A stretch of DNA of 61,824 bases from NCBI GenBank assembly GCA_027488865.1, contig JAIYAU010000059.1, positions 1 through 61,824 of the forward strand. Direction: 5' to 3'. Origin of the DNA: Cytophagaceae bacterium (GTDB lineage Bacteria > Bacteroidota > Bacteroidia > Cytophagales > UBA9547). Shown here in pieces: positions 1 to 61,824 of the stretch; within the stretch, counting starts at the first letter, position 1, and the number at the start of each line of letters is the position of its first letter. Under the pieces are notes generated by a model. The model did no database searches, was not told where the DNA came from, and was given only the letters and a program-made list of their open reading frames with translations. A program made the translations under genes and the position numbers.

Positions 1-444
1 CAACACGGCCGTACTGTTTTTTATACATTGTACCAAGGCCCAGTATCCAATACCCCTGCCCAGCAGAAGAGTCGTAGCAAGTTCCGTGATGCCGTGCACT
101 ATGCCAACCAAGCCATGTTGGTGCCTAAGATCAAGGCAGCATACGCTAGCATCGCCAAAAAGGAAAAGAAGAAAAATGTACATCTGATAGCAACACAATA
201 CTTTCTGAAGGGCATCCATATTCCTTTGCCAATACCACCTAGAGAGATCAAATATGCTTGTTGGGAGGAGATTTTAAGGGAAATACACAAGATGCAGACC
301 TTAGCGCCGAATAAGCACAGTAGAAGGCAAAAGATTACATTAGATAGAAAACCAATCGCTTCTCCATTGCCAAGGAAAGTAATCGTTGGAGATAGGCAGC
401 ATGGGCAGAGGGCAAGTAATCGTGGTTTTTGCAATACTACATGA
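1..444 (+). CDS. Partial uncharacterised protein, 5' end cut by window edge
   Basis: The reading frame is open from base 1, so the start lies outside the window; a TTG at 28 is only an internal codon candidate. The first ~65 residues read like a basic, Lys/Arg-rich family I associate loosely with uncharacterised Bacteroidota proteins (pattern FYTLYQG followed by NTPAQQK and an alanine/lysine-rich helix). After about residue 80 the composition changes to a low-quality Arg/Lys/Pro stretch that does not look like a folded domain, so the 3' part may be frameshifted or decayed. No catalytic motif, signal peptide or membrane segment is visible. Function unknown; it may be a pseudogene. Confidence 0.35.
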   Translation, partial: QHGRTVFYTLYQGPVSNTPAQQKSRSKFRDAVHYANQAMLVPKIKAAYASIAKKEKKKNVHLIATQYFLKGIHIPLPIPPREIKYACWEEILREIHKMQTLAPNKHSRRQKITLDRKPIASPLPRKVIVGDRQHGQRASNRGFCNTT

Positions 445-500
445 TAGTACCTTACGCCTTAATGATGATTGGGATTTCTGATAAATGCCTATATTTGCTT

Positions 501-788
501 ATGGTTTCCATTAAAGACATAGTAACCGATACTTATACAAACGCCTCTGGCTTTTGTCTTTATACGGTTATGAAGCCCCTTTTCGATTCAAATACGAAAG
601 TTGAGTTATCTTTTGATGGCATTACAGCTACATCTTTATCATTTTTAAATTCGTCCTTTGGTGCACTTATTGAAGATTTTGGCATTGAAAAGTTCATTTC
701 TCTAGTGAAGCCAATAAATATCACCAAGTCAGAAGCAGAATTAATTAAAAAGTACATCTCAGGCTTCAAATTATCTTCAAAAGCCTAA
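501..788 (+). CDS. STAS-like DUF4325-type protein
   Basis: A small (95 aa) soluble protein. The middle reads KVELSFDGI, then SLSFLNSSFGALIEDFG, then a VKPINIT strand and a C-terminal helix. This is the pattern of the STAS-like DUF4325 family: a strand with a hydrophobic-acidic end, a Ser/Phe-Leu-Asn loop followed by a helix, then a short strand. I chose the ATG at 501, giving MVSIKDIV, because the family begins with a short strand at that point; the frame is open back to 429 but the extra residues look untranslated. DUF4325 proteins often sit next to a histidine-kinase-like ATPase. None is present here, so this one is an orphan. Role unknown; a partner-switching signalling role is an inference from the STAS fold. 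Confidence 0.55.
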   Translation: MVSIKDIVTDTYTNASGFCLYTVMKPLFDSNTKVELSFDGITATSLSFLNSSFGALIEDFGIEKFISLVKPINITKSEAELIKKYISGFKLSSKA

Positions 789-824
789 TAAAAGCAAAGA
801 ACAAGTGTTTACCTATCGGGGACA

Positions 825-858
825 CCCACTGGCGCAAGAGCGCTTGCGACATGGTGGG
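825..858. repeat. Palindromic REP-like element at the 3' end of the CHASE2 gene
   Basis: A nested inverted repeat: outer arms CCCAC (825-829) and GTGGG (854-858), inner arms CGCAAG (833-838) and CTTGCG (843-848) around the four-base loop AGCG. It is much more GC-rich than its surroundings. There is no T-run on either side, so it does not look like a simple terminator. It abuts the stop codon of the reverse-strand CHASE2-like gene, whose last codons run into the element. A dispersed palindromic repeat is the likeliest explanation. Confidence 0.5.
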
Positions 859-1521
859 CTAGGGAGCTCTTAAAATTTGTCTTATAAAATTGGCCAATAA
901 CACTGTAGAATATATCTTTTCTTTAGTCTTATCAACGGTTTCATACTGTATTACGTCAATCTCATCCGAAACATTTGAAACATAGGGCCTCTTTTCTCCT
1001 AAATAACCAAATAATATAATATTATTGTTAAAGTTAAGTCCAATCTCACCTAATAAAATTTCTTTAAGATCGATGGCAAGATAATCATGAATATTAAACA
1101 TGGTATCAAGAAATATTAATTCGTTTCTTAATTTAATATTATTTTTGTTAAGTTTTTCAAAAACAGAATTTGTGTACTGGGCACAAAAGATACTATCTCC
1201 TAGAGAAAGGAAATTTAAGTATGCATGATTTCCTTTACTAAAATAACACTGTTTTATTGAACCATCTGAATTATTTGATTTAACCCAAATAATTTTATCA
1301 TTTAACATCACATCATAATACGATGAATCTATCGGGTTGATTTTCTTAATATAAAAATTGTTTATTATTAGTTTCGGATTCCCATTTAAAGCAATTTTCA
1401 TTATTTTTAATATATCTTCCCTACTGTGATTACCAAAATTTATTAGTATTATTTGATCTTTTGCGAAAGCATTTATCGCTAAGGAGGAAATTAATATTAA
1501 CAAAACTAAGTTGAACTTCAT
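859..1521 (-). CDS. Stand-alone CHASE2-like secreted protein
   Basis: 220 aa with an N-terminal signal peptide (about residues 1-20, ending NAFA) and no other membrane segment. The mature part begins IILINFGNHSREDI, and near the C terminus has NNIILFGYLGE followed by LANFIRQIL. These match the first and last conserved blocks of the CHASE2 extracytoplasmic sensor domain as found in Bacteroidota, where KIVLFGYLG and HANIISMIL are typical. CHASE2 is normally followed by transmembrane helices and an adenylate cyclase or kinase output domain. Here the protein stops right after the last CHASE2 block, exactly where a GC-rich palindrome begins. It may be a truncated receptor or a free-standing periplasmic domain. 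Ligand unknown. Confidence 0.6.
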   Translation of the reverse strand: MKFNLVLLILISSLAINAFAKDQIILINFGNHSREDILKIMKIALNGNPKLIINNFYIKKINPIDSSYYDVMLNDKIIWVKSNNSDGSIKQCYFSKGNHAYLNFLSLGDSIFCAQYTNSVFEKLNKNNIKLRNELIFLDTMFNIHDYLAIDLKEILLGEIGLNFNNNIILFGYLGEKRPYVSNVSDEIDVIQYETVDKTKEKIYSTVLLANFIRQILRAP

Positions 1522-1549
1522 CGGTTTAATCTTATCTATCCACGCTATT

Positions 1550-1607
1550 CAGCCCTCGTCAGCCCTCGTTTGTAACGAGGGCTGACGAGAACAGCGTTTG
1601 TAACGCT
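1550..1607. repeat. Two hairpins sharing a TTGTA loop (REP-like)
   Basis: First hairpin: 15-bp perfect arms 1555-1569 and 1575-1589 with loop TTGTA; the core of the arm is CAGCCCTCGT, which also occurs as a direct tandem copy (1550-1559 and 1560-1569). Second hairpin: arms AGCGT (1593-1597) and ACGCT (1603-1607), again with loop TTGTA. Two different stems with an identical loop, far GC-richer than the flanks, suggest a repeated element family rather than a terminator; no T-run follows on either strand. It lies between the ileS stop and the CHASE2-like gene start. Confidence 0.55.
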
Positions 1608-1673
1608 AATTTACATTCCCCGCATGGTAACCAGCTAGTTTTGATATTTCTACCAATTCAGCTATTTAGCTCT

Positions 1674-4600
1674 CTACCTTTCTATTTTTAGCTTTAATTC
1701 AAAATCTTCCATTTCGACCGTTTGAGCATCTTTAATGGTGTCTAACAGTTCAAATTCTATGGCTTGGGTTTCGATACAGATATATTCCTTGTTCGCAAGG
1801 AGCGCAGCATTGATCAGTTCGTCTTTCTTCTCAACGCTTATCTTAATTTTGTCTGTTACCTCGTACCCGTTTTCTTTGCGGATATTTTGTACCCTGTTTA
1901 CCAAGTCACGTGCGATTCCTTCTTTTTTCAACTCGTCTGTAATAGCCGTATCCAAGGCAATGGTTATAAGCCCATCAGTAGCAGAGGCCATGCCCACAGC
2001 ATCAGATGTTTTGATAATCACGTCATCTTTGGTAATCGCACTTGTTGTACCATCGGCAAAAGTCAAGCTAATGCCCTCAGCTTCTAAGTTAGCAATATCA
2101 CTTTGTGACAAGGCAGCCAATATTAATTTGGCTTCATTTATTTTAGCACCAAGCGTTTTGCCAAGTCTTTTTAAATCAGGCAAAACGGATTTGGTAAACA
2201 AAGACAAATCGGCATTAATATCAAAAGTGACTACATTTTTAATGTTCGTTTCTTCTTTAATGAGTCCACTTACCTTTTCTAACAAAGGAAGTTGTAAAGG
2301 ATTTGAAGGATTGATATATACTTTTGATAGTGGTAATCTTACACGTAAGCTATTTAGTTTACGCACAGAGTGAATCAACGAACAAGATTTCTGAGCTAAT
2401 AACATCGCAGTGTTCAGGTTCAAATCAATCAAGGATTCGTTGGCGACGATTAACTTTGTAAGGTGAATAGAGTCAAAAGCCAAAGGAGATTTTATCGTTT
2501 TGGCTTTGTCTCTGATACCGTCGGTAAGATTTTTATACAACCATTCTGAGAAAAATGGCGCTACAGGGCTCATTAATTGTGCTACTACCATTAGACATTC
2601 ATGTAGTGTTTCATAAGCAGCTTTTTTATCATCGCTTAATTCACCTTTCCAAAATCTTCTTCTAGAAAGCCTTACATACCAGTTGCTTAGTTGATCATTT
2701 ACAAAATCTTCTATGGCACGTGCTCCACGGGTCACGTCATAATCGTTATAACTTTCAGTCACAGTTTTTATCAAAACTTGTAACTCAGATAAAATCCATT
2801 GATCAAACTCCGGCCTTTCAGCCACAGGAATGATATTTTGTTCATCTAAAACAAAATTGTCCAAATTGGCATAAATGGCAAAGAAGTTATAGGTATTATA
2901 AAGCGTCCCAAAAAGTTTGCGTTGCACTTCAGTAATGCCATCTAGGTCAAATTTTAAGTTATCCCAAGGGTTGGCATTGCTTACCATGTACCATCGTGTG
3001 GCATCAGGGCCATATTTTTGTAATGTTTCAAAAGGATTAATGACATTTCCTTTTCGTTTGGACATTTTCTCACCGTTCTTGTCCAAAACAAGCCCCGTAG
3101 AAACCACATTTTTGAAGGCAACTTCGTCAAACAACATACCAGCAATGGCGTGAAGTGTAAAAAACCAACCACGTGTTTGGTCTACCCCTTCAGAAATAAA
3201 ATCAGCAGGGAATGCGGTGTGATTATCTATCAATTCTTTGTTTTCAAATGGGTAATGCCATTGGGCATAAGGCATGGCCCCCGAGTCGAACCAGACATCG
3301 ATGAGGTCAAGCTCACGCTTCATTACTTTGCCAGAAGCCGAAACGAGCAGCACTTCATCTACATAAGGACGATGCAAATCTTTAAGCGCAGTAGGTTGAG
3401 ACAACCCTAATGCTTTATTGGCTTTTTCAATTTCTATGGCCAATTCTGCCACAGAGCCAATACAAATTTTATCTTGCTTGTCCTCACTTACCCATATTGG
3501 CAACGGTGTACCCCAATACCGAGAGCGAGAAAGATTCCAGTCCACCAGATTTTCGAGCCAGTTGCCAAAGCGACCACTTCCTGTGGATTCTGGTTTCCAA
3601 TTGATGGTCTTGTTTAAATCCACCAATCGCCCCTTTACGGCCGTAGTTTTGATAAACCAAGAATCTAGTGGGTAATATAAAACTGGTTTGTCCGTACGCC
3701 AGCAATGAGGATAGCTGTGCTCGTAACGCTCTACTTTAAATGTCTTGTTTTCAAGCTTCAGTTTGATGCCGATGCGCTCATCAACGGTAATATATTTATC
3801 AACTTTGGTTACAACCCCTTTTGCGACCAAGTCTTTTTCTTGTTTTAGGCGTTCCGTTTCTTTTTCAGCATCCTCTAAATACGCTTCTTTTACATATTCA
3901 CTACCAAAACCAAACACTTCATCTTTTATTTCCGCAACAAATCTACCTCGTCTATCTACCAAAGGCACGTGATTGCCCGCTTCGTCTTTTACAGTAATAG
4001 GCGCAATGCCAGCCACCTTGGCCACACGTGCATCATCTGCACCAAAAGTCGGCGCAATATGCACTATACCCGTACCGTCTTCTGTAGAAACAAAATCTCC
4101 CGCGATTACTTCAAATGTTTTACCAGTAGAAGAGGTGGTGACGTATGGAAGCAATTGCTCGTATTCAATCCCCACCAGATCTTTGCCTTTGAAAGTAAAC
4201 CCATTGGACCTGTTTCTTATAAATTCATATTCTGAAACCTTCCCAAATCCAGGTGTGCCAGATGATAATGTAGTGCGAGGAGTGTCCTTATCCCAGAAAC
4301 TCGAAGAATCTTGTACTCCCGATGAAAAATATTTCAAGAACAAATCCTTTGCAAGAAACACAACTATTACTTTATTATTCAAGTATGGATTTCTTGTTTT
4401 TACTAATACATATTCAATGTTTTCACCTACTGCTAGGGCAGAGTTAGAAGGAAGAGTCCAAGGGGTGGTAGTCCAAGCAAGAAAAAAGCAATCGAAACTT
4501 GAAATAACCTCTTGGAAGACTTCAGAAATCAGACTCTCAACTCTCAACTTTGAACTCTCAGCTATCTTAAACTGCGCCACTACACTCGTATCTTTTACAT

Positions 4601-5207
4601 CTTTATAGGTGCCAGGTTGGTTGAGTTCGTGAGAGCTCAAGCCTGTACCAGCAGCTGGAGAATAAGGCTGAATGGTATAACCTTTATACAACAAATCCTT
4701 GTCATAGAGCTTTTTAAGCAAGTACCAGCAGCTCTCAATATAATCGTTTTCAAATGTTATATAAGGATTGTCAAGATCCACCCAATAACCCATTTTTTGC
4801 GTAAGCGTATCCCACTCAGCCTTATAACGCATCACCGTTTCGCGGCATTTTTGGTTATAGGTTTCAACAGATATTTTTTTACCAATATCATCTTTAGTAA
4901 TACCCAATTCTTTTTCTACCTGCAATTCTACAGGCAAACCGTGGGTGTCCCAACCGCCTTTGCGTTTTACTTGGTAGCCTTGCAAGGTTTTATATCTACA
5001 AAAAATATCTTTAATCGTACGCGCCATCACGTGGTGAATACCTGGAGTGCCGTTAGCAGAAGGTGGGCCTTCAAAAAAAGTATAACTTTCGTTGCCCTCC
5101 CTAGAGTTGATAGACTGATCAAATATTTGTTGGTCTTGCCAAAAGGCCAATATTGAATCTGCTAACGAAGAATAATTAAGCTCTTTATATTCTGGGTACT
5201 TTTTCAT
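1674..5207 (-). CDS. ileS: Isoleucyl-tRNA synthetase, type II
   Basis: Charges tRNA-Ile with isoleucine in the cytoplasm; class Ia synthetase. At 1177 aa it is longer than the ~940-residue E. coli type. Nucleotide-binding HIGH motif is present as GIHH (residues 56-59, in ANGTPGIHHVMARTIKD) and KMSKS as KMSKR (about 713-717). The CP1 editing domain lies between (roughly 200-550, with AWTTTPWTLPSN and GTGIVHIAPTFG). An anticodon-binding and a long C-terminal domain follow. The GIHH form and long C-terminus are features of the eukaryote-like type II enzymes, which tend to resist mupirocin; resistance is not demonstrated here. The ATG start MKKYPEY fits the family. Monocistronic, with REP-like hairpins after the stop. 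Confidence 0.97.
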   Translation of the reverse strand: MKKYPEYKELNYSSLADSILAFWQDQQIFDQSINSREGNESYTFFEGPPSANGTPGIHHVMARTIKDIFCRYKTLQGYQVKRKGGWDTHGLPVELQVEKELGITKDDIGKKISVETYNQKCRETVMRYKAEWDTLTQKMGYWVDLDNPYITFENDYIESCWYLLKKLYDKDLLYKGYTIQPYSPAAGTGLSSHELNQPGTYKDVKDTSVVAQFKIAESSKLRVESLISEVFQEVISSFDCFFLAWTTTPWTLPSNSALAVGENIEYVLVKTRNPYLNNKVIVVFLAKDLFLKYFSSGVQDSSSFWDKDTPRTTLSSGTPGFGKVSEYEFIRNRSNGFTFKGKDLVGIEYEQLLPYVTTSSTGKTFEVIAGDFVSTEDGTGIVHIAPTFGADDARVAKVAGIAPITVKDEAGNHVPLVDRRGRFVAEIKDEVFGFGSEYVKEAYLEDAEKETERLKQEKDLVAKGVVTKVDKYITVDERIGIKLKLENKTFKVERYEHSYPHCWRTDKPVLYYPLDSWFIKTTAVKGRLVDLNKTINWKPESTGSGRFGNWLENLVDWNLSRSRYWGTPLPIWVSEDKQDKICIGSVAELAIEIEKANKALGLSQPTALKDLHRPYVDEVLLVSASGKVMKRELDLIDVWFDSGAMPYAQWHYPFENKELIDNHTAFPADFISEGVDQTRGWFFTLHAIAGMLFDEVAFKNVVSTGLVLDKNGEKMSKRKGNVINPFETLQKYGPDATRWYMVSNANPWDNLKFDLDGITEVQRKLFGTLYNTYNFFAIYANLDNFVLDEQNIIPVAERPEFDQWILSELQVLIKTVTESYNDYDVTRGARAIEDFVNDQLSNWYVRLSRRRFWKGELSDDKKAAYETLHECLMVVAQLMSPVAPFFSEWLYKNLTDGIRDKAKTIKSPLAFDSIHLTKLIVANESLIDLNLNTAMLLAQKSCSLIHSVRKLNSLRVRLPLSKVYINPSNPLQLPLLEKVSGLIKEETNIKNVVTFDINADLSLFTKSVLPDLKRLGKTLGAKINEAKLILAALSQSDIANLEAEGISLTFADGTTSAITKDDVIIKTSDAVGMASATDGLITIALDTAITDELKKEGIARDLVNRVQNIRKENGYEVTDKIKISVEKKDELINAALLANKEYICIETQAIEFELLDTIKDAQTVEMEDFELKLKIER

Positions 5208-5257
5208 TAAAATAGAACTTTGATTGTTTTCAATATAACCATTGAAAAATTGGAAGG

Positions 5258-5265
5258 CAAATGTA
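5258..5265 (-). promoter_or_regulatory. Candidate -7 box for ileS
   Basis: Reverse strand reads TACATTTG, an exact match to the Bacteroidota -7 consensus TAnnTTTG. It would start a transcript about 40-45 nt before the ileS ATG. No clear TTG -33 element was seen at the expected distance, so support is only moderate. Confidence 0.35.
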
Positions 5266-5440
5266 AGAAAAAAAGTAATGGTTTACTGGATAAAGCCTTG
5301 GAATGTAGTTTAAATGAAATGCTTAGATATTTAAAAAAGAAGACCCTTTTTAAAAAAGCTTTAATTTCTACAAACATTTAAGGTAGTTAATATCACTACG
5401 AACTACAATCATTTATAATTATTAAAACTGCAACACACTA

Positions 5441-5469
5441 CCATTTTTGGAATCATTTCCCAAAAATGG
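5441..5469. repeat. 10-bp inverted repeat upstream of the T9SS cargo gene
   Basis: Perfect arms CCATTTTTGG (5441-5450) and CCAAAAATGG (5460-5469) separated by 9 bases, about 95 bp before the start codon at 5566. There is no adjoining T-run. It could be an operator for a dimeric regulator or a leader hairpin; the sequence alone does not decide. Confidence 0.4.
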
Positions 5470-5565
5470 AATAATTTAATTTCAAAAACCCCTCCATTCA
5501 CCAGATTTGAGGGAACAGTCTAATGGCATGATATTGTAGCAATCACAAACATAAATTACACGATC

Positions 5566-8500
5566 ATGAAAAAAATTGTATTCATCCTCCTTCTGCTGCC
5601 CCTTGCAATTTCTCAAGTATTCGCTACTGGTGAGCCCGCTACCAGTTTTAACATTTACGTACCACCAAGCGGCGCCAATATGAGAAGAGATGTTTGTTTG
5701 ATTATAACTGCTATATACGATAGCACTTCATTTACCATAGTTGACGACGGATCGGATGGAGATACGGACGACAGCAAACAGGGCATTTTGATGGCTGGTC
5801 AGTCATACGTGTTATATATAAGAGATAATGGCGTAAATGACGATGCCCCAAGTGCAAGCGGAGGTATTCAAAAGCAAGATGGAGACTATTTTATCATCAA
5901 CGCCAATAACTTGATACTTGCGTCACAGTCTACAGACTCTGACTGGCAACATGACTGGGTGCCGTCAATTGGCGGCACAGGTATTGGGAATAAATTTATA
6001 ATCTATGCACCCAAAGTAACTTCATCCCCAAGAGATGTTAATGTAATGGCTTACAGCGATTCAACCGTGGTAACTATTCGCAAAATTTCAAATACACCTA
6101 CCACCACCAGTGGTTATACCTCTGTAGATATGTATTCCGCAGTGGTGGTAGCGCAGGTTATGATTGCTCCTGGCAAAGACTTGATCTATTTTTTCAAAAA
6201 TGGCCGTGATTTGTTGTCAAGTGGTCATTCGTATGTAGTAGAAAGTAACAAACCTGTAACCGTGCAATATGGATCTTTATTTGGCAATGAAAGAGATGGG
6301 GGTGGATATGTTCCTTCTGCCAACGGGAGTTGCTCAGGTGAAAAATTCTATTTTGCAGTTCCTTATCAATCTACCACAGAACAAGAAATTAGGGTCGTTT
6401 CATGGAACGACGCCAACAATGTGGTATTGGAAAGATATTCAAACGGTTCTTGGATAAATGTTAAAAATTTTAATGGTTTAAACTTTAGAAAAGCAGGCGA
6501 ATGGATAGGGAAGACCTATGGTCAAACATATCCAACAGTGTTTAGAATCACTTGCACACCTGGCAAAAAAGTTTCGGTTTTTGAAGCCAACTGGTTAGAA
6601 ACTGGTGCAATTGGTACTTCAGATATCGCCACGATGGCATCTTCTTCAAATGGTAAAGCATCAGGTAAAGAATTTCTGGTCTACATGGCTCCTCCTGGGT
6701 CGGAACAAAGTGCTAAAGATCCATTTACAAATACCTATCTTACCCAAATTTCGCATGCCTACGTTTTCGCCAATATGCAGGAAGCATCTGTTGTAACGGT
6801 AAAAGATGCTTATACCAATGGGCAAAAAATTAATCGAACTTATAATATAGCGAAAGGTAGATACATAGACTGCCAACTCACTGTAGATGAATGGAAAAGC
6901 ATCTACAATGGAACAGGCACAACTAGTGGACCTGAACGCCCATATTTGTTAATTGAAAGTTCTCAAGAAGTTTCGGTGATGATCACCAACTTCAATGACA
7001 ACTGGATGATGTATTTTGGCTCGTCTCAGGTAAAGGCGATGGAGCAAACTGGTTCATCCTCATCTCCAACAACATTTCCAGGACAAACGATTACAGTTAC
7101 AAACAACATTGATGTAGAGACTACTGTAACCAATGCCTCTATTGAAATACAAGTAGGTTCAGGTTTAACTCCTGTACAATCTACATTAACGAACAGCTCC
7201 ACCAATCAAACTACCAACGGTAATATTAATAAAATGGGCGATTTCTCAATTATTGAGTTTCCGGTAATACCAAGTATGTCAAGCACTGACCAATACAGTA
7301 TCACAACAGAGCTTAGTACTGCAGCAACCTATAATGATGGAACTTTTATATCCAATAATACCGTGTTGTCGGTAGAGACCAAAGTAACTGGAAAAGTAGG
7401 CACAGAAACTCAACAATCGGTTTTTGTACACAGTATTACCAATCAGTCTGCCAACACTTCCAACCTTATGTTTTCAAAGGCTTCAATACCGGGACTTACT
7501 ACAGATAAAACTTCAACATGGACTTGTAACTGGGTAGATTATGACAACGACGGGGATGATGACTTATTTTTGCCTGAATTAAACAAAGCAAAACAAAACA
7601 TCATGTATATTAATAATGGTAATGGGTCTTTTACCAAATCAAATACGGGAATATTTGTTTCTTCCGAAAATAGGGCAGAGTCTATTGCTAGTTCTTGGGC
7701 TGACATAGATAATGACGATGACCTAGATTTTATAGTGGCCAATAATGGTAGGCCTACTAATTTCTTATATATAAATAATGGAAATGGAAATTTCACAAAA
7801 ATTAATAATAGTCCAGTAGTTAACTCTGTAAGTTACTTCCATGGCGGTTCGTTTGCCGACTACGACAATGACGGATTTGTAGATTTGTTTATGTCAGATT
7901 ACATGCCTACAGCATATAATCGCTTATACCACAACAATGGCAACGGCACATTTGAAGAAATAAAAAATACCGTATTGTCTTTAGAGGCTAGTTATTCACT
8001 TATAGGTGCTTGGTGCGACTATGACAAAGACGGAGACCAAGACTTATTTGTGGCGAATGATAAAAATAACCTGAATAGCCTATATCGAAACGACGGCAAT
8101 GGAAATTTTTCAAAAGTAACAAATAGTGTAATATCCAATGATGCCGGAAGTAGCGTATCCGCCGCATGGGGAGACTTTGACAACGACCAGGACATGGATT
8201 TGTATGTAACAAATTCAAATTCTGATGCATTTCTTTATAAAAATAATGGAGATGGGTCGTTTACTAAGGTAACAAATTCTATCATCACAAAAACAGGAAA
8301 TGCTTCGGCACATGGCACCAATTGGGTGGATGTGGATAATGATGGAGACCTAGATTTGTATATGGTGGCAAATAAAAAATTCAAAAATCTATTCATTAAC
8401 GACGGAAATGGTAATTTTTCGAAAAATACAACAGAAATTATCACGAATTCTGAAGGTTCAAGCTACAGTCACTCTTGGTCAGATTTTGATAAAGATGGAG

Positions 8501-10197
8501 ATATGGACTTGTTTGTAGTTACGCTCAACAATGAACCAAATTACCTTTTTACTAACAATGGCAACAGCAATCGTTACCTAGAATTAAAACTAAAAGGCAA
8601 AAAATCTAATAGCAAGGGAATAGGTGCCAAATTGTTAGTTAAAACAACGATAAATGGTAAAAAAGTGAGTCAAATGAGAGAAGTTACTTCACAAAGTGGC
8701 TTTGGTGGGCAAAACAGTTTTAATCAACATTTTGGACTAGGCAATGCCAATATAGTCGACTCATTGATTGTATATTGGCCTTCTGGAATTGTTCAAACTA
8801 TGACGCAAATAGGTACCAATCAAATACTGTCAATCACTGAGCCAAATGGGGTACAGTTGACGGGGGTTGCATTTGATGATATTAACAATAATTGTATCAA
8901 AGATGATGGCGAAACACTATTGGCTAATCAAAAGATAAAAATAACACCTTTAGAAATATATGCCATTACCAATTCTGATGGGGCGTACAACTTGTTTATT
9001 CCTGAAGGAAATTACCAAATTAGTGCAGCATCTAACACCTATTGGTCATTTAATTGTGTTGCTGTTCCATTGCAAATTACCACAAATTTAATCGGTCAAA
9101 GTATTGTCAAAAACCTTCCGCTTCATTCTATTAATCAATCCGTTGATCTACATGCACTATGTAGTCCGGCAGCTTTGAGAAGAGGTTTTATAAATGAAAT
9201 TAAAATACAAGTTGGGAATAATGGTAACATCGCCTCTTTTGGAGATACGCTTACACTTCAATTACCAGAAGAGGTGGTTGTTATGAGTACCGATTTGGCG
9301 TATTTACGAAATTCAAACAATACCATAAAATGGTATCTCCCAGCAATTGAACCTGGAGAAATTAAAACCATCGTACTAACTGATTCCATTTCAAGAACAG
9401 CAGAGTTGGCTAAAATCGTAGCCTTTACTGCCAAGATAAATACTAAAATGAATGAAATAGATACTTCCAACAATACGTATGTCACACACATGGAAATAGT
9501 TGGTTCTATAGATCCTAATGATATTCATGTGTTCCCTAAAGGCTACGGTTCACAAGGATTTATACCTTCTAGCCAAGTGCTTACATACACTATCAATTTT
9601 GAAAACTTTGGTAACTATCCTGCTAAAAACATCTTAATTGAGGACATTTTACCAACTAATCTTGACCTTTCCACATGGAAAATGATTGGTAGCTCACATG
9701 TTTGCAATACTGTATTTGAAGGCAACAAAATGTTGGTATACTTTAATAATATTGAATTGCCCTTTAAAGCTCAAGATTCGATTAAATGCCATGGCTTTGT
9801 AAAATTTGAAATCGCTTTATTACCTAAACAATCTGCTGGCACACGAATAGAAAACAAAGCAAGTATTTTCTTTGACTTTAATGATCCAGTAGTGACCAAC
9901 ACGGTTGTCAACACAATATTATATCCAATAGACAAAAATGATATCATGGTTTTACCAAATCCTGCTGTGGATAATATAAATGTTTATTTGGCTAGCAATT
10001 TGACAATTGGTGAACAATCTGACTATATGACAACTGTTGAGATTGAATCTTTGGAAGGAAAAGTTTTGCAGTCACATTCAAACTTGAACAACCAAGAAGC
10101 CATTCTGACTATTAACGATTTAAAATCTGGATTTTACATCGTAAGAGGTAAAACCATGGCAGGGAAAGTCTACACGAGTAAGTTTATTAAAAATTAG
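5566..10197 (+). CDS. Giant T9SS-secreted VCBS/ASPIC surface protein
   Basis: 1543 aa exported by the Sec then type IX route. Signal peptide about 1-20 (MKKIVFILLLLPLAISQVFA). Residues ~25-490 resemble an IgGFc-binding-protein N-terminal domain. About 650-985 contains seven FG-GAP/VCBS repeats, each with an aspartate-rich calcium-loop motif such as WVDYDNDGDDDLF, WADIDNDDDLDFI, FADYDNDGFVDLF and WSDFDKDGDMDLF. An ASPIC/UnbV-like block follows (~1000-1090, FGLGNANIVDSLIVYWPSG). Then an SdrD-B/carboxypeptidase-regulatory-like beta domain (~1100-1170, GVAFDDINNNC), a DUF11-like repeat (~1320-1445), and a type A sorting domain ending SGFYIVRGKTM...KFIKN. Likely a calcium-stabilised adhesin or surface-layer component. 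Monocistronic, with a strong terminator directly after it. Confidence 0.88.
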   Translation: MKKIVFILLLLPLAISQVFATGEPATSFNIYVPPSGANMRRDVCLIITAIYDSTSFTIVDDGSDGDTDDSKQGILMAGQSYVLYIRDNGVNDDAPSASGGIQKQDGDYFIINANNLILASQSTDSDWQHDWVPSIGGTGIGNKFIIYAPKVTSSPRDVNVMAYSDSTVVTIRKISNTPTTTSGYTSVDMYSAVVVAQVMIAPGKDLIYFFKNGRDLLSSGHSYVVESNKPVTVQYGSLFGNERDGGGYVPSANGSCSGEKFYFAVPYQSTTEQEIRVVSWNDANNVVLERYSNGSWINVKNFNGLNFRKAGEWIGKTYGQTYPTVFRITCTPGKKVSVFEANWLETGAIGTSDIATMASSSNGKASGKEFLVYMAPPGSEQSAKDPFTNTYLTQISHAYVFANMQEASVVTVKDAYTNGQKINRTYNIAKGRYIDCQLTVDEWKSIYNGTGTTSGPERPYLLIESSQEVSVMITNFNDNWMMYFGSSQVKAMEQTGSSSSPTTFPGQTITVTNNIDVETTVTNASIEIQVGSGLTPVQSTLTNSSTNQTTNGNINKMGDFSIIEFPVIPSMSSTDQYSITTELSTAATYNDGTFISNNTVLSVETKVTGKVGTETQQSVFVHSITNQSANTSNLMFSKASIPGLTTDKTSTWTCNWVDYDNDGDDDLFLPELNKAKQNIMYINNGNGSFTKSNTGIFVSSENRAESIASSWADIDNDDDLDFIVANNGRPTNFLYINNGNGNFTKINNSPVVNSVSYFHGGSFADYDNDGFVDLFMSDYMPTAYNRLYHNNGNGTFEEIKNTVLSLEASYSLIGAWCDYDKDGDQDLFVANDKNNLNSLYRNDGNGNFSKVTNSVISNDAGSSVSAAWGDFDNDQDMDLYVTNSNSDAFLYKNNGDGSFTKVTNSIITKTGNASAHGTNWVDVDNDGDLDLYMVANKKFKNLFINDGNGNFSKNTTEIITNSEGSSYSHSWSDFDKDGDMDLFVVTLNNEPNYLFTNNGNSNRYLELKLKGKKSNSKGIGAKLLVKTTINGKKVSQMREVTSQSGFGGQNSFNQHFGLGNANIVDSLIVYWPSGIVQTMTQIGTNQILSITEPNGVQLTGVAFDDINNNCIKDDGETLLANQKIKITPLEIYAITNSDGAYNLFIPEGNYQISAASNTYWSFNCVAVPLQITTNLIGQSIVKNLPLHSINQSVDLHALCSPAALRRGFINEIKIQVGNNGNIASFGDTLTLQLPEEVVVMSTDLAYLRNSNNTIKWYLPAIEPGEIKTIVLTDSISRTAELAKIVAFTAKINTKMNEIDTSNNTYVTHMEIVGSIDPNDIHVFPKGYGSQGFIPSSQVLTYTINFENFGNYPAKNILIEDILPTNLDLSTWKMIGSSHVCNTVFEGNKMLVYFNNIELPFKAQDSIKCHGFVKFEIALLPKQSAGTRIENKASIFFDFNDPVVTNTVVNTILYPIDKNDIMVLPNPAVDNINVYLASNLTIGEQSDYMTTVEIESLEGKVLQSHSNLNNQEAILTINDLKSGFYIVRGKTMAGKVYTSKFIKN

Positions 10198-10221
10198 TTT
10201 TTAAAATTTCTTAAATCATTT

Positions 10222-10271
10222 CACGATAAACGCAGGAAATAAATTAATCCGCGTTTATCGTGATTTTTTTT
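10222..10271 (+). terminator. Rho-independent terminator after the VCBS gene
   Basis: Perfect 12-bp arms CACGATAAACGC (10222-10233) and GCGTTTATCGTG (10251-10262), followed by an eight-T run at 10264-10271. It sits 25 bp after the stop codon of the giant secreted protein. Confidence 0.85.
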
Positions 10272-10400
10272 GCCACTTATTTACAATTTTTCTTGAACAC
10301 CTTTTTTGAAATTGGCCTTGAAAATAAAATGAATTTATTAGTTAGCTTTTTATTTTTATCTTTATAATTGATTTGTAACATGTTATTAATCCTTTCTAAA

Positions 10401-12908
10401 ATGAAAACCGCTATAGTTCTTTTTCTTTCTTTAATTGTACAATTTACATATGCCCAAATTAGCACAGGAATTAATAACGAAAATCCTAATCCAAAAGCTG
10501 CATTAGATATAAAGGGGAGCTTTAGTACCCCACAAGGTTTCTTAATGCCTCGATATTCTTCAGATCAAAGTACCTCATTTGCATTAACAGGAAATAACTC
10601 TGTTGGTGTTACATATTACGATACTACAGCAGGGATATTTAGATATTATTTAGGTGGTGGTGCATGGTCATCTTACGGGGGAACTACTGGTTGGTCGCTA
10701 ACTGGGAATGCACTTACTCCAGCTGATACAATAGGATTAGGTACTAAGTTTGTAGGTACTACCACATCTACACCATTAATTTTTATGACCAATGGTACTC
10801 AAAGAATGAGAATCAGTAGAACAGGCAATATAGGAATCGGAATGAATCCATCATCTGGTATTCCATTATCCCTTAAGTCAAACGGTACAGGCCAAGTGTT
10901 ACAAATTGAAAATAGTTCTTCTCTTAGCTCGCTTTTTGAGTTTCGCGAAACATCCAATAATTATGCCCGAATGATGTTAAATAATGGTGGAACAACCGCA
11001 ATCCAACTATCAGCAGGACCAGATTTTCCGACTTTTTTTAAAGGCACTTATTTCGGTATTAATACCACCTCCCCTTCTGCAAGATTTAATGTAAATGGCT
11101 GGAGTAGATTTGATACTTTGGCCGGCACTGGCGATGGAATGGTTATGGTTAATTCCCTTGGAGATTTATATCGAGTAGCATCTACTGGCGGTTGGAGTAT
11201 ATTAGGTAATGCGGGCACCAACAATACCAACTTTGTCGGCACTAGTGATAACGCTGATTTAAGGTTTCGTACCAATAATATAACTAGAATGGTTATAGAT
11301 TCGGCAAGTGGTAATATTGGTATTGGCACCACCATACCCACTACACCTGTAGATATTTTAAAAGAAGGTTCAATCGCTATCCTAATGGCCACCAGTCACA
11401 GTGGCACCAATAATGCAAGTGGGACTTCGGTAATAATGAGAAGATCAGCTGGAACAAGCACAATTGGCGCTACTTTGGTTGGAATCAATGATGTACTTGG
11501 TCAAATAGTTGCACAAGGATTCACTTCAGGCACCACCTATGCTAATGCTGCTTCAATCATCTTAGCAGTAGATTCAATCCCATCCACAACCAGTATGCCA
11601 GGAAGAATCCAATTTAACACCACCCCGGCAGGTACTTTAACTCCAGTAGAAAGGATGCGAATTGCCAATAATGGTAATGTTGGAATTGGAATAGCCGCGC
11701 CTCTTACACAGCTTCAGATACAAGGTAACAATATTATTACCTCTGCCACTCAATATGGTAACATTCATGTAGGTACTTCAAATGTTCAATCAACAGATGT
11801 AGGTGGTTCAATTACACTTGGAGGTTCTGATGAAAACGTAGCGACCACTTCAAAAGTTTTTGGATCGATAGAAGGTCGTAAAACGACTTCTACAAATGCT
11901 CAAAGTTCAGGTTATTTGATATTTAAAACCAACACCTTGGGCACATTATCCGAACGAATGCGTATTGCAAATAATGGAAATATCGGAATTGGTACTTCTA
12001 CAACCGCCAATAAAAAAGTAAGTATTGAAGTACCAGCTACAAATACTACAGAAGGTGATGCACTATCCATTAACTCAGCTTATAGTGGGATAAGCAACAA
12101 ACGAGGCTTATATATAAATTTGACCGCAGATGGTATTGGCACACACTACGGTATTTATAATGATGTAGATGGCCTTGCAGGTGACCCTAGCCCTTTGTAT
12201 GGCTCATTCAACTCTTTTACTCCAAATGGAACTGGCACAGCGTTTGGAAATTTTACCACAATATCTGCGGTCGGAACTGGAGCTCGTTATGGTGCCAATT
12301 ATGCAATAGCTAGTAGCAGTACAAACACAAGTAATATTTATGGCAGTTATGCATCCATTAACGCAGGAGGATCAGGCGCACATTACGCAAATTATGCTAC
12401 TTTCTCTGGCACAGGAACAGGTACTAAATATGGCCTGTATGTTTCTGGCGAAGACTATAACTACTTTAGTGGATTTGTGGGTATAGGTATTCTTGTTCCT
12501 AAGGCTCCACTACAAGTGAAAGGAGATGTAGCATTAGGAGATGGCACTGTAGCTAATGGCGCTAATAGAGCTATAGTAGTATTTTTAGAAAATGTATCTA
12601 CTACAGCTAGAGTTGCGGGAGATATTGTAATAGCTTCTGGATCCAACTCTTTCATCACAACTAATACTGCTTCAAATACCTCAGCCATTGGTGTACTTAT
12701 GGAAAACTGCGCCATAAACCAAATATGTCAGGTAGCAGTGGCAGGTGTAGCTACAGTAAGAAGCACCGCAGGTTTAATTGGACAACACTGCATAACTAGC
12801 ACTGTAATTGGTGTGGCAGGTACAGACCCCACACCAATTTCCGGAGCTTCTATTGGTGTATATTTAACCAATAGTTCAGGTACTACCTGTCAAGTGTTGT
12901 TAAAATAA
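10401..12908 (+). CDS. Secreted fibre-like protein with NGNVGIG repeats
   Basis: 835 aa from the ATG at 10401, chosen because MKTAIVLFLSLIVQFTYAQ is a clean signal peptide; the frame extends 33 bp further upstream without making sense. The body is Gly/Thr/Asn/Ser-rich and carries several spaced RMRI..NGNIGIG motifs (for example RMRISRTGNIGIG, RMRIANNGNVGIG), which are common in Bacteroidota surface proteins and phage tail-fibre-like proteins. A second repeat type, GTGARYG / GTGTKYGLYV, occurs at about 600-690. The last ~110 residues form a compact Val/Ala/Thr-rich domain. I see neither a T9SS sorting domain nor an S74 chaperone. Probable trimeric beta-helical surface fibre; function and attachment unknown. 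Confidence 0.7.
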   Translation: MKTAIVLFLSLIVQFTYAQISTGINNENPNPKAALDIKGSFSTPQGFLMPRYSSDQSTSFALTGNNSVGVTYYDTTAGIFRYYLGGGAWSSYGGTTGWSLTGNALTPADTIGLGTKFVGTTTSTPLIFMTNGTQRMRISRTGNIGIGMNPSSGIPLSLKSNGTGQVLQIENSSSLSSLFEFRETSNNYARMMLNNGGTTAIQLSAGPDFPTFFKGTYFGINTTSPSARFNVNGWSRFDTLAGTGDGMVMVNSLGDLYRVASTGGWSILGNAGTNNTNFVGTSDNADLRFRTNNITRMVIDSASGNIGIGTTIPTTPVDILKEGSIAILMATSHSGTNNASGTSVIMRRSAGTSTIGATLVGINDVLGQIVAQGFTSGTTYANAASIILAVDSIPSTTSMPGRIQFNTTPAGTLTPVERMRIANNGNVGIGIAAPLTQLQIQGNNIITSATQYGNIHVGTSNVQSTDVGGSITLGGSDENVATTSKVFGSIEGRKTTSTNAQSSGYLIFKTNTLGTLSERMRIANNGNIGIGTSTTANKKVSIEVPATNTTEGDALSINSAYSGISNKRGLYINLTADGIGTHYGIYNDVDGLAGDPSPLYGSFNSFTPNGTGTAFGNFTTISAVGTGARYGANYAIASSSTNTSNIYGSYASINAGGSGAHYANYATFSGTGTGTKYGLYVSGEDYNYFSGFVGIGILVPKAPLQVKGDVALGDGTVANGANRAIVVFLENVSTTARVAGDIVIASGSNSFITTNTASNTSAIGVLMENCAINQICQVAVAGVATVRSTAGLIGQHCITSTVIGVAGTDPTPISGASIGVYLTNSSGTTCQVLLK

Positions 12909-13096
12909 TTTAAAGAAAGGGTTATACCTTAACTTAAATAATACGTGAACACTCCAAAAATGCAATAACACATCGATAAAAACCCAAGTTTACAGAATCT
13001 TTTGGTTTTTTATAATATCCCAATTCTATCCCAATTTTGTTTCGGTGACACAAAACATCCGTTTTATTCAATGGTCAAAATTTAAATTTTCCAAAA

Positions 13097-13104
13097 TATC
13101 TTTG
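13097..13104 (+). promoter_or_regulatory. Candidate -7 box for lysC
   Basis: TATCTTTG matches TAnnTTTG exactly and would place the transcript start about 65 nt before the aspartokinase ATG. No good -33 TTG is seen at 17-23 bp. I saw no lysine riboswitch-like structure in the short leader. Confidence 0.45.
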
Positions 13105-13173
13105 TAGCTTTGACGCCACATTTTTCAATTTCGAAAAATGAGTTTTCAACCTTGATATTATTATAAACAAAAG

Positions 13174-14508
13174 ATGAAAATTTTAAAATTTGGAGGTACA
13201 TCTGTTGGCAAGCCCGAAAGAATGCATTCTGTTGCAGAATTGATTAACGACCAAGACAAAAAAATTGTAGTTTTATCCGCTGTTACAGGCACAACCAATG
13301 CTTTAGTAGAAATAGGAACGCTTCTTGCCGCTAGCAAATCAAACGAAGCATCAGAGGCTGTAGAAAAACTATACGCACATTATCAAGAATTTATTGCCAA
13401 ATTATATAGTACTAGCCATGGTTTATCTGCTGGAAAGACCATAATAGAAAATGAATTTGATCTAATCAAAAGTTATCTCAAAAAACCTTGTGGTGTAGCA
13501 GAACAAAAAGTGTTGCTTGCTCAAGGAGAGTTAATATCAACACAGTTGTTTCATCAATATCTATTAGAAATAGGTAGAGAATCTGTACTGCTACCTGCTC
13601 TACGTTTTATGAAAATTGATGAAGATAATGAACCAGTTCTTAGCTTTATTGAAGAAAAACTATCGGCGTTAATAAATGAATATCCTACTAATAAATTATT
13701 CATAACACAAGGATATATTGCTACTAATCCTGAAGGCGAAATTGATAACTTAAAACGCGGAGGAAGCGATTACACTGCTACATTAATTGGCGCCGCACTA
13801 AGATCTGATGAAATACAAATTTGGACGGATATAGATGGCATGCATAATAATGACCCTAGAATTGTTCGTAAGACTTTTCCAATTAGAGAGATGTCATTTG
13901 AAGAAGCAGCGGAATTGGCCTATTTTGGCGCAAAAATCCTTCACCCAACTTGTATTGTACCTGCCATGGAACGTGGGGTTCCAGTTCGACTACTCAATAC
14001 AATGCAACCCCAAGAGAAAGGGACATTAATAGCTGCCCAAAACCGCTCTGGAAGAGATATTACCGCCATTGCAGCAAAAGATGACATTACAGTTATCAAA
14101 ATCAAATCGGGCAGAATGCTCAATGCTTATGGCTTTTTAAGGAGGGTTTTTGAAGTTTTTGAGAATTTTAAGACCCCTATTGATGTTATTACCACTTCCG
14201 AAGTTGCACTTTCAGTTACAATTGATGATTCATCCAAACTAAATGAAATTTTAATTGAATTAGAAAAAATTGCTTCGGTAGAAATTGAAGATAAACAGTC
14301 AATTGTGTGTATTGTTGGAGATTTTGCAGCCGACAAAAACGGAATAGTAATCAAAATATTTGAAGCCCTTAGGGAAATCCCCGTAAGAATGATTTCTTAC
14401 GGAGGTAGCAAAAATAACACCACCATACTCATAGACACTACTAATAAAAATGCTGCTTTAAATGCACTCAATGAAGGGCTTTTTAAAGAAGAATTGGCTT
14501 TAGTTTAA
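13174..14508 (+). CDS. lysC: Aspartate kinase (monofunctional)
   Basis: Phosphorylates aspartate, the first step toward lysine, threonine, methionine and diaminopimelate; cytoplasmic. 444 aa, the normal size for a monofunctional, allosteric aspartokinase. The amino-acid kinase domain starts with KFGGTSVG (residues 4-11) and has the substrate/ATP-site block KRGGSDYTATLIG (~193-205) and WTDIDGMHNNDPRIV. The C-terminal ~150 residues form two ACT domains (VITTSEVALSVTID and MISYGGSKNNTTILI). No homoserine dehydrogenase domain is fused, unlike the ThrA found in many Bacteroidota. It stands alone, with a shared bidirectional hairpin after its stop. Feedback inhibition is expected from the ACT domains. 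Confidence 0.93.
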   Translation: MKILKFGGTSVGKPERMHSVAELINDQDKKIVVLSAVTGTTNALVEIGTLLAASKSNEASEAVEKLYAHYQEFIAKLYSTSHGLSAGKTIIENEFDLIKSYLKKPCGVAEQKVLLAQGELISTQLFHQYLLEIGRESVLLPALRFMKIDEDNEPVLSFIEEKLSALINEYPTNKLFITQGYIATNPEGEIDNLKRGGSDYTATLIGAALRSDEIQIWTDIDGMHNNDPRIVRKTFPIREMSFEEAAELAYFGAKILHPTCIVPAMERGVPVRLLNTMQPQEKGTLIAAQNRSGRDITAIAAKDDITVIKIKSGRMLNAYGFLRRVFEVFENFKTPIDVITTSEVALSVTIDDSSKLNEILIELEKIASVEIEDKQSIVCIVGDFAADKNGIVIKIFEALREIPVRMISYGGSKNNTTILIDTTNKNAALNALNEGLFKEELALV

Positions 14509-14515
14509 TAATTTG

Positions 14516-14564
14516 TGACAACACATAATGATATTCTAAATGAAATAATTCTTATGTGTTGTCA
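14516..14564. terminator. Bidirectional terminator between lysC and the GT4 gene
   Basis: Perfect 13-bp arms TGACAACACATAA (14516-14528) and TTATGTGTTGTCA (14552-14564). The genes converge here and the right arm includes the reverse-strand GT4 stop codon. T-rich sequence follows on the forward side (CTTTTTC), so it can serve lysC; the T-run on the reverse side is weak. Confidence 0.6.
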
Positions 14565-15667
14565 TATACTTTTTCTAAATTCTCCATCATTCTTTGAACG
14601 GAAAAAGAATGTTTAACCGCTTCTTTGCCGTTAGTTACAAGTCGATTACGAAGAGGTTTATCTTGAACTAAAATCTTCAATGCACTCGCAATTGCTTCTG
14701 AATCTTTAAAAGGTACTACTAAAGCATTTTCTTGGTCTTTAATAAACTCAGGAGCTATACCAGAAAGTGTAAAAATCGAAGGTATACCAACTGCCAATGC
14801 TTCAATATAGGTCTGCCCAAAAGCCTCAGATTCATCAATTGGAACGTGTACAAAAATATCAAAACAACTATAAAGAGACACCACATCATTTTCAAATGTA
14901 ATTTTTGAAAAAGAATCGTTAGGTAACTTCAAAAGTAATTGATCAATCTCGTGAGCATAAGCACCCTGAGCATTTGCCAGAACGAGTTTCGCTGTGGGAT
15001 AATCTTGAAGTAAATTATAAAAAGCTGGAATTATATATTGAATCCCCTTTTCTACCACAAAACGTGAAATAACCCCTACCACTACTTGTCCATCAAGTAT
15101 TTGATATTTAGCTTTAAGACTACTAATTGTGTCCGAGTTTTTGTTATTGAACATCGATAAATCAAACCCGTGATTTACTATAATAATCTTGGATGGAGGT
15201 ACACCTTCTAGTTTGGTTAATGTGGTAAAAACATTTTTAGAAACCGCAATAATTTTAGTTGCTAGATTATTTATAAAAAGATCATATTTAACTCCCTTTG
15301 GGAAATATTGGTGATGTATTGTACTATGATGTCTAGTATAAATTCTAGTAGGTACCCTAGCAATCCAAGCAGCAAGTAGTCCTAAAAGTGACCCTTCAAA
15401 TAAATGACAATGGACAATATCAAATCTGTTAGAGATAAATATTTTAACTAATTTGATTAATACAATTAACAAATCATGTTTACCCCGATATTCTAATAGA
15501 TGTGCGTCATAGTCTTGGGATTTTGCAAAGGCATAAAGTTTGGAGCTAGAATGATGCAGAACAATAAATGTAATTATATACTTTTCTTTGTTAATGCCGG
15601 CCAAAAACCATTCAAATCCTAAAGACTTATCAATATTAGAAACTACAACAGCGATTTTTTTTCTCAA
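14552..15667 (-). CDS. Family 4 glycosyltransferase
   Basis: 371 aa, GT-B fold. Transfers a sugar from a nucleotide-sugar donor during glycan or glycolipid synthesis; acceptor unknown. The N-terminal Rossmann half begins KKIAVVVSNIDKSLGFEWF and contains DIVHCHLFEGSLLGLLAAW and RIYTRHHST. The donor-binding half has VVGVISRFVVEKGIQYIIPAF and the C-terminal retaining-GT block DESEAFGQTYIEALAVGIP with the expected E-x7-E. It starts 7 bp after the stop of a 49-residue membrane protein and is probably cotranscribed with it and with the Gre-like gene. It is outside the main glycan island. Its C-terminal codons overlap the terminator arm. Confidence 0.85.
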   Translation of the reverse strand: MRKKIAVVVSNIDKSLGFEWFLAGINKEKYIITFIVLHHSSSKLYAFAKSQDYDAHLLEYRGKHDLLIVLIKLVKIFISNRFDIVHCHLFEGSLLGLLAAWIARVPTRIYTRHHSTIHHQYFPKGVKYDLFINNLATKIIAVSKNVFTTLTKLEGVPPSKIIIVNHGFDLSMFNNKNSDTISSLKAKYQILDGQVVVGVISRFVVEKGIQYIIPAFYNLLQDYPTAKLVLANAQGAYAHEIDQLLLKLPNDSFSKITFENDVVSLYSCFDIFVHVPIDESEAFGQTYIEALAVGIPSIFTLSGIAPEFIKDQENALVVPFKDSEAIASALKILVQDKPLRNRLVTNGKEAVKHSFSVQRMMENLEKVYDNT

Positions 15668-15674
15668 TGGTTAT

Positions 15675-15824
15675 TTAATATTTAACCTTGTATTTTTCTA
15701 ATATGTTATTTTTCTTTTTGTCCCACGGTTTTGTGGTTTTACTAGCCATGTCCAAAGTAAATATGATTATAACCAAGGTAAAAACGATGGCAATTGCAAA
15801 AAAAACAATTTTTTTCCGCTGCAT
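15675..15824 (-). CDS. 49-residue single-pass membrane protein
   Basis: A small gene not obvious from length alone. It begins MQRKKIVFFAIAIVF and has one strong transmembrane helix (about 5-24). A short charged tail follows that contains TTKPWDKKK and ends LEKYKVKY. The initial positive charges predict an N-in orientation. It fills the gap between the Gre-like gene (15878) and the GT4 gene (15667) in the same direction, with 7 bp to the latter. The W-D-K-K-K tail reads like a conserved motif rather than random sequence. No function can be assigned. Confidence 0.6.
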   Translation of the reverse strand: MQRKKIVFFAIAIVFTLVIIIFTLDMASKTTKPWDKKKNNILEKYKVKY

Positions 15825-15877
15825 GTTAAAGGATGACTTTCAAAAATATACAATAGAATTATAAGTTCATTTTATGT

Positions 15878-16345
15878 TTAATAAACCTCTATAACTCTAA
15901 CTTGTTTTTCTCTAAACAAAAAACTTTCCCCCTTTTTCTTTCCTGACATTACTTTAAAAATAGGAGATATTGTAGAAATAGCAAAAAATGTTTTGCCATC
16001 CACCTTCACCTCTCCCACGCCTGTACTTATTATAAATGACTGTGTTTCAGTAATCACCACAGCACCCAAAGAGGCTGCCTCACTTTTTTTATTAGTATCG
16101 ATACGATTAAGTACTTCTAAATTTTCTAAAGCATCTTTTAGTTTTTTATTATACATTTCTCTATCCACTTGAAGCTGCTCCTTAAATGAATCACCACCTT
16201 CTTCTGTGGAGGATTTTTCTTCATTGGCACTTTCTTGAATTTGGATTAATTGTTTTTTAATAGTGTCAACCTGATGGTTTTGAAACTTCAAACAGGCTGC
16301 AAGGATTTCTTTCTTGGAAATTAAATTATTATCTACAGATGTCAT
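15878..16345 (-). CDS. Gre-family (GreA/GreB-like) RNA polymerase accessory protein
   Basis: 155 aa. An N-terminal ~85-residue segment is helical and highly charged, with SANEEKSSTEEGGDSF forming the probable acidic turn of a coiled coil. The C-terminal ~65 residues form a small beta domain with LGAVVITETQSFIIS and FAISTISPIFKVMSGKKKGE. This is the arrangement of Gre factors, whose coiled-coil tip enters the RNA polymerase secondary channel and whose FKBP-like domain binds beside it. Sequence similarity to canonical GreA is modest. It could be an anti-Gre or Rnk-like protein, so a cleavage-factor role is inferred. It heads a probable three-gene set with a strong promoter only a few bases before the ATG. 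Confidence 0.6.
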   Translation of the reverse strand: MTSVDNNLISKKEILAACLKFQNHQVDTIKKQLIQIQESANEEKSSTEEGGDSFKEQLQVDREMYNKKLKDALENLEVLNRIDTNKKSEAASLGAVVITETQSFIISTGVGEVKVDGKTFFAISTISPIFKVMSGKKKGESFLFREKQVRVIEVY

Positions 16346-16349
16346 GATG

Positions 16350-16382
16350 CAAAGTTACAACAAAATCAATTAAAAGTTCAAA
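16350..16382 (-). promoter_or_regulatory. Strong Bacteroidota promoter for the Gre-like gene
   Basis: Reverse strand: TTTG (-33, at 16379-16382), 21-bp spacer, then TAACTTTG (-7, at 16350-16357), both exact consensus matches. The ATG begins only 4 bases after the -7 box, so the transcript would be leaderless or nearly so. Confidence 0.65.
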
Positions 16383-16390
16383 TGGTCTGC

Positions 16391-17263
16391 TTATCCAACG
16401 CTTATACGATACGAACAACGATAAGATTCACCAGAAGTTAATTTTATAATACCTTCTTTTTCTCTAAGGTCTCCCGAAGCATTAAGCGCATCTGCAACCC
16501 CTGCCCATGGTTCTAAACAAATAAATTTATCGCAGCTCTTCTTGGACCAAAGGCCAAAATAAGGGAAATTATGAAAGTCCATTTTTATATAATGTCCATT
16601 TTTAGCATTAACCAATGAAATTGATTTGCTCTGTAAATTTTTAAAAATTAACGCGTCGTTGTCAAAAAGAGATTTGGTAAGGAAAATTTTTCCATCTTTA
16701 AAAGGTGCCAATTCATATTTGCCACTTTGATACGGTCCTTCTAACAGCCAATTATTTGGTTGTTCATTTAATTCTAGTTCCAAATAATAATCCTCAAACT
16801 CAAAACCAGCCTCCCAAGGGCAATTAAACCCTGGATGTCCACCAATAGAAAAATACATTTCATTTTCGTCAGTATTTTTTACTTCATAAGTAACTAATAA
16901 TGAACTACCTTCTAATGAATAATTTACAAATAAAACGAACTTAAATGGATAGTTAACCAAACTTTCGTCGTCTTCCGTCAAAAACAAAAGCACCTCCTGA
17001 TCACCACAGGCTGCCATAGCAAATTGTTTATCCCTTGCAAATCCATGTTGCGAAAGTTCAAAGCTATTTCCCTGATATTTATAGGAATTACCAAGTAGCC
17101 TGCCTACAATTGGGAAAAGAATGGGTGCTCGGCGATTCCAGATGACAGGATCACCTTGCCACAAATATTCGTTAGGAGAAAGTTTCGATTTAATACTTTG
17201 AATCTCAGCTCCACCCTCCGAAATTTTTACCTCTAAATAATCATTGTTTATTATATACTCCAT
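16391..17263 (-). CDS. Aldose 1-epimerase (mutarotase) family protein, LacX-like
   Basis: 290 aa with the galactose-mutarotase-like beta-sandwich fold; interconverts anomers of a free or phosphorylated sugar in the cytoplasm. Visible family landmarks are RRAPILFPIVGRL near residue 45-57, LSQHGFARDKQF (the catalytic-site His, ~70-81), FSIGGHPGFNCPW (second His, ~140-152) and a C-terminal CLEPWAGVADA with the catalytic Glu. These match the LacX/YeaD branch better than canonical GalM. The actual sugar is not predictable. It has its own promoter in the spacer shared with nrtR and is followed 45 bp later by the Gre-like gene on the same strand. Confidence 0.83.
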   Translation of the reverse strand: MEYIINNDYLEVKISEGGAEIQSIKSKLSPNEYLWQGDPVIWNRRAPILFPIVGRLLGNSYKYQGNSFELSQHGFARDKQFAMAACGDQEVLLFLTEDDESLVNYPFKFVLFVNYSLEGSSLLVTYEVKNTDENEMYFSIGGHPGFNCPWEAGFEFEDYYLELELNEQPNNWLLEGPYQSGKYELAPFKDGKIFLTKSLFDNDALIFKNLQSKSISLVNAKNGHYIKMDFHNFPYFGLWSKKSCDKFICLEPWAGVADALNASGDLREKEGIIKLTSGESYRCSYRISVG

Positions 17264-17326
17264 CAGTACAGTTAATCTTAAAAGTTAGGTAATTGACAAT
17301 CTTACAACATCGATAGTTAGGCGTTA

Positions 17327-17334
17327 CAAATGTA
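17327..17334 (-). promoter_or_regulatory. Candidate -7 box for the mutarotase gene
   Basis: TACATTTG on the reverse strand, exact TAnnTTTG, with a TTG about 23 bp upstream and a predicted leader of ~57 nt. It faces away from the nrtR promoter in the same 210-bp spacer. Confidence 0.45.
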
Positions 17335-17439
17335 TTCAATAATTTATATTTTGTAATCAATTTACAGCATGGACAACCAATTTAGATTAAAACAAAAAGA
17401 ATTTTTTATAAAAACATAATCAATTACAAACCATTTTTT

Positions 17440-17465
17440 TATCTTTGCGTAATATATACACAAAG
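17440..17465 (+). promoter_or_regulatory. nrtR operon promoter overlapped by a palindromic operator
   Basis: The -7 box TATCTTTG (17440-17447) is an exact consensus match. It overlaps a 23-bp imperfect palindrome (17443-17465) with arms CTTTGCGTA and TACACAAAG around ATATA; only one pair mismatches. A dimer bound here would cover the -7 box and the start of transcription, 9 bp before the regulator's own ATG. This is the expected placement for autorepression by the NrtR-like protein encoded next. Confidence 0.6.
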
Positions 17466-17473
17466 ACAGAAAT

Positions 17474-18163
17474 ATGACAAACACATACAAATATCCAAGG
17501 CCAGCGATTACAGTAGACTGTGTGGTGTTTGGCTATGATGGAAATGAACTTAATATATTGTTAATTAAAAGAGGTATTGAACCATTTGTCGACTGTTGGG
17601 CACTTCCAGGAGGATTTGTGAGACATGATGAAACAATTGACGAAGCTGCCAAACGGGAATTGCTAGAAGAAACCTTTGTAAAAAATATTTACCTAGAGCA
17701 GCTATATACCTTTGGTGATTTATATCGGGATCCAAGAGAGAGGGTGATTTCAGTATCATATTTCGCACTCGTAAGGCAGGAAGAATTCCAAATTAAAGCT
17801 AGTACCGATGCAAATGAGGTGGCTTGGTTTAAAGTTCAAAATACTCCTGCACTCGCTTTTGATCATGAAAATATTTTGGAAATGGCTCTTAAAAGGCTAA
17901 AAAATAAAGTAAGGTATGAACCAATTGGGTTTGAATTACTTCCTCCAAAATTTCCTTTTTCAGCACTAGAACAACTTTATGAAAGCATAATTGGCAAACC
18001 CCTTGACAGAAGAAATTTTAGGAACAAGTTTCAAAAGATGGGATTGTTAACCAAACTTTCGGAAAAACAAGAAAAAGTGGCACACAAAAGAGGGTTCTTA
18101 TACCAGTTTGATTCCGACAAATACGAGCAACTAAAAAAGGACGGATTTGAATTTGCAATTTAA
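17474..18163 (+). CDS. nrtR: NrtR-like Nudix transcriptional regulator
   Basis: 229 aa. Residues ~10-140 form a Nudix domain with the box GGFVRHDETIDEAAKRELLEE (~45-65). The metal-binding REllEE is intact while the usual late Gly is replaced by Phe. The C-terminal ~80 residues (YEPIGFELLPPKFPFSALEQ onward) match the winged-helix DNA-binding domain of the NrtR family. NrtR regulators sense ADP-ribose-type molecules and control NAD genes. Here it heads an operon with an NMN adenylyltransferase and nicotinamide phosphoribosyltransferase, which fits NAD control rather than the arabinose-sensing AraR branch of the same family. A palindrome overlaps its promoter. The retained Nudix residues leave open some hydrolase activity. 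Confidence 0.85.
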   Translation: MTNTYKYPRPAITVDCVVFGYDGNELNILLIKRGIEPFVDCWALPGGFVRHDETIDEAAKRELLEETFVKNIYLEQLYTFGDLYRDPRERVISVSYFALVRQEEFQIKASTDANEVAWFKVQNTPALAFDHENILEMALKRLKNKVRYEPIGFELLPPKFPFSALEQLYESIIGKPLDRRNFRNKFQKMGLLTKLSEKQEKVAHKRGFLYQFDSDKYEQLKKDGFEFAI

Positions 18164-18191
18164 AAATTACTAAACCCAAAATAAATTAAAT

Positions 18192-19076
18192 ATGGAAGTA
18201 GGAGTAATTGTAGGTCGTTTTCAAGTGCATGAACTTCATGAAGCGCATGCGCAAATCATTAACAGTGTTCGAGAAAAACATCACAAAGTGGTTGTTTTTT
18301 TAGGAGTTTCGCCGGTTTTATGTACTAAAAAAAATCCTTTAGATTTTGTAGCACGAAAACAAATGTTGCTTCATAGATTTCCAGATATCACTGTTTTATC
18401 TATACCAGACCATCCTAGTGACGAGGAGTGGAGCAAACAATTGGATAACAGAATACGTGAGGCTGCCCCAATAGGCAAAGTGATTCTTTATGGTGGACGT
18501 GACGGATTTACGGCGTATTATCATGGTCAATTTGAGACAAAAGAACTAGAACAAACAATATTTGTAAGTGGCTCAGAGGTACGACAAGAAGTAAGTACCG
18601 AAGTTAAAAGTTCACCAGATTTTAGAGCAGGGGTAATTTATGCGGCATATAATCAATATGCAAAGGTATACCCCACTGTTGATGTGGCCATTATATATGA
18701 AGGGAATAAACTTTTGTTAGGCAAGAAGGCGAATAATCCCTTATTAAGATTTCTAGGAGGATTTACTGACCCTACAGATAGTTGTTATGAAGAAGCTGCC
18801 AAAAGAGAAGTATTTGAAGAGGCCAACATCGAAATAGGAGACATTGAATACATTGGAAGCCACCGGGTAGACGATTGGAGATATAAAAGCGAAGAAGATA
18901 AAATTATTACTATGTTATTTACGGCAAAGTATGTACATGGTGCCATTTCTCCAAAAGATGATATAGCTGAACTAAGAATAATTCATTTTGATGAACTACA
19001 CGAAAACCTATTTGTTGCCGAACACAAACCCCTATTTCACATCTTTAAAAAATTTATTTCAAAACATAAAAATTAA
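18192..19076 (+). CDS. Bifunctional NMN adenylyltransferase / Nudix hydrolase (NadM-Nudix type)
   Basis: 294 aa with two domains. Residues 1-~165 are a nucleotidyltransferase: GRFQ at 8-11, the HxGH motif in variant form HEAH (16-19), and the SxxxxR motif SGSEVR (~127-132). It would join NMN and ATP to make NAD. Residues ~170-294 are a Nudix domain with FLGGFTDPTD and AAKREVFEEANI, probably hydrolysing ADP-ribose. The Ala in place of Gly in HxGH and Asp in place of the first Glu of the Nudix box deviate from consensus. The gene lies 28 bp after nrtR and 8 bp before nadV, so the three form one operon for making NAD from nicotinamide. Confidence 0.82.
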   Translation: MEVGVIVGRFQVHELHEAHAQIINSVREKHHKVVVFLGVSPVLCTKKNPLDFVARKQMLLHRFPDITVLSIPDHPSDEEWSKQLDNRIREAAPIGKVILYGGRDGFTAYYHGQFETKELEQTIFVSGSEVRQEVSTEVKSSPDFRAGVIYAAYNQYAKVYPTVDVAIIYEGNKLLLGKKANNPLLRFLGGFTDPTDSCYEEAAKREVFEEANIEIGDIEYIGSHRVDDWRYKSEEDKIITMLFTAKYVHGAISPKDDIAELRIIHFDELHENLFVAEHKPLFHIFKKFISKHKN

Positions 19077-19084
19077 ATTAACAT

Positions 19085-20461
19085 ATGGAACAAAATATAA
19101 TTTTATTAACCGATAGTTATAAACTCAGCCATTACAAACAATATCCTACTGGTACTACTGAAATTTACTCCTATTTTGAATCTAGAGGAGGCAAATTTCC
19201 TGCAGTTACCTTCTTTGGCTTACAATATTTACTTAAAAAGTATCTTTTAGGCGTACAAGTTACTTCAGAAAAAATAGCACAAGCAGAAAAAATATATGCG
19301 GCGCATTTTGGAAACGACAAACTCTTCTACAAAGAAGGGTGGGAGTATATTCTTAAAACGCACGACGGAAAACTACCCATAAGAATAAAAGCTGTTCCTG
19401 AAGGTACAACCGTACCCGTGGGAAATGTTTTAATGACAGTGGAAAATACCGATCCGAATTGTTTTTGGCTTACCAATTTCTTGGAAACATTGCTAGTTCA
19501 GGTTTGGTATCCAACCACCGTGGCGACTCAGTCAAGAGAAATTAAAAAACTGGTTTTAAAATACCTTCAAGAAACAGGCGACGTTAGAGGAATTGATTTC
19601 AAACTACATGATTTTGGATTTAGAGGAGTATCGTCAGTCGAATCAGCTTCTATCGGTGGGGCTTCACATTTAATCAATTTTATGGGTACAGATACCGTGG
19701 TTGCACTCACCTTTATTCAAGATTATTATGATTCTAGTGCTATGTTTGGTTTCTCCATTCCTGCCGCTGAACACAGTACCATTACTTCATGGGGTCAAGA
19801 AAATGAAGCCCTTGCATATGAAAACATGCTAACTCAATATCCCGATCATCTTGTGGCGGTAGTAAGTGATTCTTATGACATCTACAATGCTTGTGAAAAA
19901 CTTTGGGGTGAGGTATTAAAAGATAAAATACTAACAAGAAAGGGTACCTTAGTGGTAAGGCCTGATTCCGGTATTCCTAAAGACGTAGTGTTAAAAACTA
20001 TTGAAATTTTGGCATCCAAGATAGGTTTTACCATTAATGACAAAGGCTTTAAAGTTCTTGATCCACATATTCGAGTTATTCAAGGCGATGGAGTTGACCA
20101 TGAAAGCATTGGACTAATTTTAGAAAATTTGAAAAATAACGGATGGTCTGCAGATAATTTAGCATTTGGTATGGGGGGTGCATTGTTGCAAAAACTGGAT
20201 AGAGATACACAAAAATTTGCCTTTAAATGTAGTGAGGCCGTAGTAAATGGTGAAAAACGCGCTGTATATAAAAATCCCGTAACGGATCTTGGCAAAAAAT
20301 CTAAAAAAGGTAGGCTCAAACTTGTAGTAGACCAACAACTAGGATATAAAACCGTAGCTGAAAGCGAACCAGGGGAAGACCAACTTGTTACGATTTTCGA
20401 AAACGGTGTTTTAACCAAAAGCTACAGTTTTGAAGAAATAAAAACAAATGCTAAAATATAA
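19085..20461 (+). CDS. nadV: Nicotinamide phosphoribosyltransferase
   Basis: 458 aa, close in length to human NAMPT and bacterial NadV. Converts nicotinamide and PRPP to NMN, the substrate of the preceding adenylyltransferase. Family signatures are plain: LLTDSYKLSHYKQYP at the N terminus, YSYFESRGGKFP, FKLHDFGFRGVSS (substrate site), the catalytic-histidine block AAEHSTITSWG (~His230), and VVRPDSGIP. The start is 8 bp after the previous stop. Two enzymes in series with their probable regulator make a compact two-step salvage path bypassing nicotinamide deamidation. A terminator hairpin follows 64 bp later. Confidence 0.95.
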   Translation: MEQNIILLTDSYKLSHYKQYPTGTTEIYSYFESRGGKFPAVTFFGLQYLLKKYLLGVQVTSEKIAQAEKIYAAHFGNDKLFYKEGWEYILKTHDGKLPIRIKAVPEGTTVPVGNVLMTVENTDPNCFWLTNFLETLLVQVWYPTTVATQSREIKKLVLKYLQETGDVRGIDFKLHDFGFRGVSSVESASIGGASHLINFMGTDTVVALTFIQDYYDSSAMFGFSIPAAEHSTITSWGQENEALAYENMLTQYPDHLVAVVSDSYDIYNACEKLWGEVLKDKILTRKGTLVVRPDSGIPKDVVLKTIEILASKIGFTINDKGFKVLDPHIRVIQGDGVDHESIGLILENLKNNGWSADNLAFGMGGALLQKLDRDTQKFAFKCSEAVVNGEKRAVYKNPVTDLGKKSKKGRLKLVVDQQLGYKTVAESEPGEDQLVTIFENGVLTKSYSFEEIKTNAKI

Positions 20462-20525
20462 AATTCCGATAATGGTTGTATTACCTAATTTTGTATTCAA
20501 AAATCTATAATTTAACCAAATTTGA

Positions 20526-20559
20526 TAGCACTGGTCATTATAAAAATTGACCAGTGCTA
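20526..20559. terminator. Bidirectional terminator between nadV and the HAD gene
   Basis: Perfect 12-bp arms TAGCACTGGTCA (20526-20537) and TGACCAGTGCTA (20548-20559), 10-base loop, followed by TTTGT on the forward strand and A/T-rich sequence on the other. It overlaps the reverse-strand HAD stop codon; the two operons converge here. Confidence 0.65.
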
Positions 20560-21168
20560 TTTGTCAATCTCCAATATATTAATAAAATCCACTGTTGCAT
20601 TGGCCGCACATTGCTCATCTACAAGAGCATCTCCTACAAATAACATCTCGCTTTTATCTAATTTAAAATCAGTTAAGATTTTATATAGACCGTCAGGGGC
20701 AGGCTTGGGAGCGTATTTTGCAGCAAAATATACCTTAATATAATTGAGTCTATGTCCCCAATTAATATTAATAATTTTATTTTGTTGTTGTAGTTCATTC
20801 CCGTTTGTAAGAATGGCAACAGGTATTTGGCGTTCTATTAAAAAATCTAAATAGATGACCGACTGAGGATACAATTCATACTTGTGCATGGGAGAATAAG
20901 TCCTCAAAATAAGTAATAGCTCCTTTTGATCTACTGGAAGTTTATAAAAATCAATGAGTTTATTAAAAAGGTTTTGCCTACCGTTTGCATCAAATTCTTG
21001 CACCAAATAATTGTAAATATGATTATTATCTATACCAAAGGTAGCACCACAAAACTCTGATATTTTTTCATAAGCCCCAAATAAATAATCCCGTTCATTA
21101 TAAAGCGTGTTGTCTAAATCAAAAACAACAAATTTGTACTTTAAAAAGTCATTAATAGTAAACTTCAT
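20557..21168 (-). CDS. HAD-superfamily phosphatase
   Basis: 203 aa. HAD motif I is FVVFDLDNTLYN (nucleophile Asp17, acid Asp19), motif II VAILTNGN, and motif III/IV K-x-APKPAPDG followed by MLFVGDALVDEQCA. The 75-residue helical cap after motif I places it near the pyrimidine 5'-nucleotidase / haloacid dehalogenase-like (C1) branch. Start taken at the ATG (MKFTIND); a GTG 24 bp upstream is in frame. It overlaps the end of the ATP-grasp gene by 17 bp, so the two are translationally coupled. Substrate unknown; in this context probably a phosphorylated sugar or nucleotide intermediate. Confidence 0.8.
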   Translation of the reverse strand: MKFTINDFLKYKFVVFDLDNTLYNERDYLFGAYEKISEFCGATFGIDNNHIYNYLVQEFDANGRQNLFNKLIDFYKLPVDQKELLLILRTYSPMHKYELYPQSVIYLDFLIERQIPVAILTNGNELQQQNKIININWGHRLNYIKVYFAAKYAPKPAPDGLYKILTDFKLDKSEMLFVGDALVDEQCAANATVDFINILEIDK

Positions 21169-22195
21169 TCCAATAACGAGAGAATTGTACACCCCACTTT
21201 ACAATTATTGCATCAAAATCAACTACCTCTCCCATCTCTTGCTTAATGGCTAATAGTGGTAAATTTACTCCAGCACCTAATGCAGACACAATAGTACCTT
21301 GCACCCTAGGATTAATTTCTAAAATATAAAACTTACCATCGCTTCCCTTCTTAAATTGAATTCCAATATTGCCATGAAGTCCAATTAATTTTATAATTGA
21401 TCTGCATTGACTAATTAGTTCTTCCTGATATATAAATTGGCCTTCTACACTGATACCACCTAACATCCTTGTTCTTAACCTTGGAACTATAATTTGAGGC
21501 TCTCCATTGTGAGCAATACAATCTACAGAATATTCTTCACCGGGCAAAAACTCACTTACCAAAAGCTCCGGAAAAGTCTGGTTTGTAAGAATTTCCACAA
21601 TTTTCTCATAGGTTATGAATGTATTATTGGGCTTTTCGTTAAACAATAAATTATATTCATCCATTGTATTGCTTATAATCCTAAACCCCCTACTTCCATT
21701 GGAAATAGAAGGCTTAAAACACACTGGCTTTGTTGGAAAACCTAATAATTTAACTGCATTTTCAAATTGTTCTAAAGATGCAACTACCTCAAATTGAGGA
21801 ACAGGATGATTAAGTTGATATAAAAAATTGTATAATTTACCTTTGTCATTCGCAGTATTGAGTGCATTTTGGTCAGAAACTAACACCCTTACGCCAGCAT
21901 TTTCAAAATATTTTTTATACTTAGAAAAAACGAACAATTCTCTAGTTACCAATGGCAAGATTACATCTATATTGTAATCCAACGCCAATTTTAACAATAT
22001 TTCATGAAAATCTTCTTGAGATGCTGACGGTATAACAACAAACTTGTTTGGGTCATGGAGGTGTTTACCATAAGCTGAAGGATTCGCATCTGCTACAAAA
22101 AGATTTACTGTTGATTCTGCCAAAAGACATTTTATAATTCCAGCAGCACCCGGGGCTCCCCCACCAGTCATTAATACGTTAATTTGCCTTGACAT
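21152..22195 (-). CDS. ATP-grasp ligase, carbamoyl-phosphate-synthase-like
   Basis: 347 aa. N-terminal Rossmann-like pre-grasp domain starts NVLMTGGGAPGAAGIIKCL. The ATP-grasp domain has KPVCFKPSISNGSRGFRI (ATP-binding lysines), SEFLPGEEYSVDCIAHNGEP, and the metal-binding HGNIGIQFKKGSDG...FYILEINPRVQGT with E-x-N-P. These proteins make amide or peptide-like bonds through acyl-phosphate. The GGGAPGAAG start resembles PylC- and CPSase-like ligases of capsule and peptidyl-nucleotide pathways. Four bases after the PIG-L deacetylase stop and overlapping the HAD gene, it is the centre of a three-enzyme operon. Acceptor and donor are unknown. Confidence 0.8.
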   Translation of the reverse strand: MSRQINVLMTGGGAPGAAGIIKCLLAESTVNLFVADANPSAYGKHLHDPNKFVVIPSASQEDFHEILLKLALDYNIDVILPLVTRELFVFSKYKKYFENAGVRVLVSDQNALNTANDKGKLYNFLYQLNHPVPQFEVVASLEQFENAVKLLGFPTKPVCFKPSISNGSRGFRIISNTMDEYNLLFNEKPNNTFITYEKIVEILTNQTFPELLVSEFLPGEEYSVDCIAHNGEPQIIVPRLRTRMLGGISVEGQFIYQEELISQCRSIIKLIGLHGNIGIQFKKGSDGKFYILEINPRVQGTIVSALGAGVNLPLLAIKQEMGEVVDFDAIIVKWGVQFSRYWNEVYY

Positions 22196-22198
22196 AAT

Positions 22199-22837
22199 CT
22201 AACTTATATACCTTATAATATCAAATGCCTCAGCATATTGCACCCCAATCTGTACCCCTCTTACTCGGCCAAGTGACCTAACAAATTCCTCGCTAGCATA
22301 AGGTCGATGAGCTTGTGATTTATACTCAGCTAATGCATTAATCTTTTTGGATATATGTTTTTCATCGAGCTCAAAAAACGCAGAAGTGTTAAATGTTAAG
22401 TTATTCCAAGGCATTTCATAACAGAAAATGGTACTAGTTTTAAACGCACGTAGTCCTTCTTGAGCAATAGTAAAATGATCTTGATGAATATCATTAGCTG
22501 AGGGCATAAAAATAACTTCAGGGTTAAGTTCTTTTCTCAGCTTAATCATCTCTTCTAGTATTTCCTGGCGATGATAATTAAAAGTACGCACTTCGTAATC
22601 GTATAAAAACAATTGATTGTTTTTAATTCCTAAAGTATGAGAAGCATTTTTTACTTCCGTAATAAGAATATCAGCAGGAAATTCCTTAAGAACAGATTGC
22701 TGACATGCCGAAAAAGCAGTGCTGAACACCTCATTATTGGATTCTAACAATTTAGCTATTGTACCTCCACAACCAAATTCTGCATCGTCTGTATGAGGAG
22801 CCAGTATTAATACTCGTTTATTTGAAATCAGGGTCAT
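22199..22837 (-). CDS. PIG-L/LmbE-family deacetylase
   Basis: 212 aa. The zinc-binding signature is LILAPHTDDAEFGCGGT (His15, Asp17, Asp18), where family members usually have AHPDDxE, and a second site is ANDIHQDHFTI (~His116, His119). These enzymes remove acetyl groups from N-acetylglucosaminyl compounds or antibiotics; no membrane segment is seen. Start taken at the ATG at 22837; the frame can open at TTG 22843. First gene of the PIG-L / ATP-grasp / HAD operon. A deacetylated amino-sugar could be the acceptor for the ligase next to it, which is an inference from adjacency only. Confidence 0.82.
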   Translation of the reverse strand: MTLISNKRVLILAPHTDDAEFGCGGTIAKLLESNNEVFSTAFSACQQSVLKEFPADILITEVKNASHTLGIKNNQLFLYDYEVRTFNYHRQEILEEMIKLRKELNPEVIFMPSANDIHQDHFTIAQEGLRAFKTSTIFCYEMPWNNLTFNTSAFFELDEKHISKKINALAEYKSQAHRPYASEEFVRSLGRVRGVQIGVQYAEAFDIIRYIS

Positions 22838-22852
22838 CTGCAAATACTAGAT

Positions 22853-22882
22853 AAAAAAAATGCCTAACCGTAAGGAAAGGCA
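22853..22882 (-). terminator. Terminator after the PID-CTERM gene
   Basis: Read on the reverse strand: a stem of TGCCT pairing with AGGCA, with an inner CC/GG step, directly followed by eight T. It separates the exported-protein genes upstream from the PIG-L operon downstream, which therefore probably has its own promoter. Confidence 0.65.
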
Positions 22883-22906
22883 AATCAATGGATTAAAACT
22901 TATTTT

Positions 22907-23086
22907 CTACTTTTTTCTTAAATTATAAACTTTTCGGGTTGCATAAGCAAGACCTGCCACAGCCAATAGACTAATTCCTCCATCTATAGGTATGTTATCC
23001 TCTTCATCGTCTGGTGGAGGAGTTTGGCCATAAGCACAAATAACCCCTAAGGTAATCATGAATGTGAAAAATAATTTCCTTAGCAT
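22907..23086 (-). CDS. PID-CTERM sorting-signal mini-protein
   Basis: 59 aa. N-terminal signal peptide (MLRKLFFTFMITLGVICAYG), an acidic Pro-rich linker (QTPPPDDEED), then IPIDGGISLLAVAGLAYATR followed by KVYNLRKK. The Pro-Ile-Asp-Gly-Gly motif, hydrophobic helix and basic tail make up the tripartite PID-CTERM signal known from Bacteroidota, which is thought to be handled by an exosortase-like enzyme. There is almost no mature domain between export and sorting signals, so this may be a minimal substrate or carrier. It lies 12 bp after the T9SS cargo gene and ends in a terminator. Confidence 0.78.
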   Translation of the reverse strand: MLRKLFFTFMITLGVICAYGQTPPPDDEEDNIPIDGGISLLAVAGLAYATRKVYNLRKK

Positions 23087-23097
23087 AGTTTTAAAAT

Positions 23098-25293
23098 TTA
23101 TTCGAGTATCACTTTTGAGCTGTAACTTTTGCCTGTTGTATTTACTCTAACTACATAAAAACCAGATGGATTTGTAACAAAGTTGAATTTAGTTTCCTTG
23201 GTTTTAATATTGTTAGCAGCTTTAACTAATATTCCGCTAATATCGTAAATATTTATTTCATTTATGTTTTCATTACCTAAGTTTTTTATAATTATTTCTT
23301 TGTTTTTACCATAAGCAAAAATTTTGTCATCTATAATTTCCTCATTTGAAGTAGTGATATTCGTAGTTTTAAAAATTAACTCAAATCTATTAGTATCTGA
23401 AGTTGTTAAATCTATTTCAAAATCAGAGACATCATTTATGATAAGGTTAGACTCGCCCTTTTTAAGATCCCCTAAATAAATTTCATAAGAAGAACCGAAT
23501 CCTTCTCTATTACTAAAATTAAATGTGTAAATTCCGTTTGCAGCAACCTTAGTAAAAATTGGGATGATTTTTAACTCATGATCATATTTTAAATGATAAA
23601 TTACTGTGGGAGTAGAACCTTTTAACAGAGCCAAGGAAGGAATTGAAGGCGCGGTAGCAAATAACTTTTTAGCATCTATTCTTACATCAAAATCCTCTGA
23701 AGCATTTTCGTTTAAAACCACAAATGACTCATCCTCAAGAGAATCACTTTTTAACAAGATATTAAGTTTTGGTTTTGACTCTTTAGCCAGCCTAACAAAA
23801 GACGTTTTAGATGTTATACGACAACTATTGTCAAAATCCAAGCTTGGACCAATAGCTATAACTTGAAAACCTTGCCCTACACTTATGGTACCATCAATAA
23901 ATGTATTAAAACCACCAGAAGAATTCCATAAATAAGCTGCACCTTCCCCACCAATATTGGTCTTATCTACGGCCCCCCAGTCTATCGAACTAGGGTATGG
24001 ATTACCAACAGTGTTTACAGCGGTATCTCCTTCTCCTACATATAAAGGTACTGATACCGAGCCGTTATTTGGAGCACCGTACAAAAACAACCTTTCTCCT
24101 GTTTTTGCATTTCTTCGGCTAAATCCTACACCTGGAGAAATTAATTGTGCTGTAGAAGACGCTTTAGTCCAAACACTGTTGTTCAAAAAGAAAAAATTCG
24201 AAGTACTGGTATTAAAACTGCCTACACTTCCATTAGATAACGGAGAGGAATAAAAACCAGCATTCCCTCGTGTAGATGAGCCTCCTCGCGCATTGATTGT
24301 TTTTTGAATCAACATATTTCCAATAACAGATCCATTTGGACCACTGGAACTTGCATCAATAAGATAGCCGTAGTTGTTAGCACTAGAGGCCAATAGAACT
24401 AACTTATTATTGGTGGTAATGGAACCAGCATCAATTTGTAATTGGTTGGAAATTTTTACCGAATCTCCTGTCAAACTTAATGATTCAGTTTTATCAACAG
24501 TGAGGTTATAAAAGGTGGTTTTAGATGAACCTGAGATAGTAGAAGCATCACCAGTAATTGTAACTGTACCAGTACCTGGTGTAAAAGTTCCATTATTAAC
24601 AAAATTACTATCTAAGTTGAGTGTATTACAATTAAAATTAGTTGAATTAGCAATATTTAAATTACCAAAAATAGTAAGTGGAGAAGAAACGGTTTTAGTT
24701 GCTCCATTTGAAACAGTTAAATTATGGTAGTCATAAACTGGTATAGACTGATTTGTAGCACTTGCATAATCAAATGTTGAGTGACCCATAGAGAATGTGA
24801 TACCTGTAGGGAACGTAGATCGAACAATTACCGTAGTTGGATCAAATGTGCCATTTGGATCTAAATCGAAATTAACCCTAGCAATAGGAGTGGTGGCTGA
24901 TACAGCTCCCTTAAATTCAACAATGGCAGACCCAAATAGATTAATATTCACTATTCTAGTACCAGAACTTCCAACATTCAAGGTTGTGGTACCATTAACA
25001 GTAAGCTTACTAGACGTTAAAACATCTATTACAGCAGAAAGTCCTACCCCCGCACCACTTGCAGGCCTTGCTGTCATAATTAAGTTATTGCAAGAGAAAT
25101 TACCATCAACTTTGACATAACCTCCACCTTGATTCCAAATCACCAATACATTGTCGCTAGCCGTGGGGAGTTGCCCTGTACTCCAATTATTAGGTTTACT
25201 CCATAACCCATCCCCACCAGTATTTGTCCAAACAATTTGTGGAAAGGCAGAAATAGAAATAACAAATGTTAGAATATATAAATAAATTCTCAT
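23098..25293 (-). CDS. T9SS type A sorting-domain surface protein
   Basis: 731 aa from ATG 25293, chosen because MRIYLYILTFVISISAFPQ is a clean signal peptide; the 96 bp of open frame upstream is not signal-like. The mature protein opens with WTNTGGDGLWSKPNNWSTGQ, typical of beta-helix surface proteins, and continues with Thr/Asn/Gly-rich strands and LNLDSNFVNNGTFTPGTGTV. About 540-640 is a beta-sandwich-like segment. It ends with a T9SS type A domain: IFAYGKNKEIIIKN, INIYDISGILVK, SGFYVVRVNTTGK, KVILE. Likely exported and anchored on the outer membrane. It follows the polysaccharide kinase gene and precedes the PID-CTERM gene on the same strand. No enzymatic motif seen. Confidence 0.8.
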   Translation of the reverse strand: MRIYLYILTFVISISAFPQIVWTNTGGDGLWSKPNNWSTGQLPTASDNVLVIWNQGGGYVKVDGNFSCNNLIMTARPASGAGVGLSAVIDVLTSSKLTVNGTTTLNVGSSGTRIVNINLFGSAIVEFKGAVSATTPIARVNFDLDPNGTFDPTTVIVRSTFPTGITFSMGHSTFDYASATNQSIPVYDYHNLTVSNGATKTVSSPLTIFGNLNIANSTNFNCNTLNLDSNFVNNGTFTPGTGTVTITGDASTISGSSKTTFYNLTVDKTESLSLTGDSVKISNQLQIDAGSITTNNKLVLLASSANNYGYLIDASSSGPNGSVIGNMLIQKTINARGGSSTRGNAGFYSSPLSNGSVGSFNTSTSNFFFLNNSVWTKASSTAQLISPGVGFSRRNAKTGERLFLYGAPNNGSVSVPLYVGEGDTAVNTVGNPYPSSIDWGAVDKTNIGGEGAAYLWNSSGGFNTFIDGTISVGQGFQVIAIGPSLDFDNSCRITSKTSFVRLAKESKPKLNILLKSDSLEDESFVVLNENASEDFDVRIDAKKLFATAPSIPSLALLKGSTPTVIYHLKYDHELKIIPIFTKVAANGIYTFNFSNREGFGSSYEIYLGDLKKGESNLIINDVSDFEIDLTTSDTNRFELIFKTTNITTSNEEIIDDKIFAYGKNKEIIIKNLGNENINEINIYDISGILVKAANNIKTKETKFNFVTNPSGFYVVRVNTTGKSYSSKVILE

Positions 25294-25377
25294 TTTAAGA
25301 AGATGGTGTGGGTAAAATATTGTATTTAAATGCAATATCCTACGTCTATACGAAGAAAGTTGAATTAGGTTTAAACA

Positions 25378-25385
25378 CAAATTTA
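25378..25385 (-). promoter_or_regulatory. Candidate -7 box before the T9SS cargo gene
   Basis: TAAATTTG on the reverse strand in the gap between the kinase stop and the cargo start. Exact TAnnTTTG, but no clear -33 partner, and such words are common in AT-rich DNA. Confidence 0.3.
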
Positions 25386-25391
25386 GCAAAT

Positions 25392-27854
25392 TTAAATTAT
25401 TTTATTAAACAGCTTTCCCAAATACCTTATAACCTTACCTTTAAACGTAGTTACCTCATCCTCTTGATAATATCCATAACCGTAACTATAATTTTGCCCG
25501 TATCCGTAACCATAGCCGTAGCCATAGCCATAGCCTCCTATTCCTGCTTTAGCATCATTATACACAACATATAAACCCTTAATTTTATCTAACTTAAAGA
25601 TAATTTCTATCTCTTTTACCATATTAATTTTGGTATAGTTTTGCCTTACCATAAACAGTGTAGCATCGGCATATTTTGCAAAAACAAAATAATCTGCTAC
25701 CAACCCTATTGGAGGAGCATCAAAAATAATATAATCATATTGATACTGTTCGGTCAATTCCTGTATCAAATCCTTCATTCTCTTGCTTTCCAACAGCTCC
25801 ATAGGGTTAGGAGGAATAGGTCCTGCACTTATCACATCCAAATTAACATATGCACTTTTGGTAATAATTTCTTCCAACGAGGCCTTGCCTACTAAATAAG
25901 TACTTAACCCATTGTCGTTAGAAATACCCATATTCTTATGCACTTTGGGTTTACGCATATCTCCTCCTACTATGATCGTTTTTAGCCCTGCTGATGCAAT
26001 GGATGTAGCAAGATTGATTGAGAAAAATGTTTTTCCTTCCCCACTTATAGACGAGGTAACACCAATGATTTTAGTCTTCTTGTCTGAGGCTATATATTGC
26101 AAGTTTACCCGAACTGCACGAACTGTTTCAGAAAAAAAAGACTTGGGAAAATCATTGACTGGATTTTGTGATTCTCCTGTGTAATGTGATATAATACCAA
26201 GTATAGGAACCTGTGTGTTTTTGGTAATGATATCCTTACTGGTTATGGTGGAGTTTAGATAAATTATTAAAAATATTATTACCATTGGCAATATTAATGA
26301 ATACATCAGTGCCTTATTGTAAATTCCCTTTGCATCTGGTGAAACCATGCCTGTAACTTGTGCTCTATGCAATAACTTATTGTCAGTAGAATTTGCGGCT
26401 TTAGAAATACTTAACTCAGTTCTCTTTTCTAATAAGTAATTATAAATATTATCATTTAGGCTAAATTTTCTTTTAATTTTAAGAAAATTCCTTTCCTTTT
26501 CGGGCAATTGATTTAGAACATATTTAATTTTATTTACTCTTTGTTCGTTGTCATCTAAGCTAATTTTGGCAGATCCACTTATATTCTTAAGATTTTCTAG
26601 TATGGCCTTTTTAGTGTTTTTCATTTTTAGATCCAAAACACTATAAGTTGGGTTCTTTTCCTTTCCTGCGTAACCGAACGCCACCAGTTCGGAATGCAAT
26701 TGATAAAGTTCATTAATCAACTTGGTCAGCATCCCATCTTCTACACCCATTAAAGATGGTGCAATCAAATCCTTAATGTTATAATTATTTGTAATATACT
26801 CTTCTAAATAATTGTAATATTTTTGTTTAAGCAAAATTGTTGATCTTTCGTTATCCAAAACCTCTATTTGAGAATAAGCTTTTTCTGCGACAAGACCAAT
26901 ATCCATAACGTTCTCTTTCTTTCGTAGGTATTCTAATTGATTCTCAGCTCCTTGTAATGAATCTGAGATTTCAAAAAGCTGTTCATCTATGAACTGTAGA
27001 GTATTGGTAATGATTAAATTTTTTTCCTCTAACCCAGAAATAATATAAATTTCACCAAGTTTATTGATAAAATTAATTTCTTTTGCTGGCACATCTCCCG
27101 AAGTTGACAGCGCAATAAATGAAGTACCTTTGCTAGGTTGTTCAATTCCTAACTTTGAAATATACTGCCAAGTTAGAGATTCTAAATCATTGATCCGAAA
27201 TGAATAATCCGCATCACTTCGGGCCAGTTCCTTATGTTTACCATTTTTAAAAATAGTAAGTCTAAACATATTAGACTCACATAATTCACCATAATTACCA
27301 ATCACCTCGAAGGTATTTTCACTAGGTTTTAAACCAAAAGTACGTTGAAAAAAATTGGGCTGCTTTTTAATATAAATAACAAAAGTCGAGTCACTTAATT
27401 CCTTGATAGAAAAATTGGTAGCTACTTGATTATTAAAAGTTGTATCAATTCTAACGATAAATGGTGCTGCTTCAGCTGGATAAATCTCCTGTTGTTTTAT
27501 ATCTCCAGTTACAAAATAAGATATTTTGAAATCTAATAAACCAATAGTTCTTCTTACTATTTCTCTAGATCGAATAACTTCTATTTCATTTTGGATGTTT
27601 CTGGCCGTTGACACCGTTTGAAAATAGCTCAATAAATTTTCAGAACCCATCTTTCGATTCTTGTCATCTTTGATTAATAAAGTTGCCCTTACCGAATAGA
27701 TTGAGGTGGCATATCGAATGTCGTAAAAGGCCTTAATATAAAAGAATGCAAAAGCGATAACAAAAAGATACCAATACTTTAAACCTAAAAAAAATATACC
27801 TTTTACGTTGATATTTATTGAATCTTGATTCGTACTATTTGTTACTTTCTCCAA
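25392..27854 (-). CDS. Wzc-type polysaccharide co-polymerase / tyrosine autokinase
   Basis: 820 aa inner-membrane protein. N-terminal Wzz domain with a transmembrane helix (~25-45). A long coiled-coil-rich periplasmic region follows (~50-500), with GNVR-type LPEKERNFLKIKRKF. The second helix is near 520-540 (LILPMVIIFLIIYLN). The cytoplasmic bacterial tyrosine kinase domain has Walker A SSISGEGKT (~598-606), A' VGGDMRKPKVH and Walker B IIFDAPPIG (~715). The C-terminal tail has eleven tyrosines alternating with glycine (~772-796), the autophosphorylation cluster. It controls chain length and export of a capsule or exopolysaccharide. It lies 1 bp after the Wza-like gene stop, forming the classic pair. 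Confidence 0.92.
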   Translation of the reverse strand: MEKVTNSTNQDSININVKGIFFLGLKYWYLFVIAFAFFYIKAFYDIRYATSIYSVRATLLIKDDKNRKMGSENLLSYFQTVSTARNIQNEIEVIRSREIVRRTIGLLDFKISYFVTGDIKQQEIYPAEAAPFIVRIDTTFNNQVATNFSIKELSDSTFVIYIKKQPNFFQRTFGLKPSENTFEVIGNYGELCESNMFRLTIFKNGKHKELARSDADYSFRINDLESLTWQYISKLGIEQPSKGTSFIALSTSGDVPAKEINFINKLGEIYIISGLEEKNLIITNTLQFIDEQLFEISDSLQGAENQLEYLRKKENVMDIGLVAEKAYSQIEVLDNERSTILLKQKYYNYLEEYITNNYNIKDLIAPSLMGVEDGMLTKLINELYQLHSELVAFGYAGKEKNPTYSVLDLKMKNTKKAILENLKNISGSAKISLDDNEQRVNKIKYVLNQLPEKERNFLKIKRKFSLNDNIYNYLLEKRTELSISKAANSTDNKLLHRAQVTGMVSPDAKGIYNKALMYSLILPMVIIFLIIYLNSTITSKDIITKNTQVPILGIISHYTGESQNPVNDFPKSFFSETVRAVRVNLQYIASDKKTKIIGVTSSISGEGKTFFSINLATSIASAGLKTIIVGGDMRKPKVHKNMGISNDNGLSTYLVGKASLEEIITKSAYVNLDVISAGPIPPNPMELLESKRMKDLIQELTEQYQYDYIIFDAPPIGLVADYFVFAKYADATLFMVRQNYTKINMVKEIEIIFKLDKIKGLYVVYNDAKAGIGGYGYGYGYGYGYGQNYSYGYGYYQEDEVTTFKGKVIRYLGKLFNKII

Positions 27855-27855
27855 C

Positions 27856-28608
27856 TTATCTAATATTACGAGTGGTGATTAATAATGAAAAAAATAGAGT
27901 CACGAGGGACAATCCAAAACTAACATTCGTAATATTAGCCCTGTCTGTTTTAGCCTTTCTTCTGTCTATTATAATGGTATCGTTATTTTGAAGATAATAT
28001 AAATTTGATGTAATTAAATCCTTTTTACTTACATCTACTACAAATAACTCTACTTCATTTCCCTTTTTTCGTAAAATTTTCACGTGTTGTCTATCACCAA
28101 ATTCAGTAATGTCACCTGCTAGAGCTAGTGCTTCATATATATGAACTCTGCTAGTTATAGCTTGTATTTGTCCTGGCCGCCCAATCTCTCCAAGTACATT
28201 AAACTTAAACCCTACCTTAACACTTACTGTTACATACTGTAAATATTGATTTAAATTTTTTTGAATTGTATCACTAGCCTGATTACAAGTAAGACCTTGA
28301 ACCTTAATTTTACCAACAAGAGGCAATTCAATAAATCCTTGACTGTCAATTAAATACCCTTTTAATTGATCAGTTGTATTGTTTCCAGAGGAATTAAACC
28401 TATTCTCAATTAAATCAGTGCTGGTGGCTACGGTGCTAATAATATTAACCGCCAAAACATCAGCTGCCTGAATTTTATATTCACTTACAGTGTCTAATTG
28501 GAATTTTTCATATTTGGCATCAGAGTGTGGTAACAGATAAAGTGTTTTCTTATGCCTTACACATGCTGCTAGTGAAAAAAAAACTATTAATAAAATCCCG
28601 AATCGCAT
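27856..28608 (-). CDS. Wza-like polysaccharide export lipoprotein
   Basis: 250 aa. Lipoprotein signal MRFGILLIVFFSLAAC with the modified Cys at residue 16, so it is anchored in the outer membrane. A poly-export domain follows (YKIQAADVLAVNIIST ... GFIELPLVGKIKVQGLT) and then an SLBB-type block (FNVLGEIGRPGQIQA). The C terminus is a hydrophobic helix (FGLSLVTLFFSLLI) that could insert in the outer membrane, as the Wza C-terminal helix does. It is the exit channel partner of the Wzc-type kinase immediately downstream. No polymerase or flippase genes are next to the pair, so the polysaccharide repeat unit must be made elsewhere. Confidence 0.88.
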   Translation of the reverse strand: MRFGILLIVFFSLAACVRHKKTLYLLPHSDAKYEKFQLDTVSEYKIQAADVLAVNIISTVATSTDLIENRFNSSGNNTTDQLKGYLIDSQGFIELPLVGKIKVQGLTCNQASDTIQKNLNQYLQYVTVSVKVGFKFNVLGEIGRPGQIQAITSRVHIYEALALAGDITEFGDRQHVKILRKKGNEVELFVVDVSKKDLITSNLYYLQNNDTIIIDRRKAKTDRANITNVSFGLSLVTLFFSLLITTRNIR

Positions 28609-28628
28609 TGATTTTTTAAATTACAAGG

Positions 28629-28636
28629 CAAAATTA
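28629..28636 (-). promoter_or_regulatory. Candidate -7 box for the wza-wzc operon
   Basis: TAATTTTG on the reverse strand, exact TAnnTTTG, 20 bp before the ATG of the export lipoprotein. A weak -33 only. Confidence 0.45.
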
Positions 28637-28674
28637 GGATAATTAATCAAAAATAAAAGATTAAAATAATTTTA

Positions 28675-29076
28675 CTATTTTTTGCGGATGAGTTTTATTA
28701 GCTCTGACTCGATGGTCCAGTCCTTGGCAAGCTTTAAAAGTGCGGTGGCTTCCATTTCAGTAATGTATCCTTTCTTATTAGTAGCAATCCATACCTTATT
28801 CAAATATTGAAGCTTAGTTTCTTTATCAATATCTACAAAAATCTCCTTTAAATATTGTCTTGTTCTTTCAAAAGCAGAATACCTGTCTTGGCTAATAAAC
28901 TCATAAGCCCATTCCAATTCATCCGTAGCGTCAAGGTCTTCTGCGGTTTCTTTCAACAGCAACTTTTCGTTTTCATCCAATTCATGATAATGGAAGATAA
29001 CGGATTCTAAGAGCATTAATGCCTTTTTCTGATCACTGGTCATCCAATCAATATTTTGTAGGTTATATGTTTCCAT
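28675..29076 (-). CDS. Small helical, possibly TerB-like protein
   Basis: 133 aa, acidic, no signal or membrane segment, predicted all helical. Segments ELDENEKLLLKE and NKKGYITEMEATALLKL have the spacing and acidic, Ca/metal-site look of the TerB tellurite-resistance helical family, but sequence similarity is only suggestive. It sits between hemW (55 bp after the hemW start, same strand) and the wza-wzc promoter. Its job is unknown; no neighbour suggests one. Confidence 0.5.
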   Translation of the reverse strand: METYNLQNIDWMTSDQKKALMLLESVIFHYHELDENEKLLLKETAEDLDATDELEWAYEFISQDRYSAFERTRQYLKEIFVDIDKETKLQYLNKVWIATNKKGYITEMEATALLKLAKDWTIESELIKLIRKK

Positions 29077-29131
29077 TTTTTTGGAAAACTTTGACTGTTT
29101 AATTTAAAAACCAAAATCATAGTTTTAATCT

Positions 29132-30253
29132 TTATTCTAAAAAAAGGTCAAAAGTAATCTTGTCAGCTAGCAATTTTCCCTTTTTTGTTAGGATTAAATT
29201 CCCGTTGGAAAGATACATGTAATTATCTGAAAAATAAAAATCCAAACGTGTATTTTTCAATAACTCAAAGTTAAACTTATTTTTCAAAAAATCAATATTA
29301 CAGCCACTACTTGTGCGCAAACCTAGCATAATATGTTCATTTATTAAATCCTTTTCGCTAAGAATTTCTTTAGTAAAATGAAGCTCTCCCTTATTAACTT
29401 TTTCAAGATATAAATGATTGTGGCTTAAATTGTACTGTCTAGAAATGATGTTATAAGAATGTGCGCTTGGCCCTACACCCAAGTAAGGAATTTTCTTCCA
29501 ATAATTGTTATTGTGGATTGAATAAAAGTTTGGTTTACCAAAATTAGAAATTTCATATTGTTCAAAACCAGCCATTTCCAGTTGTTCAGTTAATAATTCA
29601 AATTGAAAAGCGCTAAATTCATCGTCCACATTTTGTATTCGGTTAGTTTTGAGCCATTTTCCAAATACTGTGTTGGGTTCTATGGTGAGACAATAGGCTG
29701 AAATATGTGGAACGTTTAATGAAATAGCTGTTTGCAAATCGCTTAACCAGATCTTATGATCGGCTGCGGCAATTCCATAAATAAGGTCTAGACTTATATT
29801 ATTTATTCCATATTCTTGGGCCAATTTAATACTTCTTTCGGCTTCATTTCCGGTGTGGGTTCTATTTAAATATTTTAAATTATCATTATTAAACGACTGA
29901 ATACCAACACTTAACCGGTTTATACCTAACAAAGGCAATTCTTTAATATAGTCAAGGTTTAAATCATCAGGATTAGCTTCAAGGGTAATTTCAACTTGTG
30001 GATCAACCTGAAACTGTTTGTACACTGTGTTTAATAGGCTTGATAAATTTGTGTGATTTAACAATGACGGTGTGCCTCCTCCAAAATATATGGTACCTAT
30101 GGGTTGGTTAAATAAATAGTCTTTTTGTAATTCAATTTCCTTGCATATCGTTTCTATCATTAAGTCCTTGTAAGACTGATTTGTACTAAAGTGAAAATCA
30201 CAATAGTGACAGGCCTGTTTGCAAAATGGAATATGAATATAAATGCCTGCCAT
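29132..30253 (-). CDS. hemW: Radical SAM HemW (coproporphyrinogen-dehydrogenase-like) protein
   Basis: 373 aa. Radical SAM cluster motif CKQACHYC (Cys11, Cys15, Cys18) directly after MAGIYIHIPF, then IYFGGGTPSLL and EANPDD, and an HemN-like C-terminal domain. HemW is a heme chaperone that hands heme to membrane respiratory proteins rather than an oxygen-independent coproporphyrinogen oxidase. The extended N-terminal motif expected of HemN is absent, which favours HemW. It could serve heme delivery for the respiratory cluster at the other end of the window. Confidence 0.88.
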   Translation of the reverse strand: MAGIYIHIPFCKQACHYCDFHFSTNQSYKDLMIETICKEIELQKDYLFNQPIGTIYFGGGTPSLLNHTNLSSLLNTVYKQFQVDPQVEITLEANPDDLNLDYIKELPLLGINRLSVGIQSFNNDNLKYLNRTHTGNEAERSIKLAQEYGINNISLDLIYGIAAADHKIWLSDLQTAISLNVPHISAYCLTIEPNTVFGKWLKTNRIQNVDDEFSAFQFELLTEQLEMAGFEQYEISNFGKPNFYSIHNNNYWKKIPYLGVGPSAHSYNIISRQYNLSHNHLYLEKVNKGELHFTKEILSEKDLINEHIMLGLRTSSGCNIDFLKNKFNFELLKNTRLDFYFSDNYMYLSNGNLILTKKGKLLADKITFDLFLE

Positions 30254-30304
30254 GATACCTTAAATTACTACACTTGTTGTTAACAAAAACCTCTTAATAA
30301 AGAT

Positions 30305-32086
30305 TTACATACGTTCAGGAACATCTATGCCAAGCAACAACATTGCTGATTTAATAACCTTTGCAGTAGCAAGGCATAATTGTAATCTCAATTTCATTTT
30401 GGAGGTATCTGTTTCCTTTAGCACCGATAACTCATTATAAAAAGTGTTGAAAAGCTTGGCCAATTCATATACATAATTTGCAACTAATGAAGGTGCGTAT
30501 TCATCAGCGGCTTGTTTAATGGTGCTTTCAAAATTTGAAAGCCAAACTATAACATCCTTTTCGGAGTCTTCTAATAAAACACTGTTACTATTGGTGAGAA
30601 AATCTAAATTTAATTGTTCTGCTTTTCGCAAAACGGATTTAATACGAGCATGTGTGTACTGTATGTAAGGACCAGTATTGCCTTGTAAATCAATTGATTC
30701 TTGAGGATTAAACAACATTCGTTTTTTAGGATCCACCTTTAACAGATAGTATTTTAATGCCCCAATACCCAACGTTTCAAATAAATTATTTAAGTCGTTT
30801 TCTTCAAAATCGTCAAGTTTACCCGATTCTTTGCTATATGCTGCAACCTCGTTTACAACTTCTTGCATTAAATCATCCGCATCTACCACAGTACCTTCCC
30901 TTGATTTCATTTTACCAGAAGGTAAATCTACCATACCATAACTAAGATGGTATATTCCTTCGGCATAGACTCTGTCTAGTCTTTTCATAATGTTTTTTAA
31001 TACCACAAAATGATAATCTTGTTCATTGCCAACAACATAAACAGACTTATCAATCCCAAATTCTTGATATTTGAGATCAGCAGTACCCATATCCTGAGTT
31101 ATGTAAACAGAAGTGCCATCAGCTCTTAAAACCAGTTTCTGATCTAGTCCTTCTGGTGCAAGATCAATCCAAACTGAATTATCCTCTTTATGGTAAAAGA
31201 CTCCTTTAGCTACTCCTTCTTCCACTATTCCTTTACCCAGTAAGTATGTATCTGACTCATAATAATATTTGTCAAATTTGACCCCCATCCTTTTATAGGT
31301 TTTTTCAAAACCTGCGTAAACCCAGCTATTCATTTTATTCCAAAGACTTAAGACTTCTGGGTCATTGGCCTCCCAACGTCTTAATAAATCTTGTGCCTCT
31401 TGTAGCAAAGGGTTATTTTTTTCAATTTCTTCATCATTCCAGCCTAATTCTCTTAGTTCAGAAGCTTTTTCTTTTAGTGCCTTGTCAAAAATTACGTAAT
31501 ATTTACCCACCAAATGATCACCTTTCATATTTGCACTTTCTGGAGTCTCATTATTGCCATATTTTGTATATGCCAACATGCTCTTGCAAATGTGTATACC
31601 TCTGTCGTTGATTAGGTTAGCTTTAATAACGGCATACCCATTTGCTTCCAAAATTTGAGCCACTGCGTATCCTAAAAAATTGTTTCTGAGATGACCAAGG
31701 TGTAATGGTTTATTAGTATTGGGACTTGAATATTCCACCATAACTGTCAGTCCATTGTCTGGTTGTCTTCCAAAATTACTATCTGAGACCACAGTTTCAA
31801 GAAACTCTTGCCAATAGTTATCTTTTAGGGTTAAATTCAAAAAGCCCTTGATCACATTGTAATTGGCAATAATAGAGGTATGGTTGATTAAATATTCACC
31901 AATAATTTTTCCTGTTTCCTCTGGGGATTTTTTGCTGAATTTAGTAAATGGAAAGACAACTAGAGTATGTGAACCTTCAAATTCTTTTCTCGTAGCTTGC
32001 AATACAACAGGTTCTTTATTATCCACTTGAAAGCAACTAGTAATACATTCATTCACGAAAGGCGATAAAAAAGTGTCAAGCGTCAT
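30305..32086 (-). CDS. argS: Arginyl-tRNA synthetase
   Basis: 593 aa, usual bacterial length. N-terminal additional (Arg-tRNA synth N) domain, then catalytic VEYSSPNTNKPLHLGHLRNN with HLGH at about 127-130, the KMSKS loop as KMKSREG (~390), and the helical DALR anticodon domain at the C terminus (ending PERM). Class Ia enzyme that charges tRNA-Arg. The ATG MTLDTFLSPF fits. It is transcribed divergently from the arginine decarboxylase gene, so two enzymes that consume arginine share a 189-bp upstream region. Confidence 0.97.
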   Translation of the reverse strand: MTLDTFLSPFVNECITSCFQVDNKEPVVLQATRKEFEGSHTLVVFPFTKFSKKSPEETGKIIGEYLINHTSIIANYNVIKGFLNLTLKDNYWQEFLETVVSDSNFGRQPDNGLTVMVEYSSPNTNKPLHLGHLRNNFLGYAVAQILEANGYAVIKANLINDRGIHICKSMLAYTKYGNNETPESANMKGDHLVGKYYVIFDKALKEKASELRELGWNDEEIEKNNPLLQEAQDLLRRWEANDPEVLSLWNKMNSWVYAGFEKTYKRMGVKFDKYYYESDTYLLGKGIVEEGVAKGVFYHKEDNSVWIDLAPEGLDQKLVLRADGTSVYITQDMGTADLKYQEFGIDKSVYVVGNEQDYHFVVLKNIMKRLDRVYAEGIYHLSYGMVDLPSGKMKSREGTVVDADDLMQEVVNEVAAYSKESGKLDDFEENDLNNLFETLGIGALKYYLLKVDPKKRMLFNPQESIDLQGNTGPYIQYTHARIKSVLRKAEQLNLDFLTNSNSVLLEDSEKDVIVWLSNFESTIKQAADEYAPSLVANYVYELAKLFNTFYNELSVLKETDTSKMKLRLQLCLATAKVIKSAMLLLGIDVPERM

Positions 32087-32182
32087 TTTGAGGTTTTGAT
32101 CTTATTTTAAATGTATATATTATTTTTTAATAGGTTCTTCCTTTTGTTAACGTAAACATAACATACGAATAGCGTGTTTTGC

Positions 32183-32214
32183 TTTGCAAAGATTGTAAAA
32201 ATATAGCAATTTTG
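32183..32214 (+). promoter_or_regulatory. Candidate promoter for the arginine decarboxylase gene
   Basis: TTTG at 32183-32186, 20-bp spacer, then CAATTTTG (32207-32214; one mismatch from TAnnTTTG). Leader would be ~60 nt. Confidence 0.35.
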
Positions 32215-32275
32215 TTTCGGGTGGTAAAGTCGACTCAAAAGAAATCATTAAAACAATAATTACTTTTTATAAAGC

Positions 32276-33673
32276 ATGGAAAAATACCGCGATCTTATAG
32301 AGCAAACATTTTACTTTCCGACTGAAGAATTTGAAGTTTCAGAATCGAATGAATTGCACTTTAACGGTGTGCCGTTGATGCCCATTATTAAAGAGTATGG
32401 AACCCCAGTAAAAATATCTTACCTTCCCAAAATAAGCTCTCAGATACAAAAAGCTAAAAAATGGTTTAAAAACGCCTTTTCTAAGCACAACTATGAAGGA
32501 AGTTATACTTATTGCTATTGTACTAAATCTTCTCATTTTGAATTTGTATTACACGAAGCCTTAAAAAACGACATTCATATAGAAACTTCCTCGGCATTTG
32601 ATATTTTTATTGTAAACAACCTATATGAACAAGGTAAAATAACAAAAGACACTTATGTGCTTTGTAATGGTTTTAAAAAAGACCTTTATACTAAAAACAT
32701 ATCTGACCTCATAAATAATGGCTTTCATAATTGCATTCCTATTTTGGATAATATGAATGAACTTGATGTTTATGAAAAATCATTACTAGTACCAAGCAAT
32801 ATAGGAATAAGAATTGCCGCTGATGAAGAACCTAAGTTTGAGTTTTATACCTCTAGGTTAGGAGTGAGATATAACGACATTATTGATTTTTACAAAACCA
32901 AGATTGAGCATAATCCTAAATTCAAACTTAAGCTTCTTCATTTCTTTATAAATTCAGGAATAAAGGATACTTCATATTATTGGTCGGAGCTGAGCAGATT
33001 TGTTGAATTATACTGTGAACTTAAAAAGGTAAATCCAGACCTTGACTCTATGGATATTGGTGGTGGCTTTCCTATAAAGACTTCGGTACATTTTGACTAT
33101 AATTATGAGTATATGGTAGATCAAATTGTAGGTAATATTAAAAGAATATGTGACAGTTATGGAGTACCAGTGCCAAACATTTATTCTGAATTTGGAAGTT
33201 TTACGGTTGGAGAAAGTGGTGCTATCCTTTATTCAATTTTAGGTCAAAAACTTCAAAATGATAAAGAATTATGGTACATGATTGACAGTTCTTTTATCAC
33301 TACTTTACCAGATATTTGGGGTTTAAACCAAAAATATTTAATGTTGGCCATTAATCAATGGGATAGCCTTTACCGTAAAGTAAACATTGGTGGTATTACT
33401 TGCGACAGCCAAGATTATTACAATTCTGAGGCCCACAGTTACAATGTTTTTATGCCTAAAATAAAAGAAGGCGATCCATTATATATAGGTTTTTTCCATA
33501 CTGGCGCTTATCAAGAATCTTTGGGAGGTTATGGAGGGATTCAGCATTGTTTAATACCTGCTCCAAAACATGTACTTATTGATAAAGATGAAAATGGAAA
33601 AATAACCCATCGACTTTTTGCCAATGAACAAAAACCAGAAGACATGTTAGCGATTTTAGGTTATAAAATGTAA
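32276..33673 (+). CDS. Fold-III PLP-dependent arginine decarboxylase
   Basis: 465 aa. Alanine-racemase-type barrel followed by a C-terminal beta-domain, as in ornithine/DAP/arginine decarboxylases. The PLP lysine is probably Lys84 in YCYCTKSSHFEF. The glycine-rich phosphate loop is DSMDIGGGFPI, and the C-terminal active-site Cys is in GITCDSQDYY, with GAYQESLGGYGG near the end. The product would be agmatine, a polyamine precursor. It is shorter than E. coli SpeA (658 aa), as usual for the Bacteroidota form; substrate could be another basic amino acid. Divergent from argS. Confidence 0.8.
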   Translation: MEKYRDLIEQTFYFPTEEFEVSESNELHFNGVPLMPIIKEYGTPVKISYLPKISSQIQKAKKWFKNAFSKHNYEGSYTYCYCTKSSHFEFVLHEALKNDIHIETSSAFDIFIVNNLYEQGKITKDTYVLCNGFKKDLYTKNISDLINNGFHNCIPILDNMNELDVYEKSLLVPSNIGIRIAADEEPKFEFYTSRLGVRYNDIIDFYKTKIEHNPKFKLKLLHFFINSGIKDTSYYWSELSRFVELYCELKKVNPDLDSMDIGGGFPIKTSVHFDYNYEYMVDQIVGNIKRICDSYGVPVPNIYSEFGSFTVGESGAILYSILGQKLQNDKELWYMIDSSFITTLPDIWGLNQKYLMLAINQWDSLYRKVNIGGITCDSQDYYNSEAHSYNVFMPKIKEGDPLYIGFFHTGAYQESLGGYGGIQHCLIPAPKHVLIDKDENGKITHRLFANEQKPEDMLAILGYKM

Positions 33674-33724
33674 TAATATTATAATCAATTGTTAATAGTT
33701 TTTTAGAATTGTAATTGTTAAATA

Positions 33725-35818
33725 TTAACTGATTCTAGCCCAATTAACAGCATTATGTTTTATAGATTGCACATGCCTATAAATTGGAGCATGCTCAGTT
33801 AATTTAAATTCGGGATCTTTTTCAATAATCTCGACAGCTGTTGTGCGTGCTTCTGTAAGAATGGCCGCATCTTGTGACAAGTCTGTTATTAACAAATCTA
33901 AGGCGCCACTTTGTTTGGTACCTGCTAAATCACCTGGACCACGTAAGTGAAGGTCTACATCCGCAATTTCAAAACCATTGTTGGTACGGACCATGGTTTC
34001 AAGTCTTACTTTGCTTTCTGCACCAAGATTGGGCTTGGTCATTAACACACAAAAAGATTGCTCCGCTCCCCTACCTACTCGGCCACGTAGCTGATGCAAT
34101 TGTGCTAAACCAAATCTTTCCGCATTTTCGATTATCATAACAGAGGCATTAGGCACATTTACACCAACTTCTATAACAGTGGTAGCAACCATTATTTTGG
34201 TCTCATTTTTTGCAAAACGCATCATTTCGTAGTCCTTGTCCTTTGACCGCATTTTGCCATGAACAATAGACAATGCTATATCCGGAAATGCACGTGCAAT
34301 ACTTTCGTACCCATCAATCAAATCTTTAAGATCCTGTTTGGCAGACTCTTCTATGAGTGGATAAACTATATATATTTGACGCCCTTTGTTAAGTTCGTCT
34401 CTAATAAAGCCAAATACAGTTAGTCGTTGTGAATCGGTTCGCATTACGGTTTTAATAGGTTTTCTACCTGCGGGCATTTCGTCAATCACTGAAATATCTA
34501 AATCTCCATACAAAGTCATGGCCAAAGTTCTAGGAATTGGGGTAGCTGTCATAACCAAAATGTGGGGGGAAACATTTTTATTTTTCTGCCAAAGTTTAGA
34601 TCGTTGTGCCACACCAAATCGATGCTGTTCGTCAATTACACATAACCCAAGGTTTTTAAACTGAACCTTATCCTCTAAGATGGCATGTGTTCCTACCAAC
34701 ACATTTAAATGGCCATCTTCTAACATTTGATGGATTTCTCGTCTAACACTTAATTTGCTGCTACCTGTAAGTAATGCAATTTTAAAGCCGAGCTTTTGCA
34801 TATATTCTTCTAGGCCACGGTAATGTTGCTCCGCCAGTATTTCAGTAGGTGCCATAAGGCAGGCTTGGGCATCATTATCGATGGCCATTAACATGGCTAT
34901 AAATGCCACCATAGTTTTGCCACTACCAACGTCACCTTGAATAAGACGATTCATCTGCCTGCCGGTATTCATATCTGCATATAGTTCTTTAATTACTCGC
35001 TTTTGGGCATTGGTAAGTTCAAATGGCAATAGCTCGTTATAAAATTTATTTACAGTTGGTATCTTATTAAAATTAAGTCCCTTAAAAGAAGTTTTATTAA
35101 GGTGTTTCTGTTTAACTAATTTGAGCTGAATATAAAAAAGTTCTTCAAATTTGAGCCTACGTTGGGCTTGTGTGAGTGTGCTTGGTGAATCAGGAAAGTG
35201 GATTTGTTCGAGTGCCTTTTGTTTGCTTACTAGTTTGTATTTGTCGATAATGTATTTAGGGAGTGTTTCATTTATTTTATTGAGAGCCAATTCAAGCAAC
35301 TGCCTTTGAAGTTTACTTATCCCTTTGCTGTCTAAATAAAACCTTCTGAGTTTTTCGGTACTGCTATAAATTGGTTGCAAATAACCTTCCATTGATTTAT
35401 TTTCTCCAAATAATTCAATTTCTGGATGTACTATATTAATCGTACCGTTAAAAATATTTGGCTTACCAAAAACAATATATTGATCTCCCTTTTTAAGAAA
35501 TTTTTGAATAAAAGGTACACTTTGAAACCAGACTAACTCAATCACCCCAGTCTTATCTTCCAGTTGTGCCACCAGCCTCTTTTTGGTGTCTGTGCCCACC
35601 AAGCTTACCATCGTAAGTACTCCTTTTACTTGTATGTACGCTAAATCTTCATGAGCATCTTTAATTTGGTAAATCTTTGATCGGTCTTCCCATCGAAATG
35701 GATAATATTGAATAAGGTCGCCAAATGTAAATATCTGCAATTCCTTTTGCATAATCTCGGCCTTTTGTGGGCCAACTCCTTTTAAAAACTCAATATTCGT
35801 CTCAAAAAAATTATTCAC
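33725..35818 (-). CDS. recG: ATP-dependent DNA helicase RecG
   Basis: 697 aa from a GTG at 35818, giving a family-like start with FFETNIEFLKGVGPQKAE; the frame is open 51 bp further upstream but only from a TTG. N-terminal wedge domain with OB fold, then superfamily 2 helicase: Walker A GDVGSGKT (~293-300), DEQH (~394), TATPIPRTLAM, motif VI QLRGRVGRG, and the RecG C-terminal TRG region. It remodels stalled replication forks and Holliday junctions. A TAAATTTG box lies 4 bp upstream of the GTG. Housekeeping gene without obvious operon partners. Confidence 0.94.
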   Translation of the reverse strand: MNNFFETNIEFLKGVGPQKAEIMQKELQIFTFGDLIQYYPFRWEDRSKIYQIKDAHEDLAYIQVKGVLTMVSLVGTDTKKRLVAQLEDKTGVIELVWFQSVPFIQKFLKKGDQYIVFGKPNIFNGTINIVHPEIELFGENKSMEGYLQPIYSSTEKLRRFYLDSKGISKLQRQLLELALNKINETLPKYIIDKYKLVSKQKALEQIHFPDSPSTLTQAQRRLKFEELFYIQLKLVKQKHLNKTSFKGLNFNKIPTVNKFYNELLPFELTNAQKRVIKELYADMNTGRQMNRLIQGDVGSGKTMVAFIAMLMAIDNDAQACLMAPTEILAEQHYRGLEEYMQKLGFKIALLTGSSKLSVRREIHQMLEDGHLNVLVGTHAILEDKVQFKNLGLCVIDEQHRFGVAQRSKLWQKNKNVSPHILVMTATPIPRTLAMTLYGDLDISVIDEMPAGRKPIKTVMRTDSQRLTVFGFIRDELNKGRQIYIVYPLIEESAKQDLKDLIDGYESIARAFPDIALSIVHGKMRSKDKDYEMMRFAKNETKIMVATTVIEVGVNVPNASVMIIENAERFGLAQLHQLRGRVGRGAEQSFCVLMTKPNLGAESKVRLETMVRTNNGFEIADVDLHLRGPGDLAGTKQSGALDLLITDLSQDAAILTEARTTAVEIIEKDPEFKLTEHAPIYRHVQSIKHNAVNWARIS

Positions 35819-36008
35819 CCTCAAATTTAATAAATATAAATTTGTAATTATTAAAACAGCGGTTATCAAAATTTGGCAAATAGGTACCTATCAATCGCAA
35901 TACAATAGACCTGTAAGATTAGAAAAATAAAAAAATGTAACCTCTCAAATTAAAAAACACAAATGGGATTTTGATACAAAAATTAACAAAAATTGGATTA
36001 AATTTAAC

Positions 36009-37364
36009 TTAAATCAGTAACATATTGGCCACCAAAAAGTAAACTGCCAAACCTAATAGATCGTTGGCCGTGGTTATAAATGGTCCTGAAGCTAACGCTG
36101 GATTAATCCCAAGTTTATCTAAAATAATGGGGGTGATGGTACCCATAAGCGACGCTAACATAACAACACAAAATAAGGCGATGGACACAACAAAAGCCAG
36201 GTTTGTTTTTTCACCCAAAACTGTGTTAAATCCGAATACAAGTGCCGCCAATACCAACCCATTAATTACCGCCACAAATAATACCCTTAGCAATCGCTGA
36301 CCTAGGCTATCTAACATCAAAGATTTACTGGCCAAGCTTTGCACCACAATAGAGGAAGACTGCACCCCTACGTTGCCACCTGTGGCAGTAATTAAAGGAA
36401 TGAAAAACGCCATAGCTGGTACAAGTGCCAAACTAGCTTCGAATAAACCTATAAATCTCGCACCTAACAAACCTCCCAACATACCAATTACCAGCCAAGG
36501 AAGCCTTGCTCTTGAGAGCATCCATACGTTGTCATCTTCTTCGATATCTTCCGAAATACCCGTCATCGCTTGACGATCTCTTTCCGCCCTTTCTTTGATT
36601 ACGTCCACTACGTCATCTATAGTAATGCGACCAAGTAATTTACCCTGTACATTTACAACCGGAATAGCCTCTAAATCATATTTTTCCATCATATCGGCCA
36701 CCTCTTCCGTTTCTCGATACGACTCCACACAAATAATATCAGGGTCATATATATCCTTAACAGTTGTATAATCTTGGCTTAATAGCAGCTTTTTAACAGA
36801 AACAATGCCAAGTAGGATTTCATTTTCATCAACCACATAAACAGAATAAAAACGCTCAACATTTTCTGCTTGGCGTCGTATTTCCTCAATACATTGTTTT
36901 ACATTCCAATGGATATAGGCTTTAATTAACTCCTTGGCCATGATACCTCCAGCCACGTCTTCTTCATAACGAAGTAGCTCCAGAATGTATGCAGCAGCCT
37001 CTTTATTGACCCTTTCTATGTGCGCAATTACTTCTTCGCGCTGTTTTACTGCAAGTTCGTTTATGATATCCACAGCATCATCCGAATCGATAAACTTGAG
37101 GTAGCTGGCAATGTGTTCACTGTCAAAATTCTTTAAAAAACCTTTGCGTGTAACGGGATCAATATAGCTAATAACTTCTGCGGCAAAGTCTTCATCTATT
37201 TGGTTGATAATATAGATGCACTCGTTGGTGTCAAGTTCATACATGATCTCGGCGGCATCAGTAGGATAAAAATCCTCAAAGGTTTCCTTTAAAAAGGCAC
37301 TATATTGGTTATCAACAGCGTCTTTTACTTGGTCTATGAACTCCTTGGTTAATTCGATTTGCAC
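36009..37364 (-). CDS. mgtE: Magnesium transporter MgtE
   Basis: 451 aa. Cytoplasmic N domain of helical repeats (1-~125, with FEDFYPTDAAEIMYELD), a CBS domain pair (~130-250: YVVDENEILLGIVSVKKLLL and AIPVVNVQGKLLGRITIDDVVDVI), a connecting helix, and five transmembrane helices (~285-451) with GGNVGVQSSSIVVQSLA, the signature of the MgtE pore. Imports Mg2+ and is gated by Mg2+ bound to N and CBS domains. GTG start. Single gene between recG and rsmA. Confidence 0.94.
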   Translation of the reverse strand: MQIELTKEFIDQVKDAVDNQYSAFLKETFEDFYPTDAAEIMYELDTNECIYIINQIDEDFAAEVISYIDPVTRKGFLKNFDSEHIASYLKFIDSDDAVDIINELAVKQREEVIAHIERVNKEAAAYILELLRYEEDVAGGIMAKELIKAYIHWNVKQCIEEIRRQAENVERFYSVYVVDENEILLGIVSVKKLLLSQDYTTVKDIYDPDIICVESYRETEEVADMMEKYDLEAIPVVNVQGKLLGRITIDDVVDVIKERAERDRQAMTGISEDIEEDDNVWMLSRARLPWLVIGMLGGLLGARFIGLFEASLALVPAMAFFIPLITATGGNVGVQSSSIVVQSLASKSLMLDSLGQRLLRVLFVAVINGLVLAALVFGFNTVLGEKTNLAFVVSIALFCVVMLASLMGTITPIILDKLGINPALASGPFITTANDLLGLAVYFLVANMLLI

Positions 37365-37477
37365 GATTGCTAGGCGTTAAAAGGTTAAAGAGTAATGCTT
37401 TGACATAAATCAAAAACACTTGGTTTAATTCAAAAATTATTTTCAGGCTCCATATTTTGACCTAGCTTACAAAAAAA

Positions 37478-38260
37478 TTACTTAGCCATCAACTGATTTG
37501 TAAGCAACACAAAATCCGATACACTCAATTGTTCCGCGCGTTTGTCAAGTGTGGCACTAGGCACGTCATTCATGGGCAAATTTAAACTTTTAAGTGCATT
37601 GCGCAAGGTTTTTCTACGCATATTAAAACCTTGTTTTACGACCTTTTTAAACATAACTTCATCACAAGCTAAGTTCATTACCTCGTTCCTTCTTACACGG
37701 ATTACAGCCGAACGCACCTTGGGAGGAGGATCAAACACATCTGGCTCCACGGTAAAAAGATACTCCACCGTATAAAAAGCCTGCAACAAAACACTTAATA
37801 TTCCATAATCTTTTTTGCCGGGAGGTGAAGCCAATCGTTCTGCAACTTCTTTCTGCAACATACCCACCACTTCAGTCACTTGGTTCTTGTAATCAAGCGC
37901 CTTAAAAAATATTTGTGAGGAAATATTATAAGGAAAGTTGCCAATTATACCCAAAGAGCCCTCGTTTACCTTATTTAAATCATATTGTAAAAAATCTCCT
38001 TGTATGATTTTGCCTTTCAGCTCAGGAAAGTTTTTTTCAAGATAATTTACTGACTCATGATCCAACTCTATTACTTGTAAATTTTTGGTAGAATCTTTTA
38101 ACAGAAATTGGGTTAACACACCCATACCAGGCCCAACCTCTAACACATGTTGATACCCTCCATGACCCGTCAAACTCTCCGCAATACGCTGGGCAATAGA
38201 TAAATCTGTAAGAAAATGTTGCCCTAGATGTTTTTTGGGAGTTACTTTCATGTAAGTCAT
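37478..38260 (-). CDS. rsmA: 16S rRNA A1518/A1519 dimethyltransferase
   Basis: 260 aa. GQHFLTD at the start, SAM-binding LEVGPGMGVLTQFLL, and the catalytic NFPYNISSQIFFK (N-[LIF]-P-Y). Dimethylates two adjacent adenines in 16S rRNA helix 45, needed for late 30S maturation; loss confers kasugamycin resistance in other bacteria. Start at MTYMKV or at the Met three codons in. Two short possible start contexts, both consistent with the family length. Confidence 0.95.
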   Translation of the reverse strand: MTYMKVTPKKHLGQHFLTDLSIAQRIAESLTGHGGYQHVLEVGPGMGVLTQFLLKDSTKNLQVIELDHESVNYLEKNFPELKGKIIQGDFLQYDLNKVNEGSLGIIGNFPYNISSQIFFKALDYKNQVTEVVGMLQKEVAERLASPPGKKDYGILSVLLQAFYTVEYLFTVEPDVFDPPPKVRSAVIRVRRNEVMNLACDEVMFKKVVKQGFNMRRKTLRNALKSLNLPMNDVPSATLDKRAEQLSVSDFVLLTNQLMAK

Positions 38261-38288
38261 TAAGTGTTAAAAATTAGGCAAAGCTAGT

Positions 38289-38310
38289 AGGATTAGCTGG
38301 TTAATCCTAA
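38289..38310. repeat. 8-bp inverted repeat between rsmA and the GT9 gene
   Basis: Perfect arms TAGGATTA (38289-38296) and TAATCCTA (38303-38310), six-base loop. There is no T-run, so it could be an operator or a weak hairpin upstream of rsmA. Confidence 0.35.
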
Positions 38311-38406
38311 GGTTGGATAATAGGGCTTTTTGATGTTTTTAAACAATTCTAACGATTTCAAATCTAAATACAGATATCTAATTAACGTCCATAATATAAC
38401 CAATGA

Positions 38407-39576
38407 TTAACTCAAGAGTTCGTCAATTTCTTGAATGATCATTTGTGGATTGATTTCGTCAATATGGGTTTTACCAGACCATGCGAACATATTCTGGCCT
38501 TGAGCTTTAAATTTCCTATTAAAAGTAGCCGTAAACACAGCTTTTACATGTTTCATTTTGGTTGGATAGGGAAAAAATCTTCCATAATTGTTACCATTTA
38601 AAACTACAATAGTCTTAGTGCCAATGCATGCTCCAAAATGTGCCCCACTGGTATCGTTACTTATTAAAAGCGCTGCCGATTGCATTAAACCAGCCAACTC
38701 CATCAAATTAGTTTTGCCCGTATAATCTAGAATTGAATTTGAGAATTGCGCAGTAGAAAGTATTTTTGCGGCTTGTTTTGTTTCCTTTTTAGAACCAGCA
38801 ACAACCACTTTAAAACCATACTTTTGTATACAATAATCTGCGATTTTTGAATAGTTTTTAACATTCCAACACTTTCTTTTCGCATTAGAACCTGGGAAAA
38901 TAAGTATAAATTTTTCGTCTAAAAAATGTACCTGATCCGATAAAACAATATTTGGTTGAGTCAGACTAATAGAACAGGATAACACATTTTCAAAAAATAA
39001 TTTGTTCCAATAAAACATAAACATATCATCGCCATGGTGTGCTACCAACTCGGAATAAATTTTAATTGGAAAATTTCTATTCGTATCCCAGCCCTTCTTC
39101 TGGAAAGCACAGCAAGAGTAGACCAAAAAGTCTTCTAAGAATAGACTAGGTGTAATGGTAGGCACCCATGCCTCGTCATAGCTATTAAGATTAAGTTCCT
39201 TTAAAAAAGAGGCTTTGTATACGCTATCATTGAAAAACTTTCCTTTGTCAAGCCAAACAAATTGATTTATATATGGAGCATCCAATCCTTCCGATAAATT
39301 CTTCCAAGCACTATTTCCCAATAATGTAACTTGATAATCTTTGTATTTCTCGGTGGACTTTACAAATGGCAGGAAATTTCTGAACAACACATAATCGCCA
39401 ATATCGTCAACTCGAATAATTAGCAGTTGTTTATTATTATTGTAATCCGTTTTGCCCTCAGGATATGAGCTAAAAAGGGCAAGGGCCTCCTTTTGATGCC
39501 GTTGATTCCTCTTGTTTGCTTTTAACTTCTTGAGAAATTCAGAAAAGAAAATCTGTAGGTTAAGGAAGAAAATCAT
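38407..39576 (-). CDS. GT9 (heptosyltransferase-like) glycosyltransferase
   Basis: 389 aa from ATG 39576 (MIFFLNLQIFFSEF); the frame can open 30 bp earlier at a TTG. GT-B fold with LLIIRVDDIGDYVLFRNFL, a classic GT9 nucleotide-binding start, and C-terminal VVVAGSKKETKQAAKIL, ALLISNDTSGAHFGACIGTKT. The last matches the heptosyltransferase D-T-S/P-x-x-H donor-site region. GT9 enzymes add heptose or related sugars to LPS core. It begins the reverse-strand glycan island and may act on the same acceptor as the island enzymes. Confidence 0.78.
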   Translation of the reverse strand: MIFFLNLQIFFSEFLKKLKANKRNQRHQKEALALFSSYPEGKTDYNNNKQLLIIRVDDIGDYVLFRNFLPFVKSTEKYKDYQVTLLGNSAWKNLSEGLDAPYINQFVWLDKGKFFNDSVYKASFLKELNLNSYDEAWVPTITPSLFLEDFLVYSCCAFQKKGWDTNRNFPIKIYSELVAHHGDDMFMFYWNKLFFENVLSCSISLTQPNIVLSDQVHFLDEKFILIFPGSNAKRKCWNVKNYSKIADYCIQKYGFKVVVAGSKKETKQAAKILSTAQFSNSILDYTGKTNLMELAGLMQSAALLISNDTSGAHFGACIGTKTIVVLNGNNYGRFFPYPTKMKHVKAVFTATFNRKFKAQGQNMFAWSGKTHIDEINPQMIIQEIDELLS

Positions 39577-39734
39577 TCTGTTTGTAGTTTTTAAACTAGG
39601 TAACAAGTCCCCTTAATTGATTAATTTTAGCAAAAAGACTGTACTGAAATATAATATGTTTTAATAGTTATTGTAAAAACGAAAGACAACCTATGTTTTA
39701 CCTAATCCACAATAATATTTGCACCAGTCCAGTT

Positions 39735-41255
39735 TTAACGAATTGGGGTATCTAGTTTTACTATTATTAAGTCCTTTTTATCAGTAGTAATTTGGTAACT
39801 TCTATTAGCAATAAATGCGCTGCGCAATGGTTCTTCAAGACCGAAATAACTTTTATAGGTCTTGTTAAAAATTACATAATGAATATCATACTTATAAGCA
39901 GAATCTATTACTTGAGCAAAAGTGTTTTTAGGCCTCCCATGAAATTCATTAAAAAAACTATAACGTACCATTGTATGAATCCTGTTAAAATTCTTGATTT
40001 CATTAAATATAAAACCTTCTGGTGCAATGATATTAAGTTTGTTGTGTTCGTTTGGTATATGTCCTGCAACTTCCGCATTAATTTCGATTTCAGATTTCCG
40101 GTTCCAATGTTTAAAATTATGGATAATCTGATTCATATCACCATAAAGTTGTACCGCTATAAATGCAAAAAAGAGTGATAAATGAATAATTAGTTTATTA
40201 TTCTGCGCATACATGAAAGAATTTCTAACAGTAACTAAAATAATTAAAATCAAAAATGGAAAATACAATAGAAGATATTTAGGAGTTTTGCTATAGGTAT
40301 AACAACCTAATGAAATAACTAGCACCAAAGTATATATTAGTAAATCTCTATGCTGCCTCTTCAAAAATTTAAACCCAACTATAATAGAATAAATAAGCAA
40401 CAGACTAAGAAAAATTTCCTTTTCGGTAAAGAAGAAACGAATATGTTCATCCAAGATTTTTATGAACGGAGAATACCATTCATAATTTGCTTTGTCTATT
40501 GAAGGGTCGTTCTTAAATTGTACAATAAATTGTTGAATATCACTATGAATCAAAATGTCGCTAAAATAAATAATACCAAAAAGTAGAGTACTACAAAAAC
40601 CAAATATAAAACCTTCCTTCCATCTCTGATGGGTCAAAAGAAGTACAAAACCTGCCACAATAAAAATCAATCCATTTAAATGTGAAGCGAAAGCTAAGCC
40701 CGCCAAAAACGAGGAAAAAACTAACCCAATTAATTTTTTTTCGTCTAAATAGCGGCTAAGTTGCCAATAAGAGCCGAAACCCAAGGCCATAATCATAATT
40801 TCAGGTCTAAAGCAAAAAGAATAATAAGCAATGCCATTACAAATAAGAATAACAGGAATTGCAATAAAAACCATATTCTCCCCAAAGGAATCTTGATTTT
40901 TCTTTAAGAATAAATAAAAAAATGCGAAGAAAATAAAGAGGTATATCAAAGATACAGCATGCAAAGTATACAACGACCAACCAAATATCTTTGATAAAAC
41001 ATAGCCATTGTATATTAAAAATTTATGAAATATTGATTGATAGTTCTCTAGACCAATATTATTAAAGCCACGCATCAACTCACTTTTTACATGACCCGTT
41101 TTAAGTAGCCAAAAAACCTGTTCGCCAATAAAATCATCATCTTGTCGAGAGTTTTTATTTAGTTGAAATAAAATAAATACAACAATACTGAAAATAAAAA
41201 TCAACCTTTTAGAACCACTTGAGTTTACTAAATTAATAATAGACAACCTCTTCAT
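39735..41255 (-). CDS. Polytopic GT-C-like membrane glycosyltransferase or uncharacterised protein
   Basis: 506 aa with ~10-11 predicted transmembrane helices (LIFIFSIVVFILFQ, LYLFIFFAFFYLFL, MVFIAIPVILICNG, and others) and an acidic first loop containing NSRQDDDFIGEQVFW, where GT-C enzymes keep a catalytic Asp/Glu pair. This suggests a GT39/GT83-like enzyme that uses a lipid-linked sugar donor at the periplasmic face. The C-terminal ~110 residues are soluble. It is 6 bp after the ABC exporter gene and precedes the GT9 gene, in the same reading direction. Family assignment is by topology, not strong motifs. Confidence 0.65.
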   Translation of the reverse strand: MKRLSIINLVNSSGSKRLIFIFSIVVFILFQLNKNSRQDDDFIGEQVFWLLKTGHVKSELMRGFNNIGLENYQSIFHKFLIYNGYVLSKIFGWSLYTLHAVSLIYLFIFFAFFYLFLKKNQDSFGENMVFIAIPVILICNGIAYYSFCFRPEIMIMALGFGSYWQLSRYLDEKKLIGLVFSSFLAGLAFASHLNGLIFIVAGFVLLLTHQRWKEGFIFGFCSTLLFGIIYFSDILIHSDIQQFIVQFKNDPSIDKANYEWYSPFIKILDEHIRFFFTEKEIFLSLLLIYSIIVGFKFLKRQHRDLLIYTLVLVISLGCYTYSKTPKYLLLYFPFLILIILVTVRNSFMYAQNNKLIIHLSLFFAFIAVQLYGDMNQIIHNFKHWNRKSEIEINAEVAGHIPNEHNKLNIIAPEGFIFNEIKNFNRIHTMVRYSFFNEFHGRPKNTFAQVIDSAYKYDIHYVIFNKTYKSYFGLEEPLRSAFIANRSYQITTDKKDLIIVKLDTPIR

Positions 41256-41261
41256 GACAAA

Positions 41262-43085
41262 TTACTTAACACCTTGTAATGAAATTAATTTATTATAACT
41301 ACCATTTAAGTTCACTAACTCTTGGTGTGTGCCTCTTTCTACAATTTCTCCTTTATGCAACACAACAATTAAATCAGCACTTTGAATAGTAGAAAGCCTA
41401 TGGGCTATCACAACAGAAGTCCTATTTTTCATTAAATTATTCAAAGCATCTTGAACCAGTTTTTCCGATTCCGAGTCTAAAGCAGAGGTGGCTTCATCTA
41501 AAATAAGGATTGGAGGATTTTTAAGAATAGCACGTGCAATACTTATTCTTTGCTGTTGCCCACCAGAGAGTTTTGACCCTTGTTCCCCTATATTTGTTTG
41601 ATAACCTTCTGAAGTTTGCATTATAAACTCATGTGCATTCGCTATTTTAGCAGCTGCAATTACCTCCTCTTCTGTTGCTCCAGGTTTTCCAAAGGCAATA
41701 TTATTAAAAATGGTATCATTAAAAAGAATAGCCTTTTGGGTTACTATTCCCATTAATGATCTAATAGATTCTTGAGTAAAATTTTTAATGTTTACTCCAT
41801 CAATTTTCACCTCTCCTCTAAGTGTGTCATAAAACCGTGGAATTAAATCTGCTAAGGTTGATTTCCCCCCGCCTGAGCCACCAACTAATGCTAATGTTTT
41901 ACCTTTTGGAATTACCAAATTCAATTTATTAAAAACACACTTTTCACCATAATAAAATTCAACATTCTCGAATTCTATTTGCTTAGAAAAATCATTGATC
42001 ACCAAAGCATCAGCTTTATCTTGAATTTCTGATTTTGTGTCTAAAACTTCAAAGATTCGCTCTCCAGAAACTAAACCCTTTTGGATGTTGGAAATTGCAG
42101 AAGAAAAGCTTTTGGCTGGTGATAAAATTTGTGAAAAAGTGATTAAATAAGTTATAAATTCACTAGCTTTTAATTCTCCTGAATTACTCAAGACCATTTG
42201 CCCTCCTATCCAAAGTATTGAAGCAACCACCAAAATTCCTAAAAACTCTGATAAAGGAGATGATAGCTCATAGGTGTATAAAAATCTTTTATACTTGCTC
42301 GTTCCAAACTTATTTTCAGCTCTGAATTTCTCTTGAACGAACTTTCTGGCATTGAATGCTAAAATAATTCTCATACCTGAAATCGTTTCATCCAGTATGG
42401 ATACAATTCTTCCATGAGATTTACTTATTTCCCCAGAGTCAGACCTTAATCTTTTTGATATTTGGCTTATAATAAGGCCAGATATTGGAAAAATAATTAG
42501 AGAGTAAAATGTTAGGGTGGGAGAACTCACAAATAAAAATATAAAATATGCTACTATTGTAATAGGATCTCTTAATATGTTCTGTATACTATTAACAATG
42601 CAGCTCTCAACATTACTAACGTCATTGGTAAACCTTGACAAAATATCACCTTTCTTATGATCAAAGAAATACCCCAAATGGATAACTGTTAACTTTTGAA
42701 ACATTTCATTCCTTAATCTCAGAATAACAGCACCTTTTAATTTTATTAGAATGATTTGGGACAAATATTTGAAAAGATTTGAAAGCAAATTTGATATTAC
42801 CACAACGGTACAAACCATCTGCAATGCTTCTGTTTTGCCTTTTGCAACGATATTTGTAAAATAATAAGTAAATAATTCCTTAACATAATACACATCTACC
42901 CTAAATGCAGGCTCAGAAAGGATCACCTGTTGCGGAACCTTATCAAAGATTATATCCAACAAAGGTATTACCAAGGTTATGGTAAACATTCCGAAAAAAA
43001 TTGATAATAATGAAAGAATAAAAAATGGTACCATGTACCCTATTAAAGGTGAAGCAAAAGTTAGAAGTCTAAAATATGTTTTCAA
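41262..43085 (-). CDS. MsbA-type ABC exporter
   Basis: 607 aa half-transporter: six-helix transmembrane domain (~15-330) followed by an ATPase domain. Walker A GGSGGGKST (~395-403), LSGGQQQRISIARAIL signature (~504), Walker B ILILDEATSALD (~522) and the switch His in VVIAHRLSTIQSADL. Homodimeric flippases of this type move lipid-linked glycans or lipid A-core. The position inside the glycan island points to export of the island's product. Own promoter on the reverse strand is shared with a forward GT gene start. Confidence 0.92.
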   Translation of the reverse strand: MKTYFRLLTFASPLIGYMVPFFILSLLSIFFGMFTITLVIPLLDIIFDKVPQQVILSEPAFRVDVYYVKELFTYYFTNIVAKGKTEALQMVCTVVVISNLLSNLFKYLSQIILIKLKGAVILRLRNEMFQKLTVIHLGYFFDHKKGDILSRFTNDVSNVESCIVNSIQNILRDPITIVAYFIFLFVSSPTLTFYSLIIFPISGLIISQISKRLRSDSGEISKSHGRIVSILDETISGMRIILAFNARKFVQEKFRAENKFGTSKYKRFLYTYELSSPLSEFLGILVVASILWIGGQMVLSNSGELKASEFITYLITFSQILSPAKSFSSAISNIQKGLVSGERIFEVLDTKSEIQDKADALVINDFSKQIEFENVEFYYGEKCVFNKLNLVIPKGKTLALVGGSGGGKSTLADLIPRFYDTLRGEVKIDGVNIKNFTQESIRSLMGIVTQKAILFNDTIFNNIAFGKPGATEEEVIAAAKIANAHEFIMQTSEGYQTNIGEQGSKLSGGQQQRISIARAILKNPPILILDEATSALDSESEKLVQDALNNLMKNRTSVVIAHRLSTIQSADLIVVLHKGEIVERGTHQELVNLNGSYNKLISLQGVK

Positions 43086-43105
43086 AATAACTATTAATTA
43101 TTTCA

Positions 43106-43113
43106 CAAAAGTA
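43106..43113 (-). promoter_or_regulatory. Candidate -7 box for the ABC exporter gene
   Basis: TACTTTTG on the reverse strand, exact TAnnTTTG, 21 bp before the ABC exporter ATG, giving a leader of ~15 nt or less. No strong -33. Confidence 0.4.
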
Positions 43114-43204
43114 AATAAAAATATCACTAAATAAATTTCAGAGCCAAGCAAAACTGGTTTTATAAGATAAATTGATTTATTATTGAATCATAATCTGACA
43201 ATTT

Positions 43205-44062
43205 ATGATTTCGTTTATAATCTGTTCAAAAAATAATGAACAGCTAGAAGCCTTAAACCACAACCTTTTTCAGTTGGTAACAATACCATATGAAGTTTTG
43301 AGCTACGATAACCAAGACAATAAAGGGATTTGTGAAGTCTATAACAGCTTAGCAACAAAATCAAAATTTGAGGTTTTATGCTTCCTCCATGAGGACGTTA
43401 GGTTTTATAAGAATAATTTTACTAAGTCCATTCTTCAAAAGCTATTAAAACCCGAAACAGGAATTATTGGCTTTGCTGGTGGCAGATTTAAGACAAAGGC
43501 TCCTTCAAGCTGGTTTATAGACAACTACTGCAGAAAAAACTTTTATCAATTAAAGAAAGATGGTGATTTAATGCTCGAATACGAAAATCCAAATAACGAG
43601 ACGTTCTCCCAAGTGGTAACGCTTGATGGATTTTGCTTGTTTATGAATAAGAAGGTTTGGCAGGAAAATAAATTCGACGACACCTCTTTCAGTGGATTCC
43701 ACTTTTATGATTTGGATATCACTACACAAGTAAACAGCTCATATAAGAACTACGTCTGCAACAATGTTGAGATTGCTCATCTCTCCATGGGTAATTTTGA
43801 TAAAAACTGGGCACAAAACTGCTTAATTTATACTGAGAAATGGAGCAAAACCTTGCCCTTGGCTATCGATGATATTGCATTACAAAAGAAAAATAGGCTC
43901 GAAGTTTACTACCATTACCAATTCATAAAAAAACTAATCTCGCTTGATTACAACAAAAAAGAAGTAATACAACAAATAAAAGTTTTTTTAAAAATTCATT
44001 TGAAGCCTATCCTTGCTCTCAAATTATACGCTAAGTTCTTACTATACCGATTGATTCCTTAA
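43205..44062 (+). CDS. Glycosyltransferase-like protein (GT2-type, forward strand)
   Basis: 285 aa. N-terminal FIICSKNNEQLEALN and a D-x-D-like VLCFLHEDVRFY, then VTLDGFCLFMNKKVW and GFHFYDLDITTQV resemble the GT-A donor and acceptor sites of the Glyco_tranf_2_5-type family. No membrane segment. It is the only island gene on the forward strand, divergent from the ABC exporter. It converges with the next gene and its stop lies inside it, a 32-bp tail-to-tail overlap. Donor and acceptor unknown. Confidence 0.72.
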   Translation: MISFIICSKNNEQLEALNHNLFQLVTIPYEVLSYDNQDNKGICEVYNSLATKSKFEVLCFLHEDVRFYKNNFTKSILQKLLKPETGIIGFAGGRFKTKAPSSWFIDNYCRKNFYQLKKDGDLMLEYENPNNETFSQVVTLDGFCLFMNKKVWQENKFDDTSFSGFHFYDLDITTQVNSSYKNYVCNNVEIAHLSMGNFDKNWAQNCLIYTEKWSKTLPLAIDDIALQKKNRLEVYYHYQFIKKLISLDYNKKEVIQQIKVFLKIHLKPILALKLYAKFLLYRLIP

Positions 44063-44951
44063 ACGAGTGGAATATATTGCTCCAAACTGACTTATTGCGA
44101 CCCTTCCAGACTCTGCGGTTGTATCTTAAAAATAAAATAAAAAGGCCAATAGAAAAAATATTGCCAACTCTACCTTTAGCGCCATCAATTATTTCATTGA
44201 TGATCCGGCTATCCTTATCATTCAGGTACGGATAATCACGAAATGCCTCTAAACGACTTAAAAGATTAGTGTTTTTTCCAATTTGAGATTTGATTTTCGA
44301 CTCAATGGCCTCCTTTACAGTAACTGCAGTCTGATGTCTTCTAAAAATCACTAAGGGCTCTTTTATATATGCAATACTACCAATACACATGGCCATAAAT
44401 GTTAGCCAATGGTCATAATATATACCATTTCCTCTCGATGGGGTTTCAAAAAAATCCAACAATCTCCTGTCAAATAGCATGGCATGCCCAGCAACACAAT
44501 TGAGCATTAAAATATTCAAAACATCATTACCTTCCAAAAAGTGACTTCTTTCTGATACCAAATCATAAAACTTCTTGGCATAAGAATCAGAAATATAAGA
44601 ATCACAATATATCAATGTACTTCCCCCGATATTATTAACCAACATTTCTATCTTAGTTGGCAGCCAAATATCATCTTGGTCAGAAGGAGCTATATAACAA
44701 CCTGAAGCCAAGCTTAAGCCATAATAAAAATTCCAGTTAACGCCTTTGTTTTCAGAATTTAAGTAAAGCTTGATTTTACCTAATCTCGAATATTCCTCTA
44801 AAATCGCAACCGTATTGTCACTTGAGCAATCGTCTATAACGATAACCTCAATGTTAGCATAAGTTTGACTTAAAATGGAATCCAATTGCTCCGAGATATA
44901 TGGGGCGCCATTGTAAGCACATAAGACCACCGAAACCAACTTTTCCACCAA
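44031..44951 (-). CDS. Family 2 glycosyltransferase (inverting, GT-A)
   Basis: 306 aa. Starts LVSVVLCAYNGAPYISEQLDSIL, has VIVIDDCSSDNTVAIL, and the nucleotide-diphosphate and metal site APSDQDDIWLP (DxD-like QDD). The WLTF and RRHQTAV regions follow the rhamnosyltransferase-type C-terminal block. Probably adds rhamnose or a similar sugar to a cytoplasmic lipid-linked acceptor. No ATG is available; TTG or the GTG at 44948 must serve. It follows the GT4 gene with 2 bp between the stop of that gene and its start. Confidence 0.82.
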   Translation of the reverse strand: MVEKLVSVVLCAYNGAPYISEQLDSILSQTYANIEVIVIDDCSSDNTVAILEEYSRLGKIKLYLNSENKGVNWNFYYGLSLASGCYIAPSDQDDIWLPTKIEMLVNNIGGSTLIYCDSYISDSYAKKFYDLVSERSHFLEGNDVLNILMLNCVAGHAMLFDRRLLDFFETPSRGNGIYYDHWLTFMAMCIGSIAYIKEPLVIFRRHQTAVTVKEAIESKIKSQIGKNTNLLSRLEAFRDYPYLNDKDSRIINEIIDGAKGRVGNIFSIGLFILFLRYNRRVWKGRNKSVWSNIFHSFKESIGIVRT

Positions 44952-44953
44952 AA

Positions 44954-46138
44954 TTATTTAAAAACAGCATAAAATTGTGACATAACCTTAGATTGTTCAA
45001 AGTCCACTAGCCGCTCTTTAGCTTTCACAACATAAGAATTTGACAAATCAGGATTGAGAAGCATTTTCTCGATCTCTTCAGCTAAACCAATCTCATCACC
45101 AATCTTTACAAGTTCTCCAGCTTGCCCACCCATCAATATTTCAGAAACCCCAGTAGGGCAATTGGTCGCTACTATTGGTTTGCCCAAAATCATTGCTTCT
45201 ATAAGTACCGTTGGCAACCCTTCAAACTTAGAGGAATGCACAAACAGACTGCATCTTTTCATCCAGTAATACGGATTATCCTGAAAACCCATAAAATCCA
45301 CCTTGTCAGCTATTCCTAACTCTTGAGCAAGAGCCTCCAAACTTTCCCTATCAGGCCCCTTCCCAATAATTACCAATCTTTCTTCTGTTTTAGCATTTCT
45401 TTTTACTATTGCAAACGCTTTCAGCAATGTTTTGAAATCCTTTTGGCTTTCATCTAACCGCCCAGCAGCCAAAATATACTTAACATTCTGAATTGATTTA
45501 ATGAAATCATTCGGTTTCTGGTCTCCCAGAATTCTAATGAAATCAAAATCAAATGAGTTATATATCCGAACCACCTTTTCCTCGAGCGAAGGAAAAAATT
45601 GATAAAATTGTTGTCTCATTTCATCAGAAATAACCACAATCGTAGAATAATTCTCAAGTACTTTTAAAAGCCTTTTATTCGTTTTAGGGTCATTACATTC
45701 TTTTACACTAAGCCGCATGTGAGCATATTTGATAAAGTTCTTATTTTCGAATACAGAACTGTACCTTCCCAAAGTACCATCCCAATCAACAATGTAATCC
45801 ATTTCTTTGGCCATATTTCGCAATCGTTGTTTTACACAATTGCGCCTTATAGGCATTAGTACTATTTCATCGATTACCTTTTCAATGGATGTAATGTTCC
45901 CTTTTTGCCGTTTAATTTTAAATACATTTAAGTAAAATGACTCTATTAAATGGATAAAATGTATGCCAACTGGTAATTGTGATTTTAAAATCTCCAATTG
46001 CCCTAAATCATAACTAACTACAAAATATACTTCGTAACGGCTTTTGTCAATGTTTTTCATTAACTCCATTAGCACCTTTTCTGTACCTCCAGAGAGGAAG
46101 GTCTCTATGTGGAATAATATTTTGATTCGTTTTTTCAA
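44954..46138 (-). CDS. Family 4 glycosyltransferase
   Basis: 394 aa, GT-B. N-terminal KILFHIETFLSGGTEKVLMEL, the donor site start ILAAGRLDESQKDFKTLLKAF (G-x-L and K), VIIGKGPDRESLEAL, and FVHSSKFEGLPTVLIEAMILGKPIVATNCPTGV with the E-x7-E of retaining GT4 enzymes. Start is a TTG (MKKRIKIL), 9 bp after the methyltransferase gene stop. Probable sugar addition in the cytoplasm. One of two GT4 genes in the window; the other is outside the island at 14552. Confidence 0.88.
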   Translation of the reverse strand: MKKRIKILFHIETFLSGGTEKVLMELMKNIDKSRYEVYFVVSYDLGQLEILKSQLPVGIHFIHLIESFYLNVFKIKRQKGNITSIEKVIDEIVLMPIRRNCVKQRLRNMAKEMDYIVDWDGTLGRYSSVFENKNFIKYAHMRLSVKECNDPKTNKRLLKVLENYSTIVVISDEMRQQFYQFFPSLEEKVVRIYNSFDFDFIRILGDQKPNDFIKSIQNVKYILAAGRLDESQKDFKTLLKAFAIVKRNAKTEERLVIIGKGPDRESLEALAQELGIADKVDFMGFQDNPYYWMKRCSLFVHSSKFEGLPTVLIEAMILGKPIVATNCPTGVSEILMGGQAGELVKIGDEIGLAEEIEKMLLNPDLSNSYVVKAKERLVDFEQSKVMSQFYAVFK

Positions 46139-46147
46139 GAAAACAAA

Positions 46148-46927
46148 TTAAAATTTTGCCAAAATTGTGAATTCATCATCCTCATATGTATACAACACCT
46201 GCGCACTAAGGTATTGAAACAATTTAATAAGCAATTCTATGTCGAAAACATGGTGGTGAAGTGCCCTGTTCTCAAAGTTCTTCAAAGCTCTTTCCTTAAA
46301 ACTTTCTCGATCCATTGAATTTCTTTCAAGGGTATAATCATGCTTTTCTAATATCTCTTCAAGATGTGTGAGGTCGTCTTCCTGAATATTTTGGTTGTAA
46401 TCGTCTAATAAATGTTCAAAGGTGGTGGTGGCTCTTTTGTGATCAAAGCAATGCTTTTTGTTAGGAACAATCACTAGAACAAGGCCACCTGATTTCACAA
46501 CACGTTGCCATTCTTTTAATGCCTTTATTGGATTTGCAACATGTTCTAGGCAATTGGAAGAAATTACAAAATCATATGTCCTGTCTTGAATAATACTTAG
46601 ATTGGTTGCATCCAAAATAAATTGTTTGCCATGCCTATTACCATTGAAATTGAATTTTTCATTCAACTCGCCTTCCCAAATGGTGCTATTTGAAAAATTT
46701 GTACCATCAAGTCCAGATAGTATTTTGTAAATAGGAATCTTACCCTTATTAGTAAACAAGTGGCTAGGGCCACCTATTTCCAATCCAGATTTACCAATAA
46801 AAAAGGGCTTTACCTTTCTAAACCCCTTTATTTTATTACCTCTTATTTGCTTAATCTTTCTTTGCAAAAAATACCCAATGCCCTGGTTTGTTATAGTAAT
46901 CAAAAACCGTGTTGCGAAATTTTCCAT
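46148..46927 (-). CDS. SAM-dependent methyltransferase
   Basis: 259 aa, class I fold. Motif I is GLEIGGPSHLF, and post-motif region YDFVISSNCLEHVANPIKALKEWQRVVKSGG plus LVLVIVPNK is the type 11 methyltransferase pattern. The extra C-terminal segment (HHHVFDIELLIKLF) is common in members near glycan clusters. It may methylate a sugar or cap a chain. It is 10 bp after the FkbM gene stop and 9 bp before the GT4 start. Confidence 0.78.
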   Translation of the reverse strand: MENFATRFLITITNQGIGYFLQRKIKQIRGNKIKGFRKVKPFFIGKSGLEIGGPSHLFTNKGKIPIYKILSGLDGTNFSNSTIWEGELNEKFNFNGNRHGKQFILDATNLSIIQDRTYDFVISSNCLEHVANPIKALKEWQRVVKSGGLVLVIVPNKKHCFDHKRATTTFEHLLDDYNQNIQEDDLTHLEEILEKHDYTLERNSMDRESFKERALKNFENRALHHHVFDIELLIKLFQYLSAQVLYTYEDDEFTILAKF

Positions 46928-46936
46928 AAAATAATT

Positions 46937-47731
46937 TTAGTCCCTAAACGCAAATATATTAATAGCCATATCCATCGTTGCTCCAGAAAGTCTCCTTTTC
47001 ACAAAAGGTTGTTCGCTAGTAAAGGATTCTTTAATATGATACCGAAAACCAGCTTTTGTCAAAATTGTCAAAAGTTCATCCATGCTTTGCTGCTTGTCCA
47101 AATAACTATGATATTCTACAAACAAATGTTGGACAAAATGTAAAGAATCGGAGCAATCCCTCAGCACTTGCAATTCCGCACCTTCTATGTCGATTTTTAA
47201 AAAATCAACCGTCTTGTTAAGCAAGTTTTTTAACCTGACAGCCTCTACCTTATACAATTTGGCTCCTGCATCCTGAAAACCGACTTTGCCTCCCATTCCA
47301 GCGTCTGGAATAAACTCCAATGTGCAATCATTATCCCAAACTGCTTTTTTACTCAATGTTACATTTGGCATACCATAGTTGGCCTTGTTCTCATAAAGTA
47401 TGTCAAAAATATCACTCTCTGGTTCAAATGCCTCAATTTTTGCTTTTGGATATAGTAAGGAAAAAAACAAAACACTTAAACCCATATTTGCACCACAATC
47501 TATAATATAGGGAATTTCACTCATGCAATTAAAATTATAAATGCCTTTTATAAATATCTCTTCATAGGTATCTACAAATGCACTGGCATGATGAAATGTA
47601 AACTTTTCTCCATACAAGTTTACACCTTTTACTTTGTTCCTTTTTATAGGCTTAATATCAAAGAGATAGCTTAATGCCTTATTCCCTAGAACATCCCTTT
47701 GGAAAAACTTTTCTTTTAAACTCCGTTGCAT
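46937..47731 (-). CDS. FkbM-family methyltransferase
   Basis: 264 aa. PYIIDCGANMGLSVLFFSLLYP is the FkbM SAM-binding glycine-rich motif, followed by IEAFEPE and the characteristic VDFLKIDIEGAELQVLR. FkbM enzymes O-methylate sugars or polyketides and are common in glycan gene sets. No signal peptide. The start overlaps the preceding GT stop by one base (TAATG), so translation is coupled. Together with the neighbouring methyltransferase it would decorate the exported glycan. Confidence 0.85.
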   Translation of the reverse strand: MQRSLKEKFFQRDVLGNKALSYLFDIKPIKRNKVKGVNLYGEKFTFHHASAFVDTYEEIFIKGIYNFNCMSEIPYIIDCGANMGLSVLFFSLLYPKAKIEAFEPESDIFDILYENKANYGMPNVTLSKKAVWDNDCTLEFIPDAGMGGKVGFQDAGAKLYKVEAVRLKNLLNKTVDFLKIDIEGAELQVLRDCSDSLHFVQHLFVEYHSYLDKQQSMDELLTILTKAGFRYHIKESFTSEQPFVKRRLSGATMDMAINIFAFRD

Positions 47732-49155
47732 TATTCATTTAGTTTGTAAAAAACATTCTCCCCTATTTGATATTTGATTTTTGTACTAGTAACAAGGTTG
47801 ATTGAATCATTCAAGTATTTTTGTTTGATGTACAAATAGTCAAATCCAGCCCGTTTCTTCAAAATATCAGAGTATTTGATAACATTAATGCCTCTCCTAC
47901 CTAATCGTCCAGCTAATTCAAAATCGTAATAATTATCATTAAAAATCAAAAACAAGTCATTTCTGGATGAAAATGTATTGGTGAACTTCTCCAGCCTTAC
48001 TTCGTCCCAATGATTGATATATTTAATATAGTTGAGCTGTAAATGCACATATTTATTTGAAAACTGAAGCGCAATTATAATCAATAGGTAGTGTAGTTTA
48101 ATATGACTTAGGATATAAGAAGAAATGAATAGGAATGGAATTGAAATAGGAAAAGAATAGTATGTTTGATAGGATTGAATCCTACCAGCATATAGCATAA
48201 ATAAAACATGGGTACCAGCCCATCCTAACAAGGCAAAAATCACTTTGTGTCTCAAAAAAAACTCCCTTGATAAGCTTACATTTTTTATTCGAAACAAAAT
48301 CCACAGTATTGAAAAAATACCACCAATATTTGCCCCATACACCAGTAAGTTAAATGTAGTTCTTTTGATCAAATCAAAATCAAATTCCTTGACCACTTGA
48401 TGTATTGTTCTTGCCCAATGGTGAGTTAGCGAGTAATCAGTGCCATATACGTAATGTTCAAATTGCATTGTATGCACAATCCATAATTTCAGAAAAATAA
48501 AAGGAAGAGTGGCGTAAATGAATAATTCTGCTATTGTTTGTTTCTGATACTTTTTTGCTAGCAAAATCATAGGAACAACTACAAGGTATCCTGTAGGTTT
48601 TATTAAAGTGGATACCGTCAATAGAAGTGCAACTACCATCAGCCTCACATAATAATTGTTACTCTTTAGAAAGTAGTAAAATGCAAATAATGAGATTGTG
48701 GAACAAAACATTTCAGGCATAATCGCTACCGAAAGTATTCCCACCAAAGAATGTGTACTAAACAACAATGCCGCTATAAAACCTGCATTTGGCAAGGTAG
48801 GAAATAATGAACTAGCAATTTGAAAACATAAAAAAGCCCCCAATAACGTAATCAGTAAGTTTAATAACCGAGGAATAAAAACGGTTTCACCAAAAACTTT
48901 CATGAATATAGCTGATATGGCCGATTGTAATGGAAATTCTCCAGGGTAGTATCCATCAGCGAGATTTTCCCTCAAGTCATACCTAGGTTTTAAAATATCA
49001 AAATTCTCCTCGACAAAATTTCTTGCCACACCGTAGGTCTGGGCATTTCTCCAACCATCAGCACCAATAAATGGCATATTTAAAAAAATACATTGGCCTA
49101 AAAACATCAACACAAAAACTGCTAGCGAAATTTTTACAAACAATGCCTGATTCAT
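47731..49155 (-). CDS. Polytopic GT39/PMT-like membrane glycosyltransferase
   Basis: 474 aa from the ATG at 49155, which overlaps the preceding stop as ATGA and therefore fixes the start (MNQALFVKISLAVF). About 11 transmembrane helices. The first loop carries FIGADGWRNAQTYGVARNF, the Asp position expected for a GT-C enzyme, and TLPNAGFIAALLFSTHSLVG. This resembles dolichyl- or undecaprenyl-phosphate-mannose type transferases (GT39/GT83). It would use a polyprenyl-linked donor at the periplasmic face. It is coupled to both neighbouring genes. Confidence 0.75.
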   Translation of the reverse strand: MNQALFVKISLAVFVLMFLGQCIFLNMPFIGADGWRNAQTYGVARNFVEENFDILKPRYDLRENLADGYYPGEFPLQSAISAIFMKVFGETVFIPRLLNLLITLLGAFLCFQIASSLFPTLPNAGFIAALLFSTHSLVGILSVAIMPEMFCSTISLFAFYYFLKSNNYYVRLMVVALLLTVSTLIKPTGYLVVVPMILLAKKYQKQTIAELFIYATLPFIFLKLWIVHTMQFEHYVYGTDYSLTHHWARTIHQVVKEFDFDLIKRTTFNLLVYGANIGGIFSILWILFRIKNVSLSREFFLRHKVIFALLGWAGTHVLFMLYAGRIQSYQTYYSFPISIPFLFISSYILSHIKLHYLLIIIALQFSNKYVHLQLNYIKYINHWDEVRLEKFTNTFSSRNDLFLIFNDNYYDFELAGRLGRRGINVIKYSDILKKRAGFDYLYIKQKYLNDSINLVTSTKIKYQIGENVFYKLNE

Positions 49156-50684
49156 AAATATTTTGAAATTCCATTTGCACATGAGATCAATTTATTAGAA
49201 ATGCAATTTTCAAGTATTTCATCGTTCTTTGTCAAACTATTCCTAGTTGATTCTGGATGAAATAAATGGTACGCCACGCCACCCAAAACTAAATTTTTCC
49301 TCTTGAAGCCCGCATTTAAAAACCTAACCACAAACTCACTATCTTCTCTACCCCATCCTTCAAAGTCTTCATTAAAACCATTAACTTTTATAACATCCTC
49401 TTTCCAAAATGCCATACTGCAGCCTTTAACCGAAGTAATGGTGTTTTTGTGAAAAGAAAAAACCTTAGCCAACCACTTGTTGCTAATACTATTAAATCTA
49501 TTTTTTATTCCAGATGAAAAAAAATTAACAACAATTTTCTTTGAAATCAACGATTGTTTACTCCTTGATTCCGATAATAAAACACGTTTGCCTTGATAGT
49601 AAGTACCTTTGTGGGCTAAACTTTTCTGAATCATTACAAAATCTTGGTGCAGTACCATATCACCATCGATCATAAGAATATATGGGCTTGAAGAAGCAAG
49701 TATACCCCTATTTCGTATTCCTGACAACCTAAACCCCACATCCTCATGCCAAACATGAATTAAAGGTACTGGAAATATACCTTGATATTTTTCAATCATC
49801 AATTTTGTTTCCACTCCTGAGCCGTCATCGGCCACAATTACCTCATCTGGCAATACGGTTTGGTTAATCACACTCAATAAGACCAACTCAAGTGCATCTG
49901 GTCTATTGTAAGTGGTAATGAGTAGCGAAACCTTCAGGCTATTATTTTCCTCATAAAGCTTCAAGTATTTGTAAAAGGCTCCATTCCCATTACAAGCACT
50001 TATTAAAAATCCTTCATATCCATAAAGAAGGCCTCTTTCAAGGATAAAATCTCTGAAAAAAGTAAAAAGCCCTTTATATATTGCTTTTATTGGACTTGAT
50101 GACTTCCTCCTAAAGTATTGTTGGGCATACAACGTGGAATATTGGTTCAATTTGTCGAGCAGAGACCTCACAGAGTCGAAAGGGTAGTGATTCAGTTTAC
50201 CAACAATCTTTTTTGTTGTCGTATCTGGCTGAGAAATTATATTCTCGTGAACCTCAGCATCGTTAAAAGAGGTATGCTTCTTGTTGTAAATACGGTTTTG
50301 CCAATCGTTATTCCAACCGCAGCCTTTAATCAATTTTTGCTTGTAATGATTATCTCGCTCAATGGAGTAAACATAATTCGACCGAGAAAAATCTATAGAC
50401 TTTATATTATCAATCAATAAATCAGTTGCGATCTCGTCACTATCAATAATAAAAACCCAATCGTGACTGGCATAGCTTGCAGCCAAGTTCTTCATTTTCC
50501 CAAATCCCAAAAAATCACTATTATAAATTTTTACATTTGGAAAACCGTTAGCTATCTCTACTGTTCCATCGGTCGACTGGTTGTTCAAAACAACGACTTC
50601 AGAAAAAACCGAAAGTGATTTTAAGCATTCTGCCAAATACCTTTCTCCGTTCTTCACCAATATGACGGCTGATGCTTGAATCAT
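49152..50684 (-). CDS. Two-domain fusion glycosyltransferase (WaaE-like plus galactosyltransferase-like)
   Basis: 510 aa. N-terminal half (1-~240) reads SAVILVKNGERYLAECLKSL, VVVLNNQSTDGT and FIIDSDEIAT (DxD), followed by KLNHYPFDSVRSLLDKLNQYS and LLYGYEGFLISACNGNGAF, the pattern of WaaE/KdtX-type LPS core glucosyltransferases. The C-terminal half (~250-510) restarts with SLLITTYNRPDALELVLLSV, VIVADDGSG, MLIDGDMV-like ILMIDGDMVLHQDF and NGFNEDFEGWGREDSEF, typical of GT7-like galactosyltransferase C-terminal domains. Two complete GT-A modules in one polypeptide suggest sequential addition. It overlaps the next gene by the ATGA context. Start at ATG 50684 or GTG 50687. Confidence 0.82.
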   Translation of the reverse strand: MIQASAVILVKNGERYLAECLKSLSVFSEVVVLNNQSTDGTVEIANGFPNVKIYNSDFLGFGKMKNLAASYASHDWVFIIDSDEIATDLLIDNIKSIDFSRSNYVYSIERDNHYKQKLIKGCGWNNDWQNRIYNKKHTSFNDAEVHENIISQPDTTTKKIVGKLNHYPFDSVRSLLDKLNQYSTLYAQQYFRRKSSSPIKAIYKGLFTFFRDFILERGLLYGYEGFLISACNGNGAFYKYLKLYEENNSLKVSLLITTYNRPDALELVLLSVINQTVLPDEVIVADDGSGVETKLMIEKYQGIFPVPLIHVWHEDVGFRLSGIRNRGILASSSPYILMIDGDMVLHQDFVMIQKSLAHKGTYYQGKRVLLSESRSKQSLISKKIVVNFFSSGIKNRFNSISNKWLAKVFSFHKNTITSVKGCSMAFWKEDVIKVNGFNEDFEGWGREDSEFVVRFLNAGFKRKNLVLGGVAYHLFHPESTRNSLTKNDEILENCISNKLISCANGISKYL

Positions 50685-50686
50685 CA

Positions 50687-51664
50687 CTACCCCTCCCTTT
50701 GCATCAATTGTAAAATAAAATTACGCAGCACACCTTTTCTTAACAAATCGCTTCTGAGTTTAGTAAGATCTTCCATGGCTTTATCAAAATATGAGTTCAT
50801 CAGAAGTTCTGCGTCGTGCTTCACCTCATATTTGTCATAGATAGCAGTAATGGCTTTTATTTTTTCCTCTTTATCAAATTCCTTTTGCTTTAGCCAAAGT
50901 GCCAGTTCTGTTTTATCCTTCCCTTCGGCCTTCTCCATGGCCCGAATTAACAAATAAGTTTTCTTATTGGCTACGATATCGCCCGCAACTTGCTTTCCAA
51001 CCTTTTCATGATCGCCGTACACGTCCAAAATATCATCTTTTAGTTGAAATCCCATACCAACATTAATCCCAAAATCATACAAAAGATCACTATCTTTTTG
51101 AGATGCACCACCAATCATGGCGCCAAGTTCCAAGCTGTAACCCAAAAGAACAGAGGTTTTTAGACGAATCATGTTCAAATATTTATCTATTTCAACACTT
51201 TCAAGCGCCTCAAACTCCATATCAAATTGTTGGCCTTCACATACTTCAGTGGCACACTTGTTAAACTTCAGCAAAACTTGTGGTAATAAATCTTTATCAA
51301 CAGCCAACATAAGGTCGTAAGCCTTAATCAACATGGTATCTCCAGATAATATTGCAATATTATTATTCCATTTGTTATGCACGGTTAGCTTACCTCTGCG
51401 TAAAGGTGCTGCATCCATAATGTCATCATGCATCAAGGTAAAATTATGGAAAACCTCCAAAGCCAATGCCGGCTTTAAAATTTTCTTGAAATCATCAGCA
51501 AAAAGATAATAACCCAACACCCCCAACAACGGTCGCATTCTTTTGCCACCTAGTGACATAATATACCTAATGGGTTCATACAAGGAGGTGGGTTCGATAC
51601 CATAATTGTAATTATCGATTTCCTTGTTAAGCTTCTTTACAACACCTTCAACACTAAAAATCAA
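50687..51664 (-). CDS. Polyprenyl (trans-isoprenyl) diphosphate synthase
   Basis: 325 aa. Aspartate-rich motif 1 LMHDDIMDAAPLRRGKLTVH (~77-81 for DDxxD) and motif 2 FQLKDDILDVYGD (~208-212). Condenses isopentenyl units into a long-chain diphosphate for the quinone tail or lipid carrier. Motif spacing fits an octaprenyl- or heptaprenyl-like enzyme; length cannot be read from sequence alone. TTG start, 8 bp after the SCO1 stop. Its position after the oxidase genes fits quinone supply for ACIII. Its stop overlaps the start of the fused glycosyltransferase, so it joins the respiratory and glycan sets. Confidence 0.88.
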   Translation of the reverse strand: MIFSVEGVVKKLNKEIDNYNYGIEPTSLYEPIRYIMSLGGKRMRPLLGVLGYYLFADDFKKILKPALALEVFHNFTLMHDDIMDAAPLRRGKLTVHNKWNNNIAILSGDTMLIKAYDLMLAVDKDLLPQVLLKFNKCATEVCEGQQFDMEFEALESVEIDKYLNMIRLKTSVLLGYSLELGAMIGGASQKDSDLLYDFGINVGMGFQLKDDILDVYGDHEKVGKQVAGDIVANKKTYLLIRAMEKAEGKDKTELALWLKQKEFDKEEKIKAITAIYDKYEVKHDAELLMNSYFDKAMEDLTKLRSDLLRKGVLRNFILQLMQREG

Positions 51665-51671
51665 AATGTAA

Positions 51672-52346
51672 TTATTTCTTTAAACCGTATGTGTATAATA
51701 AAATATCAATTTCTAGCATCAATTTATCAACATCTGCAGGATTGGTACCATCATAATACCCTCTTATGTGTCTTTCTCGATCTACCAAAACAAGTCTTTC
51801 GCTATGAATAAACTCCTCCTCCCCAGTCTTATCTTCTAATGCAGATAATTTAAAATAATTTTTAGCAACACTATATAAAGAATCTTTAGAACCAGTTAAA
51901 AAAAACCATTTAGAACTATCAGCCTTGTATTGCTTTGCATAATTATTCAGTACCTTAACACTGTCGTAGTCAGGATCTACTGTAAAAGAAAGAATTTTTA
52001 CTTCCGGTACTTGAATAAAAAACTCTTGAACTCTTGTAAGTTGGGAGGTCATTTTAGGACATATACTGCCGCAACGAGTGAAAAAAAAGTCGGCAACGTA
52101 AATATCACCATTCAAACCTGATTGAGAAACAGATGACCCGTTTTGATTAACAAAACCAAAATTTGGTATTACATAAAATGTGGTGTCATTAATCTTTTTA
52201 CCATTCTTTTCAACCGTATTTACACCAATGGGATAAAATGTACGCAAGGCATAATGATTTTTACCAAAAATCACCAAAAACAAATAAATTAAAACCGGAA
52301 TGACTATGGCTATACCTAGTATTCCGGCTTTTCTGAATTTTGACAT
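51672..52346 (-). CDS. SCO1/SenC-family copper chaperone
   Basis: 224 aa. N-terminal membrane anchor (ILGIAIVIPVLIYLFLVIF, ~10-28) and a thioredoxin-like domain with the copper-binding CGSIC motif (~Cys92, Cys96) and the conserved His further on (SERLVLVDRERHIRG). It delivers copper to the CuA site of subunit II. It lies 11 bp after the subunit IV stop and precedes the polyprenyl synthase. Consistent with assembly of the cta-encoded oxidase in the same cluster. Confidence 0.92.
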   Translation of the reverse strand: MSKFRKAGILGIAIVIPVLIYLFLVIFGKNHYALRTFYPIGVNTVEKNGKKINDTTFYVIPNFGFVNQNGSSVSQSGLNGDIYVADFFFTRCGSICPKMTSQLTRVQEFFIQVPEVKILSFTVDPDYDSVKVLNNYAKQYKADSSKWFFLTGSKDSLYSVAKNYFKLSALEDKTGEEEFIHSERLVLVDRERHIRGYYDGTNPADVDKLMLEIDILLYTYGLKK

Positions 52347-52356
52347 TCTAGAGGTA

Positions 52357-52698
52357 TTAGAAATGAGACGATAAAATCGTACTACCTTCTACGAGCAGTG
52401 CTATAACTAACCAAATAATAAATGTAAATGGAATTACAATTGACCAAATCAAAGTTTTTACCTCATGTGCCAAGTGCATGAACTCAGCCACTATCAGGGC
52501 TGCCTTAGCAATTGTCATAATTAAAAACGTGAATATTACGAAAAGCTGGGGTAAATGTAAAGGATGTTTTACACCTGCTACCAAAAACTCCAAGGCAGTA
52601 ATGCCAGCTAAAATCCAAAAGGTCTTCCAAATCTTTTTAGTTTGTGCTTTAGGTATTTCCCTTGAATTTTCATCGTGACCAACGTGTACTGTAGCCAT
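52357..52698 (-). CDS. Cytochrome c oxidase subunit IV (CtaF-type)
   Basis: 113 aa, small membrane protein with about three helices (FWILAGITALEFLVAG, LFVIFTFLIMTIAKAALIVAEF, IVIPFTFIIWLVIALLV). The MHLAHE-like C-proximal segment matches prokaryotic subunit IV (COX4_pro/CtaF). Non-catalytic, stabilises the oxidase. It is transcribed with subunit III genes and SCO1. Confidence 0.85.
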   Translation of the reverse strand: MATVHVGHDENSREIPKAQTKKIWKTFWILAGITALEFLVAGVKHPLHLPQLFVIFTFLIMTIAKAALIVAEFMHLAHEVKTLIWSIVIPFTFIIWLVIALLVEGSTILSSHF

Positions 52699-52735
52699 AG
52701 TATAAATTATAAATTTTAGAACAATTAAGAATTAA

Positions 52736-53476
52736 TCAAATCAAATAGAAAAAGGTGAATACAAACACCCAAACCAGATCAACAAAGTGCCAGTACAATC
52801 CAACCTTTTCAACCATTTCATAATGACCACGTCTCTCATAAGTGCCGTATGCAACATTAAAAAATATAACAATGTTCAAAATTACACCGCTAAATACGTG
52901 AGTTCCATGAAAACCGGTTATAAAAAAGAACAAATCTGCGAAAGCAGGAGGACCGTATTCGTTATTAATCAAATTTGCTCCCCTTAAGACCGATCCATCC
53001 GCCAATTTCAGACCATCATGTGATCCAGAAATAAAAATCGACCATTCCCAAGCTTGAGAACCAACAAATGCCAAACCACCTAAAATAGTCCATAACATCC
53101 ATTTTTCAACATCCTTTTTATCCATTCTATGACCAGCTTCAACAGCCAATACCATAGTTACGGAAGACATAATCAAAATGAAGGTCATTAAACCAACGAA
53201 GGCCAATGGCAAATTAGCGTGTGTAAAAGGAAAGTGGGTGAAAACTAGCTCTGGTATAGGCCAATATTCCTGAGAAAACAAAGTTGCACCTTCGGGCCAA
53301 GCAGCATGTGCATGACGAATCATTCCATAAGTAACCAACAAAGCAGAAAATGAAAAAGCATCTGAAAGTAGAAAAAACCACATCATCAACTTTCCATAAC
53401 TAGCTTTTAACGGCTCAACTCCACCACCCCATAAATCAGTTGTTGGGTGTTCAATTACAGATGCTGTAGAAGCCAT
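52736..53476 (-). CDS. ctaE: Cytochrome c oxidase subunit III
   Basis: 246 aa with about five to seven transmembrane helices. LMMWFFLLSDAFSFSALLVTYG, AQAWEWSIFI-like SQAWEWSIFISGS, FHGTHVFSGVILN and GLYWHFVDLVWVFVFTFFYLI are the COX3 landmarks, including the C-terminal HFVDLVW. Stabilises the oxidase and may help proton delivery. It is the second of two adjacent subunit III-like genes. Confidence 0.92.
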   Translation of the reverse strand: MASTASVIEHPTTDLWGGGVEPLKASYGKLMMWFFLLSDAFSFSALLVTYGMIRHAHAAWPEGATLFSQEYWPIPELVFTHFPFTHANLPLAFVGLMTFILIMSSVTMVLAVEAGHRMDKKDVEKWMLWTILGGLAFVGSQAWEWSIFISGSHDGLKLADGSVLRGANLINNEYGPPAFADLFFFITGFHGTHVFSGVILNIVIFFNVAYGTYERRGHYEMVEKVGLYWHFVDLVWVFVFTFFYLI

Positions 53477-53497
53477 AATTGTAAAATAAGTTAAAAT

Positions 53498-54091
53498 TTA
53501 ACGATTTAGTAATAAAAACAAAAACAAATATAACCACAAACCATCTAAGAAATGCCAAAATGTTGTACACATTTCTATCAACAGTGTATTTTTGGCGTGT
53601 ATCTCCTTTTTACTCGCAAAAAACAAAGTTATTAGCAAAAATACAATTCCACCAACAATATGCAAACCGTGCATACCAGATAATACATATAAAAATGAAC
53701 CAGAAGGATTACTTTTTTTACCACCAAACCATACATTGTTGGAAACCAACTCGTTAAAACTAAATATTTGAAAAACTAAAAACATTAGTCCTAAAAAACT
53801 TGTTACAAGCAACGCAATTTTTATTGAATCTAAATTATCTCTTTTAGCAGAAACATATGCCCAGTGCATCGTGACACTACTTAACAACAATACAGCAGTA
53901 CTATAGTACATCATATAAGGCAACTCAAAATTCAACCAATTTCCCTCAGCTTTCCTCACGATATATCCACTAGTCCAAGCCGCAAATAGCATAATTACGG
54001 TAACAATAAAAATCCATAAAGCAAACTTTTTAGGATGCATAGACAATGGACTTTCTACCTTATTTAATGTTAACTCGTTTTTGGTACTCAT
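53498..54091 (-). CDS. Second subunit III-like oxidase protein
   Basis: 197 aa with about five helices. FALWIFIVTVIMLFAAWTSGYIV, LSGMHGLHIVGGIVFLLITL and MCTTFWHFLDGLWLYLFLFLLL match COX3, whose HxxDxxW C-terminal block is kept (HFLDGLW). Shorter than its neighbour, it lacks the first helical pair. Start overlaps the ctaB stop as ATGA, so the two are translationally coupled. Paired short/long COX3 genes occur in other Bacteroidota oxidase clusters. Confidence 0.88.
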   Translation of the reverse strand: MSTKNELTLNKVESPLSMHPKKFALWIFIVTVIMLFAAWTSGYIVRKAEGNWLNFELPYMMYYSTAVLLLSSVTMHWAYVSAKRDNLDSIKIALLVTSFLGLMFLVFQIFSFNELVSNNVWFGGKKSNPSGSFLYVLSGMHGLHIVGGIVFLLITLFFASKKEIHAKNTLLIEMCTTFWHFLDGLWLYLFLFLLLNR

Positions 54092-54990
54092 AATTTGTCT
54101 ATAAGAAAAGATATTTGAACAATTGGAAGATAAATAAATGATCCAAACATAATTTTGAGTGCCGCTTTTTTAGATTGTTGTCTCATAAGCATAAAAGTTA
54201 ATATTAAAAAAGAAGCACCACTTATTACAGCTACAACAGCAGATGTAATACCCGTCATGCCTAGTAAATATGGCATTAAACCTAATGGCAATAACATCAA
54301 AGTATAAACCATAATTTGAAAAGCTGTATTAATATCTTGACCAGTGCCTGGCAATAATCTTATGCCGGCCTTTTTATAATCCTCATCCAACACCCAAGCG
54401 ATTGCCCAAAAATGTGGAAATTGCCAGATAAACTGAATTGCAAATAATATACCTGGTTCCCATCCAAAATCATTGCGTGCTGCTAACCAGCCAATCATAG
54501 GCGGCAAAGCGCCAGGTATGGCACCTACAAAAACCGCCACAGAATGCTTAGTCTTTAAAGGAGTATACACAAAAGCATATAACACTAACGAAATCAATGC
54601 TAATATGGTGGTATTTAAATTAACATATCCCAAAAATAATATGAGTGAAAGTGCTAAAGTTATAATTGCAAAAATTAATCCCTCCCGATAAGTAAGAGCG
54701 CCAGTTGGCAAGGGGCGATTTTGGGTCCTAGTCATCAGTTTATCAAGATGAATTTCTTTTAATTGATTAATACTATTGCTCGATGCCGTTATTAACAAAC
54801 CTGCCAAACTAAATAGTGAAAACTTTATCCAATCAAACTGACCCTGATTTCCTAGTATATACCCAAAAGCACCAGAAAATACCACCAAAAACGAAAGACG
54901 TAATTTTGCCAATGCTATAAAAGACGCCGCCTTCGCAAACACGTATTCTTTTATGGTTATATTTTCAACTTTAAATTCACTTCCATTCAT
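54088..54990 (-). CDS. ctaB: Protoheme IX farnesyltransferase (heme O synthase)
   Basis: 300 aa, UbiA family with ~8-9 transmembrane helices. Substrate motif NSINQLKEIHLDKLMTRTQNRPLP (N-x3-D/D-x3 type Mg/farnesyl-PP site) and the second aspartate block WVLDEDYKKAGIRLLP. Converts heme B to heme O for the oxidase. Overlaps ctaA by 4 bp (ATGA), so heme O is passed to heme A synthase of the same transcript. Confidence 0.95.
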   Translation of the reverse strand: MNGSEFKVENITIKEYVFAKAASFIALAKLRLSFLVVFSGAFGYILGNQGQFDWIKFSLFSLAGLLITASSNSINQLKEIHLDKLMTRTQNRPLPTGALTYREGLIFAIITLALSLILFLGYVNLNTTILALISLVLYAFVYTPLKTKHSVAVFVGAIPGALPPMIGWLAARNDFGWEPGILFAIQFIWQFPHFWAIAWVLDEDYKKAGIRLLPGTGQDINTAFQIMVYTLMLLPLGLMPYLLGMTGITSAVVAVISGASFLILTFMLMRQQSKKAALKIMFGSFIYLPIVQISFLIDKL

Positions 54991-55958
54991 ACTAATATAG
55001 GACGATTTGTGTGTGTATTTTGTTTAATAATCAATAAAACAACAAACTGAAATCCAATTAATCCACTTCCAAATAACAAATGCAAAGGTTGTAAATAAAC
55101 TGGAAAATCTAAATAATTTAAACCAACGCCCACCAATATTTCCGCAGCTATACAAAGCAAAACACAATTTGACATAAACATCGGAATTTTATTATTACTA
55201 AAAATGACCTTTAAATTAAAGTATAAGTAAATATTGAGTATTAACAATATAATGGAAAATGACCTATGAACTAAAAATATTGTTCCTAAAGAGTCAATCC
55301 ACGAAACTCTTTCAATTGTACCTTGATGTGCCAAGAAATCAACTTGTTGCCGAACTTGTGTACCCAGCACAAGCTGAATTAAAGACAACAATAATACAAT
55401 TAATCCCAAAAAATAAATCCTATTAGAAGTAAATTGAGATTTGATTTTTAAAATATCCTTTTGAGCTCTTACAATACAATAAATCAATATACACACAATT
55501 AGTAAAGCCATTATCATATGAATCGTAATTTTATAAGGACTTAGATTCGAGGAAACTACTTTTGCACCCAACCATCCCTGAAAACCTACCAAAAGAAACG
55601 ACAAAAGCGAGCCAAGAAAAATTCGTAAATCAGACTTATAAAAGCCAAAGGAGAGAATAAATGTAACAAAAACTAATAAGCCAATAATAACTCCAATTAA
55701 TCGGTTGATATATTCGGTCCATGTTTTAATGGCATTAAATTCCTCAACCACTACACCATTTTCACTATATAAATCCCTATAATTGGCAGGCAACTCGCTG
55801 ATAGAGGTAGGAGGAATCCAACGTTGAAAACATTTTGGCCAATCAGGACAACCCATTCCTGATCCTGAAGCTCTAACCAAACCACCAACCAAAATTAAAA
55901 AATATACCGCAATAATCGTATAAATACCAAAACGCCTATAATATATTTTAAAATCCAT
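54987..55958 (-). CDS. ctaA: Heme A synthase
   Basis: 323 aa, COX15/CtaA family, eight predicted transmembrane helices. ASGSGMGCPDWPKCFQRWIPP carries the conserved cysteines; heme-ligand histidines are in HMIMALLIV, FLAHQGTI, LVHRSFSI and QPLHLLFGSGLIG. Oxidises the methyl group of heme O to the formyl of heme A. Its presence shows the oxidase uses heme A (aa3 type). It lies 65 bp after ctaD with a hairpin between. Confidence 0.95.
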   Translation of the reverse strand: MDFKIYYRRFGIYTIIAVYFLILVGGLVRASGSGMGCPDWPKCFQRWIPPTSISELPANYRDLYSENGVVVEEFNAIKTWTEYINRLIGVIIGLLVFVTFILSFGFYKSDLRIFLGSLLSFLLVGFQGWLGAKVVSSNLSPYKITIHMIMALLIVCILIYCIVRAQKDILKIKSQFTSNRIYFLGLIVLLLSLIQLVLGTQVRQQVDFLAHQGTIERVSWIDSLGTIFLVHRSFSIILLILNIYLYFNLKVIFSNNKIPMFMSNCVLLCIAAEILVGVGLNYLDFPVYLQPLHLLFGSGLIGFQFVVLLIIKQNTHTNRPILV

Positions 55959-55965
55959 TTGTTCT

Positions 55966-56005
55966 AAATAAAAATACCTTCACACTATTTGTAATGTGAA
56001 GGTAT
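55966..56005 (-). terminator. Hairpin between ctaD and ctaA
   Basis: Reverse strand: perfect 11-bp arms (55974-55984 and 55995-56005, core ATACCTTCACA) followed by TTTTATTT. It would work as a terminator or partial attenuator after the structural subunit gene, lowering expression of heme synthesis genes. Confidence 0.6.
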
Positions 56006-56023
56006 ATTGATTACTACTAATTA

Positions 56024-57892
56024 CTAGTGTGTTGGAGTAATCTTGATACCATTTAAAGCATCAGTCTCATGAGGTAAATTCGAACTTAACGTTTCGGTAA
56101 GAGGAATATGCTGAGGAATAAAATCCTCCTCTGCACCAGGTTTACTGTAATCATAAGCCCAACGATATACTGTTGGAATTTCACCAGGCCAGTTACCATG
56201 TTCTGGATGTATTGGTGTTGTCCATTCTAACGTATTTGAATTCCAAGGATTTAAAGTAGCAGGCCTTCCTTTAAATATACTATAAAAGAAATTAAACCCA
56301 AATATAAACTGACCAGCAAACGTTATGAAGGCAGCTATACTAATAAAAAACGCCAAATCTTGATACGCTCCACCAAACATTTCATATGCTGTATACGAAT
56401 AATATCTGCGAGGAAATCCAGTAATACCTTGATAATGCATTGGAAAAAATACTAAATACACACCCGCAAAAGTTAACCAAAAGTGAATATAACCGAGTTT
56501 TTCATCTAACATCTTACCAAACATTTTTGGAAACCAATGGTAAACCCCAGCCATAAACCCAAAAAATGAAGCACTACCCATTACTAGGTGAAAGTGAGCT
56601 ACAACAAAATACGTATCATGAAGCTGTATATCCAATGCAGCATTGCCCAAAATGATACCTGTTACCCCACCAGTTATGAACACAGACACCAGCCCTATTG
56701 AAAACAGCATAGCAGGAGTAAAAATTATATTGCCCTTCCACAAAGTTGTAATATAGTTAAAAGCCTTTACAGCAGAAGGAACTGCAATAATCAAAGTTAA
56801 AAACATGAAGATTGAACCCAAAAACGGATTCATACCAGTTACGAACATGTGATGTGCCCAAACTATAAATGAAAGAAACGTAATACCGATCATTGAACCA
56901 ATCATTGCCTTATAACCAAATATAGGTTTTCTAGAATTAGTTGATATAATCTCCGAAGTAATACCCAAAGCAGGTAACAATACTATATAAACCTCAGGAT
57001 GCCCTAAGAACCAAAATAAATGTTGAAATAAAATTGGGCTACCTCCAACATGATCTAAGGCCTGACCACCGATATAAATATCTGATAAATAAAAACTGGT
57101 TCCAAAACTTCTGTCAAATATCAACAATAATGCTGCAGCAAATAACACTGGAAAAGATAACACACCTATGATAGCAGTAAGGAAGAAAGCCCATATTGTG
57201 AGCGGAAGCCTATCAAAGGTCATCCCTTTAGTACGTAAATTAATAACCGTTGTGATATAATTAATACCACCAAGTAGGGAAGATATTATAAATAGAGCCA
57301 TACTTACTAGCCACAAAGTCATTCCTAGTCCTGAACCAGGAATAGCCTGCGGTAATGCCGATAATGGCGGATAAATAACCCATCCGCCACCAGCTGGACC
57401 CGTTTCTATAAACAAAGAAAAGAACATAATCACACTTGACACAAAAAAGAACCAGTAAGACAACATGTTCATAAATCCAGAGGCCATATCTCTAGCTCCT
57501 ATTTGAAGCGGAATCAAAAAATTGCTAAACGTTCCACTCAAACCTGCAGTAAGTACAAAAAATACCATGATCGTACCGTGCATAGTAACTGCCGCAAGGT
57601 AAAATTCAGGATCTAGTTTATTGTCTGAGGTTATCCAATGACCTAATATTGGCTTCAACCAACCCAAACTAGCTTCAGGCAAACCAAGTTGGAGCCTAAA
57701 AATCATCGAAAGGGCTCCACCAATAACTGCCCATAATAAGCCAGTAATCAAAAACTGCTTTCCAATAACCTTATGGTCTTCAGAAAATATATACTTTCTA
57801 ATAAAGTTCAATTCATGATGCTCATGCTCATCATGATGACCGTGACTATCATGCCCTACAGCAGTTTCCTTGTTTAAATCTACAACTGACAT
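56024..57892 (-). CDS. ctaD: Cytochrome c oxidase subunit I
   Basis: 622 aa, 12+ transmembrane helices. The catalytic core holds the high-spin heme and CuB. The residues of the A1-type oxidase are visible: FWFLGHPEVYIVLLPALG (CuB His and Glu, ~290-307), WAHHMFVTGM (CuB histidines) and DTYFVVAHFHLVMG (heme a3 and heme a ligands, ~420-435). The N-terminus is His-rich (GHDSHGHHDEHEHHELN, ~13-29), which is unusual and may buffer copper. Reduces O2 to water while pumping protons. Followed by a hairpin and ctaA. Confidence 0.95.
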   Translation of the reverse strand: MSVVDLNKETAVGHDSHGHHDEHEHHELNFIRKYIFSEDHKVIGKQFLITGLLWAVIGGALSMIFRLQLGLPEASLGWLKPILGHWITSDNKLDPEFYLAAVTMHGTIMVFFVLTAGLSGTFSNFLIPLQIGARDMASGFMNMLSYWFFFVSSVIMFFSLFIETGPAGGGWVIYPPLSALPQAIPGSGLGMTLWLVSMALFIISSLLGGINYITTVINLRTKGMTFDRLPLTIWAFFLTAIIGVLSFPVLFAAALLLIFDRSFGTSFYLSDIYIGGQALDHVGGSPILFQHLFWFLGHPEVYIVLLPALGITSEIISTNSRKPIFGYKAMIGSMIGITFLSFIVWAHHMFVTGMNPFLGSIFMFLTLIIAVPSAVKAFNYITTLWKGNIIFTPAMLFSIGLVSVFITGGVTGIILGNAALDIQLHDTYFVVAHFHLVMGSASFFGFMAGVYHWFPKMFGKMLDEKLGYIHFWLTFAGVYLVFFPMHYQGITGFPRRYYSYTAYEMFGGAYQDLAFFISIAAFITFAGQFIFGFNFFYSIFKGRPATLNPWNSNTLEWTTPIHPEHGNWPGEIPTVYRWAYDYSKPGAEEDFIPQHIPLTETLSSNLPHETDALNGIKITPTH

Positions 57893-57921
57893 ACGCTTTT
57901 ATTTTAAATTCTTAATTTAAG

Positions 57922-59037
57922 TTAATTGTTGAAGCTAATTTTATTAGATAACGAATCAACTTTAGAACCAGTTGTATCCACAACTGTTTCAACTTTAGTA
58001 TCAATTTTTTCTGTAGAATAATTAGGTATAAATTTCCTCAAATCTGTTGGTATTTGATCAACATAATCCATATTAAGTGATAACCAAGATTGTTGCTCCT
58101 TTTGCCATTTTTCAAAATCCTCTGGTTCATCAACTACCAATATATATCTCATAGCAAAATGTCCTCTTCCACAAATTTCAGTACAAGCTAGTTCATATTT
58201 AAATTCAGGATTGCCTGTAATTTCCTTCATTTCACTTGTGGTATATTTAGGTACAAACCAAAAGGTAGTGGGCATACCTGGAACAGCATCCATCTTTTGT
58301 CTAAAATGTGGCAAAAATACACTGTGCAGTACATCCTTAGCTCTAATCTTAAAAACAACTGGTCTTCCTTTAGGAATATGAATCTCTCTTGGTACGAAAT
58401 CATCAAAGTTAGCTTTATCGGCTAAATCCATACCAAATTCGTTACTTTTATTATCAATTTTTCTGAAATTATACTTACCTATAATACCATCCGCACCTGG
58501 ATACCTTACCTGCCATGCAAATTGCTTACCCATTATTTCCAAAGATACCGCATTTTCCGGTGCTTTTGCAGTAATATCCGACCAAGTCCTCCATCCAAAA
58601 AATACCAAAACAGATAATACAATAGCAGGAATAATAGTCCAAATATATTCTAACTTGTGATCTTCAGGATAAAAGGCCGCTCTTCTATTTTCATCGTACT
58701 GATATTTAAACGGAAAATAAAACAAAAGTATGTGGGTTATTACCACTACCAAACTAATAACAGCCATGGTAATCCAAAATAAATTATCTGTGATTACCCC
58801 ATGTTCAGAGGCAGATTCAGGTAAGTAACGTTTTGACATAGTACCATTTATTAAAAAAACGGAACCAAACATAACAATAAAAAATATCGGAAATAATATT
58901 GCATTAACCTTATTACTTACTCCGACACGCTTCTTATAAGAACCTTTTAAAACCGAGGCCAATATTTGAACCCTAAACAAATAGTATAGTGTTACCAACA
59001 CCAATAACACTCCAATAATAATGAGAAAGCTATTCAT
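57922..59037 (-). CDS. ctaC: Cytochrome c oxidase subunit II
   Basis: 371 aa. Three N-terminal transmembrane helices rather than two (LIIIGVLLVLVTLYYLF, AILFPIFFIVMFGSV, LFWITMAVISLVVVI), then a cupredoxin domain with the CuA site CTEICGRGHFAM (~283-294, two Cys, His, Met). No C-terminal heme-binding CxxCH is present, so this is not a caa3-type fusion; the electron donor must be a separate cytochrome, presumably ActE. Receives electrons and passes them to heme a. Confidence 0.94.
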   Translation of the reverse strand: MNSFLIIIGVLLVLVTLYYLFRVQILASVLKGSYKKRVGVSNKVNAILFPIFFIVMFGSVFLINGTMSKRYLPESASEHGVITDNLFWITMAVISLVVVITHILLFYFPFKYQYDENRRAAFYPEDHKLEYIWTIIPAIVLSVLVFFGWRTWSDITAKAPENAVSLEIMGKQFAWQVRYPGADGIIGKYNFRKIDNKSNEFGMDLADKANFDDFVPREIHIPKGRPVVFKIRAKDVLHSVFLPHFRQKMDAVPGMPTTFWFVPKYTTSEMKEITGNPEFKYELACTEICGRGHFAMRYILVVDEPEDFEKWQKEQQSWLSLNMDYVDQIPTDLRKFIPNYSTEKIDTKVETVVDTTGSKVDSLSNKISFNN

Positions 59038-59088
59038 AATATGATTATTTTAGCTATATAAAACTTTGTTAAAATAAAAGGTTTAAAA

Positions 59089-60447
59089 TTATATGTTATG
59101 GTGCAAACTCTCCTCTAACATAGGGTGATTTTTTGCAACCAAAGGGGCTTTAGAAAGTGTATAAGAAATCACATACACAAACAACCCTACATAAATCATG
59201 ATACTACCTAATTCCAAAAATCCAAAACCACCATTCTGTTTAAGTGCTCCAGGATGAATCATTAGGAAAAAGTCAAGCCAATGTCCACCCAAAATTCCAA
59301 AAGCAGCAATTTTCAAAAACAACAATTGTCTTTTTGCATCTCTTGACATTAAGAAAAGGACTGGGAATATAAAATTAATAAGAATATTAATAATAAAGAA
59401 TGGTGTATAAACATTGTCAAATCTAAATAAACGATCCATAAAGTAGGTAGTCTCCTCCGTAATATTCGCATAGTAAATAAGTAGAAACTGAGAAAACCAA
59501 ACGTACGTCCAGAAAATACTAAAAGCAAACATAAACTTTCCTAAATCGTGTAAATGATTAATGTTTACCATTTTCAAGTAACCTTGTTCTTTCAAAAATA
59601 TTGTAATTAAAGTAATTGTTGCTAGTCCAGAAACGTGCCAACTAGCCAATTGATACCAACCAAACATTGTACTGAACCAGTGAGTATCAATTGACATCAC
59701 CCAATCCCAAGCGGACATAGAAGAAGATACCCCAAAAACAACTAAAAACATTGCTGAGAAATATATTATTCTATTGTGGTACTTCACACTATTTTCCTTT
59801 TCTAAATCTTGTTTGATGGAAAACTTTCTGATAATGGAATATATCAGCAACCACGCTCCAAAATACACAATTGTTCGAATTACATAGAAGGGAACGTTCA
59901 AGAATCCCTTTTTACCTGCAATAATTTTATCATAATTGGTACTAGAAGGATCAGTTATACCTGCATGAGTCCAATGGAATAAGGTATGATGACCGAAAAT
60001 AAAAACTAGAGCCATCAAAACAAAAGTTATTGGAAGGAACGAAGGCAAAGCTAAAGGAATTCTAATTAATGTCGCAGACCAACCAGCCCAAGCAACATAG
60101 TTATAGGCCACAAAAAATAAACCAATAATTGCAATCCCTGTAAAAAACACATTATTTACCCAGAGAGTCGCCCAAATGCGTTGTGACCAATGATATGCTT
60201 CGTGTCCCTCGTGCTCATGACTTGTTACAGCGTCGTGGTCATTGTGTACAGCAGAAGTTGTGTGCTCGGTTGTGTGTTCAGCCAATGCGTGATGTGAAGC
60301 CTCCTTGCCTGAATTAAAGGCAAGAATCACAATACCCAAAATAAAAACCAAAAATCCAACACCAATTAGTGTAAAAATTTTTTGTTTAGCCTTAGATGTA
60401 AAAAGAAACGTTTCATCTAAATTAAAATGTAATTCTTTATGAGCCAT
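59089..60447 (-). CDS. actF: Alternative Complex III subunit ActF
   Basis: 452 aa, about ten transmembrane helices, NrfD-like quinol-binding membrane subunit of ACIII (second copy type). Landmarks are FGHHTLFHWTHAG, AWDWVMSIDTHWFSTMFGWYQLAS and FWTYVWFSQFLLIYYANI. It carries a His-rich periplasmic loop after the first helix (~50-85, with SHHALAEHTTEHTT and HNDHDAVTSHEHEGHE). ACIII oxidises menaquinol and reduces cytochrome c in place of the bc1 complex. Order actC-D-E-F and then the oxidase is that of other Bacteroidota. Confidence 0.88.
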   Translation of the reverse strand: MAHKELHFNLDETFLFTSKAKQKIFTLIGVGFLVFILGIVILAFNSGKEASHHALAEHTTEHTTSAVHNDHDAVTSHEHEGHEAYHWSQRIWATLWVNNVFFTGIAIIGLFFVAYNYVAWAGWSATLIRIPLALPSFLPITFVLMALVFIFGHHTLFHWTHAGITDPSSTNYDKIIAGKKGFLNVPFYVIRTIVYFGAWLLIYSIIRKFSIKQDLEKENSVKYHNRIIYFSAMFLVVFGVSSSMSAWDWVMSIDTHWFSTMFGWYQLASWHVSGLATITLITIFLKEQGYLKMVNINHLHDLGKFMFAFSIFWTYVWFSQFLLIYYANITEETTYFMDRLFRFDNVYTPFFIINILINFIFPVLFLMSRDAKRQLLFLKIAAFGILGGHWLDFFLMIHPGALKQNGGFGFLELGSIMIYVGLFVYVISYTLSKAPLVAKNHPMLEESLHHNI

Positions 60448-60480
60448 TTTTATTAAAAATATATTGTGGTTAAAATGGGA

Positions 60481-61095
60481 TTATTGATTTTGTAATGTTT
60501 GAACATATTGAACAATCTTCCAACGATTTAATACGCTTACTTGAGAACCATGTGCCATCATCCTATTTTTGCCAAATGTTATTGTATGAAATATGCTACC
60601 TTCAGTTCTATCCTTAAGTCCTGAATAATTAGGAACACCTTTGAACACCACGCCAACAGGACCATCACCTTTGCCCGTTTCTCCATGACAATGCTGACAA
60701 TATCTTCCATAAAGCACCTTTCCCTCCTCGATCACAGCATCCGATTTAGCTAAAGGGTTCACCAATTTGTCGGCGTTAGTAGCACCAGAGCTATCCTTAG
60801 TAAAATGATAAATGTAGAGGTCTTTATTTGGAGTTAAACTATAGTTTGCAGTGTAAGATCTTAACTTCACCGTGTTTTTAACAGGTTCCCTCATATTCAT
60901 TTTATAAGGGTTGTTGGTATTGGAGTTAAAATAATCACTAGTAGCATCAGTTACTTGAGCAAGTGGTTCATAAGCTCTTGAGTGATACATTGCTGGTGCA
61001 TACTCAATACCTGGATCGTTAGAATCTCTAACGCCACAACCTAATAATATTCCAGCTAAGACTGAAATAATTGCAATATTTTTAAAAGAATACAT
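60481..61095 (-). CDS. actE: Alternative Complex III monoheme cytochrome c ActE
   Basis: 204 aa. I chose the ATG at 61095, 60 bp inside the open frame, because it yields a lipoprotein signal (IAIISVLAGILLGC, Cys at ~19). The heme-binding CxxCH is CQHCHGETGKGDGPVG with the axial Met probably in RMMAHGSQ. A tethered cytochrome c domain that passes electrons from ACIII to subunit II of the oxidase. It lies 25 bp after actD. Confidence 0.9.
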   Translation of the reverse strand: MYSFKNIAIISVLAGILLGCGVRDSNDPGIEYAPAMYHSRAYEPLAQVTDATSDYFNSNTNNPYKMNMREPVKNTVKLRSYTANYSLTPNKDLYIYHFTKDSSGATNADKLVNPLAKSDAVIEEGKVLYGRYCQHCHGETGKGDGPVGVVFKGVPNYSGLKDRTEGSIFHTITFGKNRMMAHGSQVSVLNRWKIVQYVQTLQNQ

Positions 61096-61120
61096 CGATC
61101 TAAAAAGCATAAATGTAAAA

Positions 61121-61657
61121 TTAATCAACCACCTTTTCATAAACCTCGGACGCACCTTGTTCTTTTAACATGATACTCATTTGATCTACTGACAGCGAAT
61201 TTTTTTCCAATTCAATTGCTACTACAAATTTATCATCTGTAGAACGAATATCAAAATTTCGAGGCTTTACACCTGGCAACAAGTTACTAACCACCAAAAA
61301 TGTTCCTACCATGCCAAACGCAGAAAGTAAAACTGTTGCTTCAAAGCTCACAGGAATAAAGTCGGGATACGGAATTGTTGATTTTCCGCCGACATTTATT
61401 TTCCATTCATCCAAGTGCATCATATAAAAGATCATCGTTTGAGCAAGGATGAACCCAGTTAAGCCAAACATAAATGCAGCTTTAGAAAGCCTTGATCTTT
61501 TAAAACCAAGTGCATCTTCCATTCCATGTATGGGGAAAGGAGTAAAAACTTCATGAATTTTGATGCCAGCATGCCTTACATGTTCAACAGCATGTAATAA
61601 CACATCTTCATCATCATAAATACCAATCAAAAATTTATTATCAGTTGTTGTAGACAT
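61121..61657 (-). CDS. actD: Alternative Complex III subunit ActD
   Basis: 178 aa, DUF3341 family. N-terminal domain DNKFLIGIYDDEDVLLHAVEHVR, two transmembrane helices (AAFMFGLTGFILAQTMIFYMM and FEATVLLSAFGMVGTFLVVSN), and a C-terminal soluble part ending VYEKVVD. Membrane-anchored structural subunit of ACIII. Starts 15 bp after the actC stop. Confidence 0.9.
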   Translation of the reverse strand: MSTTTDNKFLIGIYDDEDVLLHAVEHVRHAGIKIHEVFTPFPIHGMEDALGFKRSRLSKAAFMFGLTGFILAQTMIFYMMHLDEWKINVGGKSTIPYPDFIPVSFEATVLLSAFGMVGTFLVVSNLLPGVKPRNFDIRSTDDKFVVAIELEKNSLSVDQMSIMLKEQGASEVYEKVVD

Positions 61658-61672
61658 AATAATTATATGCTA

Positions 61673-61824
61673 TTAATGAACATTACTACCTACAGTCTCT
61701 TTAGATTTTACTTCCGACGAAGACTTTAAAACAGATTTTACCTCAGCCATATTGATCACAGGTAAATATTTCGCAAATAAAAAGAAACATGTGAAAAACA
61801 AACCAAATGTAAAAATATAATCCC
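61673..61824 (-). CDS. actC: Alternative Complex III subunit ActC, C-terminal part only
   Basis: The window ends inside this gene. The visible 50 residues form a transmembrane segment ([20 protein letters not shown]) and a short hydrophilic tail ([16 protein letters not shown]) ending NVH. Frame and position before actD match the NrfD-like ActC. Most of the protein lies outside the window. Confidence 0.7.

Follow-up and report, generated by a model that had tools for sequence, protein, structure and literature searches.

How is nicotinamide salvage switched on and off in this Cytophagaceae bacterium, and is the palindrome that overlaps the promoter of its NAD genes the operator? The window, by which we mean the whole stretch of 61,824 nucleotides analysed, carries TATCTTTG on the plus strand at 17440-17447, an exact copy of the Bacteroidota −7 element TAnnTTTG. 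According to PMC9723704 this consensus occupies −12 to −5, which places the expected transcription start at 17452 on the same strand. The box is overlapped by the predicted operator TCTTTGCGTAATATATACACAAAGA (17442-17466, no strand assigned), which is kept in relatives. On inspection, the arms CTTTGCGTA-ATATA-TACACAAAG span 17443-17465, and an extra pair, T17442-A17466, lengthens the palindrome to 25 bp (10+5+10) with one mismatched pair; the TAnnTTTG box and the overlapping 23-bp palindrome with one mismatched pair, from which the original prediction started, are indeed there. The left half-site TTTGCGT (17444-17450, plus strand) lends its own TTTG to the end of the −7 box. The right half-site, 7 bp past it, is ACACAAA on the plus strand (17458-17464) and TTTGTGT on the other. 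The ATG of nrtR at 17474 is separated by 8 bases from 17465 and follows the palindrome end at 17466 after 7 bp.

As such, the palindrome is unremarkable. Comparable palindromes (at least 9 of 10 arm matches, spacer of 0-10, overlapping places included) occupy 94 places in the window, or 0.15 per 100 nt, and TAnnTTTG occurs 53 times on its plus strand. Because both are common in this AT-rich window (35% GC), neither the quality of the palindrome nor the match to TAnnTTTG is evidence when taken alone; palindrome quality per se was rejected as an argument, and the case rests on conservation. For the more specific pattern TTTGYGT-N7-ACRCAAA, the base composition of the window predicts 8.6e-6 occurrences per 300 bp and 0.12 per 4.33 Mb; the single exact occurrence of this pattern in the 4.33-Mb host genome is the window site.

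The operon and its presumed repressor

The first gene, nrtR (17474-18163, plus strand), encodes a protein of 229 amino acids with a Nudix domain and an NrtR winged helix. PF00293 matches residues 11-133 (E 5e-19, over the cut-off), PF21906 matches residues 152-212 (74.4 bits against a cut-off of 27), and PF19368 (AraR_C) is also above its cut-off. By the matches to PF00293 and PF21906, the protein originally described as a Nudix-winged-helix regulator belongs to the NrtR family, and it is the presumed cognate repressor. The match to NF050029, the equivalog model for the ADPR responsive transcriptional repressor NtrR, reached 170.2 bits (E 5.2e-50), where more than 400 bits are needed. In the window's genome PF21906 matches this protein only, and a scan of the genome contigs with the protein itself returned only two loci.

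After a gap of 28 bp follows a nadM-Nudix-like gene (18192-19076, plus strand), in which PF00293 marks a C-terminal Nudix domain and weak matches point to an N-terminal nucleotidyltransferase; the NCBIfam models for bifunctional NMN adenylyltransferase match far below their cut-offs. Another 8 bp further comes nadV (19085-20461, plus strand), encoding nicotinamide phosphoribosyltransferase (PF04095 and PF18127, with NF006629 above cut-off). On the other side of the site and divergently oriented, an aldose 1-epimerase gene, identified by its domain profile match, occupies 16391-17263 on the minus strand. Judged from the comparisons below, the palindrome is very likely the operator of this NrtR and controls this operon.

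The site is conserved in relatives

We found nadV in 19 of 291 genomes of the order and in 30 of 395 of the phylum sample, altogether 47 different genomes with the window's included, and scanned the stretches fetched around it (16001-21500 of the window for its own genome, G000; a stretch split over contigs for G041). The conserved pattern TTWGYGT-N7-ACRCWAA, with at most 1 of its 14 positions mismatched, was present in the stretches of 45 of the 47 genomes, at 87 distinct sites against about 1.3 expected overall from Markov-1 resampling; these genomes are related, with many from the single family f26, and do not amount to 47 independent events. G568, which is among the 45, counts through a single weak site and has two perfect sites beside its nrtR some 15 kb off, and in G554, outside the 45, a one-mismatch site adjoins nrtR on another contig. 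The sole negative control is G666, a single genome with 13% contamination, which had no nrtR homolog at E ≤ 1e-15 in its genome and no site in the stretches read.

In 38 of the 47 genomes nrtR and nadV lay within one fetched stretch. A whole-genome search of eight further nadV genomes, six with stretches not cut by a contig end and two with stretches cut, found an nrtR homolog in seven, five of them on the nadV contig within about 17 kb. Sites stand beside nrtR in G375, G591, G568 and, with one mismatch, G554, and at one of the five nrtR homologs of G483. No site was seen at the three nrtR homologs of G533 or the seven of G458, and the sites of these two genomes precede nad genes. Thus, every nadV genome with an nrtR homolog (46/46) has a site with at most one mismatch, beside nrtR or before nad genes. 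The original prediction had staked itself on the palindrome being conserved wherever close relatives retain the operon, and this is what we found; its reading of the palindrome as an NrtR binding site is supported, and the autoregulation that it proposed fits a site in front of nrtR. Since nrtR is common in the order (homologs in 126 of 291 genomes at E ≤ 1e-45), its mere presence in nadV genomes says little, and it is adjacency and the site that carry the case. Across 73 nrtR loci, NAD and non-NAD, the 49,092 nt near nrtR hold 72 sites, and the remaining 304,652 nt of these loci hold 2.

These data also bear on the idea that the palindrome is a product of chance and that the −7 box alone is conserved, being the promoter. 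TTTG is indeed common to the −7 box, and such palindromes are frequent in the window, but conservation is just as strong in the right half-site, for which no promoter element can account, and there are distal and additional sites as well, so that we give this idea hardly any credence.

Paired operators are frequent in relatives, lying 50-55 bp apart, or about five helical turns, and mostly 52 bp (L066-L081, L134-L176, L032, L034 and L035; the tally counts some overlapping loci twice, for example L139/L166 and L144/L168). Two loci (L066/L067) have operators 25-28 bp apart. The window has no second operator: within 17200-17480 the runner-up differs from the pattern at 5 of 14 positions.

Predicted recognition of the half-sites

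The solved structure nearest to the window protein by sequence is BtAraR (BT0354; 5bs6, 5dd4, 5ddg and 5deq; E 2.9e-55), which, as PMC4666351 describes it, has the same combination of Nudix domain and winged helix. The operator in its DNA crystal contains GTGT-N7-ACAC, GTGT being defined by the contacts (PMC4666351), and shares with the window operator the core GYGT-N7-ACRC and the spacing. In that complex Lys179 recognises the first G, Arg180 is intercalated between base pairs 2 and 3, and base pair 4 is contacted by Asn181 and Lys184 (PMC4666351). Aligned to BtAraR, the recognition helix of the window protein has D178, R179, R180, N181, R183 and N184. The two proteins are thus identical at D178, R180, N181 and R183, whereas K179 and K184 of BtAraR are R179 and N184 in the window, position 184 being one of the DNA contacts in BtAraR. 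The wing contacts align ambiguously by one residue, as K-R in one alignment and as H-K in the other. The operator base that varies between T and C, the Y of GYGT, forms with the following G the pyrimidine-G step at which Arg180 intercalates, and it appears to be the step rather than the base that is kept. The site, suggested to be possibly lineage-specific, is not confined to one lineage: core and spacing are those of the BtAraR operator, and the outer base, which in the window is T, unlike in the BtAraR operator, and the Y/R positions vary by clade.

The outer base varies with residue 179. Among proteins with R179, 103 of 110 half-sites have T in front of GYGT; among those with K179, 18 of 30 half-sites have A and 5 have T, a tally that keeps likely chance sites such as one after L019. 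In the right half only, which is under no promoter constraint, T was found in 52 of 55 cases with R179 and A in 10 of 15 with K179. Eight of 81 proteins were left out of the site tally, L003, L004, L015 and L043 as duplicates and L007, L008, L011 and L012 with the winged helix absent from the match; the tree additionally excludes the partial L010 and L151, and SoNrtR and BtAraR were entered as aligned stretches only. In this tree R179 marks a supported clade of 34 rows with the window (98/95), all of them except L083 from NAD loci, and a separate clade of three rows (L032/L034/L035). L005, near which no site was found, also has R179. The direction from K to R depends on a midpoint root placed on one long branch. 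With about two independent changes, and with other residues changing as well, the covariation between residue and base is a lead, not a proof. Position-specific correlations for NrtR were studied earlier, according to PMC5045206, which cites another study.

Twenty-four NrtR homologs outside nadV loci (L016-L031, L033 and L036-L042) have K179, R89 and an intact REXXEE, and 6 of the 24 have a core site within 250 bp upstream.

Fusion of the probable operator with the promoter

Of 49 promoter-proximal sites from NAD and non-NAD loci, 36 carry a TA exactly where a −7 element would have it relative to the left half-site, and 6 carry one at the mirror-image offset on the right. Fourteen of 19 families have one or more sites with the TA so placed, f4 among them from non-NAD loci only. 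A TTG near −33 belongs to promoters of this kind. Within the 36 sites, TTG gave 29 hits at offsets 25-28 and 14 over the 36 other offsets tested, so that the layout in relatives is TTG-N19-TAnnTTTG, the final TTTG being the first four bases of the operator. The window has no TTG at the upstream distance typical of most relatives (17416-17421) and keeps the −7 match. Since K179 loci share the TA offset (9 of 12 sites), mostly with TTAG, the promoter fusion is not tied to the residue change.

From the site, its conservation, its pairing with nrtR, its coincidence with the −7 element, and the DNA-contact and pocket residues, all seen by comparison, we infer binding, repression rather than activation, a single operon transcript and ADP-ribose as effector. 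An NrtR dimer would bind GYGT-N7-ACRC through its two recognition helices in the manner of BtAraR. With the TTTG of the −7 box inside the left half-site, the bound dimer would cover the core promoter and the expected start of nrtR-nadM-nadV, shutting off the entire operon, nrtR included, by promoter occlusion and hence autorepression. During NAD breakdown, ADP-ribose or a closely related compound would occupy the Nudix pocket, the dimer would be released and nicotinamide salvage would be turned on.

Two other uses of an NrtR-bound site are conceivable, one by an activator and one by a repressor with NAD as co-repressor, like NdnR of C. glutamicum; the second overlaps promoter occlusion as set out above and differs in effector only. 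Sites for activators are as a rule found upstream of the core promoter, which counts against the activator, and a site that overlaps both the −7 element and the expected start speaks for repression. NdnR, for its part, responds to NAD (PMC4666351) and binds DNA better with it (PMC6800001). We regard these uses, taken together, as unlikely.

The position of the start also bears on whether the palindrome works as RNA, as a hairpin in the 5′ leader or a terminator. A transcript starting at 17440 would fold (−7.0 kcal/mol, z −2.9), but a start at 17452 leaves the left arm untranscribed and a fold of 0 kcal/mol. Moreover, Y and R of the two halves vary independently: 16 of 70 core sites combine GCGT with ACAC, which in RNA would set C against A. 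Nor does the upstream gene, being divergent, call for a terminator. Given the expected start, the lack of a fold in the shorter leader and half-sites that vary independently, we rejected an RNA hairpin or terminator, which is as improbable as a chance palindrome.

Probable effector pocket and Nudix site

PMC4666351 gives as ADP-ribose pocket positions, for SoNrtR and AraR respectively, Arg98/Gly89, Asn43/Phe36 and Lys76/Leu67, and describes the pocket as closed in AraR. R88 of the window protein, at the Arg98/Gly89 position, is of the ADP-ribose type, and I35 (Asn43/Phe36) and E66 (Lys76/Leu67) match neither protein; the closed-pocket signature of AraR (Phe36, Leu67, Gly89) is thus absent, I35, E66 and R88 standing in its place. 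R33, R85 and H131 are retained. SoNrtR of Shewanella oneidensis (3gz5/3gz6/3gz8), an ADP-ribose-responsive NAD regulator, also joins a Nudix domain to a winged helix and equals the window protein at the R, R, R and H positions of the pocket, but differs in the recognition helix (G179, K180 and S181 in BtAraR numbering). E66 is a catalytic Nudix glutamate. Its counterpart in SoNrtR is Lys76, so the window protein keeps the catalytic Nudix glutamates.

The Nudix signature is described as impaired in NAD-type NrtRs (PMC4666351), but it is not so in the window protein: all 38 NAD-locus proteins counted, among them that of the window (L151 omitted), have an intact REXXEE. In place of the last G of the signature the window protein has F, and this residue is also changed in 13 of the other 37 proteins. 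All 38 have E at pocket position 67 and R at position 89; in six impaired-box proteins (L005, L006, L009, L010, L013 and L014), position 67 is L or W and position 89 is not R. R89 together with REXXEE is not unique to NAD loci, as R89 occurs in 28 of 28 other homologs with an intact box. Judged by its residues, the window protein seems capable of binding ADP-ribose and perhaps of hydrolysing it. The pocket, with the precedent of other NrtRs, makes ADP-ribose the probable releasing effector.

The same residues help to decide whether the site belongs to a pentose-type (AraR/XylR-like) paralog of NrtR that merely adjoins NAD genes. Much could suggest this: BtAraR as nearest structure, the AraR_C match, the shared core and spacing, the aldose 1-epimerase gene next door, and a sugar-type homolog, L009, with nearly the same site. 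Against it stand the adjacency to nadV, in one stretch in most nadV genomes and within about 17 kb on the same contig in five more, the invariant E and R of the pocket, which the six impaired-box proteins lack, and the place of the window in a clade made up almost wholly of NAD loci. BtAraR has an arabinose pocket and arabinose genes (PMC4666351), whereas the genes downstream of the window nrtR are nadM-like and nadV, not arabinose genes, and its REXXEE is intact. A pentose-type regulator is therefore quite improbable, though a little less so than an RNA element or chance, and control of the NAD genes by their own NrtR is the reading we keep.

L009, whose Nudix box is impaired, comes from a genome of the window's own family. 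It has TATCTTTGCGT-N7-ACACTAAG past the stop of the homolog (L009:133-153). A further site, with one mismatch, precedes by 12 bp a divergent ORF that is sugar-kinase-like by eye (L009:1217-1237). On this comparison its operator is nearly the same as the window's and its pocket is different; a site of this sequence alone, therefore, does not say NAD.

Comparison with known NAD regulators

MsNrtR of Mycobacterium smegmatis (PMC6800001) and Streptococcus NrtR resemble the window in having the operator on the promoter of nrtR or of a NAD gene. MsNrtR is an auto-repressor released by ADP-ribose (PMC6800001), as we propose for the window. The sites of the two, GTTTTCGA-N7-TCGAAAAC and ATA-N-TTTA-N3-TAAAA-N2-ATA, are unrelated to the window's. 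In Mycobacterium, NrtR controls de novo genes, and MsNrtR, as PMC6800001 reports, has lost hydrolase activity; the prototype NrtR is both hydrolase and repressor (PMC6800001).

The type of switch is thus already known, and a bifunctional hydrolase-repressor is not a new idea (PMC6800001); what the comparison shows for this bacterial group is that the operator is conserved and fits the promoter box exactly. The new details are the fusion of half-site and −7 box and the covariation of residue 179 with the base, and the intact Nudix site is of further interest. Among the titles and abstract openings covered by our literature search, no Bacteroidota NAD operator was reported; the founding papers, Rodionov 2008 and Huang 2009, lie outside that scope. 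The site provides a concrete candidate operator for control of NAD salvage in a wide set of Bacteroidota, one that is tied to a solved protein-DNA complex and whose superposition on the −7 element offers a clear mechanism for promoter occlusion. In addition, it brings together NAD and pentose branches of one family that have nearly the same DNA core and different pockets.

More speculatively, the NAD repressor of Bacteroidota and the housekeeping sigma factor may read the same bases, the left half-site lying within TAnnTTTG; the change from K to R at position 179, on at least two branches, may have accompanied a change from TTAG to TTTG and so a full −7 match; and a regulator that has kept REXXEE may destroy its own inducer and reset itself. 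We put this combined picture forward tentatively, as a possibility that may well prove wrong.

Other sites and neighbouring genes

At up to two mismatches, the pattern TTTGYGT-N7-ACRCAAA occurs at 91 places in the 4.33-Mb genome, against 109 for the reversed control. As there is no excess, the genome gives no sign of a wider regulon. The seven one-mismatch places give no clear NAD target. Four fall within ORFs of 100 aa or more; the other three are intergenic by this measure and, as judged by eye from the ORFs, have no obvious NAD gene adjacent. One of the four (L088:1501-1521, on contig C36 of the same genome) lies inside a CinA-like ORF, near its end. The CinA family includes NMN deamidases; the site is probably there by chance.

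The window nadV is 68-70% identical to nadV of phylum genomes outside its own class (L099-L105). Within its own order it is 72% identical to that of G068, but 55-59% to the next seven. This pattern makes horizontal transfer of the nrtR-nadM-nadV operon possible. Finally, genomes of family f26 (L136, L140+L167, L144+L168 and L145+L169) have a long stretch before nadV, with ORFs that by eye (in L136, L167, L168 and L169) resemble prs, Tpt1/KptA, NADAR, ADP-ribosylglycohydrolase and a WGR/helicase protein.
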